Source: a virus | Reading direction: 5' to 3' (one strand) | Length of the DNA: 43,962 bases | IMG/VR virus record: IMGVR_UViG_3300026484_000004 | Coordinates: 1 to 43,962 of that record | In this document: one piece after another, positions 1 to 43,962 of the stretch | Position numbering within the stretch: position 1 is the first letter of the stretch | Layout: every line of letters begins with the position of its first letter | Made by a program: the position numbers and the translations under genes | The notes under the pieces: model-generated | The model's input: only the letters and a program-made list of their open reading frames with translations | Database searches by the model: none | What the model was told of the DNA's origin: nothing

Positions 1-127
1 TTTTAACGGATATGTTATCTATTTCAACATTATATGTACCAGATGTAGTGGGTGCTATTGTAAACCTTGTATTATTTGTTACTGTATTTGTTACTGTGTA
101 GTGTCCGACACTCGATAATACACTACC
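1..127. repeat. Terminal direct repeat, left copy
   Basis: These 127 bases are identical to 43836-43962. An exact overlap of this size is what a de Bruijn assembler with k=127 leaves on a circular or circularly permuted molecule, so it is probably an assembly overlap and not a biological terminal repeat. It lies inside a tail-adhesin reading frame that stays open across the junction. Confidence 0.95.
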
Positions 128-946
128 TGCATCTACACCTATTCTAAGTGTAGCATCAATAGATAAGATGTCAAATTCTACAACAAAAGTATCACCAATT
201 TCCCACTCACTATGCCATTGGAATACATAAGACCAATCATCAGTATTTGAGCATATAGCTGTACCACCATCTTGCCAAGTTATTGTTGCACCAGAATTGT
301 TAGTATCCCAATTTGTAGTATCGGCATCAAAAGTACCATTTATAATTTCATTCTCACCCTCGTTATACCCAGCTAAATTCCTAACATATCCATCAACCTC
401 GCACATAGGTAAATATGCTTTAACAGCATCAATATCTTCTTGTTCTAAGAACTCTGATTTTAGTACCTCATCTTCTCTGTACAGGAACTTTTCTGGTTCT
501 TCAAACTGCTGCTTAATTTGGGTAGCTGTTAATATTTTCTGTACCATTATTACATTTCTTAAAATACCACTATCATAGTATAAACCATTACGACCACCTA
601 TATAATTCTGAGCATTAGTACTATCAACACTAACATAAAGTTTATATATAGAATTAAGAACACCATTTATATACCACTTTAATTCATTATTTAATATAAC
701 TAATGCATATGTATCATTATTTGTTCTATCTGGTATATGTTTAACCTCAAAAGAAAATTCTGATGACCAATATTGAATAGTGTTATTATTTATCCACAGA
801 TTTTTAAACAGACAACTAACTGTACCCCTACCAGTAAACATCATGGTTATATCACCAGTAGTAGGTAGTTTTTCTGCATATTGAGCTTCTTGGTCAATAC
901 CATTAAAATTTACTCCTCTACCAAAGTAACTTATTATATTAGACAT
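1..946 (-). CDS. LamG/CBM-type tail adhesin, N-terminal part (continues at the right end)
   Basis: This is the first 315 or so codons of a 527-residue protein whose remainder is at 43198-43835; joined lengths 946+638 = 1584 are divisible by three and the frame stays open. The start is ATG at 946 with AGGGG just upstream, overlapping the stop of the previous gene by 8 bp. The N-terminus (SYFGRGVNFNGIDQ) begins a LamG/concanavalin-like sandwich ending near PEKFLYRE; then LPMCEVDGY introduces a CBM4_9-like jelly roll (NGTFDADTTNW). It is a paralogue of the 741-residue protein immediately upstream in the operon. LamG and CBM folds in phage tails usually bind surface glycans, so I infer a receptor-binding or virion-surface role. 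The exact virion position is not shown. Confidence 0.85.
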   Translation of the reverse strand, partial: MSNIISYFGRGVNFNGIDQEAQYAEKLPTTGDITMMFTGRGTVSCLFKNLWINNNTIQYWSSEFSFEVKHIPDRTNNDTYALVILNNELKWYINGVLNSIYKLYVSVDSTNAQNYIGGRNGLYYDSGILRNVIMVQKILTATQIKQQFEEPEKFLYREDEVLKSEFLEQEDIDAVKAYLPMCEVDGYVRNLAGYNEGENEIINGTFDADTTNWDTNNSGATITWQDGGTAICSNTDDWSYVFQWHSEWEIGDTFVVEFDILSIDATLRIGVDAGSVLSSVGHYTVTNTVTNNTRFTIAPTTSGTYNVEIDNISVK

Positions 947-3164
947 TAGTTCCCCTTTCTATTATTGTTCTTTCACCTGGGAGATTTTTAACTCTTTTAA
1001 TAGAGTGTATTCTATATTCTAAATCTACAGGATTAGTATTATATCTAAGTGTTTGTATTCTATCAACTTCAATTGCACTAAGCTGGATAGTCTCTGTGAA
1101 AACACCATTAGTATTATAAGCTTGTGTTGTTGGTAAACCATCCCCATCAAAAATAATTTTAAAACTACCATTTTTGTGATTTCTAACCTCTACAGTTATT
1201 AAATATAAATCATCACTAGCCATTTCAGATGGGTTTGAGTTAATATAATAACTCTTTCTTATATCACCACCATCAGTTACCATATGTGTGAACCCATCAT
1301 CTAACTCTGTACAGCTACCACTTCCTGAATATGTAGAAGTGTTCCAAATTGTAAAATCTTCTATGTAGTTATAATCATTAGCGAATGTGTAACTATTAGA
1401 AGCTTTACTATCAAATGTACCAGCATCTATGTATGCTTTACTTCTTACGTCACCAAATTTACCTGTAGATATAGCTTTATTATATAGTTCTAAGGGGTCT
1501 TGTGGAGTTGTATGTATTTTGAATAGTGGTATCGGGTATTTAGTGCTAGCAAGTGTTTTTAATAACCCATAATCACCATACTTTGTAACTGTACCTTCGA
1601 GTTCAAGCCCCCCATTCCAATAAAGTTTCACTACACTAGATACTGCATCATATTCAATTATTAGGTGTTGGTAACCTGTACCTGTACTAAATCCAGTTGA
1701 CATGTCATTCAGTCTTAAATATACATCAACTGCTGTATGCGTATTTAAGTAAAATGGGTACAAAATAATACCCCCATAATTTCTATTTTCAGAATTTACA
1801 TATAGTATCATCTCAATTTGCCAAGAGTTAGAGTCAGAGATCATATAATCATTACTCATGTATCCAACACCATCACACTCTAATCTATCAAATGAACCAG
1901 CATAAGGAACACCTAATACATCTCTTTTCCAGAAACAAGTTTGTAAGCCATATGATAGGTTCATTGCTTCGTCTCTTATGCTGTTTGTGAAGTTTGCAAT
2001 TTGGTAGGTTGATGTTAGTTTTTTAACTGATACATTATCAAAATACACATAAGTACCAGTATTTCCAGTTTCATAGTTATAACAATTTACACTTACTGTA
2101 ATATCATTCTTTGTTACATATACAAAACATGCTTTACCATCTGATGTAAATTCTTGATTAAACAAATTAGAATTATCCGAGTCATACATGTGTATTCTTG
2201 CTTTACTTGATGTTCCAATGTAGATATCACTTTGTATTAAGTAACTTGTGTTTGCTTCTAAAGTTAATGCCTGATTAATACTAGGATAACCATCATCACC
2301 ATCATTAGTTATTTTGACCTTTCCATTACTATATTCAGCTGTTCCTCTAGTTGTTGGTAAAGTCCAGCTATTTAAATCAGTATTAAAAGTACCATTTACA
2401 ACTTCATTAACATCCTCACTATACCCAATCATATCTCTAGCATAACCATCAGTCTCACACATAGGTAAATGAGCTACAACACTATTTAGTTCATCTTGTG
2501 TAAGTATCTTACTCTTAGCTTCCCAAGTAGCACTACCATCAGCATTAACTGTTTTTTCATGGTATAAGAACTTCTCTGGGTATTTATATTGATATTCAAT
2601 TTGTTGTGGTGTAAGTACATTGTTTATAAAAATAACATTCGATACAGTATCATCCATACCACTTTCACTACCAATAGTAGTAGCATGCATCCCAAACACT
2701 TGTGTAGTTGCCTCAAATTCTGCTACTTTACTCCCGTTGATGTATGCTTCAACACTGCTTGTTGTTTTAACGTAGGCTATAGTGTAAGTTTTATCTTCTT
2801 CTAATAACATATTAACATTATGGTTAGTACCACTATAGTATACAGTTGGCTTACTCCCTACAACCCAAAAAATACCACAACTGGTCCCGCAATCTATATG
2901 ATAATGGGTTGCATCTGAACCTGCTGTAATAGTATAAATTACTGTTTTAAATTCTGGTATATAAGCAGTTACACTTTGGTCTACCCCGTTGAACTTGATA
3001 CCTCTACCAAAGTGTAGTTTACCGTTACTATGTGATTTACCGTAATCAAACAACTCCCTATCCCCATTAGCTCTAGTATGCGAGCTCCACTTGTAATCTA
3101 TATACGGAGATTTAGCTATGGTCTCAGCCATATTATTATCTAATGTTAAATTAGTTAATAGCAT
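939..3164 (-). CDS. Large LamG/CBM multidomain tail adhesin (741 aa)
   Basis: Probable receptor-binding or virion-surface protein in the late operon. After about 45 residues it has a LamG domain (about 48-205, containing HFGRGIKFNGVDQ and ending with VLTPQQIEYQYKYPEKF), a CBM4_9-like jelly roll (about 250-390, NGTFNTDLNSW to FDNVSVKK), a second LamG (about 405-600, beginning GLQTCFWKRDVLGVPY) and a C-terminal jelly roll (about 625-735). The block from LPMCETDGY to SFDRLECDG is repeated with high similarity in the next gene, including near-identical DNA (about 1866-1960 versus 43685-43780). It holds one of only two GATC sites I found (1839-1842). A function in glycan binding is inferred from fold families only; no enzymatic motif is seen. 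Confidence 0.8.
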   Translation of the reverse strand: MLLTNLTLDNNMAETIAKSPYIDYKWSSHTRANGDRELFDYGKSHSNGKLHFGRGIKFNGVDQSVTAYIPEFKTVIYTITAGSDATHYHIDCGTSCGIFWVVGSKPTVYYSGTNHNVNMLLEEDKTYTIAYVKTTSSVEAYINGSKVAEFEATTQVFGMHATTIGSESGMDDTVSNVIFINNVLTPQQIEYQYKYPEKFLYHEKTVNADGSATWEAKSKILTQDELNSVVAHLPMCETDGYARDMIGYSEDVNEVVNGTFNTDLNSWTLPTTRGTAEYSNGKVKITNDGDDGYPSINQALTLEANTSYLIQSDIYIGTSSKARIHMYDSDNSNLFNQEFTSDGKACFVYVTKNDITVSVNCYNYETGNTGTYVYFDNVSVKKLTSTYQIANFTNSIRDEAMNLSYGLQTCFWKRDVLGVPYAGSFDRLECDGVGYMSNDYMISDSNSWQIEMILYVNSENRNYGGIILYPFYLNTHTAVDVYLRLNDMSTGFSTGTGYQHLIIEYDAVSSVVKLYWNGGLELEGTVTKYGDYGLLKTLASTKYPIPLFKIHTTPQDPLELYNKAISTGKFGDVRSKAYIDAGTFDSKASNSYTFANDYNYIEDFTIWNTSTYSGSGSCTELDDGFTHMVTDGGDIRKSYYINSNPSEMASDDLYLITVEVRNHKNGSFKIIFDGDGLPTTQAYNTNGVFTETIQLSAIEVDRIQTLRYNTNPVDLEYRIHSIKRVKNLPGERTIIERGTNV

Positions 3165-3173
3165 GTCAGGACC

Positions 3174-3410
3174 CTATAGACAGTGCACTGGAGTTGCTGT
3201 ACCAAATTCTACAGACACTCCTTGAGCTAATATAAGTACAGAGCCTACAGGGTATGTTAGTGTAACTCCATCCATAGTAATATCTACATCTACTCCTAGG
3301 AACACTACTTCGTCTTTCAGTGGTGTGTATACACCTTGCTCAATTACCTTACCTGACTTTGGGGCAAAGCCTTGTACTACAGCTCCATCTTTGTCTGTTA
3401 TTAATTTCAT
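3174..3410 (-). CDS. Small beta-rich virion-associated protein, unknown function
   Basis: A 78-residue protein just upstream (in transcription) of the 741-residue adhesin. The start is ATG at 3410 with AGGGTAAGAT before it. The sequence is rich in Val, Gly and Thr with alternating hydrophobic residues (DVDITMDGVTLTYPVGSVLI), suggesting a small beta sandwich. It has no signal peptide or membrane segment. I do not recognise a family. The position directly after its own candidate promoter (3436-3457) and before two adhesins suggests a small tail or fibre accessory protein, but this is only inference from position. Confidence 0.65.
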   Translation of the reverse strand: MKLITDKDGAVVQGFAPKSGKVIEQGVYTPLKDEVVFLGVDVDITMDGVTLTYPVGSVLILAQGVSVEFGTATPVHCL

Positions 3411-3435
3411 ATCTTACCCTTTAATTTATTTTTGT

Positions 3436-3457
3436 ATTATAGCATAGGTTACTTTAA
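3436..3457 (-). promoter_or_regulatory. Candidate internal late promoter
   Basis: On the minus strand the sequence reads TTAAAG, ten bases, then TATAAT, with TATGC directly before the -10 box (extended -10). It closely follows the pattern at the other promoters of this genome and lies in the 38-base gap before the 78-residue gene, overlapping the end of the previous gene. It would give extra transcription of the small protein and the two adhesins. Confidence 0.5.
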
Positions 3458-4093
3458 CTTTTTCCCAACTACCATTTTGTAACCACCACCAAAGTCTTCT
3501 GGTATCCACCCAAAGCTTCTCCCACCAATTACATACAGAAACTCCTGTTCTTTACTAACATCAAATATGTATTGAAAGTTATAAGCAGTATTTCTAATAT
3601 TCCATAATGTAGCACTAAGAGGTCTAAAATCTGGTACTCTACTATCACCTAAATCAAAGCTGTTCCCAAATTGACTTTCTTCTTGTAGCTCTACTTTTAG
3701 TTTACTTACAAACCACTCAGGTAGCCAAGTCATTCTTTCTCTTTTCACAATGCTCTCTATATAACCTCTATCATAAGTATCATTGTTTGAGTCATCATCT
3801 ACCCATCCCCATATAAGCCAGAACACTAAGTAATACTCTACCTTACTAATCTTACGATATTTAATTATCCCACCTTCAGCACCATGATATGGGTCTATAA
3901 TGTAATGTGTATTGTCTGCTGAGATATGTGGATGTCTTTCTAGTAACCTTCTTAGGTAGGTGCCATTTTGCAGTACATAGTTATACACTACATTTCTAGC
4001 ATAACTTCTAAATGGCACTACAAAGTAATACCATACTAACCCAAATACTTTCCTGAACACCGTAAACAGTTGTAGCATTACATACCTTACCAT
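3449..4093 (-). CDS. Conserved-type hypothetical protein with N-terminal hydrophobic segment
   Basis: A 214-residue protein; ATG at 4093 overlaps the stop of the fibre-accessory gene by 7 bp. Residues about 4-30 (MLQLFTVFRKVFGLVWYYFV) are hydrophobic and aromatic with interspersed Arg/Lys and could be a membrane segment or amphipathic helix. A second hydrophobic stretch lies near residues 86-97 (YYLVFWLIWGW). The remainder is aromatic-rich with IDPYHGAEGG and DFGGGYKMV. I do not recognise a function. Location among fibre genes and possible membrane segments suggest either a late membrane protein or a host-envelope factor; neither is shown. Confidence 0.65.
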   Translation of the reverse strand: MVRYVMLQLFTVFRKVFGLVWYYFVVPFRSYARNVVYNYVLQNGTYLRRLLERHPHISADNTHYIIDPYHGAEGGIIKYRKISKVEYYLVFWLIWGWVDDDSNNDTYDRGYIESIVKRERMTWLPEWFVSKLKVELQEESQFGNSFDLGDSRVPDFRPLSATLWNIRNTAYNFQYIFDVSKEQEFLYVIGGRSFGWIPEDFGGGYKMVVGKKLK

Positions 4094-4605
4094 ACTACAC
4101 TACCCAATTCATCTATAGTTGTAGTTGTGTTCACTTGCGACTTTAAGTCTTGGTACTTAACAAAGTTAGTTTGACTTCTAGCTAGTATTGCTAAACTTAA
4201 ACCCTGTAAATCTCCATAAGTCATACTTACTTGGTTATTATTTACATCTAACCAAAAGAACTCATCTGGTACACTTCCAGCACTTAGTACTGACACTATC
4301 AAGTTTTGACTATATTTATCAGCTTGAAATGTTGTATCGAGATACTCGATATCTTCTTGGTTAGCATTATTGTAAGCAGACTCTAGCTCTCTTAATTTAA
4401 CTGCTTGAAGTTGCTCGAATGTTCTAAAATCTTTTATTGACATAATGTTTGTATCTGCATCAACATAGTTACAATTATTGTCAATAGCTATCTGCCAATC
4501 TGTTTCACTTACCTCAATATTTGGTGTAGGTATTGTTTCGTGAATTTCACTATCATACCAGCCTAAAAGTTTTCCGTTTGTTTCATTATAATGTGCATAT
4601 TTCAT
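4087..4605 (-). CDS. Tail-fibre accessory/assembly-like protein, DUF4376-like
   Basis: A 172-residue protein. The N-terminus has the pattern common in phage fibre accessory proteins: a short strand, NGKLLGWYDSEIH, then PNIEVSETDWQIAI and a hydrophobic strand. The C-terminal half (about 60-172) is helical, starting with FRTFEQLQAVKLRELESAY and containing W, Y and R residues as in DUF4376, a family found next to tail fibres. It lies between a fibre with GLDAD repeats and a hypothetical protein. A role as fibre chaperone or small fibre component is inferred from family and context. Confidence 0.6.
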   Translation of the reverse strand: MKYAHYNETNGKLLGWYDSEIHETIPTPNIEVSETDWQIAIDNNCNYVDADTNIMSIKDFRTFEQLQAVKLRELESAYNNANQEDIEYLDTTFQADKYSQNLIVSVLSAGSVPDEFFWLDVNNNQVSMTYGDLQGLSLAILARSQTNFVKYQDLKSQVNTTTTIDELGSVVW

Positions 4606-4616
4606 GTTTTATATCC

Positions 4617-5180
4617 TTAATAACCTATTGCTAAAGAATTTACAGTTTTACCACTACTTCCATTAACATCAACATTTAATGTACTACCCGATATTTTTGT
4701 AGTTGATGGCTTACCATTTTGTGCTGTGTAGTTGTCCCCTCGAACTGTACTAAAACCAGCAAGACCTTCATTTGGAAATGCTATGGGAAATGTTGCTGTA
4801 AACACACCATCACCATCAGTTGTCGAGGTTACCCATTGAATAATCAAACCACTTGGTAGTATCTGATAGCCATTCTCGCTTAAACTATTTGTAAAATCTG
4901 CCGGTAGTCCTCTAACTAAATCAGCATCCAACCCTGAACCAGCACCATCAACTTCTTTAATTGCGTCAAGTAGCTGCCCTTTACTTAAAGCCTCATCATC
5001 ATTAACAGCTGGTGCAACTTTAAAAGTTTGAGTATTATCACCTTGCATGTTAGCAAAATTTGAAGCTTCTAACCCATCAAGTTTATCAGCATCTAGCCCA
5101 CTACCACTGCCATCAACTCTTTTAATCTTCTCTAGTAGTTGTTCATCACTATTTATTTCATCTAAACTATACTTTTTCAT
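4617..5180 (-). CDS. Short tail fibre with GLDADxLxGL repeats and gp53-like C-terminus
   Basis: A 187-residue tail-fibre protein. Two copies of the fibre repeat are visible: VDGSGSGLDADKLDGLEA (about 22-39) and VDGAGSGLDADLVRGLPA (about 77-94). This GLDADLLDG type of repeat is widespread in trimeric phage fibres. The C-terminal domain (about 104-187) starts with NGYQILPSGLIIQWVTS and contains FPIAFPNEGLAGF, typical of the gp53-like C-terminal fibre domain. The start ATG at 5180 overlaps the previous stop. Role: host recognition as part of the tail. Confidence 0.8.
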   Translation of the reverse strand: MKKYSLDEINSDEQLLEKIKRVDGSGSGLDADKLDGLEASNFANMQGDNTQTFKVAPAVNDDEALSKGQLLDAIKEVDGAGSGLDADLVRGLPADFTNSLSENGYQILPSGLIIQWVTSTTDGDGVFTATFPIAFPNEGLAGFSTVRGDNYTAQNGKPSTTKISGSTLNVDVNGSSGKTVNSLAIGY

Positions 5181-5536
5181 TATGCAAACTCCCCTATTTT
5201 AAATGGTCTAGTGTATGTATGTTCTGCACCATCTTCATCTTTATATTCAATTACTTTCTCATAGTCATATACACTCTTATATTTATCTAACTTATCACTG
5301 TTCTCATCCAACAAGATACTCTCATATGTACCTAAGTCTTCTAGCATTGTGTACTCATCTAAATCTAAACTAAATCCTCTACAATAACTTAATGATGTAT
5401 TATCCTTATATTGTAGTGGTGTGAGTGTATGGTTGAGAGTGTATGTTCCACTCTCTTCATCATAGTAGCCATCTGCTATCAACTTGTCTTTCAGTGCTTG
5501 TAAATCATTACAATATATTATAGAATCGTAACTCAT
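5180..5536 (-). CDS. Hypothetical late protein between two fibre genes
   Basis: An acidic protein of 118 residues. I place the start at ATG 5536, not 5560, because AAAGGAG lies seven bases before 5536 while 5560 has no ribosome binding site. The sequence (MSYDSIIYCNDLQALKDKL at the start, KIGEFA at the end) shows no membrane segment. I do not recognise a family. Its stop overlaps the start of the short fibre, so the two are probably translationally coupled; a fibre accessory role is only a guess from context. Confidence 0.65.
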   Translation of the reverse strand: MSYDSIIYCNDLQALKDKLIADGYYDEESGTYTLNHTLTPLQYKDNTSLSYCRGFSLDLDEYTMLEDLGTYESILLDENSDKLDKYKSVYDYEKVIEYKDEDGAEHTYTRPFKIGEFA

Positions 5537-5559
5537 TATATTTCTCCTTTGTACTTCCA

Positions 5560-7224
5560 TTATGCTAACCTCACTTCTTGTTCTGTTAATGCTCTATCAT
5601 ATACTCTAAAGTTTTTAATGTGACCAAACAATGAATAAAGTGATGAACCATTACCATCGCAACCTATTCCAATACTTGAAGCACTACCTGTAACTGTGCC
5701 TGGTGCGATAGGGGCTGATCCCATATACCCATTTTTATAATGAAACATAGCTGTTTTATTAAATATAGCCGCAGTTCTAATAATTTTATTAAACTCTGCT
5801 GTTACTCGCCTAGGTGTACTGCCATAATAAAAATTTAAACCTGTGTCATTTGCTAGTTGTACTAATCTATTTACTTCACCAGAAATTCTCCAAGGTCTTT
5901 GTAGAGTATTTGCTCTGCCTAAAAAACTTACATCACATAGAACACTCATCTCATCTGTGTTAGGAGCAGGAATGTTGTTCCTATAATCTGCGCTACAAGC
6001 ATCTGCCCCTCTAGTAACAGCACTATCTGTTGTAGGTATGTAACTTGTAGCAAATGGTAGTTCCTCATATTGAAAACCAAATAATTCAATATCTACAGTA
6101 GTATCAGTACCATATTCACCTCTACAATGAATAATAATTCTACCATCATCTGATTCTATATTATTTCTAACTAGCCCAACCCTTTGCCATTCGCTAGTTG
6201 CTGTAATATGAATGTTTGTATCTGTACCACGATAATCGCGCAACACAAATGTAGTATCAGCTCCTCCATCAGTAGACCTAACCCATACAGATATAGTTCT
6301 ATTCGATGGGTCTGTAAACACATCTGTTAATGCTCGTTCCAGATTTGAATAGTTTGCTGAGTCTGTGTCATCTGTTATTTGTAATTGCACTCGTGTTGAA
6401 TTTTGAGTACCATCTGGAGATATACCATAATTAGCTGTAATAATTGGGTCTTCTCCATCACCACCAGTAGATTTTAACCAAGAATCATCAGTTAAATCAT
6501 TACTATATAAACATAAATTTGTACTACTTCCTTCAATCAGCAAACCATCTTTTTCAAATCTTGGTTCATCTACAGCTGCTGTCTGCAATACACCATACCT
6601 ATCTATATATGTAGCTGTCGTACTTCTACTGAATTCCACACTACCTACACCTTGTTTCATAGCCAAAGAGTTGTTCAATGGCAGGTCTAGCAATGGGTTG
6701 TTTATGTTTCCTATTGCTTTTGTTAGGTCTGCTTGAGTATATCCCTCATTAGGCAATCCGCTGCCTACAGTGTGTATGATATTATCTGCATTAACGTTAT
6801 TTGCGCTGTACAAAGCTTTTGCTTCCCAATGTGCTGCTGAATAGTCAGTAGTAGCTGAAGCAATGAAAGTGCCATCACCATTAGAAACCCATACCTTACA
6901 GTTGGTATCTTCTGGTTCAGTAGCATATGACTGGGCTGTAAGCTCCCAAGCTTGGGCCCTCCACTCCGCTAACTGAGCAGCAGTAGCACTGGCGGCTGTT
7001 GCTGCCTCTGAAGCATTTACTTGGTCTAATAATCCATCTTGCTGCGCATACATAGTATCAACAGCATCTTTTAATGATGTTTCATTATCATATGCCATAT
7101 TAGAAGCGTTAATCATATCTAGTGTATAAGGTACACCATTACGAATTTGCTCTACTTGGCCTATGCCTAGCGCCATATCCTGAACAGTTATAAGCTGCTT
7201 AGTAAACTGTAGTGTAGAAGCCAT
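5560..7224 (-). CDS. Tail fibre protein with C-terminal LamG domain (554 aa)
   Basis: Tail fibre for host recognition. Residues about 1-65 (LGIGQVEQIRNG, INASNMAY, SLKDAVDTMY) form a module also found as the free-standing 71-residue protein encoded just upstream. A short helical region follows (about 65-115). The middle contains the widespread phage tail signature FSRSTTATYIDRYGVLQ, DEPRFEKDGLLIEG and STNLCLYS (about 195-245), then a jelly-roll-like region, and the C-terminus is a LamG sandwich (about 420-554) ending with FGHIKNFRVYDRALTEQEV. It contains the second of two GATC sites in the genome (5717-5720). It overlaps neighbours at both ends. Confidence 0.85.
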   Translation of the reverse strand: MASTLQFTKQLITVQDMALGIGQVEQIRNGVPYTLDMINASNMAYDNETSLKDAVDTMYAQQDGLLDQVNASEAATAASATAAQLAEWRAQAWELTAQSYATEPEDTNCKVWVSNGDGTFIASATTDYSAAHWEAKALYSANNVNADNIIHTVGSGLPNEGYTQADLTKAIGNINNPLLDLPLNNSLAMKQGVGSVEFSRSTTATYIDRYGVLQTAAVDEPRFEKDGLLIEGSSTNLCLYSNDLTDDSWLKSTGGDGEDPIITANYGISPDGTQNSTRVQLQITDDTDSANYSNLERALTDVFTDPSNRTISVWVRSTDGGADTTFVLRDYRGTDTNIHITATSEWQRVGLVRNNIESDDGRIIIHCRGEYGTDTTVDIELFGFQYEELPFATSYIPTTDSAVTRGADACSADYRNNIPAPNTDEMSVLCDVSFLGRANTLQRPWRISGEVNRLVQLANDTGLNFYYGSTPRRVTAEFNKIIRTAAIFNKTAMFHYKNGYMGSAPIAPGTVTGSASSIGIGCDGNGSSLYSLFGHIKNFRVYDRALTEQEVRLA

Positions 7225-7439
7225 TATGTACTACTTTTTACATACAGTTCATCTAAAGCTTCACCGATAGATATAAGTGTACCATCAGCTTTTCTATAAG
7301 GTATTGTGTGTGCATTAATACGTGTAATAAGCACTACTTCACCATCTCTAATTTGTTGTTCTGTACCGGTACCAAAGAGTATGTCTTCTTCACCTGCAAG
7401 GTTTTTAATAAATACTATCTCATCAATTTCTAAACTCAT
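7224..7439 (-). CDS. Free-standing paralogue of the fibre N-terminal module
   Basis: A 71-residue protein that aligns over about 45 residues with the start of the following 554-residue fibre: EQQIRDG with VEQIRNG, ITRINAHTIPY with LDMINASNMAY, and SIGEALDELY with SLKDAVDTMY. In podophages the fibre N-terminus attaches to the tail or the adaptor, so this protein may be a connector subunit carrying only the attachment fold. It overlaps the adaptor gene by 4 bp and the fibre gene by 1 bp. The paralogy is seen in the sequence; the connector role is inferred. Confidence 0.7.
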   Translation of the reverse strand: MSLEIDEIVFIKNLAGEEDILFGTGTEQQIRDGEVVLITRINAHTIPYRKADGTLISIGEALDELYVKSST

Positions 7440-8422
7440 TTTATTATTCCTCCGTTATATTTTACGCTACGCTTACTATTTGAAGCATAGTTCCTAGCTC
7501 CCATCTTATGTTCGCTTTGTAATTCTCTCATATATAAGTTCATAAACTTATCTGAGCGTGCCATATTGTTGGCATCATTATCATCAATTAAAGCTGAACC
7601 AACTATCCAATATAGTAGAGCTTCCTCTAATGATACAGATAGAGGAAAACCATCTGATAATGCTTTTGCTTCTGGAGGTACTGCTTTATAATATACTTTA
7701 ACATACTCTTCTTGTTTAAGCACACCAGTAATAATTCCATATCTACCTACAACTCTTATTGGTTGGTTAGAGCTATCAGTAATAGCTCCGCCACTTAACG
7801 GCTCTCCTGCTACTGATATATCCGTTAAAACTCCTAGTGAACCTACAGTCGTAACATTTAGCGGAGATGCCTCTTCACCTTTAGGTAACATAGATGTTAA
7901 TAAACCGTAAGTAGTTGGAATAGCTGTATTATAGTCATAACCAGGGATAGCAGCGCTAACCACAATGCCGAAACCATTATCTACCGTACCTTCATCAGGA
8001 TTAAATATTACCGATAAGGAGCCGTCGGGATTAGTTTCAAACAAGGTAGGCGATTGCACAAACCTCTTTAGCCGTGAGCCTATGTCTGGTAGTTGTGCAA
8101 GTTCTAATACTCCTCTGCTTATTTGACTTTTAGAAGCTATAACACCATCATACTGCGTGTGGTCTTCTCTAGCTATAACAGGTAAGTCGTGTCCCATGTA
8201 ATTAATTGAAGTTACTTGTAATAAGCTTGGTGGTAATGGGTATCTATATCTATATCTCTGCAGTTCAAATATAAATAAATCTCTGAATGCCCCTACTTGC
8301 TTATTTATATCTCTCATACCGGAGTTTGCTAAGTCTAGCATGCGCACATCAGACCATCTATTCTTACGAACATCGCCTAATACTCTTCTAGCTTTAGATA
8401 CAATATCTTCAATTAATGCCAT
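7436..8422 (-). CDS. Head-tail adaptor-like protein (DUF6682-like)
   Basis: A 328-residue protein located between the coat/decoration genes and the fibres. The N-terminus, ALIEDIVSKARRVLGDV then RWSDVRMLDLANSGMRDI, matches the pattern of phage adaptor proteins of the DUF6682 type (helix, RW, helix with LxxLNxAxRDI). Then aromatic strands (YRYRYPLPPSLLQVTSI) and helices with ALLYWIVGSALI near 268-280. Likely a virion protein bridging portal and tail. The start ATG at 8422 follows TTAAGG with a seven-base gap. Confidence 0.65.
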   Translation of the reverse strand: MALIEDIVSKARRVLGDVRKNRWSDVRMLDLANSGMRDINKQVGAFRDLFIFELQRYRYRYPLPPSLLQVTSINYMGHDLPVIAREDHTQYDGVIASKSQISRGVLELAQLPDIGSRLKRFVQSPTLFETNPDGSLSVIFNPDEGTVDNGFGIVVSAAIPGYDYNTAIPTTYGLLTSMLPKGEEASPLNVTTVGSLGVLTDISVAGEPLSGGAITDSSNQPIRVVGRYGIITGVLKQEEYVKVYYKAVPPEAKALSDGFPLSVSLEEALLYWIVGSALIDDNDANNMARSDKFMNLYMRELQSEHKMGARNYASNSKRSVKYNGGIIK

Positions 8423-8445
8423 TTTATTTACCTTAATAAATGATT

Positions 8446-8467
8446 AGGAAAGGCGAAAGCCTATCCT
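8446..8467 (-). promoter_or_regulatory. Intercistronic hairpin after the decoration gene
   Basis: A nine-base-pair stem with one T-T mismatch (AGGATAGGC against GCCTTTCCT on the minus strand) and a four-base loop, overlapping the stop of the decoration gene. It lacks a following U-run, so it is more likely an RNA processing or stabilising structure, or an attenuator that lowers transcription beyond the abundant capsid genes, than a full terminator. Confidence 0.45.
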
Positions 8468-8907
8468 AAATAACTCATTGTTCCACGACTGTAGTCAATG
8501 TAGCGAAGTACAATACTAGCTTTACCAGTAGTAGTAGCTGCATCAATTACTACTGACGCAACAACATCAGTTTCAGCTGTTGTAACTTTAGCTGTACCAG
8601 CACCTTTTTTAGTTTGAACAATTGTTACATCAGTTGAAGCAATCATTGATGAACCATCAATAGTAATACCAACTTTAGTAACCCCTGCGGCACCATCAAA
8701 AACGTTTTCAGGTTCAACAACTAAGAATGCTTCTGTAACTAGAACACCGGCAGGTAATTTAGCAACTACGTAGTCACCTGTAACAAGAGTTTCACCTGCT
8801 GTGCCTTCACGAAGGTCACCTTCACTTAATGAGAAAGGAATAGCAGCCGTTACAGCTGCTGCCTCTCTACGGCGATTGTTTTGAAATTGAGTACTTAAAT
8901 CAACCAT
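8461..8907 (-). CDS. Probable head decoration or minor capsid protein
   Basis: A 148-residue protein 13 bp after the coat gene. The composition (rich in Ala, Val, Thr, Gly) and alternating strands such as GDYVVAKLPAGVLVTEAFLVVEP and SMIASTDVTIVQTKKG suggest a beta-rich structural protein. Small beta proteins encoded next to the coat gene commonly decorate the capsid, so that is the likely role. There is no detailed family match that I can name. The hairpin at its 3' end may set its expression level against downstream genes. Confidence 0.55.
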   Translation of the reverse strand: MVDLSTQFQNNRRREAAAVTAAIPFSLSEGDLREGTAGETLVTGDYVVAKLPAGVLVTEAFLVVEPENVFDGAAGVTKVGITIDGSSMIASTDVTIVQTKKGAGTAKVTTAETDVVASVVIDAATTTGKASIVLRYIDYSRGTMSYLG

Positions 8908-8920
8908 AGTAAACCTTTAA

Positions 8921-10135
8921 TTACGCGTATTTAGATACAAATGTATCGAAGTAAGCAAGACCATATGTCATGTTACCAATTTTAGCTGCTTTATAGTCAG
9001 CTGTCTCAGGTGTAAGCATAGTAGCCTGTGCATTACCCCACCATTCCATCATAGACTCAGAGTCAATACCAAAATCTTCAGAAGATTGGAATTTGTAATC
9101 AGGGTCCATACCGATACCTTCAGTGAATGCACCAGCACCTACGATGATACCACGGTCAACTACCACTGTACCAGCTGTTGACTCTTTGTCATAAGCCTCT
9201 GTACCTTCAAATAATTCAGTACCGTCAGTTTTAATTTTAACTCTACGAAGTCCAGACATTTCAACAACTGATTTACCTAAACCATTATCTCCAACTACAT
9301 CCTCATAGCCGTGGTAAGCAGGTGCTTCCATATAAATAGAGTTACCGATACGACCAGCAATGTTGCTAAGAAGCATATTATTTCTACCACGTACGTCTGC
9401 TTGTGACACAATTGTTTGGAACTTAGTGTCTAACTTGAGTGAAGCCATTTGACCAGCTGTTAGAATATGTAAGAATACCGGAGCTGGATTAGCACCACCA
9501 TTAACACCTGTACCTTGATATGGTTTCATTGGACGACGATTACCACCAATAGACCAACCTTTACCAGTCTTCTCTGCAGTTTCCATTTTGATTAACTCAT
9601 CGTAAGTTAATACATCACCAGCAGCTAAGGTTTTAGACGCCGTTTTACCATTAGGTAAATAAGCATGAGTAGGTTTCTTACCATTCAAATAACCTTGACC
9701 GATGTCAAAGAAAAATTGGTCTTCTTGTCTTACCCAGTTATCAGCGAGTTTTGAACGTGAGTCTGTATGCTCATTAATTGATAAATCACCAATCTCTACA
9801 CCATCAAATTTATCACCATTGTTAATAGGATAACGTAAACGCTCAGCTGTTAGCTTGTCACTAAACTTAAGTTTAACTCCGCCAAAGCCATAAGCTTTCT
9901 CTTTACCTTTACGAGCAGCACCTGCGTAGTTACCATCATAGTCAACTACAATTGTATGACCTGCATCAGCAGTAGAAGTTTGTTGCTGAACAATTACAGC
10001 ATCTAATGTTTTACCTTTTAAAGGTGCCCAGAATGATTGAGATTGCTCTTGTACAAGGCCCTCTTTCATCCACTTATTTCTGATTAGCTTGCTAGTAATA
10101 GGAAGCTTTCCAGTTTGAGTAATAGCTTGTGCCAT
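8921..10135 (-). CDS. Major capsid protein, N4-gp56-like
   Basis: The coat protein, 404 residues, directly after scaffold. The N-terminus (LIRNKWMKEGLVQEQSQSFW, residues about 17-36) and blocks such as KLKFSDKLTAERLRYPI, LADNWVRQEDQFFF and GAFTEGIGMDPDYKFQSSEDFGID resemble the N4-gp56 / PF13252 family of HK97-fold coat proteins. Codon choice looks smoother than in neighbours, as expected for a highly expressed gene. AAAGGAAAGAT precedes the ATG at 10135. Scaffold-coat order and length support the call. Confidence 0.8.
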   Translation of the reverse strand: MAQAITQTGKLPITSKLIRNKWMKEGLVQEQSQSFWAPLKGKTLDAVIVQQQTSTADAGHTIVVDYDGNYAGAARKGKEKAYGFGGVKLKFSDKLTAERLRYPINNGDKFDGVEIGDLSINEHTDSRSKLADNWVRQEDQFFFDIGQGYLNGKKPTHAYLPNGKTASKTLAAGDVLTYDELIKMETAEKTGKGWSIGGNRRPMKPYQGTGVNGGANPAPVFLHILTAGQMASLKLDTKFQTIVSQADVRGRNNMLLSNIAGRIGNSIYMEAPAYHGYEDVVGDNGLGKSVVEMSGLRRVKIKTDGTELFEGTEAYDKESTAGTVVVDRGIIVGAGAFTEGIGMDPDYKFQSSEDFGIDSESMMEWWGNAQATMLTPETADYKAAKIGNMTYGLAYFDTFVSKYA

Positions 10136-10150
10136 TATCTTTCCTTTATC

Positions 10151-10855
10151 TTATAATATACCATCACCTAACTCAGGGCTCCAGCTATCACTAGGGATAT
10201 CTGCGCCACTAATCTTATTGATGTTAGTTTGGTCAATTCCACTATCTGTGTCCTTAACTACTTTGCCTTTACCAAGATAAGTAGCTACTTCTTGAAGATA
10301 GTCTTCAAAAGGCATGCTACCCATCTTACTTTGAAGACGTGGTGGAATATCATTCATCATCACGTCATCAGTTAGCTCAATACCAGTAGAAGATGTGAAA
10401 GATGCTAATGCTTCTTTACGCTCTACCAACGTTAGCTCCTGAACTGCCTTTTCACTAGCAGCAGTAATAGTTTCTTTAATCTTATTACTAACAGTTGCTT
10501 TCGCCTCATCTTCATACTGGCGTTTAAGCTCAAACCACTTGTCAGGGTCAGAGAACTTAAGCTCTTCGAGTTCCTCTTGTTGTTCAGCTGAAATTGAGGT
10601 AGTCCCAATAGCTAGCTTCTCTAACTCATCCTTAGCAGCCGTGACAGCCGCCAACTCTTGTCTACTCTTCGTAAAGCTTGCTTGGTTGTCTCTGGCTTTC
10701 TTTTCAGCAATTACAGCTCTTTTAAATAGTGGGTCTGTATCTTCGCTAAATTGAAGCTTACCAGTTTTTTCGTCAACGTTAGCTAGTGCCTTATTGATTT
10801 GCTCATCAAGACTTGGCTGGTTGTCTTGAGGAGTGTCTTGTGCGTTATTAGCCAT
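10151..10855 (-). CDS. Scaffolding protein
   Basis: A 234-residue, highly charged, Gln/Glu/Lys/Ala-rich helical protein immediately before the coat gene. Residues about 42-110 form a likely coiled coil (LFKRAVIAEKKARDNQASF through LEELKFSDPDKWFELKRQYE). It has no hydrophobic core typical of an enzyme. Such acidic-N-terminal coiled-coil proteins placed directly upstream of coat act as internal scaffolds in podovirus head assembly. It is the first gene of the late minus-strand unit, 118 bp beyond the promoter candidate at 10973-10993. Confidence 0.75.
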   Translation of the reverse strand: MANNAQDTPQDNQPSLDEQINKALANVDEKTGKLQFSEDTDPLFKRAVIAEKKARDNQASFTKSRQELAAVTAAKDELEKLAIGTTSISAEQQEELEELKFSDPDKWFELKRQYEDEAKATVSNKIKETITAASEKAVQELTLVERKEALASFTSSTGIELTDDVMMNDIPPRLQSKMGSMPFEDYLQEVATYLGKGKVVKDTDSGIDQTNINKISGADIPSDSWSPELGDGIL

Positions 10856-10902
10856 ACTAATTCCTCTTAGTTAATATATTAACCGTTCAGTTTCCTTACT
10901 AG

Positions 10903-10958
10903 GTAGTATAGCATTATCAGTACCACAGGCTTGTGCTCCGTTAATAATGCTATACTAC
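10903..10958 (-). promoter_or_regulatory. Late mRNA 5' leader hairpin
   Basis: A perfect 15-bp inverted repeat, GTAGTATAGCATTAT and its complement, with a 26-base loop. It starts a few bases downstream of the expected minus-strand start point (about 10966) and would form at the very 5' end of the late transcript, about 48 bases before the scaffold start. It may stabilise the RNA or be a regulator's target. Because it is symmetric it could also act as DNA. Confidence 0.65.
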
Positions 10959-10972
10959 ATAGTAATATATCT

Positions 10973-10993
10973 ATTATATCTAAATAGTCTTAA
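10973..10993 (-). promoter_or_regulatory. Main late promoter candidate
   Basis: Minus strand: TTAAGA, nine bases ending in TAGA, then TATAAT. The same form is seen upstream of the 70-residue gene at 16503 and the tail gene at 41595. It is the nearest good promoter upstream of the capsid genes, and TAAGATTA lies just upstream of it. Confidence 0.6.
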
Positions 10994-11056
10994 TATAATC
11001 TTAGTACTCTATAACTGATTAAAACTTCTTATTGGGATAAAACTATATCTAAGATG

Positions 11057-11086
11057 TTATCTGTCCGTGTGCAAGAGATATGGAGT
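11057..11086. repeat. 30-base intergenic element, copy 1
   Basis: Begins TTATCTGTCC and ends AGAGATATGGAGT; 25 of 30 positions match 25803-25832. The five differences are confined to positions 11-17. Both copies lie upstream of plus-strand promoters, so a shared regulator or phage-protein binding site is likely. Confidence 0.55.
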
Positions 11087-11108
11087 CCTGTCTATCATTA
11101 TTATATAT

Positions 11109-11120
11109 GCACGCGCGTGC
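11109..11120. promoter_or_regulatory. GC-rich perfect palindrome
   Basis: GCACGCGCGTGC is a perfect 12-base palindrome inside otherwise very AT-rich DNA, about 90 bp upstream of the terminase small subunit. It could be a protein binding site, for example for packaging. Its function is not known. Confidence 0.45.
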
Positions 11121-11170
11121 GTATAACATATCTAATCTTAAAATCATCTTAAATACAGTTTTATATTGGT

Positions 11171-11191
11171 TTAAGAAACTTATGATAAAAT
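11171..11191 (+). promoter_or_regulatory. Terminase operon promoter candidate
   Basis: TTAAGA, nine bases ending TATGA, then TAAAAT, followed 19 bases later by the ATG at 11211 with AAAGGA. The leader would be very short. One mismatch from TATAAT in the -10 box suggests moderate strength. Confidence 0.55.
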
Positions 11192-11210
11192 ACATCTTAA
11201 AGGATATAAA

Positions 11211-11720
11211 ATGGCAATACCGGAAGAGCTAAAGCTTAAGGCAGAAGCGCTGCTAGCTATGGGTGAAACACCAAAAGCAGTGGCAGAAAAATTAAATATG
11301 GGTTATCAAACTGCACTATCGTGGAAAAAGCGATTAGATAAAAAGAATGAGTCACAGGGTGACCTGCAAGCTATTATAGAAGTTGAACCTACCACATTGC
11401 ACACTATAGCTGAGTCAGTTAAAGAAACAGCACCACCTAAAGTCGCGAAGCAAATAGATAAGCTAGTAGACGGAGTGACAGGACTACAAAAGCTTGAGCC
11501 TAAATTCCATGCTGTGGTCATTAATCTACTGGAGGCCGCAGAAGAAATGAGTGTGCACCAAGACCTAAGCGTTAAGGACTGGGCAACGTTATCTACTGGG
11601 ATAGGCTCACTATACAACTCAATATTTAATAAATCTGGCGTTAATGTGAATGTTATGAACTCAACCACAATCAATAGCGAAAAGATGAGTATGTTTAAAG
11701 GGAGTATGAGAAATGTGTAG
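11211..11720 (+). CDS. terS: Terminase small subunit
   Basis: A 169-residue protein immediately before the large subunit. The N-terminus (residues about 4-45) is a helix-turn-helix: ELKLKAEALLAMGETPKAVA, then KLNMGYQTALSWKKRLDKKN, as in DNA-binding domains of small terminases. The central part (about 75-135) is helical and probably forms the oligomerisation ring; KSGVNVNVMNSTTINSEKM near the C-terminus resembles the tail that binds the large subunit. It recognises the packaging site and regulates the motor. ATG at 11211 has AAAGGA seven bases upstream. Its placement on the plus strand, away from portal, is unusual. Confidence 0.8.
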   Translation: MAIPEELKLKAEALLAMGETPKAVAEKLNMGYQTALSWKKRLDKKNESQGDLQAIIEVEPTTLHTIAESVKETAPPKVAKQIDKLVDGVTGLQKLEPKFHAVVINLLEAAEEMSVHQDLSVKDWATLSTGIGSLYNSIFNKSGVNVNVMNSTTINSEKMSMFKGSMRNV

Positions 11721-11949
11721 ACCTAAGCTACTGTGGAAATTTACCAAAGAGTCTTGGAGCTATATGAAAGGTAAAAGATGGATTATGATTAAAAACTTCA
11801 TTAGCACGTACAAGTCTCTTAAGCGAGAATATGAGCTGGCAGAAGCTGGAATTACTATAGTCGAGTTCAAAACTCGCAAGCAATATGTGGCGGACAGAAA
11901 AGCTGCAAGAAAAAAGAACAAGGAGCTTCAACGTGAAATGGTATCTTAA
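11713..11949 (+). CDS. Small basic protein between the terminase subunits
   Basis: A 78-residue, strongly basic protein (many Lys and Arg, for example KTRKQYVADRKAARKKNKEL) that overlaps the small subunit by 8 bp and the large subunit by 17 bp. AGGGAG lies eight bases before its ATG. It has no hydrophobic segment. I do not recognise the family. The tight overlaps argue that it is real; a nucleic-acid-binding role in packaging would suit the charge and place but is not shown. Confidence 0.55.
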   Translation: MCRPKLLWKFTKESWSYMKGKRWIMIKNFISTYKSLKREYELAEAGITIVEFKTRKQYVADRKAARKKNKELQREMVS

Positions 11950-13513
11950 CATAACACGAGAAGAGTTCAAAGAGCTGTATCCTACTGGAGACATAAGTCT
12001 ATTTGAGCGAGAACCAGAGAGCGATGAAGATTTCATAGCTAATTTCTTGCCTAATAAGCTATGGCGACTAAACAATATCTATACTATAATAGATAAAGAT
12101 GGTAACAAGCTACGCTTTAATATGAACCATGCGCAGCACCGAGCATACTCATCAATGCTAAGACACCCACGTGTTATTATACTTAAAAGTCGCCAGCAAG
12201 GTATATCAACCTTTATGCTAATAAACTATTTCGATGATGGTATATTTATAGAGGACCTAAACATCGGCATGCTTGCACAAGGTCTTGAAGAAGCCAGCAC
12301 ACTACTTGAACGAGTTAAAACAGCTTGGGAAAACTTCCCGCCAGCTATTAAAGACTTCTTGGGCGTAGTTGTAGTAAAAGACAACTCTAAAGAGTACTCG
12401 TTTAGTAACGGCTCAAAGATATTTATCCGTACCTCATTCCGCTCCGCTACGTTGCAGCGCCTACACGTATCTGAAATGGGCAAGATAGCCAATAAAGACC
12501 CGCAAAAAGCCAAAGAGCTAATCTCGGGAACTATGCAGGCCATCAAAGCCGGAAACCCGGTGGTAGTTGAGTCTACGGCAGAAGGTCGCAAAAACCAATT
12601 TTATAAGATGTGGTATAGAGCCGCAGACTTCGTAGGTGAGCGTGGACTCAAAGACTTCAAGCCATTGTTCCTGTCATGGGTATATGACCCCGATTGTGTA
12701 GCTGATATACCACAGCGCGCAACTACAGAAGACCAAGCCTACATAGATAAAGTAGAGCGAGACCTAGATGTCAAACTAACAGATAGACAAAAGTGGTGGG
12801 TGGTTGTACAGCGTCGAGAAAGTGGCGAAGATTTCGACCAAGAGTACCCTTACGACCCAGAGAGCGCGTTTGAAGCCGTACGAGACGGAGCCTACTACGC
12901 TCGACTGTGGAAGCCACTCAGAACGAAGCATATAATAGACGGACTATATGACGCTGCGCTACCAGTTAGAGTGGCAATCGACCTGGGAATGAATGATACT
13001 ATGGTGCTAGTATACTATCAGGTACACATAAACCTTAATGGTGAGAAAGAGCTCCGCGTTATCGACGTATACTATAACTCTGGAGAGGGACTAAAGCACT
13101 ACGTAGAACAAATGCGAAGCACTAACTACGCCATAGAAAAAGTTATACTACCACATGATGTTAAAGTTAAAGAGCTAGGTACGAGTAAGAGCAGGCTAGC
13201 TATACTACGAGAGCTCGGAGTTAGGAAAACGTTGGTTATACCTAGGACTAGTAGCGTATCTAATGATATAGAGCTGGTGCGTCGCGCTATACCTAGCCTA
13301 TATATTGATGCTGACTGTAGCTACATAGATGATATGCTACATAACTATTCAAAGCAATGGGATGATAAAATGGGTGTTTGGAAAGATAAGCCACTACATG
13401 ACGAGTGGTCTAACCCGGCTGACGCAGTTCGATATATGGTGATAGCTGAGCACTCTAGTGGTAAATCTGCTAAGCCTGCGAAGATGCGTAAGCCAAGAGG
13501 TATAGCACTTTAG
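11933..13513 (+). CDS. terL: Terminase large subunit (packaging ATPase and nuclease)
   Basis: DNA packaging motor, 526 residues. I choose GTG at 11933 because AAGGAG sits seven bases upstream; the longer start at 11885 has no ribosome binding site and would lie inside the previous gene. The ATPase domain has Walker A KSRQQGIST (about 85-93), a Walker-B-like LHVSEMGK (about 177-184) and the coupling motif ESTAEG (about 213-218). The RNase-H-like nuclease starts with VAIDLGMNDTMVLVY (about 345-360) and ends with HDEWSNPADAVRYMV (about 495-510), giving the usual acidic residues. It cuts and threads DNA through the portal. Confidence 0.9.
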   Translation: MKWYLNITREEFKELYPTGDISLFEREPESDEDFIANFLPNKLWRLNNIYTIIDKDGNKLRFNMNHAQHRAYSSMLRHPRVIILKSRQQGISTFMLINYFDDGIFIEDLNIGMLAQGLEEASTLLERVKTAWENFPPAIKDFLGVVVVKDNSKEYSFSNGSKIFIRTSFRSATLQRLHVSEMGKIANKDPQKAKELISGTMQAIKAGNPVVVESTAEGRKNQFYKMWYRAADFVGERGLKDFKPLFLSWVYDPDCVADIPQRATTEDQAYIDKVERDLDVKLTDRQKWWVVVQRRESGEDFDQEYPYDPESAFEAVRDGAYYARLWKPLRTKHIIDGLYDAALPVRVAIDLGMNDTMVLVYYQVHINLNGEKELRVIDVYYNSGEGLKHYVEQMRSTNYAIEKVILPHDVKVKELGTSKSRLAILRELGVRKTLVIPRTSSVSNDIELVRRAIPSLYIDADCSYIDDMLHNYSKQWDDKMGVWKDKPLHDEWSNPADAVRYMVIAEHSSGKSAKPAKMRKPRGIAL

Positions 13514-13517
13514 TGCT
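13504..13517 (+). terminator. Weak terminator candidate after terminase
   Basis: AGCACT and AGTGCT form a six-base-pair stem with a two-base gap around the terminase stop codon, followed by TTCTTAGATTTT. The U-run is imperfect. It could reduce read-through into the repeat region. Confidence 0.35.
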
Positions 13518-13530
13518 GCTTCTTAGATTT

Positions 13531-13820
13531 TAGCGGAGAAAAAAATTTTACACTCATATTTACTCCTTAAGATATAATTGAATTATACTAGGCTGGTTTT
13601 TAGCGGAGAAAAAATTTTACACTCGGCTGTGCTCGTCTTTACTTCTTAAGATATAATTGAATTATACCAGGCTGGTTTTTAGTGGAGAAAAAATTTTACA
13701 CTCGGCTGTGCTCGGCTGTGCTCGTCTGTGCTCGGCTGTGCTCGGCTGTGCTCGTCTTTACTTCTTAAGATATAATTGAATTATACCAGGCTGGTTTTTA
13801 GCGGAGAAAAAATTTTACAG
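13531..13820. repeat. Imperfect tandem array, three full units plus one partial
   Basis: Units begin TAGCGGAGAAAAAAATTTTAC and end TATACCAGGCTGGTTTTT: 13531-13600, 13601-13679, 13680-13798 and a partial at 13799-13820. Each full unit has TTAAGATATAATTG followed by AATTATA, giving a 7+1+7 inverted repeat TATAATT-G-AATTATA. Length differences come mainly from the number of GGCTGTGCTC decamers in the middle (none, one, five). The array may be iteron-like binding sites or repeated weak terminators (ACCA-GGC-TGGT plus T-run). Confidence 0.85.
13701..13750. repeat. Ten-base minisatellite, five copies
   Basis: CTCGGCTGTG occurs five times head to tail; the third copy is CTCGTCTGTG. One further copy is in the previous unit (about 13622-13633). 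Its GC content stands out from the AT-rich surroundings, and copy number probably varies through replication slippage. Confidence 0.9.
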
Positions 13821-13873
13821 ACCGATTATCATCATCATCAGTAGCATTGGGTGCTTAACCCTTCCGCGTCATT

Positions 13874-13959
13874 CGTGAGGATATATAGAATTAAGAAGAT
13901 ATTAAGATATATTATGATATAACGCGCGTCTCATATATAAATGCGTATATATCCTCACG
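13874..13959. repeat. 14-bp inverted repeat enclosing a promoter
   Basis: CGTGAGGATATATA (13874-13887) and its exact complement (13946-13959) flank 58 bases that contain the promoter-like TTAAGA...TATAAC at 13902-13923. The interior also holds shorter AT-rich inverted repeats built on ATTAAGATAT. Extruded or folded, this would place the promoter in a loop. Confidence 0.7.
13902..13923 (+). promoter_or_regulatory. Early promoter candidate 1
   Basis: TTAAGA, ten bases ending TATGA, then TATAAC. It fits the common pattern of this genome with one change at the last base of the -10 box. It is the first of three similar sites before the early genes. Confidence 0.45.
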
Positions 13960-13997
13960 TAATTCGCGGCGCGATTAAGAATATCTTAATATATCAT

Positions 13998-14175
13998 ACG
14001 TTATAATATACGTCTAATAAGGGGTTCACGTCTCTTATACGTTCTTTATATTCGTAACGCGTCTTAATAATTATTTAAGAAACGTTACGTTATAATATAC
14101 GTCTAATAAGGGGTTCACGTCTCTTATACGTTCTTTATATTCGTAACGCGTCTTAATAATTATTTAAGAAACGTT
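13998..14175. repeat. Exact tandem duplication, 2 x 89 bp
   Basis: Positions 13998-14086 and 14087-14175 are identical by inspection, beginning ACGTTATAATATACGTC and ending TTTAAGAAACGTT. The unit's end joined to the next unit's start creates a promoter (TTAAGA ... TATAAT), so the duplication creates two tandem promoters at 14075-14096 and 14164-14185. Confidence 0.95.
14075..14096 (+). promoter_or_regulatory. Early promoter candidate 2
   Basis: TTAAGA, ten bases ending TACGT, then TATAAT, spanning the junction of the two 89-bp copies. The extended -10 reads TACG where the next copy has TATG. Confidence 0.55.
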
Positions 14176-14185
14176 ATGATATAAT
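14164..14185 (+). promoter_or_regulatory. Early promoter candidate 3 (best match)
   Basis: TTAAGA, ten bases ending TATGA, then TATAAT, at the end of the second 89-bp copy. This is the closest site to the first early gene and the best match to the pattern. The 10+10 inverted repeat at 14214-14235 lies just downstream of its expected start point. Confidence 0.6.
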
Positions 14186-14213
14186 ATGATTATATAAAGA
14201 GTCCCTTATCTAT

Positions 14214-14235
14214 ATCTTAGATATGTATCTAAGAT
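14214..14235. promoter_or_regulatory. Operator-like inverted repeat in the early leader
   Basis: ATCTTAGATA, two bases, then TATCTAAGAT: a perfect 10+2+10 inverted repeat about 20 bases downstream of the predicted early start site. The spacing suits a dimeric repressor, or an mRNA 5' hairpin. The core TATCTAAGAT is also found at 11046-11055 in the late/terminase control region. Confidence 0.55.
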
Positions 14236-14500
14236 GAGATATAAACGCGTATGACGTAAACGCGGAAATAAAACGTCAAAATTGTCTCTTAATGATATTA
14301 ACAAGAATAAAAGTATATCACGTTCATTGATTTATAAATGTCCAAGACGTAGACGTGTGATGACTTACAATCATCTTATCTACGCATAGAAGTCAGAGGC
14401 ACGCTTGATGCCGATATAAAAACGTCTATAATTATAAGGAATATAATGCGCATTCTATAACGTGCGTATTATTATCTCTTATGAGATAAAGGAGTATAAA

Positions 14501-14746
14501 ATGTTAAATGAGAAAAATGAAGGCGTATTCTATACGCAGGTGAACGACGATATCTATCAAGTAGAAATTGAACTATCTCGTAAATTTGATAGATATTATG
14601 TGACGTATAATAATGGAAGTAAATGGGAGATAACTTTCTTTCAAGATGATGAAGAATATCGTTGTCTAGCGCCAGATTATGAGGCAGAGGAATATATAAC
14701 CGAATGTATCAGACGAGATTTGAAGGCGAAGAAATGTCAAATATAA
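14501..14746 (+). CDS. First early protein, unknown function
   Basis: An acidic 81-residue protein. I choose ATG at 14501, which has AAAGGAG eight bases upstream, over GTG at 14462. The sequence is rich in Glu, Tyr and Asp (VYYVTYNNGSKWEITF-like strands, DDEEYRCLAPDYEAEEY) with no hydrophobic segment. First early genes of lytic phages often encode small acidic host-takeover proteins, sometimes DNA mimics, and this composition would suit that; there is no direct evidence. It overlaps the next gene by 13 bp. Confidence 0.6.
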   Translation: MLNEKNEGVFYTQVNDDIYQVEIELSRKFDRYYVTYNNGSKWEITFFQDDEEYRCLAPDYEAEEYITECIRRDLKAKKCQI

Positions 14747-14934
14747 GTGAAGCGGTGAAACGCCTATTAGAACATGCTAGAGATGTAGAATTGTCGGAGT
14801 ATAATGAGAACTATTGTCAAGAGAGTTTTGATGTACTATCGCCCGCAGAAATTTTAAGTGATGATGATAAATTGCTAGTAGAACGTATACTATCAAATCT
14901 CATAACAGATGTAAAACGTTTAGAGCGTTCTTAG
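14734..14934 (+). CDS. Small acidic early protein, unknown function
   Basis: A 66-residue, acidic, mostly helical protein (ISEAVKRLLEHARDVELSEY, then SPAEILSDDDKLLVERILSN). The start is taken at ATG 14734, preceded by GAAGG; an upstream ATG at 14704 is possible but lies deeper in the previous gene. No family is recognised. Like its neighbours it uses more CG-containing codons (CGT, GCG) than the rest of the genome. Confidence 0.55.
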   Translation: MSNISEAVKRLLEHARDVELSEYNENYCQESFDVLSPAEILSDDDKLLVERILSNLITDVKRLERS

Positions 14935-14980
14935 GAGCGTTCTATAACGTCTTATGACGTAAATATTTAAGGAGTCTATT

Positions 14981-15502
14981 ATGACCAAATTACAAACATG
15001 GAATGAAGCCAAAGAGATTTTAGAGTCTCTTGGACTAAGTAAAAAAGCGTATAATAACGCATTAGTTGAGTTTGAAAAACTCTTAGCGCCTAAAAAAGGT
15101 GGTAGTAATTCAAGACCAGCCGATGTAGTTAAAGATGGAGAAACGTATAGATATTGTCGTTTCACTAATAGATATTGGCCCCTATCTGAGATGGTTTACC
15201 AAAACGCTGAAAAACGTGAGAAGTTAGAAGACAAAGGCTATAGTAGTATAGGTATGTCTCTATGGACAAAAGGTCAGCGCTACATCAAAGATGGTATGAA
15301 GCGTGCTACGGAGATTAACTTCAGTATCATCAAAGAGTATAATGGCTTAAAAGGTGATGAACTACGAGAGTACGCTATGAACTTATATAAAGAGATTGAA
15401 GCGCTTAAAGCTGAGAACAAGGGTAATGAGGCTGAATGGCTTGCGCAGTTCGCTACTGAAGAACAACAGAAATATATCGCTGAGACATCTATCGAAGCGT
15501 AA
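14981..15502 (+). CDS. Early protein with LLxPKKGG module, unknown function
   Basis: A 173-residue protein with AAGGAG before its ATG. The N-terminal module (about 8-56), EAKEILESLGL, VEFEKLLAPKKGG, ADVVKDGETY, is shared with the 148-residue protein at 21191 (FTELLEPKKGG, DDVVTRDEDG). The middle is aromatic and basic (YRYCRFTNRYWPLSEM, MSLWTKGQRYIKDGMKRA) and the C-terminus is a charged helix. The N-terminal helix plus LLxPKKGG followed by a DVV strand looks like a small protein- or DNA-binding domain, but I do not know the function. It overlaps the next gene by one base (TAATG). Confidence 0.7.
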   Translation: MTKLQTWNEAKEILESLGLSKKAYNNALVEFEKLLAPKKGGSNSRPADVVKDGETYRYCRFTNRYWPLSEMVYQNAEKREKLEDKGYSSIGMSLWTKGQRYIKDGMKRATEINFSIIKEYNGLKGDELREYAMNLYKEIEALKAENKGNEAEWLAQFATEEQQKYIAETSIEA

Positions 15503-15780
15503 TGGGGGTTAAGTATTGCGCGAAATGTAGTAAACCGCTGTATAGTCCCGGAAAAGTTCTATACTGTCTAAGGCATCCCGCTACTTGTAAGCCTCCTCAC
15601 GGCTTGGCGGGATATACACAGGACAATAAGCATGTGGCGAAACGTAAGAAGTACGAGATAAGTCTATCAGCAAGTGAGTATAACTATATAAGTAGACATA
15701 AGCATGACTATGATGACGAGCTGACTAAACTAAGGCGTAAGATAGAGGTTTTAGAGGCTTTTAAAGATAGCCTGGGCTAG
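15502..15780 (+). CDS. Small zinc-finger protein
   Basis: A 92-residue protein. Cys6, Cys9, Cys22 and Cys29 (YCAKCSKPLYSPGKVLYC then RHPATC) form a likely zinc knuckle near the N-terminus; the C-terminal half is a charged helix (DELTKLRRKIEVLEAFKDS) that could dimerise as a coiled coil. Its start overlaps the previous stop. A small DNA- or RNA-binding regulator is plausible; the target is unknown. Confidence 0.65.
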   Translation: MGVKYCAKCSKPLYSPGKVLYCLRHPATCKPPHGLAGYTQDNKHVAKRKKYEISLSASEYNYISRHKHDYDDELTKLRRKIEVLEAFKDSLG

Positions 15781-15821
15781 GTAAACAAGCTTAGTCCTCG
15801 TTTAAGAAATCTTTAAGGAAA

Positions 15822-15958
15822 AATTATAGAAATTATGGAATTATGGACGTTATAGGGATAGATATTTCTTTATTTTCTATATATATCATTATGAGATATT
15901 TAGAAAATAAATAAAAAGTTGACTCCCTAGGGCCCATAATTCCATAATTATTATAATT
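15822..15958. ncRNA. Long nested hairpin, possible structured RNA or cruciform
   Basis: Three nested stems are visible: an outer stem of 25 bases per arm (15822-15846 with 15934-15958; one mismatch and one G-T pair, with a perfect 15-base core ATTATGGAATTATGG), a six-base middle stem (15853-15858 with 15924-15929), and an inner 11-base perfect stem (15869-15879 with 15901-15911). No ORF with a ribosome site lies in it. It separates the CG-richer first early genes from the replication genes and could be a terminator-like structure, a small RNA or a replication element. Confidence 0.55.
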
Positions 15959-16005
15959 ATAAAAATTTATAAGGGTTTTATCAACGTTGAAAATTAACGC
16001 TTTGT

Positions 16006-16036
16006 ATGAATAGTCTAGCCAGAATAGACTATTCAT
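16006..16036 (+). promoter_or_regulatory. Leader hairpin before the Api92-like gene
   Basis: ATGAATAGTCTA (16006-16017) and its exact complement (16025-16036) form a 12-bp stem with a seven-base loop, ending four bases before the GGAG ribosome site for ATG 16051. It could expose or block initiation. Because the first arm contains an in-frame ATG, a longer 126-residue start is possible but has no ribosome site. Confidence 0.55.
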
Positions 16037-16050
16037 TAGAGGAGTTAAAA

Positions 16051-16386
16051 ATGGCAAACATAATAGTAAACCGCTTAGAGGCGACTAAAGAGTATCTTGA
16101 CAGGTTAAATGGTAGTATGCAAAATATAATGCCATTTCCAAACAACAAATGGGATTATGAGTGGTGCGTACTGAACTATGGTGCAAAGTGGGATATATAC
16201 AATTATTCGATTAGACTCGGAAATGTTCTGTATTTTCTAACCGCCAACAGCGATATAGTGCCCTTCCTAGAAGGTACAGCCTTTGAAGATGATATAGTAT
16301 CCTATGAGGCAATAGATATAGACGACGGCGAAAGCTCAAGCGCTATCTCATCTCAAATCATAGCGCAGCTTCTGCGAGGGAACTAA
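16051..16386 (+). CDS. Api92-like (ferredoxin-fold, DUF1281-like) protein
   Basis: A 111-residue protein with GAGGAG upstream of ATG 16051. The central segment WDYEWCVLNYGAKWDIYNY, followed by a strand LYFLTANSDIVPFLE, resembles the W...CxxNWGTKWD core of Api92/YubB-type proteins, a ferredoxin-like domain often found in phages and plasmids. The C-terminus is acidic (AIDIDDGESSS). The function of this family is not well established. The 12-bp hairpin in front suggests translational control. Confidence 0.5.
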   Translation: MANIIVNRLEATKEYLDRLNGSMQNIMPFPNNKWDYEWCVLNYGAKWDIYNYSIRLGNVLYFLTANSDIVPFLEGTAFEDDIVSYEAIDIDDGESSSAISSQIIAQLLRGN

Positions 16387-16442
16387 CTTCTATAATTATA
16401 GCTTAAATCTACCTTAAGCTCGTTATTATAGAAAAACTACCA

Positions 16443-16475
16443 TTTAATCTTAATTTAAGATTAAATAGATATAAT
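16443..16475 (+). promoter_or_regulatory. Promoter overlapping an 11+1+11 palindrome
   Basis: TTTAATCTTAA and TTAAGATTAAA form a perfect palindrome around one T (16443-16465). Its right half is the upstream part of a promoter: TTAAGA (16455-16460), nine bases, TATAAT (16470-16475). A repressor bound to the palindrome would cover the promoter. It would drive the primase-helicase operon. Confidence 0.65.
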
Positions 16476-16502
16476 TATAAAAATTAATATAGGATTTATA
16501 AA

Positions 16503-16715
16503 ATGAAAGATTTTAGCGAGCTAGTAGAGTATTTAGAGGAGCAAAGAGGCAAAGAAGATTGGTCAGCATTTTGGAATGCTATCATAGATAATAGCAATCT
16601 CATATTCTGGGAATGCCAGGTGCATAACAAGACTATTGTAGCAGAAGCGCTTAAGCTAACACAGCCTGTATTCTCAACTGTATATAAGATAGTGGTAGCT
16701 AGAGCGAGTAAGTAA
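16503..16715 (+). CDS. Small hypothetical protein preceding the primase
   Basis: A 70-residue protein, first of the replication operon, directly upstream of and overlapping the primase-helicase by one base. It is helical with acidic N-terminus (FSELVEYLEEQRGKEDWSAF) and a hydrophobic C-terminus (LTQPVFSTVYKIVVARA). No family is recognised. Coupled expression hints at a replication accessory role. Confidence 0.6.
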   Translation: MKDFSELVEYLEEQRGKEDWSAFWNAIIDNSNLIFWECQVHNKTIVAEALKLTQPVFSTVYKIVVARASK

Positions 16716-19087
16716 TGAGCTTACAAGATATAGCAAGCAAGCTAACCGACAAGCTACAAGCGCAGGTATGTAGTGCGGGGATATGGAAGTACGACGAGAA
16801 CCACAAGAAGGTGCCAAAGCGCGTAACAACATACCCGTCGAAATGGATAGAAGGCACTAACCTATTGCAGGTATTTTTAACTAAAGATACTCCACTAGTC
16901 TGCATAGATGCGGATGGCATAGCACTGGATGAACTAGAGGAGCTATATCCTTCGATAGTGAGCACCTTCACAACTCAGACAACGCGCTCAGACAAGCGTC
17001 ATTTCTGGTTTAAGCGTAGTGAGCAACTGCCTATCACTAGAATGAAGATGGCGCAGTATGATATCATATCAAGCGGTTTTATGTTTGAGGGCCATAGCAT
17101 ACCAGGGCAAGAGGCCGAGTGGCAAATAGTTAATGATGCGCCACTACAGGAACTAACGCAAGAAGAGATAGACTATATAGTGTCGCATCGTCCAGAGGCC
17201 AGCAAGCGCATAGGCAGTGCCAATCACTCTATGTTTATAGATGCGGCGATGCACGCGGGAGTTAAGCTAGCTATTAAGAACGGTCGCATAGATGCGCCGA
17301 GCGTCAAGGAAAAAGATGCCTTAATGAAAAAGAAGGAGTGGAAAAAGCTAGCCTTAAGCTTGATGAATGAGCAAGACCGCAGTGCACAGAAGGCTAGCAA
17401 GGCTAGGATAGAGTTGCCAGAGCTAAGCTATATGACGTTTAATACTATAGCATACAAGCTGAGCTACAATGCGCTGATAGCTCACGAGGACAGAGACAAG
17501 TTCTTAGAGCTGCTCATCAGCGACTACTATGGGAAGGCACTGAACAGCGTTGCCACTAGAACGGCACTGGCTCAAATGCTATGTAATCTTCCACGACACG
17601 AGAGTATGGAGGATAGATTAGCTGAGTCAGAGTCTTTACAGACGGACATGGAGCATACTATAATAAACGGGTATGGGCTTATAAAGTATATAGATAATAG
17701 GAACATCTATTTTATGGAGATTAATATGTCGACAATGAAGCCGAGAAGAGCTGGTAAGAATGATGACCCGTCACTAAGCTTGCAAACATTAGCGCAGCTG
17801 CGGGGGCTTAGCAAGGAGGATGTAGCAGGCATACCGCAGGTGAAGATACTAACGGACCCGTTTGGTCCCAGAGTTAGCTACTGTGATGATAGTGATATAG
17901 ACACGCTTAACCTGGCAGAGCATTCAACGTACTACGAGAGGGCGCTGCCTGTATCTAAACTACCAGATAATGTAGTAACAAGAGTGATTACATCTTATAT
18001 GGGCACAGGCAGAGACCGTGAGTTTTACTTACATTGGTTAGCGCACGCTATGTTTGGCAAGAGAGCGCCGCAAACCGTGCCGATGCTAGTAACTGACAAA
18101 ATGACTGAGGGAGCAACAGGGAAGACAACGCTAGCACAGGCTATACCAACTCGGCTGATAACTATGTCGAATACAATAGAGGTTAGTTCAACTGACTCAG
18201 GTTATGGGGATGCAATGGTTGGCAAGAGACTAAGCATCTTCAATGACGTGCCTAGACTTACTACGCAACAGTGGCAAACATTGCACGGTGTTATAAGAGA
18301 TAGAACAACTGCAGGAGCTAGAAGACAAGATAATATGAAGTATGGCTCATTCGCGGTGACTAGTGCAGCGCTAGCTTTTACTTGGTCTAGCAACTGGATA
18401 CCAGGCATAGATGAGCATGACCGTAGACTATGGTATGCGCTACCTCATAATGTTGCTCCTTATGGCAAGCAGCCACGTCTCAGTGATGAGGACTCAAGAG
18501 CGCTAAACTTATTGTTTGAGAACTCAAGCATAGAGCATCACTCTGATGAGTTGCAAGACTTGGCAAATCACTTACTGCATCTCTATAAGAATGAGAAGAC
18601 GAAATACTATCACGAGCTATTCACAGAGGCCCCACATACGGTGGGACGAGATATAGCGCTTAAGAGTGATAAGAATTATAGTGAGCAAATACTTAGTAGT
18701 ATCAAGGAGGGTCCAGAGTCATTAGTAGATATTTTAGGCATTGATGAGTTCATTATAAACTCTCTAAAATTTATAGCATTTCAATACCAGCCGCAAGGTC
18801 AATACATTACGCTGCCTTGGGAGTTCTTGGCTGATTTATTATACCAGCTACATGGTAGTGACTCAGAGAAGAAGCACAAGAAGGCTCAAGTAGCTAGTGC
18901 TTTACAGCTAGACACTAAGGCGTTCTGTAATCAGTCAGCGAGTACTACGAAATATAAGGATAGGCAGTTATTAGTTAAGGCGGGGATAGACCCAGACATA
19001 GCAGACTACTCACAGCAGCAGCTCAAGCTGCCTATGAGTGATACGGTCTATAGTAAATATATAAACTACTTAAAGGAGATACAATGA
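16715..19087 (+). CDS. AEP primase-polymerase fused to SF3 helicase
   Basis: Replication initiator of 790 residues. The N-terminal archaeo-eukaryotic primase domain shows LVCIDADG (Asp65, Asp67), DKRHFWFK (His96) and YDIISSGFMFEG (Asp116), the DxD, H and third acidic motif of AEP enzymes. The C-terminal SF3/D5-like helicase has Walker A EGATGKTT (about 465-473), Walker B RLSIFNDVP, and motif C/sensor FTWSSNW followed by the arginine-finger region DEHDRRLWY. Such fusions (for example the NrS-1 polymerase type) prime and unwind, and some polymerise. It is expected to open the origin and prime for the family-A polymerase encoded downstream. It ends in ATGA overlap with the next gene. Confidence 0.85.
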   Translation: MSLQDIASKLTDKLQAQVCSAGIWKYDENHKKVPKRVTTYPSKWIEGTNLLQVFLTKDTPLVCIDADGIALDELEELYPSIVSTFTTQTTRSDKRHFWFKRSEQLPITRMKMAQYDIISSGFMFEGHSIPGQEAEWQIVNDAPLQELTQEEIDYIVSHRPEASKRIGSANHSMFIDAAMHAGVKLAIKNGRIDAPSVKEKDALMKKKEWKKLALSLMNEQDRSAQKASKARIELPELSYMTFNTIAYKLSYNALIAHEDRDKFLELLISDYYGKALNSVATRTALAQMLCNLPRHESMEDRLAESESLQTDMEHTIINGYGLIKYIDNRNIYFMEINMSTMKPRRAGKNDDPSLSLQTLAQLRGLSKEDVAGIPQVKILTDPFGPRVSYCDDSDIDTLNLAEHSTYYERALPVSKLPDNVVTRVITSYMGTGRDREFYLHWLAHAMFGKRAPQTVPMLVTDKMTEGATGKTTLAQAIPTRLITMSNTIEVSSTDSGYGDAMVGKRLSIFNDVPRLTTQQWQTLHGVIRDRTTAGARRQDNMKYGSFAVTSAALAFTWSSNWIPGIDEHDRRLWYALPHNVAPYGKQPRLSDEDSRALNLLFENSSIEHHSDELQDLANHLLHLYKNEKTKYYHELFTEAPHTVGRDIALKSDKNYSEQILSSIKEGPESLVDILGIDEFIINSLKFIAFQYQPQGQYITLPWEFLADLLYQLHGSDSEKKHKKAQVASALQLDTKAFCNQSASTTKYKDRQLLVKAGIDPDIADYSQQQLKLPMSDTVYSKYINYLKEIQ

Positions 19088-19302
19088 GTCCAGAGAAACA
19101 AGAAGAGTTAAGACGTGATGCATTAATAGAGGCTAGACTACAGAGTGATTATGACTTTGCAGTAGAGGAGTTGATAATAGACTCTCACGAGGTGGCTAGC
19201 ATTATAAACTATTTGGAAACATTAGCTAGCAAGATGCAGAGCTATGGGTACACTGATGTAACACCAGAGACGGTGCTTAATGAGATTAAGGAGGAGCTAT
19301 AA
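19084..19302 (+). CDS. Small acidic hypothetical protein
   Basis: A 72-residue helical acidic protein starting in an ATGA overlap with the primase-helicase. The sequence (QEELRRDALIEARLQSDYDF, LETLASKMQSYGYTDVTPE) lacks cysteines and hydrophobic segments. No family recognised. Coupled translation with the helicase suggests a replication accessory factor, without proof. Confidence 0.6.
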   Translation: MSPEKQEELRRDALIEARLQSDYDFAVEELIIDSHEVASIINYLETLASKMQSYGYTDVTPETVLNEIKEEL

Positions 19303-19481
19303 TGAGCATAGATGAATTTGCATTAGCAGTAAATAATGCTGTGATTAAATGCGAGGATAGAGAGGTGCTGGTGAAGCTTACAGACTTAGCGATGGTAGTT
19401 GATATGCTTAATATTCAAGATGATAGAATTAAACAGCTTGAAGCTAAGACTAGGCTTGCTAGTCTTGATACTTACGTATAA
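19302..19481 (+). CDS. Very small hypothetical protein
   Basis: A 59-residue protein (starts MSIDEFALAVNNAVIKCEDR) with GGAGG upstream and a TAATG overlap with the previous stop. The C-terminal half is a probable coiled coil (VDMLNIQDDRIKQLEAK). Its tight packing in the operon and ribosome site argue that it is translated. Function unknown. Confidence 0.55.
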   Translation: MSIDEFALAVNNAVIKCEDREVLVKLTDLAMVVDMLNIQDDRIKQLEAKTRLASLDTYV

Positions 19482-19490
19482 GGAGAAAAG

Positions 19491-19601
19491 ATGTGGAATT
19501 ATAGATTTAAGAAATGGTTTAACAAGTACTATGATGACATAATTATAGTACTAATAGTTGTGGTTACCATACCACTAGTAATGTCAATAGGAGAGAGATA
19601 A
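19491..19601 (+). CDS. Single-pass membrane peptide
   Basis: A 36-residue peptide with AAGGAG six to seven bases upstream of ATG 19491. Residues 1-16 are basic and aromatic (MWNYRFKKWFNKYYDD) and residues about 17-31 form one hydrophobic helix (IIIVLIVVVTIPLVM). It likely sits in the inner membrane with N-terminus in the cytoplasm. It overlaps the following signal-peptide protein by one base, so the pair may act together at the envelope. Confidence 0.5.
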   Translation: MWNYRFKKWFNKYYDDIIIVLIVVVTIPLVMSIGER

Positions 19602-19759
19602 TGAAAAAGTTAATTTTAATAATGGCTATAACAGCCTCAGTAGCCTCAGCATGTGTGGCACCAATAATGCCTATACCGCCAATAGGCTGTTCAAGCAGTG
19701 ATGCAGTACTAGTACGTACAGCAGGTGGCGGATGTTACTGGGTCTTCATAGGTTGCTAG
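19601..19759 (+). CDS. Small exported cysteine-containing protein, possible lipoprotein
   Basis: A 52-residue protein with a clear signal peptide: MKK, a hydrophobic core LILIMAITASV, then ASAC, which could be a signal-peptidase II site (lipobox with Ala at -3) or ASA for signal peptidase I. The mature part is about 34 residues, with Pro-rich PIMPIPPIGCSSS and a C-terminus holding Cys47 and Cys52 that may form disulfides. An early-expressed envelope protein in a lytic phage suggests superinfection exclusion or envelope modification; this is inference. Confidence 0.6.
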   Translation: MKKLILIMAITASVASACVAPIMPIPPIGCSSSDAVLVRTAGGGCYWVFIGC

Positions 19760-19760
19760 A

Positions 19761-21050
19761 ATGCTAGAATTAGTAAGCAACTATGACCAACCAATAAAGT
19801 TCATAGTAGGTCACGCAGGGACTGGTAAATCAACTAGACTAGTCAAAGAATACACTGACGGTACCTTAGTACTTACTCCAACGCATAAAGCAGTAGGAGT
19901 ACTACAGAAGAAAGGAATTAAGCTAGCTTATACTATACACAGTGTGCTAAAGCTTGTACCAACCTTGAATGAGAATTTTAATCCTCTAAAAAGGCAAAGA
20001 ATGCAAAAGCTTAAGAAGCTTGGAGACACAGACCTTAGCCTTATAAAGAAGGTATTTATTGATGAGTACAGTATGATTAATCAAGAGATACTAGACCTTT
20101 TGCTTGAGGTTTTGCCTGCTGAAGCCGAGGTAACCATATTTGGAGATGCTTCGCAGTTGCCACCTGTAGATGGTGAAGCTATAGACCCTTACATATACAC
20201 TGATAATGTTGAGTATCTTACAACACAGCATAGAGCCGAAGCACCAGAAGTGGTTGAGACATTTGAGAGATTTGTATCTTACATAGAAAGGCCTAGTAAC
20301 CATGCAGACTTGTCAATGCATAAAGATATAGTGTCAATGCCATTAAAAGAGGCATTAGTTGAGTATAGCTATGACCCTGAACAAGACATTATATTAGCTT
20401 ATACTAATGCCAAGACTTTGCAGCTAAACAAGATAGCTCAAGCATATCTAGGCATTAAAGAACCAAGTGACGTTATTCTAAATTCGCTTGATGCAGAAGT
20501 TAATGGAGATATAGAGCCTGAAGCTACTACTATATATCCCACTTGTATATCGAAGGGCAAACTAAATCTTGACAATGTTGAAAAGACTGAAGCAGACATA
20601 GAGAAGTTTAATACTAGGATAAACTATCCATTAAAAAGCTTTTCAGTTGATGGTGAAGTATATACTGCTTACTATGATAGCAATCACTATGAGAACTCTA
20701 AGAAGTTAAAGGCTGAGGTAGAGAAATGTCAGAGACAGTTATACTCAGACAATTCATTGCCAGAAGATACAAGTTTAGCACAGTGGTGTAGACAGAATAA
20801 AGGCGCCAAAGGAGTCAGCGCTAGAGCTAAAGCTTGGTCAGCCTATCTAACGCATCAGAACTTAGTTTTTGATATGAGGGCTCCTTATGCTAGAACGGTT
20901 CATAAGTCTCAAGGCAGTGAGTACAGAACGGTTTTTATAGCGCAAGAAGATATAAAGATAGCTATACGTAATGGCTACTATGTGAATTATGCTAGACTGA
21001 TGTATGTAGCTCTTAGTAGAGCTATAGCAAGAGTAATTATCATTAAATAA
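19761..21050 (+). CDS. Dda/RecD-like SF1B DNA helicase
   Basis: A 429-residue helicase with full SF1 motifs: Walker A GHAGTGKS (17-24), motif Ia TPTHKAV (39-45), Walker B FIDEYSM (99-105), motif III FGDASQLPPV (127-136), motif IV TTQHRAE, motif V VHKSQGSEYRTVFI near 388-401 and motif VI YVALSRA near 415-421. It is shorter than RecD2 and close to T4 Dda in size (439). It would move 5'-3' on single strands and assist in fork restart or clearing proteins. It starts one base after the exported-protein gene stop. Confidence 0.88.
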   Translation: MLELVSNYDQPIKFIVGHAGTGKSTRLVKEYTDGTLVLTPTHKAVGVLQKKGIKLAYTIHSVLKLVPTLNENFNPLKRQRMQKLKKLGDTDLSLIKKVFIDEYSMINQEILDLLLEVLPAEAEVTIFGDASQLPPVDGEAIDPYIYTDNVEYLTTQHRAEAPEVVETFERFVSYIERPSNHADLSMHKDIVSMPLKEALVEYSYDPEQDIILAYTNAKTLQLNKIAQAYLGIKEPSDVILNSLDAEVNGDIEPEATTIYPTCISKGKLNLDNVEKTEADIEKFNTRINYPLKSFSVDGEVYTAYYDSNHYENSKKLKAEVEKCQRQLYSDNSLPEDTSLAQWCRQNKGAKGVSARAKAWSAYLTHQNLVFDMRAPYARTVHKSQGSEYRTVFIAQEDIKIAIRNGYYVNYARLMYVALSRAIARVIIIK

Positions 21051-21098
21051 GTCCCTACTAGAGTGTATACTAATATAATTAGATTAAATATCAATATT

Positions 21099-21129
21099 TA
21101 AGATTAGATTAATCTTATTATGATATAAT
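21099..21129 (+). promoter_or_regulatory. Promoter with adjoining TAAGATTA palindrome
   Basis: TAAGATTA, three bases, TAATCTTA (21099-21117) is a perfect inverted repeat directly before TATGATATAAT (-10 box 21124-21129). The right half occupies the place taken by TTAAGA in other promoters. Expected to drive the 148-residue protein, SSB and polymerase genes. Confidence 0.6.
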
Positions 21130-21190
21130 TATTCTATCGAAACAATAAATCGTTTCTAATTTAAGAAGTCCCACGGGCGAAGGAAATAAA

Positions 21191-21637
21191 ATGGCAACTA
21201 AAAAAGAAATCTTTGAGTCAGCAATGACAATCTGTAATGAGTTAAATCTTGGTGAAGACGCTGTAGCTAAATTCACAGAGCTTTTAGAACCTAAAAAAGG
21301 TGGAGCAGCTTTTAACATTGATGATGTAGTAACTCGTGATGAAGATGGTAACATTACTCACATTCTTGACTCAATCTTTAACGTTATGGTACCTGTTTAT
21401 GATGCTGATGGTGAACCAAACTTTTATGCTAAACCAGACACAGAGCTTGGATGGTCACGCTTCTCTAAAGCAGCTGAAAAATCACGTAAAGACCGTGAAA
21501 AAACTTTCAAAGCAACTGAAAAAGCTGTGTTTGCAGACCTTTTAGCTGGACTAATTGATGCTGAGCGAGCTAAATCTCTTATGGAAGAGGCTGAAGCAGC
21601 ACGCAAAGAAGTAATTATTCCAGACGGTTTAGTTTAA
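21191..21637 (+). CDS. LLxPKKGG-module protein upstream of SSB, unknown function
   Basis: A 148-residue protein with GAAGGAA before the ATG. The N-terminal module (FESAMTICNELNLGEDAVA, FTELLEPKKGG, DDVVTRDEDG) is related to that of the 173-residue protein at 14981. The centre is beta-like (ILDSIFNVMVPVYDADG) and the C-terminus is a long charged helix (FSKAAEKSRKDREKTFKATE onward). Codon use is regular (GCT, AAA, GAA), as in highly expressed genes. It might be an abundant DNA-binding protein; this is not shown. Confidence 0.7.
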   Translation: MATKKEIFESAMTICNELNLGEDAVAKFTELLEPKKGGAAFNIDDVVTRDEDGNITHILDSIFNVMVPVYDADGEPNFYAKPDTELGWSRFSKAAEKSRKDREKTFKATEKAVFADLLAGLIDAERAKSLMEEAEAARKEVIIPDGLV

Positions 21638-21801
21638 TCTTATAGTGCTCAGCTTAGGCTGGGTATTATTAAGGTTAAGTATAGTTCTAGCCCAGAAATA
21701 GGTAATGAAGGCAATAACGGCGGCCTTGACTATACAAACCTGAGTTGTGAAACTGCCGAAAGGTAAGACATTTATAAAACAAAGTAAAACAAGGAAAAAC
21801 A
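21638..21801 (+). ncRNA. Structured leader upstream of SSB
   Basis: A 164-base gap in a dense operon without a plausible ORF. It contains complementary segments: CTGGG (21659-21663) with CCCAG further on, AGGTTAAGTATAG with CTATACAAACCT, and AAGGC with GGCCTT. T4 gene 32 mRNA has a folded leader through which the SSB represses its own translation, so a comparable autoregulatory leader is possible. No known riboswitch consensus was recognised. Confidence 0.4.
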
Positions 21802-22461
21802 ATGGCAAACGCAAAATTAACTTTCAAAACACCACTACTCCCACTATCTTGGGTTCAAATTACCGGTCAAGGTAAGCTTAAAATGAACAAAGATGATAAC
21901 GGAGACCCAGCAAACTACAATTACACTGCTACAGTTACTTATCCTGATGAAGAGTCTATGAAAAAAGATAAAGCTATCTTTGATAAATTTTGGAGAGAAA
22001 ACAAACCTGCTGGTTGTACAAAACAATCTTATGCAATGTTCAAACCTGAAATGAGAGATGTTCTTGGTGAGGATGGTAAACCTACCTATGATGAAGATGA
22101 TGCTAAAATCAAAGAGCCAACAGGTCGCTGGAATTTAGCAGCTAAAACTATTACTCATTGGCCAAAAGATGGTAAGCCGAACGTTATCAAAGTTCTTAGA
22201 GCTAACGGCAATCCGCTTAACTTAGGCGATAAAGTGATAGGTGAAGGTTCTATTGGTATTATACATGGCTCTATTGGTATCAATGCATTCTCTGGTAATG
22301 AGGGATTAGCTTTCTATCTTGACGCAATACAGCTCAAGAAGTTCGTAGAATACACAGGTGGCTCAGAGATTGAAGCTGAAGATTTAGGTGACGACGAAGG
22401 TCTTGACGACCTCGATATGGACGTAGCTGACGTTTCTACTGAAGACGGCCCTAAGATATAA
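21802..22461 (+). CDS. Single-stranded DNA-binding protein, gp2.5-like
   Basis: A 219-residue SSB. The OB-fold body (about 1-185) shows LTFKTPLLPLSW, YNYTATVTYPDEE, SYAMFKPEMRDVLGEDGKP and the closing strands IGIIHGSIGINAF and AFYLDAIQLKKFV, as in gp2.5/DUF2815-type phage proteins. The C-terminal tail is strongly acidic (EAEDLGDDEGLDD at 191-203, more acids after). In T7 this tail docks on polymerase and helicase. The tail motif recurs at the N-terminus of the phage exonuclease (26428). AAGGAAAAAC precedes ATG. Confidence 0.85.
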   Translation: MANAKLTFKTPLLPLSWVQITGQGKLKMNKDDNGDPANYNYTATVTYPDEESMKKDKAIFDKFWRENKPAGCTKQSYAMFKPEMRDVLGEDGKPTYDEDDAKIKEPTGRWNLAAKTITHWPKDGKPNVIKVLRANGNPLNLGDKVIGEGSIGIIHGSIGINAFSGNEGLAFYLDAIQLKKFVEYTGGSEIEAEDLGDDEGLDDLDMDVADVSTEDGPKI

Positions 22462-22694
22462 TGCGCCGCCTCAATGTAGAAAATCTTGGCGACCTCGAAG
22501 TAGCGACGGTTACTAAACTAAATCGACAAGAAGCTCATATTGAGGCGCTTGAGAGAATAGTAGATGAGCTTAAAGAAGAGAATAGACTCCTTAAAGACAA
22601 ACTCAAAGTTAAGCCTTCTATTATAGCTCAAGAAGATTACGACGATTTATGTCGTCGTTTTCAATTAGAGTGTGATAAAAACATACCATTCTAA
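22461..22694 (+). CDS. Small coiled-coil protein after SSB
   Basis: A 77-residue protein overlapping the SSB stop by one base. Residues about 18-50 form a coiled coil (LNRQEAHIEALERIVDELKE then NRLLKDKLKV). Two Cys occur near the C-terminus. No family recognised; likely a dimeric accessory protein. Confidence 0.6.
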   Translation: MRRLNVENLGDLEVATVTKLNRQEAHIEALERIVDELKEENRLLKDKLKVKPSIIAQEDYDDLCRRFQLECDKNIPF

Positions 22695-22761
22695 TTAGTA
22701 CACAGTGGTGTATTAATAGAATGTTAATGACGAGATAGATACTCGTAAACAAAGGACTTCA

Positions 22762-24600
22762 ATGTACAAGACAATAACAGTTGGCGACTTTTTAAGGTTA
22801 GCCAATAAGCACTACACAAAAGACAAGCCCATTTTCTGCGATATAGAAACTGACGGGCTCTACGTAAATACCTCACTTATACAATTCAGACAAGATGGGC
22901 TCTACCATATGGTTACCACTACTTCTGACCAAGCTGTTGAGAAGCTTAAAGAATGGATGGAAGATAAGTGGCTAGTTTGGTGGAATGCGCCTTACGATTT
23001 AGGAACTCTTAATTTTGAGAAAACTCCAAGGACTGATGATTTATGGGTAGCTTTTAAGATAGCTTATCCTTCGCTGCAAGAATTTACTTTGGACAAAGCT
23101 GTATCATACCTTGGCTACAAGGACTTATATGAAGGCTTAGATAAGAAAGCTTTACAAAAGGCAGGGTTTGTAAGAAATGCCTACATGTCTCAAGACCAGC
23201 TCAGATATGCTGCTGCTGATGTTGAGGCACTAGAGAGAATGTGGCAGATTGACAAAATACAAAAGGTTATGCAAGGTAATATGGCATATCGCTTGGCTAT
23301 ATACGCCATAGAAGAGGCTATGGTATGGCAACAGAATGGTATACCAATGCGCCAAGACGTAATAGCTAATTATATGATAGAGACTCAAGACACTATAGAT
23401 AGGCTAGATAATGATTTATTGCATCTAGCTGGTGACGGTTTTAATCCAAGAAGTCCTAAGCAAGTAAAAGAGCTACTAGGTATTGCTTCATCTGATAAGG
23501 CTACGCTAACACGCATCATAATTAATGGTAGTTTAGACTCATCAAAGAAGTCAAGCACAGGTAGAGGAATAGAGCAGAAGGCCGTGCAATTTACTGAGCG
23601 TCAGCAAAAACAAGCAGAAGTAATATTAGCTGCTCGCAAGGCTAAAAATGATATGTCTAAACTAATCAAGTATAATCATCCAATACTATATGGTAGATTT
23701 TCACCGGTGGGAGCAGGCACCTCAAGGTGGTCTTGCAAAGGTAGTAAGCATGTACCAGAATACGACAACTTGCAGAACTACTCAAGACAATTTAAGAGCT
23801 GCTTCGGGTTACCAGATGACAGTGATATGATTATAGTCGCAGCTGACTTTGCTACTCTAGAAATTAGAATAGCTGCCGCTATAATGAATGAGCCTAATAT
23901 GTATGCTGCACTAATGCGTGGAGATGACATACATAAGACCACAGCTTCGCTGGTTTATAATAAGCCTATTGAAGAGGTACATGGTCGTGAAAGAAGTAAT
24001 GCAAAAGTAATGAACTTTGGGCTCACCTATGGTATGGGGCTAAACGTTTTTATTCAGTATGCTTTTGATTTGTACGGAATTAAATTCAGCATAGGAGAGG
24101 CTAAAGACATTATAGCACGTTTCTTTAAAGCCTATCCTGGCTTAAAAGAGTACCATACTATGGTAGGTAATAAGATGCGCAAAGGCTCTTATATTTGTCA
24201 GACAGCTTTAGGCTATAGGATGAAGCCAAAGATGTACGCAGAAGCCATCAATGGCCCCACTCAAGGTACAGGTGGTGAAACCATGCGCTTAGCCATACAT
24301 CTAATGTATAAAAAAGACATTAGTACGTTAAAGTACTTAGTTAATAGTATACATGATGCAGCTTACCTGATAGTTCCCAAAAATGACAAAGACTACTGGA
24401 GTAAGCTCTTACATGATAGCATGCAGGAGGCTTGGTACGAAATTAGAAAGTCTAAGGTATTCTATTTTCACGATATACCTATGCCTGTTGATATTATGAG
24501 TGGTCAGCACATGGGCGATTTAGAAGAAGGTTTTGCTGGTGGCGGTCAAGCTCTGTCAGTTGAAGAAATGCGTGAAACGCAAGCAAGGAATAAGAAATGA
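22762..24600 (+). CDS. Family-A DNA polymerase with 3'-5' exonuclease, T7 gp5-like
   Basis: Replicative polymerase of 612 residues. Proofreading domain: FCDIETDG (Asp27, Glu29), WNAPYDLGTL (Asp79) and LRYAAADVEAL (Tyr149, Asp153). Polymerase domain: motif A VAADFATLEIR (Asp near 362), motif B RSNAKVMNFGLTYG (about 408-421) with Phe at the ddNTP-selectivity position, and motif C NSIHDAAYL with Asp532. Motif C has HDA where nearly all family members have HDE, so the second acidic residue is replaced by Ala533. It is shorter than T7 gp5 (704). It lies after SSB and before the nucleotide-metabolism genes and overlaps the TS-like gene by 4 bp. Confidence 0.92.
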   Translation: MYKTITVGDFLRLANKHYTKDKPIFCDIETDGLYVNTSLIQFRQDGLYHMVTTTSDQAVEKLKEWMEDKWLVWWNAPYDLGTLNFEKTPRTDDLWVAFKIAYPSLQEFTLDKAVSYLGYKDLYEGLDKKALQKAGFVRNAYMSQDQLRYAAADVEALERMWQIDKIQKVMQGNMAYRLAIYAIEEAMVWQQNGIPMRQDVIANYMIETQDTIDRLDNDLLHLAGDGFNPRSPKQVKELLGIASSDKATLTRIIINGSLDSSKKSSTGRGIEQKAVQFTERQQKQAEVILAARKAKNDMSKLIKYNHPILYGRFSPVGAGTSRWSCKGSKHVPEYDNLQNYSRQFKSCFGLPDDSDMIIVAADFATLEIRIAAAIMNEPNMYAALMRGDDIHKTTASLVYNKPIEEVHGRERSNAKVMNFGLTYGMGLNVFIQYAFDLYGIKFSIGEAKDIIARFFKAYPGLKEYHTMVGNKMRKGSYICQTALGYRMKPKMYAEAINGPTQGTGGETMRLAIHLMYKKDISTLKYLVNSIHDAAYLIVPKNDKDYWSKLLHDSMQEAWYEIRKSKVFYFHDIPMPVDIMSGQHMGDLEEGFAGGGQALSVEEMRETQARNKK

Positions 24601-25376
24601 TAAGTAACGCTGAAAGACAATACATGTCTCTGGTACAAGAGATTAAAGAGACTGGTACCTTTAAAAGTCCTACAAAGGGAAGAACCTTATCTGTTTTTCA
24701 TAGGACAATCACTATACTACCTGATGAAGTTCCTCTACTACAAGGTAGAAGGATATATTGGAAGGGAATAGTCGGAGAACTTAAAGCTTTTATGTCAAAT
24801 GAAGACACCGTAAAAGGCTTTGAAAAACATGGTTGTAACTTCTGGGGAGCTTGGGCTAATGAAGACGGCTCGCTTGATGTAGATTATGCTAGACTACTAC
24901 ATAACTTTAATGGAGTTAATCAACTATCAAGACTTATAGGCAGCTTGTCTTTAACTCCACACAGTAGGAAGCATGTTATATCTCTATGGGACCCCAGCTC
25001 TAAAGCACTACAGGTGCCTTGTGTACTTAGCTATCAGTGGTACGTAGAAGGTGCAACCTTACATATGATATGGAACCAGCGCTCAGTAGACGTTATGATA
25101 GGGCTGGCTAGTGACATGTTTAGCGCTTGGCTACTGAACAAACTAGTGGCTAAGGCAGTCGGATTAAAAGCGGGAGTGGTATATATGGACCTAGGAGATT
25201 GCCATATCTATGAAGAGCATTTACGTCTAGTTAAGAGATATATAGACAATGTATGGGATGATGTAGAAATGAAAAAGCCTAGATATCACCTAGACTTTGA
25301 CTCTATCTATGACTTTAATCTAATAGTAAGTGATTACAATCCCATTGAGACTATGAAGTTTGAGCTGAAAATATGA
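24597..25376 (+). CDS. Thymidylate-synthase-family enzyme with dCMP-type active site
   Basis: A 259-residue member of the thymidylate synthase/dCMP hydroxymethylase family. Conserved residues: Arg29 in GRTLSVF, Glu61 in GELKAF, SRK at 123-125 (phosphate arginine), nucleophile Cys142 in VPCVLSYQW, QRSVD at 161-165, and DCHIYEEH with His203 and Tyr205. Aligning ungapped from Cys142, the residue equal to E. coli Asn177 is Asp173 (GLASD instead of GLPFN), and the His after Cys is Val143. Asp at this place marks dCMP-acting enzymes such as T4 dCMP hydroxymethylase, and in studied TS enzymes Asn-to-Asp gives dCMP methylation. Predicted product: 5-methyl- or 5-hydroxymethyl-dCMP. Family is clear; substrate is inferred. 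Confidence 0.8.
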   Translation: MISNAERQYMSLVQEIKETGTFKSPTKGRTLSVFHRTITILPDEVPLLQGRRIYWKGIVGELKAFMSNEDTVKGFEKHGCNFWGAWANEDGSLDVDYARLLHNFNGVNQLSRLIGSLSLTPHSRKHVISLWDPSSKALQVPCVLSYQWYVEGATLHMIWNQRSVDVMIGLASDMFSAWLLNKLVAKAVGLKAGVVYMDLGDCHIYEEHLRLVKRYIDNVWDDVEMKKPRYHLDFDSIYDFNLIVSDYNPIETMKFELKI

Positions 25377-25738
25377 CAGTAGGCTTATTATTATTAACGT
25401 CTAAAGACCAGTACCTTAAAGAAGATGGTAGTCTACCATCTAGGCCTGCTTTTGATAAAGGTCTGCTAGAGGCTCTAATGCATGAAGAGGTGGTATGGTG
25501 TACGCAAACTACCTGGGATAGTATGCCTAATAGAATGAAGCATAACGCATTAGGAAGATGTAAATGGAACTATACTTTAAATCTTGGCATAGGGACGATG
25601 TATACTGAGCCACCTAAGCTTCTGATTATAGTTAGAAGCAAAGAGAATTTTGAGGGAGGTCGCACCTTTGACCTTAATCAATGGAAATTGCTAGTTAAGC
25701 AAAATCAGTTAGATATTTATATCTTAAAAACCTCTTAG
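25373..25738 (+). CDS. Compact DHFR-like protein
   Basis: A 121-residue protein directly after (and overlapping) the TS-family gene. It resembles the N-terminal half of dihydrofolate reductase: strand GLLLLTSKDQYLKEDGSLP (about 4-22), Asp28 at the place of the folate-binding acid, helix, strand VVWCTQ, then TTWDSMP (46-52) matching the HTWES/KTWESLP motif. Later LLIIVRS, GG at 95-96 and LDIYILKT (113-120) fit the GG...DxLYLT segment, after which DHFR normally continues for about 40 residues that are missing here. It could recycle dihydrofolate formed by a methylating TS-like enzyme, or be a degenerate binding protein. Confidence 0.5.
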   Translation: MTVGLLLLTSKDQYLKEDGSLPSRPAFDKGLLEALMHEEVVWCTQTTWDSMPNRMKHNALGRCKWNYTLNLGIGTMYTEPPKLLIIVRSKENFEGGRTFDLNQWKLLVKQNQLDIYILKTS

Positions 25739-25775
25739 AAACAACAGAGATATAGATATAAGAGATTTTATATCC

Positions 25776-25799
25776 ATATCTATATCATTATATAGATAT
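25776..25799. promoter_or_regulatory. 10+4+10 inverted repeat upstream of the HTH gene
   Basis: ATATCTATAT, four bases CATT, then its exact complement ATATAGATAT. It lies about 45 bases before the promoter at 25843-25863. It may be an operator for the HTH protein encoded next, or a weak hairpin ending the previous transcript. Confidence 0.5.
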
Positions 25800-25802
25800 A
25801 GA

Positions 25803-25832
25803 TTATCTGTCCATATAAGAGAGATATGGAGT
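25803..25832. repeat. 30-base intergenic element, copy 2
   Basis: Shares 25 of 30 bases with 11057-11086. In this copy CCATAT and ATATGG form a six-base inverted repeat separated by seven bases. It lies 10 bases upstream of the promoter at 25843. Confidence 0.55.
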
Positions 25833-25842
25833 TAAGAATAAA

Positions 25843-25863
25843 TTAAGATTAATACGATATAAT
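25843..25863 (+). promoter_or_regulatory. Promoter of the HTH/exonuclease/helicase/ligase operon
   Basis: TTAAGA, nine bases ending TACGA, then TATAAT (25858-25863), with TTAAGATTAA matching the operator-like half-site seen at other promoters. The ATG of the HTH gene is 25 bases downstream of the -10 box, with AAAGGAC. Confidence 0.6.
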
Positions 25864-25888
25864 TAAAGTAATTAAATAAAGGACTTAA

Positions 25889-26125
25889 ATGAAGATAGGT
25901 GCATATCTAAGCGCTAAGCTTGATACTGGAGAGTACGAACCTCAGTATAAGCTTGGTATGGAATTAGGGATAGGTAGCGCGCAGCTTAGCCATTATATAA
26001 CGGGAAGAACTGAGCAGCCAGCTTTAGACTTAGCAAAGCGTATTTATGAAGAAGACGGCATAGTAATATGGCCTTATTCTAAAGAAGCAGTAGGAGCGAA
26101 CGGTGAGCAAGTTTATGAAAAATGA
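25889..26125 (+). CDS. Cro/CI-type helix-turn-helix regulator
   Basis: A 78-residue DNA-binding protein. Residues about 20-45 form the HTH: YKLGMELGIGSAQLSHYITG followed by the helix ALDLAKRIYEEDG, typical of Cro/CI-like or YdaS-like proteins. The C-terminus (VIWPYSKEAVG) is a short strand likely used for dimerisation. The gene lies behind two inverted repeats and the shared 30-base element, so autoregulation and control of the TAAGATTA-type promoters are reasonable guesses. It overlaps the next gene by 23 bp. Confidence 0.7.
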   Translation: MKIGAYLSAKLDTGEYEPQYKLGMELGIGSAQLSHYITGRTEQPALDLAKRIYEEDGIVIWPYSKEAVGANGEQVYEK

Positions 26126-26438
26126 TAGTGAGAAAAATAGATTAGAGCTAATAGACCCTGACTTTATTATTGGTATAGGTTCAGTTCTAACATTCGGAGC
26201 CGAGAAGTATGAGGCCAACAATTGGAAGTTAGCTAACTCTAAAGAAGATAGAGAAAGAGTAAGAGGTGGCATGTTAAGACATCTTATGGCATATAGTAGT
26301 GGTGAGCTAGTAGACGCAGAAACTGGGCTAAGCCACCTCTATCACTTATCTTGCGGAGCTATGTTTTTAGCTTACCACGATAGAAATGCAAAAGTGCACA
26401 AAAATCAAGGCACGTTAGGACTTAGCTATGAAGATTGA
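26103..26438 (+). CDS. MazG/DUF5664-like dNTP diphosphohydrolase
   Basis: A 111-residue all-alpha NTP pyrophosphohydrolase-like protein. I use GTG at 26103 because AGGAG lies six bases before it; ATG 26115 is 12 bases downstream. Family pattern: LTFGAEKYEANNWK (about 29-42), a charged helix with RGGMLRHLMAYSSGE (54-68) and DAETGLSHLYHLSCGAMFL (71-89), as in the dATP/dGTP diphosphohydrolase (DUF5664) proteins of phages. The expected reaction is dNTP to dNMP plus pyrophosphate; the base preference cannot be read from sequence. Next to a dCMP-type TS-family enzyme it could supply the monophosphate substrate or remove unmodified nucleotide. Confidence 0.65.
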   Translation: MSKFMKNDSEKNRLELIDPDFIIGIGSVLTFGAEKYEANNWKLANSKEDRERVRGGMLRHLMAYSSGELVDAETGLSHLYHLSCGAMFLAYHDRNAKVHKNQGTLGLSYED

Positions 26439-27309
26439 AGATTTAGGTGAAGAGGAAGGATTAGATGATTATACTAAGCCTTCAAAGACTCTTCTAGTTG
26501 ATGCAGACACAATAGTATTTGCGGCAGCTTCTACAAGTGAATACGCTGATGACTTACTCCCTAGAGATATGTATAGTGATGATGAGTGGGGGGAGTTGAT
26601 AGAAGCTCCAGGCTATGATGAAGAAGGTGAGTGTATATGGGAAGTAAACCTTGATGAAGCTATGAATAAAATAGAAGAGAAGCTGCTTCGTATAAAAGGT
26701 GAGACTAATACCAAAGACATCGAGCTGTACTTTACTGAAGGTCGTAATTTTAGATATGACGTAGAGCCGATGTATAAGGCTAATCGTAAAAAGATTAGGT
26801 ATCCTCAAGGTTTAGGTGTTCTAAAAAGAATGTGCTTAGAGCGTTACAAGGGTGAGATATGCATTGCTTATGAGGCTGATGATAAAGTTGTAATGCTAAA
26901 AAGAACACAACCTGAAAAGTATGTACTATGCGCAGTTGATAAGGATGTATATAAATCTCTACCTGGTAAGCACTTCAATTACTATGAGAGTTCTAAGTAT
27001 GGAATAGATATGAAATGGGTTGAAACTGAGAGTAAAGATGCACACCAATTCCCTTATATACAAACATTAATGGGTGACTCTACGGATAATATAAAGGGAT
27101 GCCCGGGCATAGGCCCAAAGAAAGCTGAGAAAGCTTTAAACGCCCTAGTTACTCCCTGCGATATGTGGAGAGAGGTAGTAAGGTTATTCAAGTCTAAAAA
27201 GTTGACTATAAAGGACGCTATTAGAGATATGAGACTAGTGAATATGCATCAGCTAGACACAGACGGAAAAACCATAAATCTATGGAACCCTCCTTGTGAG
27301 GCAGAGTAA
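26428..27309 (+). CDS. 5'-3' exonuclease (FEN/T7 gp6-like)
   Basis: A 293-residue nuclease for RNA primer removal and host DNA breakdown. Motifs: TLLVDADTIVFAAA (Asp25, Asp27), YEADDKVVML (about 148-157), CAVDKDVY (about 173-180), and the helix-three-turn-helix GDSTDNIKGCPGIGPKKAEK (about 211-230). The first 14 residues (KIEDLGEEEGLDD) copy the SSB acidic tail (EAEDLGDDEGLDD), a feature I have not met before. The ATG lies 11 bp inside the previous gene. It belongs with polymerase, SSB and ligase in Okazaki fragment processing. Confidence 0.85.
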   Translation: MKIEDLGEEEGLDDYTKPSKTLLVDADTIVFAAASTSEYADDLLPRDMYSDDEWGELIEAPGYDEEGECIWEVNLDEAMNKIEEKLLRIKGETNTKDIELYFTEGRNFRYDVEPMYKANRKKIRYPQGLGVLKRMCLERYKGEICIAYEADDKVVMLKRTQPEKYVLCAVDKDVYKSLPGKHFNYYESSKYGIDMKWVETESKDAHQFPYIQTLMGDSTDNIKGCPGIGPKKAEKALNALVTPCDMWREVVRLFKSKKLTIKDAIRDMRLVNMHQLDTDGKTINLWNPPCEAE

Positions 27310-28502
27310 TGACACCTAGACAGCATCAAGTGGAGGGCGCAAAATGGGCACTAGAGACGATAAGAAACTATGGACTAGCTTATTTAAGCTGGCAGGAGAG
27401 AACAGGGAAGACCTTGACGGCTCTACTGGCGGTAGAGAACAGCAAAGCGAAGACTTGTCTAATAGTAACGAAGAAGAAAGCGATACCTGGTTGGACAGAC
27501 ACTTTGAAAGAGTGGGAACATCATACGATATTTACGGTAATAAACTATGAGTCTGCGCATAAGATACCTGGTAAGATACCAGCTGATTTTATAATACTAG
27601 ATGAAAGTCATCACGCCATTAGTTCTACCGGAAGACCTAGTAAAACATGGAAGACGGTATCTAGGCTTACTAAGAATAGGCCTATACTATATCTGTCTGC
27701 TACGCCTTATGCTGAGCACGTTGGCCTAATATATCATCAGCTTAAACTAAGTAGTTGGACACCTTTTAAAGAGAGAAACTTCTATGATTGGTTTAGACAC
27801 TATGGTATATCTAATATGACCAGAACACCTTATGGTCTAGTTGAGACATACACTAAGTATAAAACAGACGAAGTGCTAGATAGGCTAAAGCCTTATTTCA
27901 ACTTTAAGACCAGGGGCGAGGTTGGTATAGAACATGAGCCTAGTGTTAATCTAGTTATTGTACCTCTATTGGACACTACTAAGCAAGTAATAGAACAAAC
28001 AATAGAAGACCAGATATTTATGGCTAATGACATACAAGTACTGTTAGACAGTGATATGAAAACTCGTATGGTGCACTATCAGCTAGAAGGAGGTACTCTT
28101 AAAATAGATGATAGCAAGTCTATATTTACTACTAGTGGTAGAGAGAAGATAACTTATATAAAGGCTAACTATGAAGAAGAAAAGATTGCTATTATGGCGC
28201 ACTTCATTGCAGAGCGTAGTTTACTTGAGCAGACGTTCCCAAAAGCGCTTATTCTATCGAGTGATGGGCACGCAGAGGGAGTTGACTTACACAAAACAGA
28301 CAAGCTACTTATATATTCTATGTCGTTCAAGACAAGTAAATACACTCAAAGACTCGCTCGCCAAGCGAACCATAATAGAGATACCCCTATCGTGGTAGAT
28401 ATATTGGTAGCAGATAAACCGGGCATAGGCAAAGCTGTTTATGAAGCAGTAGCTATCAAAAAGGTAAACTTCGACAAAAATTCTTACTTAAGGAAATGGT
28501 AA
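27309..28502 (+). CDS. SF2 (SNF2-like) helicase
   Basis: A 397-residue SF2 ATPase. The Q-like start MTPRQHQVEGAKWAL, Walker A WQERTGKTLTAL (28-39), LIVTKKKAIPGW (motif Ia region), DESHH (98-102, motif II), LYLSATP (127-133, motif III), then a C-terminal RecA domain with DGHAEGVDLHKTDKLLIYS (motif V) and QRLARQANHNR (motif VI). The size and order fit the SNF2-like helicases of T7-type phage replication clusters. A role in fork remodelling or recombination is likely. TAATG overlap with the exonuclease and immediate junction with ligase indicate one operon. Confidence 0.85.
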   Translation: MTPRQHQVEGAKWALETIRNYGLAYLSWQERTGKTLTALLAVENSKAKTCLIVTKKKAIPGWTDTLKEWEHHTIFTVINYESAHKIPGKIPADFIILDESHHAISSTGRPSKTWKTVSRLTKNRPILYLSATPYAEHVGLIYHQLKLSSWTPFKERNFYDWFRHYGISNMTRTPYGLVETYTKYKTDEVLDRLKPYFNFKTRGEVGIEHEPSVNLVIVPLLDTTKQVIEQTIEDQIFMANDIQVLLDSDMKTRMVHYQLEGGTLKIDDSKSIFTTSGREKITYIKANYEEEKIAIMAHFIAERSLLEQTFPKALILSSDGHAEGVDLHKTDKLLIYSMSFKTSKYTQRLARQANHNRDTPIVVDILVADKPGIGKAVYEAVAIKKVNFDKNSYLRKW

Positions 28503-29366
28503 ATGAGCAAGATTAATAAAGCTTTAGACTACAACAAACTAATAGAGCAACAAGCAAAAGGTAAGCTATTAAAGAAGATATTACAATTCCCTTTAATAGC
28601 CCAAACTAAATATGATGGTAACTATGTTGCAGTGGAGGTAAAGAATGGAAAAACAACATTTACTACATCGGGAGGGCTTAACTATACTCATACCGACGAT
28701 GGTGGCGATTGCTTTAGATATGCTCTTGATGGTGTATATATTTGTGAGAGAGTTGCAGGCAGTGGAAAGTTGGGTGACCGTGTAAGATGTAATCTTAGAG
28801 GCCCTAAAGCTAATCAGACATCAACGGGTCACACCTATAAAGTTTTTGACTACCTATCATTAGATGATTACTGGCAAGGCTTTACTGGCGCACAGTATAA
28901 CGCAAGATATGAGCAATTACTACATAGTGGTATTGATAATAGTCGCATAGTTACATTTCAGATGATAGAAAACAAAGAGCAGTTAGCTAGTGCGTTAAGT
29001 GAGATAGTTAAAGAAGGCTATGAAGGTTTAATGCTATATCAACCAGACTTTAAGTGGAGAGACACTAAGTCAAGAACTATCGACTTGTGTAAGTACAAGA
29101 AGAGACCTACGGCTGACTTGCTATGCGCAGATACCACAGAGGGAGAAGGTAAATATGAAGGTCTTATTGGTAGTTTGGTACTTAGTGATAGTAAAGGTCG
29201 TACTGTTGCTGTTGGCAGTGGTTTGTCTGACAGTGATAGAAACCTTAGTGCAGATGATTTTATTGGTAAGGTAGTAGAGATAGAGTATGAACAAATATTA
29301 GATACATACGTACAACCTACATTTATTCAAATCAGAGATGATAAAGCAAAGGAGGATATAGACTAA
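28503..29366 (+). CDS. ATP-dependent DNA ligase
   Basis: A 287-residue nucleotidyltransferase-type ligase. The adenylation motif TKYDGNY has Lys36 as the AMP acceptor with Asp38 and Gly39; motif IV-like EGYEGLMLY (about 176-184) and motif V-like DLCKYKKRP (about 199-207) follow. The C-terminal OB-fold (about 210-287) includes LIGSLVLSDSKGRTV and DFIGKVVEIEYEQ. It is small, like other phage ligases, and would seal nicks after exonuclease action. It starts one base after the helicase stop. Confidence 0.88.
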   Translation: MSKINKALDYNKLIEQQAKGKLLKKILQFPLIAQTKYDGNYVAVEVKNGKTTFTTSGGLNYTHTDDGGDCFRYALDGVYICERVAGSGKLGDRVRCNLRGPKANQTSTGHTYKVFDYLSLDDYWQGFTGAQYNARYEQLLHSGIDNSRIVTFQMIENKEQLASALSEIVKEGYEGLMLYQPDFKWRDTKSRTIDLCKYKKRPTADLLCADTTEGEGKYEGLIGSLVLSDSKGRTVAVGSGLSDSDRNLSADDFIGKVVEIEYEQILDTYVQPTFIQIRDDKAKEDID

Positions 29367-29473
29367 TGAAATGGATAGACAAATACCTTAGATGGGCAAT
29401 GAGTGAGCCATACCTAGCTTTATTCATTGAAGCAGTAGCTATAGGCTTTTTAATTTTAGTTTATAAAGGGTAA
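29366..29473 (+). CDS. Single-pass membrane peptide after ligase
   Basis: A 35-residue peptide with GGAGG upstream of ATG 29366 and a one-base overlap with the ligase stop. The sequence starts MKWIDKYLRWAMSEPYL and ends in one hydrophobic helix (about 17-33, ALFIEAVAIGFLILVY) with KG at the end. Likely an inner-membrane peptide. Function unknown; it is the second such peptide in the early region. Confidence 0.5.
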   Translation: MKWIDKYLRWAMSEPYLALFIEAVAIGFLILVYKG

Positions 29474-29476
29474 GCT

Positions 29477-29662
29477 ATGGACAGTAAATTCAAGGACTGC
29501 GTAGATAAACTAGAGTATTGTGTCAAGGAAATAAAAAACTTGACTAGACAATTAGACGACCTACACGATGGTATGCTAATTAAAGATGCTATACTCAAAG
29601 TAGAGGAAGGTGTGGAGGTAATAGAACACATCATAGACCCCCTACAATGGGACACAAGATGA
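29477..29662 (+). CDS. Small helical hypothetical protein
   Basis: A 61-residue protein, charged and helical throughout (KFKDCVDKLEYCVKEIKNLT, then LDDLHDGMLIKDAILKVEEG), probably a coiled coil. Start ATG at 29477 follows AAAGGG. No family recognised. Confidence 0.55.
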   Translation: MDSKFKDCVDKLEYCVKEIKNLTRQLDDLHDGMLIKDAILKVEEGVEVIEHIIDPLQWDTR

Positions 29663-30489
29663 GCCAAGCTAAGTATAGTTGTCCTTGCCCTACTTGTGGT
29701 AAACTTAAGTATTATGCCTCTAAGGTTACAAAGACTAATAGGAAAGCTAATTGTAAAGAGTGTAGTGCAGAAGCTAGGAGAGTTCACCTAGATGGTAAAA
29801 GACTGTATGATAGAGTATGCAAGACTTGTGGAGACATAGCTAAGGTAACATATAAGCCTACTGAAGATGTAGAGTGCCGTAAATGCTCTAGGTTAAGAGT
29901 AGCACCTAAACTAGCTAAGAAAAGATACAGGGACTATAAACACATTAGGTATTGGTATTTTTGCCCTTACTGTTCTAGTGTTAAAGCTGTAATAGGTAAG
30001 AGGAAAACACCTCTATGTGGTAGCTGTAGTAGAAAGAGAAGCAAGACTAAACCCATTAAGGGTTACTATGATTTAGGAGCTATGGAAATGAGATACTTTA
30101 GGATATGCCCTCACTGCCCTGAAGATGATAATACTATGGAGGTGCATCAAGCATCATTAGCAGGCATTAGACCCTGTAGAAAACATAAGTATGTAGGTAA
30201 GGAAGCTGAGCTGGCTAGGCGTGAAGAGAAAAGACTTAATTCTTTAAAGAAAACTTGTGCTGCTAAGCCTAAGAAAAAGAAGTCAAGAGCTACTATGAGT
30301 AAGGTAGAGATAGAACGGCGTAGAGCTATTAATAAAGCTCATAGAGAGAGTGAAAAAGCTAGGAGAGAAAAAGAAAAGCTAAGACTCGCTAGAACTAAAA
30401 CAGATGAGGAAATGATGGAAGAGTGGCTAGCTAATAATAAAGTTAAAGTGTTAGAAGATAATAAGATAAGTGGTGTACTAGATGAGTAG
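29659..30489 (+). CDS. Protein with four tandem zinc ribbons and a basic helical tail
   Basis: A 276-residue protein; GGGA lies six bases before ATG 29659 (ATG 29647 is possible but has no ribosome site). Four Cys-Cys units follow one another: Cys10/13 with Cys32/35, Cys54/57 with Cys73/76, Cys102/105 with Cys120/123, and Cys150/153 with Cys173/His176. The last 90 residues are a long Lys/Arg/Glu helix (ELARREEKRLNSLKKTC, KVEIERRRAINKAHRESEKA). This architecture suggests DNA or RNA binding, for example a transcription regulator. I do not recognise a named family. Confidence 0.65.
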   Translation: MSQAKYSCPCPTCGKLKYYASKVTKTNRKANCKECSAEARRVHLDGKRLYDRVCKTCGDIAKVTYKPTEDVECRKCSRLRVAPKLAKKRYRDYKHIRYWYFCPYCSSVKAVIGKRKTPLCGSCSRKRSKTKPIKGYYDLGAMEMRYFRICPHCPEDDNTMEVHQASLAGIRPCRKHKYVGKEAELARREEKRLNSLKKTCAAKPKKKKSRATMSKVEIERRRAINKAHRESEKARREKEKLRLARTKTDEEMMEEWLANNKVKVLEDNKISGVLDE

Positions 30490-30952
30490 CTGTATTGAAC
30501 GACGAGATTATGCTAATTACCCTAGTAACAAATTAATGGAGAGACAGATGAAAGAACAAGGCTATCAAAGCAAAATTATAAAAGGTATTGAAGGTATTGG
30601 TGGCATAGTTATTAATGGCCAATATTCTAAGGCTGGTACGGCAGATTTAATATGTGGCTGGCCTAAGAACTTAGATGTATTAGTTAGAGATGGAGAGTAT
30701 AGTGAGATTAGACCTAGGGAGACTTTGCTACATCTACACGTCGAGGTTAAAACTGAAGAAGACTATCATAGAGTAATGAGGAGTGTATACACTGAGGAGG
30801 GTTTATATAAGGTAAGACAGGTGCATAAGTCATTAAAGAAGCACGAAATGTTACAGATAGCTAAGCTTAATGAAGTTAGAACTAAGGGCGGCTATGGCTT
30901 ATTTGCTTATAGTTTTGAACAAGTAGAGGAGTACATGCATGCACAGGAATGA
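30482..30952 (+). CDS. VRR-NUC-type nuclease
   Basis: A 156-residue nuclease-like protein. The PD-(D/E)xK core is visible: helix LMERQMKEQGYQSKIIKGIE, then YSKAGTADLICGWP (Asp in GTADL), then LHLHVEVKTEEDY (ExK), followed by helix and GYGLFAYSFEQVEEY, as in VRR-NUC proteins of phages (stand-alone, often Holliday-junction or flap nucleases). It probably resolves branched replication or recombination DNA before packaging. It overlaps the zinc-ribbon gene by 8 bp and the next gene by 14 bp. Confidence 0.75.
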   Translation: MSSCIERRDYANYPSNKLMERQMKEQGYQSKIIKGIEGIGGIVINGQYSKAGTADLICGWPKNLDVLVRDGEYSEIRPRETLLHLHVEVKTEEDYHRVMRSVYTEEGLYKVRQVHKSLKKHEMLQIAKLNEVRTKGGYGLFAYSFEQVEEYMHAQE

Positions 30953-31130
30953 GTATCTGTACGGATTGTATAAGCCTATGTCCGTACCACAAGAGATTAT
31001 AGATGATAGAGTTGAGGCTCTACACAAAGAACTAGAAGTTCAGATAAATGTTTCATTTATGCAAAGAGATGGAAATAGATGTAACGCTATAATTAAAGCG
31101 ATTAAATTTTGGGAGGATATAAACAAATGA
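30939..31130 (+). CDS. Small hypothetical protein
   Basis: A 63-residue protein overlapping the nuclease gene. Sequence: MHRNEYLYGLYKPMSVPQE, then an amphipathic helix (EIIDDRVEALHKELEVQI) and a hydrophobic C-terminal helix (AIIKAIKFWEDI). No family recognised; tight operon packing supports translation. Confidence 0.5.
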   Translation: MHRNEYLYGLYKPMSVPQEIIDDRVEALHKELEVQINVSFMQRDGNRCNAIIKAIKFWEDINK

Positions 31131-31237
31131 GTAAATTAGCAATACCTAAGAAGTATCCAGAAGTAGGTGATAAATATAACAGAGAAGATGGTGCCGTATT
31201 TGTATGGAATGGCAAAGAGTGGGAGAAACAACTATGA
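31127..31237 (+). CDS. Very small hypothetical protein
   Basis: A 36-residue peptide (MSKLAIPKKYPEVGDKYNR at the start, VWNGKEWEKQL at the end). Start is in an ATGA overlap with the previous gene, with GGGAGG upstream. The pattern of a loop with VGDKY and a W-G-KEW turn resembles small phage virion-binding or fibre-end peptides (GDxYxxxxGxxWxWNGxxW), but at this size the match is weak. Confidence 0.45.
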   Translation: MSKLAIPKKYPEVGDKYNREDGAVFVWNGKEWEKQL

Positions 31238-31467
31238 AAGAAATAAGCACTAAAGTAGTATGTGACCGCTGTGGGAAATTTGTAGGGCTACTGCAGCCTC
31301 ATGGTAATGAGCCGTTTGCAAAGATGCAATGGAATGTAGTATCTATGCATGGCTATCATATTGACATATGTAATGAATGTAGTTCAGAGCTACTAGGCTT
31401 CCTAGAGGCAAAGGGAGCTAATGCTATGGACGTATTTGTGTTTGTTAGAGATAGCGAGGTTATTTAG
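31234..31467 (+). CDS. Zinc-ribbon protein, last early gene
   Basis: A 77-residue protein. I take ATG 31234, in ATGA overlap with the previous gene, with GGGAG upstream, instead of 31204. CDRCGK (Cys10, Cys13) and CNECS (Cys46, Cys49) make one zinc ribbon spanning most of the protein; the C-terminus (MDVFVFVRDSEVI) is a strand. It ends in an 8-bp overlap with the stop of the convergent minus-strand remnant. Confidence 0.65.
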   Translation: MKEISTKVVCDRCGKFVGLLQPHGNEPFAKMQWNVVSMHGYHIDICNECSSELLGFLEAKGANAMDVFVFVRDSEVI

Positions 31468-31762
31468 CCTCACTATCTGGTATGATACCAAGTCCTACCT
31501 CAAGGCAGTCATACGGCGTCCAGCCTAGTGCCATTAGACTTAAAGAAATTACCTTCAGCATCAACAATATACTTACCTTCTCTAATATCTCTAGCTAGCC
31601 CTGAGCTAGCTCCAGCCATTTTATAAGCCCATTCTTCCGTGTCTCTACACCAATGTTAAAGCTGTCAGACATAGCCTGGAAGAACCACTCTCGCTAATAA
31701 CGCCGGGACTATAATCAGCCTCCTGTACTTTTATGAACCTCATCACCGTGAAAATAGCCCAT
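31460..31762 (-). pseudogene. Decayed last late gene with several frameshifts
   Basis: ATG at 31762 overlaps the stop of the injection-protein gene in the TAATG form used across this operon, but only 15 codons are open. Protein-like pieces then continue in other frames: DYSPGVISE (about 31716-31690), EWFFQAMSDSFNIGVET (about 31690-31640), EEWAYKMAGASSGLARDIRE and GKYIVDAEGNFF (about 31640-31541), and LMALGWTPYDCLEVGLGII with a final TAA at 31460-31462. Together they suggest a former protein of about 100 residues broken by at least four small indels. Sequencing error is a weaker alternative, as no other gene is damaged. Confidence 0.5.
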
Positions 31763-33867
31763 TATTTTATTCCTCTAAGATAGGGGTTACTGTTTCTCCC
31801 AAGCTTGCTTTCATAGGCATTTAGAAGTGCACGAGTATAGCTTTTATTACTCTGCCCCGTCATACTATCCCAAGCTACTCTAGCCAAGTCTGTAGTATAC
31901 TTGCGCAATGTTCCGTGAGAGCTAGCAGACACTTTTGGTAATCTAGCGCTTATCTGTTTATATATATTATCTATAGCCCTAAAAGTAGATAGAGTCTCTT
32001 CACCATACATATTCTTAAGTAGGCTTACACCATCAGGATTATCAAGCAATTTGCTTATACCATCAGAGAATGCTCCAGCATCAAGCTTACTAAAGTTATG
32101 ACCATTTTTAGCGAATACTTTATCAAAGCCAACTAGCTTCTCTACGTACATGCGCTTCATCTTATCAACTGTGTTTGGCTTAAGATGCTTTTTCATAGTG
32201 CTAAGACTCAGTAAAAAATCATCAGGGTCTTTATCTACGACTCGCTTAAATATAGAAAGCTGTTGGTCAGGCACTTCTCCAATTAAAGTACCCATCTCAT
32301 GCGCAGCTACTTTACGTCCCATGTTAACTCCACTATTAGCGTACCCAAAAGTATTGTATATACCCTTAGATTTAGAACTAGCCTCAGCTAATTTGCTAAG
32401 ATACTCTTCGCCACCATCTAGTGACTTCATCTTCTTCATCAGTATATCTCTAGCTTGACTAAGATAATACATCTGTTGTTGGTCATTAGTACTTATATTT
32501 CCACCACTTACGTAATGCTTATTATTAAGATTTTTCATCATTTGAGTTAAATCACTAAAGTCTTTAAGCCTAACGTCTAAACCAGTTTTTTCATCGTAAG
32601 CCAATTTCTTAGCTACCAAATCTTTTAATTGCTTTTGTCTGTATGCAATCTGTGACTTAGGATATCCAGCTTCTTTCATCTCCGCTATGGTGGCTTGCTT
32701 ACCTGTTATCTCCTTCTGTAAAGCCTTAATCTCTAACCCATTATCAGTATTAGTAGACCATTTCTTAATAAAGTTGGTAACAGTATCAGGAGCGCCTTCA
32801 AGCATTTGGTTTAGCTCAGTTTGCATGTCAGTTATATCATATCTTATGGGTTCACCAGTCGAACTAAACTTCGGCACAGAAGAAGCTACATCATCCCAAG
32901 TATCAGAAGCCTCTCTACGCATAACTTCATAAGAATTTTCTATATCCTTTGCAAATTCTTTACTAAGCTCCGTGGTAGTAACTTTAGTAGCTTTTGAAGT
33001 ATTAGCTAATGCTTTGATATAGTCTTGAGTTATCTTCTCACCATAGCTATCGGTGAGTTGCTTTATCTGCCCGTCAATCCACGGATTATCTTTCAACAGC
33101 TCACCATCACCAGTCATTATATACTTGTTAACTACCTCATCGTGGTCATTCATCCACTGAAGTAGGTCTGCCATACCTTCTGCAGCCTCTGGTCTATTCT
33201 CTACCATATCTTTTATAATTGCATGGTCCTTAGGTCCAATAGCATTAGTATAACGCTGCAGCACTTTACCAAAAACTCCAGCCATAGCGGAGTTAAGTCC
33301 AGCTTCTTTATAAGCTTCTTCATCTTCTTTACCTTCTGCTTTGGCTCTATTAAAAGATAGTACGCCTTCTGTAATCATAGAGCCTATGGCTGTTTGACCT
33401 CCGGTAGACAGTGCCATAGCTAAGTCTGGCATATAGTTTAAAGTGTCAGCTATGGCTGGAGAGGTACCGTGTTTTTTCTCATATGCTTTTTCGCGCGCTA
33501 CATTGCTTTTTATTAGCTCTTTTATATACTTACTTGTCTTAATAGAAGGCTCACTTTTAGGGCTAGGCTTACCATCTCTACCAAGACTATCCCAATCATT
33601 TAGATAGGTAGAAGGTTTAAATGCTGCCGTTGCAGACTCTAGAGCTGTAAGAGTAGTAGCTCTAGCTTTGTCTAAGCCTAAATCAACTTGCTCTAAGCTA
33701 TCAGCTAGCGCAGACTTGTTGCCTATGTCGAACTGCTGTCTATCTGGTTTTAAAAACCCGGTAGACTCGAAGCTGTCAAACTCGTCTAGCTCAGATGAAC
33801 TAGAGTTTTGAGTTTGATTTAAAGTAGGTGCTTGCTCAAAGCTATCAAATTCATCTAACTCATTCAT
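31762..33867 (-). CDS. Injection (internal virion) protein, 701 aa
   Basis: A large helical, polar protein after the 569-residue protein, in the place of the last ejection protein of P22-like phages (gp16 position). The N-terminus holds two copies of ELDEFDSFE (3-11 and 26-34), likely short docking motifs. Residues about 150-215 have Gly/Ala-rich hydrophobic stretches (LAMALSTGGQTAIGSMI, AGLNSAMAGVFGKVL) that could enter the host membrane. The rest is coiled coil with many Lys and Glu. No transglycosylase motif was recognised. It starts in a TAATG overlap with its upstream neighbour. Confidence 0.65.
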   Translation of the reverse strand: MNELDEFDSFEQAPTLNQTQNSSSSELDEFDSFESTGFLKPDRQQFDIGNKSALADSLEQVDLGLDKARATTLTALESATAAFKPSTYLNDWDSLGRDGKPSPKSEPSIKTSKYIKELIKSNVAREKAYEKKHGTSPAIADTLNYMPDLAMALSTGGQTAIGSMITEGVLSFNRAKAEGKEDEEAYKEAGLNSAMAGVFGKVLQRYTNAIGPKDHAIIKDMVENRPEAAEGMADLLQWMNDHDEVVNKYIMTGDGELLKDNPWIDGQIKQLTDSYGEKITQDYIKALANTSKATKVTTTELSKEFAKDIENSYEVMRREASDTWDDVASSVPKFSSTGEPIRYDITDMQTELNQMLEGAPDTVTNFIKKWSTNTDNGLEIKALQKEITGKQATIAEMKEAGYPKSQIAYRQKQLKDLVAKKLAYDEKTGLDVRLKDFSDLTQMMKNLNNKHYVSGGNISTNDQQQMYYLSQARDILMKKMKSLDGGEEYLSKLAEASSKSKGIYNTFGYANSGVNMGRKVAAHEMGTLIGEVPDQQLSIFKRVVDKDPDDFLLSLSTMKKHLKPNTVDKMKRMYVEKLVGFDKVFAKNGHNFSKLDAGAFSDGISKLLDNPDGVSLLKNMYGEETLSTFRAIDNIYKQISARLPKVSASSHGTLRKYTTDLARVAWDSMTGQSNKSYTRALLNAYESKLGRNSNPYLRGIK

Positions 33868-35576
33868 TACTTAGCCTTTGATTGTAAAAATTTTAAGTAC
33901 GTCTCAGGGTCGACTTCAGGTTTGCCCGCTTGCTTTCTTGCCGCATTGAACTTCTCAAAACCCATAGCGCCCACCTTCCTAGATAAGGTATCAATCTCAG
34001 ATTTAAGCTCAGGCTTAGAACTAAATAAACTTGTCCATGCACCAACTGCCGCATCTTTAATAACTCCGCCAGTTTCAGATACCGCGCTTGCTACGACATC
34101 TTGTTTTAAGTCTCCAAGATTTTTAGCTCCGCTTCCAAATTGCTCAACAATATCTTTTGGCTGCTTAGTATAGGACTCTGTATTATTCACTTGCTGTAAT
34201 ATATTACCCATTTGACCAGGATAAGTGCTTGCATTAGTCTTAGCTTCTTTAACTATGCCGGTCTTAGAAGCATCAGCGAAGCTAGACATGCTATTCATAA
34301 GTGTTTGAACGTTAACTTTGTCCTCATCTCCACCAAAAAATAGCTTAGCTAATCTTGCAAATTCTTGGTCAGCCACGGCCGAACCAGAGATATTTTTTAC
34401 AAACTTGGCAAAGATAGTTCCCGCTTTAGTTGTAAACTTACCTCTAGTTAAAGCTTTAATTTGCTGTTCAGGAGTCAGAGAAGCAAATTTTTCATCACTC
34501 GCTACAGTAGCTATTCTACGGCCAAACTCATCTGAAACACCAGCGGACATTTCTTCTGGTTTTAAGCTGCTCATTTCTTTCATTAAGTCATTTACTTGTA
34601 AGTAAGTAGCCATTTCACCCGTAGTCTTTTTATAAAGATTATCACTAGGTTTTAGTAATTTACCACCCATCTCTTCCATCTGCATATTTAGCTTAATAGC
34701 TGACTCGCTTAAAGGAGCTCCGTCTTTTACGGACTTAACATACTCACTATTGGCAGCACTATATGCATAAGACTGTGCAAAGCTTTTATCTATCTTCGCC
34801 TCTTTTAATAAGGACTGTAACTGAACATTAGCCTCGTCACGCTCTTCAGCGCTTAGGCTTTTGTTGCCAATGTTTTTGGTTAGCTTAGATATTCGAGTGG
34901 CTAAGCCCTCACCAGAGTCGCTACCTAGCTTGCCTTTAGCAGCCAAGCCTAAATCATTTTTAGCCTGCATAAAATCGACCCAGCGCTTTTCAGCATCAGG
35001 TTTATATTTAGTTCCAAAAGCTGCAGTCATAGTGGGAACGTCTACAATCTTACCATCAGCAGTAGCTATATATTCACCACTCATAAGATTAACATTAATC
35101 AAATTCTCTAGTTCTTGTGAGCTAAGCTGTGCTAACTCCTCGTCTTGATTAAGCAGTAGCTGTCGCATTTGCTTTCTTTGCTCACTGTCATTAGGGTTAG
35201 GCACTGTTGGTACAGGTTTATCAGGAGACAGCTGTTGCGACCAGTCTTGAAGTATTTTGATATCACCACCAAACTCGCCAGTACTTACGAATGTATCCGG
35301 CTTAATACTATGAGCATAATCATTAGAAGCTTGGTCTCTTATAACACGCATTGAAGCTGCATGCTTCTTAGCATCTTTAGCTTCTTTTTCATCAAGCCGT
35401 TTCTTTAAAAGGTCAAACTCAAAATTTTGCGCTTCAGCCGTTCTTTGTTGCATCTGCAGCTGTTGTTTTTGCGTTTTAAGCTGTTCTTGCTTCATTTGTC
35501 TATTTTGACGCATATCATTAATTTGTTCACCAGCTTGTATGCCTTGTATAAAAGCCCCCGGATTATATCCCATCAT
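33867..35576 (-). CDS. Injection (internal virion) protein, 569 aa
   Basis: A helical structural protein. After GYNPGAFIQGIQAGEQI there is a Gln/Lys/Arg-rich coiled coil (about 20-75: RQMKQEQLKTQKQQLQMQQR, then FEFDLLKKRLDEKEAKDAKK). The remainder is polar and helical with no enzymatic motif. The N-terminal pattern of Gly-rich helix followed by Gln-rich coil is common in podovirus injection proteins. GGAGGT stands nine bases before ATG 35576. Location between portal and the 701-residue protein matches the ejection cluster of P22-like phages. Exact homology to gp20 or gp7 is not claimed. Confidence 0.65.
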   Translation of the reverse strand: MMGYNPGAFIQGIQAGEQINDMRQNRQMKQEQLKTQKQQLQMQQRTAEAQNFEFDLLKKRLDEKEAKDAKKHAASMRVIRDQASNDYAHSIKPDTFVSTGEFGGDIKILQDWSQQLSPDKPVPTVPNPNDSEQRKQMRQLLLNQDEELAQLSSQELENLINVNLMSGEYIATADGKIVDVPTMTAAFGTKYKPDAEKRWVDFMQAKNDLGLAAKGKLGSDSGEGLATRISKLTKNIGNKSLSAEERDEANVQLQSLLKEAKIDKSFAQSYAYSAANSEYVKSVKDGAPLSESAIKLNMQMEEMGGKLLKPSDNLYKKTTGEMATYLQVNDLMKEMSSLKPEEMSAGVSDEFGRRIATVASDEKFASLTPEQQIKALTRGKFTTKAGTIFAKFVKNISGSAVADQEFARLAKLFFGGDEDKVNVQTLMNSMSSFADASKTGIVKEAKTNASTYPGQMGNILQQVNNTESYTKQPKDIVEQFGSGAKNLGDLKQDVVASAVSETGGVIKDAAVGAWTSLFSSKPELKSEIDTLSRKVGAMGFEKFNAARKQAGKPEVDPETYLKFLQSKAK

Positions 35577-35578
35577 AT

Positions 35579-37414
35579 CTATTTACCTCCACTTGGTATT
35601 TGTAGTGTTTGTGACTTAGGGCCACCACCATTAGAGCCACCTAAGGCTCCTCCCATAACGGCTTGCGCATCTCCACCTGCCATAGCTAACGAAGGGTCCA
35701 TTTGACCTCCGCCAACCATTTGACCTGTCTCTAGTAGTATTTTAGCTATCTGAGGAGCATTCTTAGTACCCATTTCACTAACATTCATACCAGCTATCTT
35801 AAAATACCCTGCAGGATTAGTTTGTAGTACAGCTTGACCAGTAGGTCCATTTAAGAAAGTTTCAAACATTAGTTGGTTCTGTTCTTTAGCATTATTATGC
35901 GCTACTGCCTCAACTTTAATATCCACTTCCATAAACTGAATATCAGTATCAGGGTCATTTAATGGAGTCATTAAGATGTTACCAGCTTCATCTTCCATAG
36001 GTTCACCTGTATCGGGGTCTATCTCCTCATCAAATACTGGCTGCTCACTACCATCAGGTTGTGGCATCATCATAGGCTGATTAAGCGCCAGGAAATTATC
36101 ACCATTTACTTTATCACTAACTCTAAGTATTTGAGCTGAAGTATAGTATTGTTGTACAAAGTTAACAATATCTTGCCCAACTAGTTTATAGAATAGTTTA
36201 ATACGTTTTACTATAGGTGTCATCTGTGATGATGAAGCAGCTTGCTGTAAATTAACTTTTCTACCACTATCCGACGCAAACGCATTACCTAAGAAAGAGT
36301 CATTAATACCTAATACTTTTTGTACTCTATCCAATGCTCTATCTACTATAAGGTATTGTTGCTGCACTTCACGACTTAGGTCTTCAATCTTAAAGCCTTG
36401 TATATCAGTCATTTCAACTATTTCATTGACTCGCATAAAGGCTTGCCTAAACTCTTCTACATCTTCAACAGCTCCAGACTCCACAAAAGCTTTCTTGGTA
36501 TTTATCAGAAGCTGAATTTGTATGATAGCTTGATTAATAGCTTTTTGACTTTCTATAACTTCTCTAAAGATACCATAATGCTCTGCCTTATCACTCCTAG
36601 ACATAAATATAGCTCTAATAGGTGATTGCACTTCTTTATAAGGTATAAGTTTTTTCTCTAAGATAATGTCGTTGTGCCATAGCACTGACCATGTTTTATC
36701 CCCATCTCTCATAATAGTATGAACTACTAAGTAGTTATCCCATCTATTAAACTTACCTGTTAAGCGCATGCCGTACTTATTCTCAAATTCAGCCGCCACA
36801 TCTTCAGTACCATAAGTAGAGTAAGACTCTGCTCTGGCTTCTTTACGAGAACCCCATTTGCGCTTAAACTCTTCGGCGTCTACCCATTTCCACATATGCC
36901 AAAATCTAGCGTCTGACATATCATCACGTTCAGACATAGGGTCAGTTCTTACTCTATTTGATGGTACATACTCAATCTTAAGCTCTTTAACTTTACGACC
37001 AAAAGCATCTGTATTCTTAGTATCTACCACGTCATAGAATACACACATTTTACCTGTTAATATACCATCTAGCACACTCTTAGAACCTTCATTATCAAAC
37101 TCATTGGTGTCTGTAATATATTTAACTACATCATTAAGTAGTAAAGCAGCGGTAGGATTAGACATATATCTTGGTGATACTTGAATGTCGTGTACCGTAG
37201 ACTCCATATAGCCTTCTATTGCATTACTAAACATCTTAATGATATTGAAAGTTTCTACTGGCTGACCGCGACTCTCAAGCACGTCTATCTCTGCTTGAGT
37301 AAACTGTCTATTATGATACATATCAATTGCTACTTGAGCTTCCTCATCACTAGACTTGTACACGTCGCGGCTTATAGCATAGCTATCTTGTAAGTTAATT
37401 ATTGTAGGTTTCAT
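35579..37414 (-). CDS. Portal protein, P22-like
   Basis: The DNA gate of the capsid, 611 residues. The N-terminus has the P22-portal family signature: AIDMYHNRQFTQAEIDVLES, RGQPVETFNIIKMFSNAIEG, then PRYMSNPTAALLLNDVVKYI. The body includes VPSNRVRTDPMSERDDMSDA and the helical wing/stem; the C-terminus is Gly-rich (SLAMAGGDAQAVMGGALGG). It is shorter than P22 gp1 (725) because the C-terminal barrel appears absent or reduced. It would bind terminase during packaging and the adaptor afterwards. Unusually it is far from terminase and capsid genes on the map. Confidence 0.88.
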   Translation of the reverse strand: MKPTIINLQDSYAISRDVYKSSDEEAQVAIDMYHNRQFTQAEIDVLESRGQPVETFNIIKMFSNAIEGYMESTVHDIQVSPRYMSNPTAALLLNDVVKYITDTNEFDNEGSKSVLDGILTGKMCVFYDVVDTKNTDAFGRKVKELKIEYVPSNRVRTDPMSERDDMSDARFWHMWKWVDAEEFKRKWGSRKEARAESYSTYGTEDVAAEFENKYGMRLTGKFNRWDNYLVVHTIMRDGDKTWSVLWHNDIILEKKLIPYKEVQSPIRAIFMSRSDKAEHYGIFREVIESQKAINQAIIQIQLLINTKKAFVESGAVEDVEEFRQAFMRVNEIVEMTDIQGFKIEDLSREVQQQYLIVDRALDRVQKVLGINDSFLGNAFASDSGRKVNLQQAASSSQMTPIVKRIKLFYKLVGQDIVNFVQQYYTSAQILRVSDKVNGDNFLALNQPMMMPQPDGSEQPVFDEEIDPDTGEPMEDEAGNILMTPLNDPDTDIQFMEVDIKVEAVAHNNAKEQNQLMFETFLNGPTGQAVLQTNPAGYFKIAGMNVSEMGTKNAPQIAKILLETGQMVGGGQMDPSLAMAGGDAQAVMGGALGGSNGGGPKSQTLQIPSGGK

Positions 37415-38152
37415 CTACCAATCCACCTTTAATCCGTTTAAAGCAGGTACGCTACCATTAGTTACTTGCGACGTAGGTTTCATTTGACTCACGCCATAGC
37501 CTGCTACCTGTGTAAAGCCACTAGCTGCTTGTCCCCATCCTTGCGCTTGGTTAGAGTGAATACTTGCCATTGTTTGACCGCTGTTTAAAGCCGTATTTGC
37601 CTGTTGATTATATACATTAGATACACCAGCTCCTGCATTATAAGCAAATGATTTATTTTGGTTTAGCTGATTAGAGCCAAAGTTAAGCCACTGCATTTCA
37701 TCATTTTGATATTGATTAACTGCATTCTGTCTATTGGCGCCTAATGTAGCTTCTCTACTAGCCTCTAGCGCTACCCTAGCATTAGTGTTTTGTCCTGAGT
37801 TGAACATACCATTATTGCTAAACACAGCGTCTAATGACTCTTTACTACGCTTATACTGATTTTCTATTGCTTCTTTACCTTGCAATTGGTACATTTCCGG
37901 TGAAATATTTGCATAGTACTCTGCCATATTATCTTGTATAGGACCGAATATATCCTCTAAATCAGCTACATCTTGCATGGCAGACTCATATTGCTCTTTT
38001 TGAAAACCTAGGTTATTTGCATTGGCTAGCGCAGCTTCCGCGCTACCTTGAGCCGCTGCATCTGCTGCTGCTCCTGAAGCTTTATTACTCATGTACATTG
38101 ACCCTGCCGTACCTACTACTCCTACAGCTAAAGCCGCTACTGCTGCTGACAT
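37415..38152 (-). CDS. Injection protein of the P22 gp7/T7 gp14 type
   Basis: A 245-residue protein beginning with an Ala/Gly-rich hydrophobic helix (AAVAALAVGVVGTAGSMYMS, residues 3-22) followed by GAAADAAAQGSAEAALANAN and a Gln/Asn-rich helical body (NQYQNDEMQWLNFGSNQLNQ). This is the usual appearance of small ejection proteins that insert in the outer membrane (T7 gp14, P22 gp7-like). It directly precedes portal in transcription order and overlaps the SET-domain gene by 16 bp. Family assignment rests on composition and context. Confidence 0.65.
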   Translation of the reverse strand: MSAAVAALAVGVVGTAGSMYMSNKASGAAADAAAQGSAEAALANANNLGFQKEQYESAMQDVADLEDIFGPIQDNMAEYYANISPEMYQLQGKEAIENQYKRSKESLDAVFSNNGMFNSGQNTNARVALEASREATLGANRQNAVNQYQNDEMQWLNFGSNQLNQNKSFAYNAGAGVSNVYNQQANTALNSGQTMASIHSNQAQGWGQAASGFTQVAGYGVSQMKPTSQVTNGSVPALNGLKVDW

Positions 38153-38865
38153 TTTATCTCCTTTATCAATGATAGATTTAAGCTATAGTCCACTAATAGC
38201 TCCTCACCTCTTTTTATACTTCTAGTTGTAACTACATTATCAAATCTATCAAATTCTATATTTGCCTTAATAGAATGATTTACATACCTGCCTAGCTCAG
38301 TCCTAATACCATTTAGCGAAGCCTTACCAAGAGTAGCACCTTTTATATAATCCTGATTAACGAATAGGCCTTTGCCGTGCACTTTACTACTAGCTACGGT
38401 AAATATACCTCTATAGGCTTCAGAGTAAGTATCCTTGTTAAAAGCAATTGCATCAGCCTGCTCTAAAGTAATATCATGTTCAGCTAGCATCATAACAAAT
38501 TTATCCTCGTGTAATGTTGTGAACATTCTTTCAATTTCATCTATATCCTTGCTATCAGTAGGTATAATATTATGTACCACACACTCAGTATAGGCCAGAC
38601 CTACTTTTCTGCTTTGGTCAAGTGCTTCAAATGTACAAGGTGCATTAAGCATTTTAGACTCATTACCTATACGTACTTGCATAACACCAGATACCAGCGT
38701 AGTTAAATGATTTGTCTTGTGGGCGGCGCCTAGTACAAGTGTACCGGCTGGTACAATCATTTCACGAACACAGACACCATCACTAAAATAATGATTAGTG
38801 CTAGGCTCAATCAATATGCCTCTACTTATAAGTGACGATACAGAGGCTGATATATCTTTAACCAT
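38137..38865 (-). CDS. Cupin-like plus SET-domain protein (putative protein methyltransferase)
   Basis: A 242-residue two-domain protein. Residues about 36-105 look like a small cupin/beta-helix barrel (MIVPAGTLVLGAAHKTNHL, VSGVMQVRIG, NAPCTFEALDQ). Residues about 150-232 are a SET domain: SSKVHGKGLFVNQDYIKGAT, the core RYVNHS (193-198) and GEELLVDY (220-227), the two motifs that bind S-adenosylmethionine and the substrate lysine. It is encoded inside the virion cluster, between a large tail protein and the injection proteins. Lysine methylation of virion or host proteins is the inferred activity; SET domains without activity are also known. Confidence 0.7.
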   Translation of the reverse strand: MVKDISASVSSLISRGILIEPSTNHYFSDGVCVREMIVPAGTLVLGAAHKTNHLTTLVSGVMQVRIGNESKMLNAPCTFEALDQSRKVGLAYTECVVHNIIPTDSKDIDEIERMFTTLHEDKFVMMLAEHDITLEQADAIAFNKDTYSEAYRGIFTVASSKVHGKGLFVNQDYIKGATLGKASLNGIRTELGRYVNHSIKANIEFDRFDNVVTTRSIKRGEELLVDYSLNLSLIKEIKCQQQ

Positions 38866-39080
38866 TATAACTCCTTAACTTTTGTAAATAATCTATACAT
38901 AAAGTCCCTCCAGTTAGGTGAGTCAGTTGGCCCATTAGTACCCTCTAATTCATATAGACGCTCTATATCAGACTTGTACGTATCAAAGTCAGTTCTAAGC
39001 GACTCTATAGCTGAAGCTACGCCTGCATTAAACGCATCTTGCAGCTCTTTATTAGTACTATCAGTAGGTACCTCAAGCAT
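38865..39080 (-). CDS. Small acidic helical protein
   Basis: A 71-residue protein overlapping its neighbours on both sides (8 bp with the 840-residue gene). It is acidic and helical: LQDAFNAGVASAIESLRTDF, then DIERLYELEGTNG, ending MYRLFTKVKEL. Similar small proteins precede structural genes in many podophages, but no family is recognised. Confidence 0.55.
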   Translation of the reverse strand: MLEVPTDSTNKELQDAFNAGVASAIESLRTDFDTYKSDIERLYELEGTNGPTDSPNWRDFMYRLFTKVKEL

Positions 39081-41595
39081 TTTCTCTCCCTCTTAAAGTA
39101 TATTCAATAGAGTGTAATTTACCTACCCCAGTAACCTCGAATTGAATACTATAACCTTTATTAAACTCGTTTGGAATACCTAAGGTAGTTACCCCATCTA
39201 CAAGCGCTTCTAAAAGTAATACGACTTCATCATCAATGAATACCGTACAAAAGCCTTTACCTTCAAAGTTTACCCTTACCTTATCATACTCTTTAAGATT
39301 ACTAATTGCATTGTCTGTAACTTTACCAGTTCTATAAGCCATAGTACGCTTAGCTACCTCTATATCCCCTGCTATTAATACTGACTTCTCTGTACTAGCT
39401 CTAAACTCAATCTCATATAATTTCGTAAATCTAGTAGCATAAAGTTTACCATACATCTCGCCAAGACCTGAGTAATCTAAGGCATCTATATAGCTAAATG
39501 TCATATCGAGCAAGTTCATACGTAGTATAAAGCCGGTTTTGAGCAGCAAGAAATAATCCTCACCAACTACTGCAGATGAGGTGATGTTATTCTCCATGTT
39601 AATTAAGCCTAGCTTATTGTAACTTACAAGCTGAACTTTACCACCATCTGCTATAGATATACCATCGCTACTAGCGCAGATAGCCATACCATTCCATTCT
39701 TGTATAGACTTATCATTGATACAACCTTGAGTACCAGATAATTTCCTATATGTAAAATTACTAGTTTCAGCATTTAATATGATATAAGTAGTAGTATTAC
39801 TATATACTACAAGCCCATTAGATATACTACAGAGACCAGTAACACCGTGAGATACATTTAGGAAGTTTAGCCCGTCCCACTCATTAGGTCTACCTAAGTT
39901 ACTCCATAGTACTGTAAAGTATTTTGAATAGTCTTGTAAATCATCATCAGAGGCATGCATAGTCCATTCACTATTAAGATATACTATCTTCATATTATTA
40001 AGTATAGTTTCACCAGCTAACGTACCTTCGGCATAAGTGTATCCATCTGCGCTAAGTCCGCTGGCTGTGTATATATCACCATTGTTAGGAGTAGTAGGGT
40101 ACTCATTAGCGCTATCGGGTGTGTACACATCTGTTATGATTGTGTAACCTTTAGTAGCGCAGAATAGTCTACCTCTATGCTCTGTAAAAAATCTGACATC
40201 ACGAGGTAGAGGTACAATAGTTCTAGGAGGCATAAGTCTACCTAAATCTTCAATCTTTGTGTTGTCAGTATATGTAACTGGTAAATCAGCTAATGCGAAT
40301 TGTTTAACATACAGGAATGAGGTACCACCAGAGTATAACCCAGAGTTTCTACGGTATAAATTTACTTTGTTTACATCAGTAGATGGCTGGTCCATAGCAG
40401 GTATAATAATATTTATAGCTTGTCCGTCTGAATGTATGATGGTAGATATAGGCCCAATAGCTGTTTCTACACCTGCATCAGTTTCAAAAGTTAATGCATA
40501 CTCTAATTCGCCTCTAAGGTCCTTGTCGCCTATAGAGGCTAGGAGTGAGTCACCTATACCATTAGCATATGAAGCTGACTTATCCAGAATAACAGCCCTA
40601 GGAGTATTAACCAGTGAGGCGTGAATTTCTTTAATATAATAACCATCATGTCTTATCTCCATAGTAGCTAGTGGCCAATAACCAAAGTCATGCCTAACTA
40701 TAAATTTTTTCATGCCATCTACTCTAATATCATCAACAACTTTAATAACTTGGCCTATAGTATAAACACCATCTACAACTAAATTGCCATGGTTACCAGT
40801 AGCAAAGTCTAAAGTTAAAGCAGGAGAAGTAGTCCAAGCAGTAACTCCAAAGGTAACCGTAGCTTTACCGCTGCCAGACCAGCTAATGTTGCTAAATAAA
40901 GTAGCCGCAGCGTGTACATCTGTAACTATTCTCTTTGTGCCTTTTTCAAATGGATAGGTTCCTGCAGCCACATCAAAGTCTACAAACTTTTTATCTGCAT
41001 TTACAGAGTCTTTAATCTCTATATAAGTTCCGCTAACTAATCTGTATACAGCTGTAACTGTACCTACTACGTTAGAGTAATCTATGTACAGTCTATGCGC
41101 CTCATGCTCATTATCTGTCGTGAACTCAGAAGTAGTAGGAATTCCATCAATAATGAACAAGTACCGGTATGTGTAGTTCTTTTGCAATGCACCCATAAGA
41201 GTAGCATCTTCTTCATAAGTGTATATTACTGAGCCTACATCAACTTCTACTATATTAACTGATATAGTAGTTGTAGGTTTAGCAATACCCATTTCCATCC
41301 ATTTGAGTCTGCCGTCAATTAACTTACCATCTGTATACCTAGGTGCAACACCATCACTACGAAATAGTTGATTATGCATTCTAGCTATCTGAGTATCTCC
41401 ATCAGCAGATACTACCTTGTTTTGATACTCTAAGAATACAGGGTTAACATCTAATTGTACAAATTGACGTTCAGGTAGTGAAGCTACAGAACCAGAGGCA
41501 ATATCAGCACTAACAACATCTGTACATTCGTTAAGTCCGATTTTGCGCTCATTCTTAAGGAGATTTAAGCCCCCATTGAAAATGTTAAGTTCCAT
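39073..41595 (-). CDS. Large tail protein, probable beta-propeller nozzle/stabilisation type
   Basis: An 840-residue beta-rich protein. The N-terminus (NIFNGGLNLLKNERKIGLNE then CTDVVSADIASGSVASLP) is like that of podovirus tail-hub proteins that begin with a short strand followed by a list of blades. In the C-terminal half there are repeated W/Y and GxxS blades (HRGRLFCATKG, NGLVVYSNTTTYIIL, NGMAICASSDGISIADGG, GEDYFLLLKTGFILRMNL) resembling a beta propeller, as in P22 gp10-like or T7 gp12-like nozzle proteins. It likely closes the tail tube. It has its own promoter (41620-41640). No detailed family match is claimed. Confidence 0.6.
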   Translation of the reverse strand: MELNIFNGGLNLLKNERKIGLNECTDVVSADIASGSVASLPERQFVQLDVNPVFLEYQNKVVSADGDTQIARMHNQLFRSDGVAPRYTDGKLIDGRLKWMEMGIAKPTTTISVNIVEVDVGSVIYTYEEDATLMGALQKNYTYRYLFIIDGIPTTSEFTTDNEHEAHRLYIDYSNVVGTVTAVYRLVSGTYIEIKDSVNADKKFVDFDVAAGTYPFEKGTKRIVTDVHAAATLFSNISWSGSGKATVTFGVTAWTTSPALTLDFATGNHGNLVVDGVYTIGQVIKVVDDIRVDGMKKFIVRHDFGYWPLATMEIRHDGYYIKEIHASLVNTPRAVILDKSASYANGIGDSLLASIGDKDLRGELEYALTFETDAGVETAIGPISTIIHSDGQAINIIIPAMDQPSTDVNKVNLYRRNSGLYSGGTSFLYVKQFALADLPVTYTDNTKIEDLGRLMPPRTIVPLPRDVRFFTEHRGRLFCATKGYTIITDVYTPDSANEYPTTPNNGDIYTASGLSADGYTYAEGTLAGETILNNMKIVYLNSEWTMHASDDDLQDYSKYFTVLWSNLGRPNEWDGLNFLNVSHGVTGLCSISNGLVVYSNTTTYIILNAETSNFTYRKLSGTQGCINDKSIQEWNGMAICASSDGISIADGGKVQLVSYNKLGLINMENNITSSAVVGEDYFLLLKTGFILRMNLLDMTFSYIDALDYSGLGEMYGKLYATRFTKLYEIEFRASTEKSVLIAGDIEVAKRTMAYRTGKVTDNAISNLKEYDKVRVNFEGKGFCTVFIDDEVVLLLEALVDGVTTLGIPNEFNKGYSIQFEVTGVGKLHSIEYTLRGRENA

Positions 41596-41619
41596 ATTTT
41601 ACCTACCTTATAATCATAT

Positions 41620-41640
41620 ATTATATCATATTAATCTTAA
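41620..41640 (-). promoter_or_regulatory. Late promoter upstream of the large tail protein
   Basis: Minus strand: TTAAGA, nine bases ending TATGA, then TATAAT, the best late-strand match. A second TTAAGATTAG lies just upstream, giving two direct TTAAGATTA copies. It lies in the 52-base gap between the lysis genes and the large tail gene. Confidence 0.65.
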
Positions 41641-41647
41641 ACTAATC

Positions 41648-42013
41648 TTAATATGTCCAAATAACTTGCTTATCTTTTGTTAAGTCAGTATCTCCGTGCA
41701 CAAAGCCCTTAGCTATACCTATGCGGTTAAACCCAGCGCTTAATAATGCGAATACTACTATGTAGCGCTCACGGCTACCAGTCACTTTTATATCTACCGC
41801 TTCACACTCTTCCTCTTCAGTAGTTAAATGAGCACTGTCATCCGCTCCACCTTCGCTCTTATTACGCTTAGGGCATCTACAGGCGCTATTAACTATGAAT
41901 GGAATACCTGCTAGTGCTCTAGCTTTGTCTATTCTATCTAAAGTAACTTTAGACATATTGTTTATACCGCAGCCACATTTACACGCAAACTCTTCAATTT
42001 TAAAATACTTCAT
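41648..42013 (-). CDS. Peptidase M15-type endolysin (VanY/D-Ala-D-Ala family)
   Basis: A 121-residue lysis enzyme of the Peptidase_M15_3 group. Zinc ligands are visible in SAHL (His62), AVDI (Asp74) and FVHGD (His106), with Asp108 nearby as in the family. The start FKIEEFACKCGCG is the usual beginning of this group, and SACRCPKRN follows. It should cut peptide cross-links of the cell wall. No signal peptide, so it relies on the holin encoded immediately upstream, with which its start overlaps (TAATG). Confidence 0.85.
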   Translation of the reverse strand: MKYFKIEEFACKCGCGINNMSKVTLDRIDKARALAGIPFIVNSACRCPKRNKSEGGADDSAHLTTEEEECEAVDIKVTGSRERYIVVFALLSAGFNRIGIAKGFVHGDTDLTKDKQVIWTY

Positions 42014-42450
42014 TAATTACCTTTGTAAGATTTAACAGCTTTTTCAATGCTTCTACCAGCTATATAACCACCAATACCAAGTTTTAGTAAGTCCCACATG
42101 TTTTGAGTAAGCTCTAAAGTAGGTATCTTAGCTGAAAATAGGGCAGACATATACGGTACTATGATGTAGTTATTAGCTACTATAAATACAAACACTAGCA
42201 TAGTTATAGGTCTCCAATTACGTTGTAAATAACCTTCTCCCTGCGCTTCTGCTACTATAACTTCTTTTTGACTTTTTATGATAGACTTATTATAGTCTAT
42301 CAGCTGGCTAGTTATCTCAGTCTGAAACTTCTGTGCTCCAGCTTCTAGCTGCGCTTTTTGCTCTGGTGTAAGGTCAGGCGGAAAGTAGCTCTTAAATAAC
42401 TTTGCACCTGCCTCAACAATACTACCAATTCCTATATCCATATTAAACAT
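42013..42450 (-). CDS. Holin, 3TM family (GTA_holin-like)
   Basis: A 145-residue membrane protein. After an amphipathic N-terminus and a charged helix (about 25-65) comes the family core AEAQGEGYLQRNWRPITML (about 67-85), a hydrophobic segment about 83-106, then LLKLGIGGYIAGRSIEKAVK (about 121-140). This matches the holin_3TM superfamily. It would make lesions letting out the endolysin, which overlaps it. GGAG lies six bases before ATG 42450. Confidence 0.8.
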   Translation of the reverse strand: MFNMDIGIGSIVEAGAKLFKSYFPPDLTPEQKAQLEAGAQKFQTEITSQLIDYNKSIIKSQKEVIVAEAQGEGYLQRNWRPITMLVFVFIVANNYIIVPYMSALFSAKIPTLELTQNMWDLLKLGIGGYIAGRSIEKAVKSYKGN

Positions 42451-42451
42451 A

Positions 42452-42772
42452 TTAAGCTCCGTATTTAATCTTATGATAAAGTCTAACAGCTTTAACCGCT
42501 AAAGCACGTCGATTAGTCCATTTATCAGCTCTAAACATACCCTCAAACATATTATCAGCCAACTCATATTTACCTAGGTCAGTTAGATAATCGTGCATAG
42601 TAACCATAGGTAAATTACTTGGTAAGTATCTAGGTATGATAAGAGTGGCGAATAATGGAACATCAGCACCATTAGTCTCATAACCTACTGGTATTGTTAT
42701 ACCCCCAAATGTATAAGGTTCGAGCACTACGAACTTATCATTCTTTGTAGGTTTTAACCTTATACTAAACAT
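42452..42772 (-). CDS. DUF1353 family protein
   Basis: A 106-residue protein with the DUF1353 pattern: ITIPVGYETNGADVP (about 24-38), then PMVTMHDYLTD (about 53-65), ADNMFEGMFRADKW (about 72-85) and a C-terminal helix with AVKAVRLYHKIKYG. The conserved DGA/NGAD...HDYL residues look like a metal or catalytic site. DUF1353 genes are frequent next to phage lysis or tail genes; the function is not established. It overlaps the preceding gene by 8 bp. Confidence 0.7.
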   Translation of the reverse strand: MFSIRLKPTKNDKFVVLEPYTFGGITIPVGYETNGADVPLFATLIIPRYLPSNLPMVTMHDYLTDLGKYELADNMFEGMFRADKWTNRRALAVKAVRLYHKIKYGA

Positions 42773-43163
42773 CTATTACAACCTTTGGAACATATTTCAT
42801 CTCAAACTTACGAAACACACCACACTCATTACCATTTAAGTTTGTGTAATCAATCTCATCTGCTGTAAAGTTAAGTTCATCTTCAATACCATTATCTCTC
42901 ATATCTACTAAACCTTTTGACTTAAGGTATGTGATGATAAGAGCTTCTTCTCCGTTAGCTGGGATAGCCCATCTAAATGTGGCAAATCTATCGTCAATCC
43001 TATCTACTGGAGTAAACATCTCACCTAACTCCTCACTAAGCCCATTGATTGAGTAATAAGTTCCATCTTCTTTAAGCATCTTTTTAAGCTCTATTGGTGT
43101 ATCTAATGTTGCTTTAGGCACTATGATATAATCATAAGCCTCTTTTAATTCTTCTTGTATCAT
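42765..43163 (-). CDS. Hypothetical late protein
   Basis: An acidic protein of 132 residues (MIQEELKEAYDYIIVPKATL, DELNFTADEIDYTNLNGNEC). AAAGGAAAT stands before ATG 43163. It has no membrane segment or recognised motif. It lies between the LamG adhesin and the lysis group; it may be a virion or lysis accessory protein. Confidence 0.55.
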   Translation of the reverse strand: MIQEELKEAYDYIIVPKATLDTPIELKKMLKEDGTYYSINGLSEELGEMFTPVDRIDDRFATFRWAIPANGEEALIITYLKSKGLVDMRDNGIEDELNFTADEIDYTNLNGNECGVFRKFEMKYVPKVVIDV

Positions 43164-43197
43164 TTTATTTCCTTTAATTTAAGTTGGACTACCTAGC

Positions 43198-43962
43198 CTA
43201 AGCTAGTAATCCTTTGTCTACTAATTCGTTGTATCTAAACTCTACTTCTTGTGGAGTCATTGCCTTTTGATGTACTTTGAATAGTCTAAGTGGTGTTGCT
43301 AGTTCACTATCTAAGTCATTAAGTATTTTACCTATAGGGTAGCTTGCGCTATCTGTAGATGTATTAATAATATCAGTGGTGCCTAAGCTACTCCCATCTA
43401 AGTATGTTGTAAAACTATTTTTAGACACAGATACTGCTATATGGTGGAAAAAATCTTGGTTTCGGAGTACACCATAAGCATTAAAATAGTTTGACTCTAT
43501 TGATACACTTAATGAACCACTGGCATAGTTAAATTGGCGTATACAATTTATATTATGTATACCCACACCTTTGTAGTCATAATTACCAATAGCATCATAA
43601 GTTTTTATATACATTATCAATTCTATCGAATACTCTTTACCAATACCTAACTCAGGTACCCATCCAGTATCCACATACCCACTTCCATCACACTCTAATC
43701 TATCAAATGAACTAGCATATGGGACACCTAATACATCTCTTTTCCACTTACTAGTTTGTAAGCCGTATGATAAGTTCTTAGCATCATCTCTTAGAGTTGA
43801 GGTAGGATTTGCGATTGGGTAGGTCGATGTTAGTTTTTTAACGGATATGTTATCTATTTCAACATTATATGTACCAGATGTAGTGGGTGCTATTGTAAAC
43901 CTTGTATTATTTGTTACTGTATTTGTTACTGTGTAGTGTCCGACACTCGATAATACACTACC
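43198..43962 (-). CDS. LamG/CBM-type tail adhesin, C-terminal part (continues from position 1)
   Basis: The rest of the 527-residue adhesin that starts at 946. Bases 43836-43962 duplicate 1-127. Entering from the junction the protein reads LTSTYPIANPTSTLRDDAKN, GLQTSKWKRDVLGVPYASSF, DRLECDGSGYVDTGWVPELG, and then a LamG sandwich ending FKVHQKAMTPQEVEFRYNEL. A GTG at 43674 could be mistaken for a start but lies mid-domain. The first blocks match the 741-residue adhesin closely at protein and DNA level. Role inferred: surface-glycan binding. Confidence 0.85.
   Translation of the reverse strand, partial: GSVLSSVGHYTVTNTVTNNTRFTIAPTTSGTYNVEIDNISVKKLTSTYPIANPTSTLRDDAKNLSYGLQTSKWKRDVLGVPYASSFDRLECDGSGYVDTGWVPELGIGKEYSIELIMYIKTYDAIGNYDYKGVGIHNINCIRQFNYASGSLSVSIESNYFNAYGVLRNQDFFHHIAVSVSKNSFTTYLDGSSLGTTDIINTSTDSASYPIGKILNDLDSELATPLRLFKVHQKAMTPQEVEFRYNELVDKGLLA
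43836..43962. repeat. Terminal direct repeat, right copy
   Basis: Identical to bases 1-127; see left copy. The non-redundant genome is 43,835 bp. Confidence 0.95.

Follow-up and report, generated by a model that had tools for sequence, protein, structure and literature searches.

A putative dCMP methylase of the thymidylate synthase family and its DHFR-fold partner in a small phage genome

In the DNA of phage Xp12 all cytosine is replaced by 5-methylcytosine (5mC) (PMC7653180). The main known cases of genome-wide 5mC that enters DNA as a premade nucleotide are Xp12 and its relatives, and this route has so far been shown in one phage group only. In the Xp12 genus-mate AXL1 (OL674541; Pamexvirus/Bosavirus), which stands here as a proxy for Xp12, adjoining genes encode an NTP-PPase, a thymidylate synthase (TS) family protein with Asp at position 177 (E. 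coli numbering), a dCMP deaminase and a dihydrofolate reductase (DHFR). A wider survey, MetaGPA (2021), linked TS proteins carrying Asp177 to phage DNA whose cytosine is modified; residues 177 and 147 were the two top marks of TS on such contigs, where TS is accompanied by PRA-PH and deaminase domains, with an association of DNA ligase domains as well (PMC8670742). The survey does not tell 5mC from 5-hydroxymethylcytosine (5hmC) for any given contig (PMC8670742). TS mutants with Asn177 changed to Asp favour dCMP, according to work cited in PMC8670742.

The sequence analysed here, referred to as the window, is the whole 43,962-nt stretch of IMG/VR record IMGVR_UViG_3300026484_000004, from a small virus of bacteria. 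The features of the locus are as follows.

22762..24600, plus strand: family A DNA polymerase with 3'-5' exonuclease (PF00476, E = 7.7e-44; PF01612)
24597..25376, plus strand: TS-family gene, apparently of dCMP type, 259 aa, with Asp173, Cys142, Val143 and a C-terminal tail of TS length
25373..25738, plus strand: DHFR-fold gene, 121 aa (from predicted structure, Foldseek, family alignment and gene position)
25739..25888, no strand: A+T-rich intergenic segment with repeated AGATATA-type words, as read from the sequence
25889..26125, plus strand: putative HTH regulator, 78 aa (weak PHROG transcriptional-regulator matches, E = 0.009-0.045)
26103..26438, plus strand: PF18909/DUF5664 dNTP pyrophosphohydrolase domain, GTG start as called

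The TS, DHFR-like and DUF5664 genes all run in the same direction downstream of the polymerase, and both the polymerase/TS and the TS/DHFR-like pairs overlap by ATGA as read from the sequence. The polymerase gene lies immediately 5' of TS in many relatives, and the 78-aa protein has homologues in several (L009, L010, L028, L031, L054 and L078). A search of the whole record for further copies left a single TS gene. At the DNA level no relatives were found in the phage collection searched, and in a scan of bacterial genomes the matches were limited to distant TS and a small number of MAG contigs.

The product of 24597-25376 matches PF00303 (Thymidylat_synt) with E = 2.9e-49 and 168 bits against a cut-off of 24.3, which confirms its original assignment to the TS family. 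Alignments bear out Cys142, Glu61, Arg162, Asp165, His203 and Tyr205 as the counterparts of E. coli C146, E58, R166, D169, H207 and Y209, and likewise place Asp173 at the position of Asn177. The TS catalytic set of Cys, Arg, Glu, Asp, His and Tyr is present with one exception: Thr26, and not Arg29 as had been proposed, stands opposite the phosphate-binding E. coli Arg21, a position occupied by Arg in 87/92 clade sequences. This is the main correction to a set of observations that is otherwise largely right. The valine noted in place of His147 is real (Val143, common to relatives L009, L028 and L029) but not diagnostic; as a mark of cytosine specificity it was ruled out, as B. subtilis-type ThyA also has Val at 147. 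Ser163 and Arg124 correspond to E. coli Ser167 and Arg126, whose equivalents mark a deoxyribo- versus a ribonucleotide pocket (PMC5175136); both are kept in 92/92 clade sequences, which indicates a deoxyribonucleotide substrate.

The protein falls in a distinct phage clade of about 80 non-redundant proteins (SH-aLRT 97), which includes those of Edwardsiella phage KF-1 and Vibrio phage VPMS1. Dickeya phage Amaethon and Pseudoalteromonas phage PH1 are further cultured kin. Asp173 is invariant across 19 aligned sequences, and residue 177 is Asp in 89/92 clade sequences, with Asn in three scattered members, L034, L037 and L055. The relatives were gathered by search patterns that do not cover residue 177, and on these alignments the conservation of Asp173 is far beyond chance; the scattering of the Asn members looks more like switching at this residue than like inherited noise. 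The clade-wide Asp177, the mutagenesis as cited in PMC8670742 and the MetaGPA association together make the choice of dCMP over dUMP as substrate, which had been predicted, well supported. We make no claim on whether dCMP specificity arose once, because the long branches of T4 gp42 and AXL1 meet in the TS tree.

The 121-aa protein encoded next to TS has no Pfam, PHROG or NCBIfam match. Its AlphaFold model (pLDDT 92, pTM 0.83) is of DHFR fold: all 50 listed Foldseek matches of the model in the PDB are DHFRs (best E = 1.4e-5, TMq 0.53-0.68), and DHFRs are on top in the profile search of PDB sequences, with best E values of 0.16 (profile of 3 sequences) and 0.017 (13 sequences). Asp28, invariant in 13 family members, aligns with the catalytic Asp27 of E. 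coli FolA by hhalign, and Thr47-Trp48-x-Ser50 with FolA Thr46-Trp47-x-Ser49. Unlike FolA or the annotated 128-aa DHFR of RHph_I46, the protein has no recognisable Arg44 or Gly95-Gly96: Gln45 sits at Arg44, and the Gly-Gly motif is not conserved in the family alignment, although the C-terminal half proved unalignable by profile. The likeness to DHFR noted originally thus holds for the predicted fold and the catalytic Asp, while the dinucleotide-binding residues look lost. Because the NADPH Gly-Gly motif and Arg44 seem absent, the protein may not be a reductase, and the argument that a DHFR implies methylation is weaker than first stated. The gene lies directly 3' of TS in 12/13 loci, the window counted, and these 121-aa proteins appear to form a new protein family.

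The product of 26103-26438 was correctly described as DUF5664-like (PF18909, formerly DUF5664, E = 1e-22; PHROG 801, dATP/dGTP pyrophosphohydrolase, E = 3e-28). The model of its domain is all-helical (pLDDT 86) and had no credible fold match in the PDB, the MazG-like DR2231 appearing at E = 6 only. One homologue has been tested, a protein of Arthrobacter phage Wayne with substrates dATP, dUTP and dGTP (PMC12884076). The two are alike in the shared Pfam domain and in being stand-alone proteins; Wayne is a Z-DNA phage (PMC12884076), whereas the DUF5664 gene in the window lies near a dCMP-type TS. In relatives the DUF5664 gene is found beside TS or fused to dCMP deaminase. The relatives add a MazG-type PPase and a dCMP deaminase, which most of them have, and in KF-1 a PPase is encoded by ORF-26; profiles built from the relatives gave no match for either in the window at E <= 1. 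Family and profile scans likewise recognised no dCTPase, kinase or dCMP deaminase among the window proteins, the same outcome for kinase and dCTPase as in the original prediction.

These results lead us to favour, with some reserve, a TS-fold dCMP C5-methylase that feeds 5mC into the phage DNA in place of part or all of its cytosine; the virus probably builds, or once built, DNA with methylated cytosine. Cys142 would attack C6 of dCMP while Asp173 reads the cytosine ring and protonates N3. The carbon would come from methylene-tetrahydrofolate; tetrahydrofolate would then pass on a hydride, a step sealed by the TS-like C-terminal tail, to yield 5-methyl-dCMP and dihydrofolate. The coupling of the DHFR-fold gene to TS counts in favour of this explanation, as does the AXL1 gene neighbourhood, and the co-translated partner could handle dihydrofolate as a reductase or as a folate-binding protein. 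Host or unrecognised kinases would phosphorylate 5-methyl-dCMP to its triphosphate, which the phage family A polymerase would then incorporate, and the DUF5664 enzyme may adjust the dNTP pool. The pathway as originally drawn is thus supported in part.

Deamination converts 5-methyl-dCMP directly to dTMP. The enzyme could serve the nucleotide pool, draining dCMP, for instance by way of such later deamination, or it could act on both dUMP and dCMP, leaving the virion cytosine essentially canonical. We regard this as unlikely, though it survives best among the alternatives. The dCMP deaminase-DUF5664 fusions of relatives fit it, as do the lack of a recognised modified-nucleotide kinase or dCTPase in the window and the persistence of restriction-site avoidance; against it, no deaminase is recognisable in the window, the Asn-to-Asp mutants prefer dCMP as cited in PMC8670742, and physically modified DNA carries a statistical excess of Asp177 TS genes (PMC8670742).

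The avoidance itself is pronounced, with 2 GATC sites observed versus 113 expected in the genome and 3 GAWTC versus 63. Purging of these sites implies that some restriction enzymes can still attack the DNA, and argues against full protection of the T4 kind but not against 5mC. The GATC ratio is low in both comparators, unmodified T7 (0.05) and an hmC-containing T4 segment (0.42), which rules out site avoidance as decisive proof of modification. A literature search on the restriction behaviour of KF-1 and VPMS1 found no papers.

A dCMP hydroxymethylase, in which water adds to the methylene intermediate to give hm5C DNA as in T4, perhaps decorated later, seems slightly less probable again. T4 gp42 also carries the Asp at 177, and the modified contigs with TS in MetaGPA include a 5hmC carbamoylation system (PMC8670742); no glucosyl- or carbamoyltransferase was recognised among the scanned window proteins. 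The hydroxymethylase signature, drawn from T4-like enzymes, consists of an acid at Cys-3, Ser at Tyr-2, Val for Trp83 and no C-terminal tail (PMC6400193). The window enzyme has Gln139 at Cys-3, found in neither class (Leu in most relatives, no Asp or Glu), and Val95 at Tyr-2 (Val, Leu or Ile in 92/92, no Ser or Thr); Trp83 is retained as Trp86 (85/92 in the clade), and the tail has E. coli TS length here and in 85/92. A DHFR-fold partner would be superfluous to a hydroxymethylase, and GATC is excluded here whereas hydroxymethylase-bearing coliphages avoid almost no sites (PMC6286503), the T4 segment's GATC ratio of 0.42 notwithstanding. Since the signature is absent and TS-type features are present, these residues support a methylase over a hydroxymethylase, in agreement with the original prediction but mainly through active-site evidence it did not use.

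An ordinary dUMP thymidylate synthase tolerating Asp is very improbable: general TS features are kept and Val147 and Thr21 match B. subtilis-type ThyA, but Asp persists in 89/92 over deep divergence, the protein misses all NCBIfam thymidylate synthase equivalog cut-offs (best 126.8 bits versus 327; TIGR03284 99.2 versus 108.35), and the mutagenesis literature, as cited in PMC8670742, speaks against it.

Returning to the methylase, we tentatively suggest that a whole lineage of small podovirus-like phages related to Kafunavirus, comprising this genome and about 80 others, some cultured and some not, produces 5-methyl-dCMP by means of an enzyme distant from that of Xp12, that one sub-branch couples it to the 121-aa DHFR-fold protein at the place of the MazG-type PPase of the others, and that only a few restriction specificities, GATC and GAWTC among them, can still act on the resulting 5mC genomes. 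If so, the clade would provide a second natural source of dCMP methylase, one that is widespread and can be cultivated, useful for production of 5mC DNA, and methyl versus hydroxymethyl transfer in the TS fold could be tested with natural enzymes, including the three Asn members.

Among the known systems, the MetaGPA TS proteins share the changes at 177 and 147, and their associations with PRA-PH, dCMP deaminase and DNA ligase match the phage lineage of the window; compared by description of the contigs only, they differ in that the MetaGPA text names no DHFR partner (PMC8670742). The AXL1/Xp12 type is alike in having Asp at 177 and no acid at Cys-3. In AXL1 TS, unlike in the window enzyme, residue 147 is Pro and the Tyr-2 position is occupied by Ser. 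The AXL1 DHFR, which has been tested by expression, is of normal length at 162 aa, compared with 121 aa for the partner here, and AXL1 has both a PPase and a deaminase, neither of which is recognised in the window. The two TS sequences are very distant, and the tree, with its long branches, shows no sister relation. T4 gp42 shares the TS fold, the Cys nucleophile and Asp179 (Asp173 here) reading cytosine, but has Asp145, Ser94 and Val85 and is tail-less, where the window enzyme has Gln139, Val95, Trp86 and a full tail. ThyA of the E. coli and B. subtilis types is alike in catalytic residues and tail length, the B. subtilis type also in Val147 and Thr21, and both types have Asn at position 177, where the window enzyme has Asp.

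The TS-family protein scores 168 bits against PF00303 (Pfam) and reaches none of the NCBIfam thymidylate-synthase equivalog cut-offs, all of which lie above its score. Alignment with E. coli ThyA (EcTS) pairs Cys142 with C146, Glu61 with E58, Arg162 with R166, Asp165 with D169, His203 with H207 and Tyr205 with Y209, confirming these catalytic residues of the original prediction, and places Asp173 at the Asn177 position, as had been proposed; Trp83 and Tyr97 fall on W80 and Y94. Arg29 had also been listed as a kept catalytic residue, which proved wrong: the counterpart of Arg21 is Thr26, with Arg there in 87 of 92 relatives. Val143, noted as a further departure from TS, does occupy the His147 position, but the SPbeta-like ThyA of B. 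subtilis (SPbL3) also has Val there, as do the best-matching ThyA structures.

The clade sample comprises 92 sequences, including the window, from IMG/VR and phage-record searches. The pattern search among these used QRSxDxM[IV]G[LVI] and [GA]D[CT]HIY[EAQ][ES], both of which leave the Asn/Asp position outside. Position 177 is Asp in 89 of the 92 and Asn in three (L034, L037 and L055). In a maximum-likelihood tree the clade, whose cultured members are phages KF-1, Amaethon, PH1 and VPMS1, stands apart on a long branch with SH-aLRT 97. The Asn members are dispersed within the clade, as expected of a substrate switch that can flip; these three have likely gone back to dUMP. L055 retains a DHFR-like gene despite its Asn177. 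T4 gp42 and AXL1 (a genus-mate and proxy of the 5mC phage Xp12) have long branches, so dCMP specificity may have arisen once or more than once. Another relative (L031, 4089-5789) encodes a 567-aa in-frame fusion of the 5'-3' exonuclease with the TS-family enzyme. We consider it highly probable that the window's protein is a dCMP-type enzyme.

According to Park et al. 2019 (PMC6400193), T4 dCMP hydroxymethylase differs from TS in having an acid at Cys-3, Ser (or Thr) at Tyr-2 (counted from the catalytic Tyr) and Val in place of Trp83, and in lacking the C-terminal tail. The clade has mostly Leu at Cys-3 and Val, Leu or Ile at Tyr-2 (92/92); Trp83 (EcTS numbering) is retained in 85/92, and the tail has EcTS length in 85/92. 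Ser167 and Arg126, which decide between deoxyribose and ribose (PMC5175136), are retained in all 92. Together these residues point to TS chemistry (hydride transfer) with dCMP as the predicted substrate; the window's Gln139 at Cys-3 matches neither the hydroxymethylase nor the TS class. Given a dCMP-type enzyme, it is probably a methylase.

The first 127 bases of the 43,962-base virus record (1-127) recur directly at its end (43836-43962), so the record probably represents the whole genome of a short-tailed phage, in circularly closed or terminally redundant form. It encodes a family A DNA polymerase, gp2.5-like SSB, Dda-like helicase, 5'-3' exonuclease, ligase, terminase, portal and capsid. 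Among the virion genes, 38137-38865 (- strand) joins an N-terminal part like a short tail fibre adhesin to a C-terminal SET domain (PF00856, E=4e-6). The genes of interest are:

24597-25376, + strand, TS-family gene, behind the family A DNA polymerase gene in the same direction
25373-25738, + strand, 121-aa DHFR-fold gene, directly behind the TS-family gene in the same direction
between the 121-aa and PF18909 genes, small HTH-like gene
26103-26438, + strand, PF18909 (formerly DUF5664) gene, downstream of the HTH-like gene

ATGA overlaps mark both the polymerase/TS-family and TS-family/121-aa joints. The intergenic stretch 25739-25888, between the DHFR-like and HTH-like genes, is A+T-rich with repeated AGATATA-type words.

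The 121-aa protein has no match among Pfam, PHROG or NCBIfam families. A profile of its assembled 13-member family, compared with PDB sequences, finds DHFRs first (best E=0.017); its AlphaFold model (pLDDT 92) has 138 Foldseek matches at E<=0.001, and all 50 among the matches listed are DHFR. The proposed resemblance to DHFR thus holds for the predicted fold and for Asp28, which is invariant in the family and pairs with catalytic Asp27 of FolA, but does not extend to recognisable NADPH residues: Gln45 occupies the FolA Arg44 position, and no Gly-Gly of the NADPH site is conserved in the family, though the C-terminal half did not align by profile. NADPH binding has likely been lost. Twelve of the 13 loci carry the gene immediately 3' of TS, a slot held by a MazG-type PPase in most other relatives. 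That PPase occurs in 1/13 DHFR-like loci vs 48/67 others (Fisher p=2e-5, a generous value given partial contigs and related phages), and the two genes are almost mutually exclusive. This minimal DHFR-fold partner appears to be a new protein family.

PF18909 in relatives adjoins TS or is fused with dCMP deaminase; behind the DHFR-like gene of L064, 6055-7239 encodes all three domains (MazG-type PPase, dCMP deaminase and PF18909) as one fused protein. Its suggested role in the dCTP step is unsupported, because the one assayed stand-alone DUF5664 enzyme converts dATP, dUTP and dGTP to dNMPs (PMC12884076). Within the window, no gene was recognised as encoding a MazG-type PPase, dCMP deaminase or kinase, in agreement with the earlier remark on the kinase.

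GATC occurs twice in the window (1839, 5717) against 113 expected, and GAWTC three times (5523, 6152, 6482) against 63 in shuffles and 25 by the Karlin measure; GASTC (68 vs 56) and G/C-only sites are near expectation. All five survivors lie within tail-gene ORFs at the left end, which suggests recent exchange there. GATC is excluded (z<-3) in 25 of 50 relatives' loci; GAWTC is also absent from four relatives (L029, L031, L054 and L091). This near-purge speaks against full T4-like shielding, because T4-type hydroxymethylase phages avoid hardly any sites (PMC6286503). It is compatible with 5mC, since Xp12 DNA is cleaved by AhdI, KpnI and MboII, whose partner methylases act on adenine, that of MboII partly on N4 of cytosine (PMC7653180). 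Plain cytosine fits the avoidance equally well, and T7 likewise avoids GATC. We lean only slightly towards 5mC in the virion DNA.

Independent support comes from MetaGPA (PMC8670742), where TS positions 177 and 147 rank as the two with the strongest association to phage contigs carrying modified cytosine. TS co-occurs there with PRA-PH and deaminase domains, and ligase domains are associated too; this is the gene set of the window's phage lineage. AXL1 adds to this support, with consecutive PPase, Asp177-TS, dCMP deaminase and DHFR genes. The window's system is a new branch of an already known kind of system.
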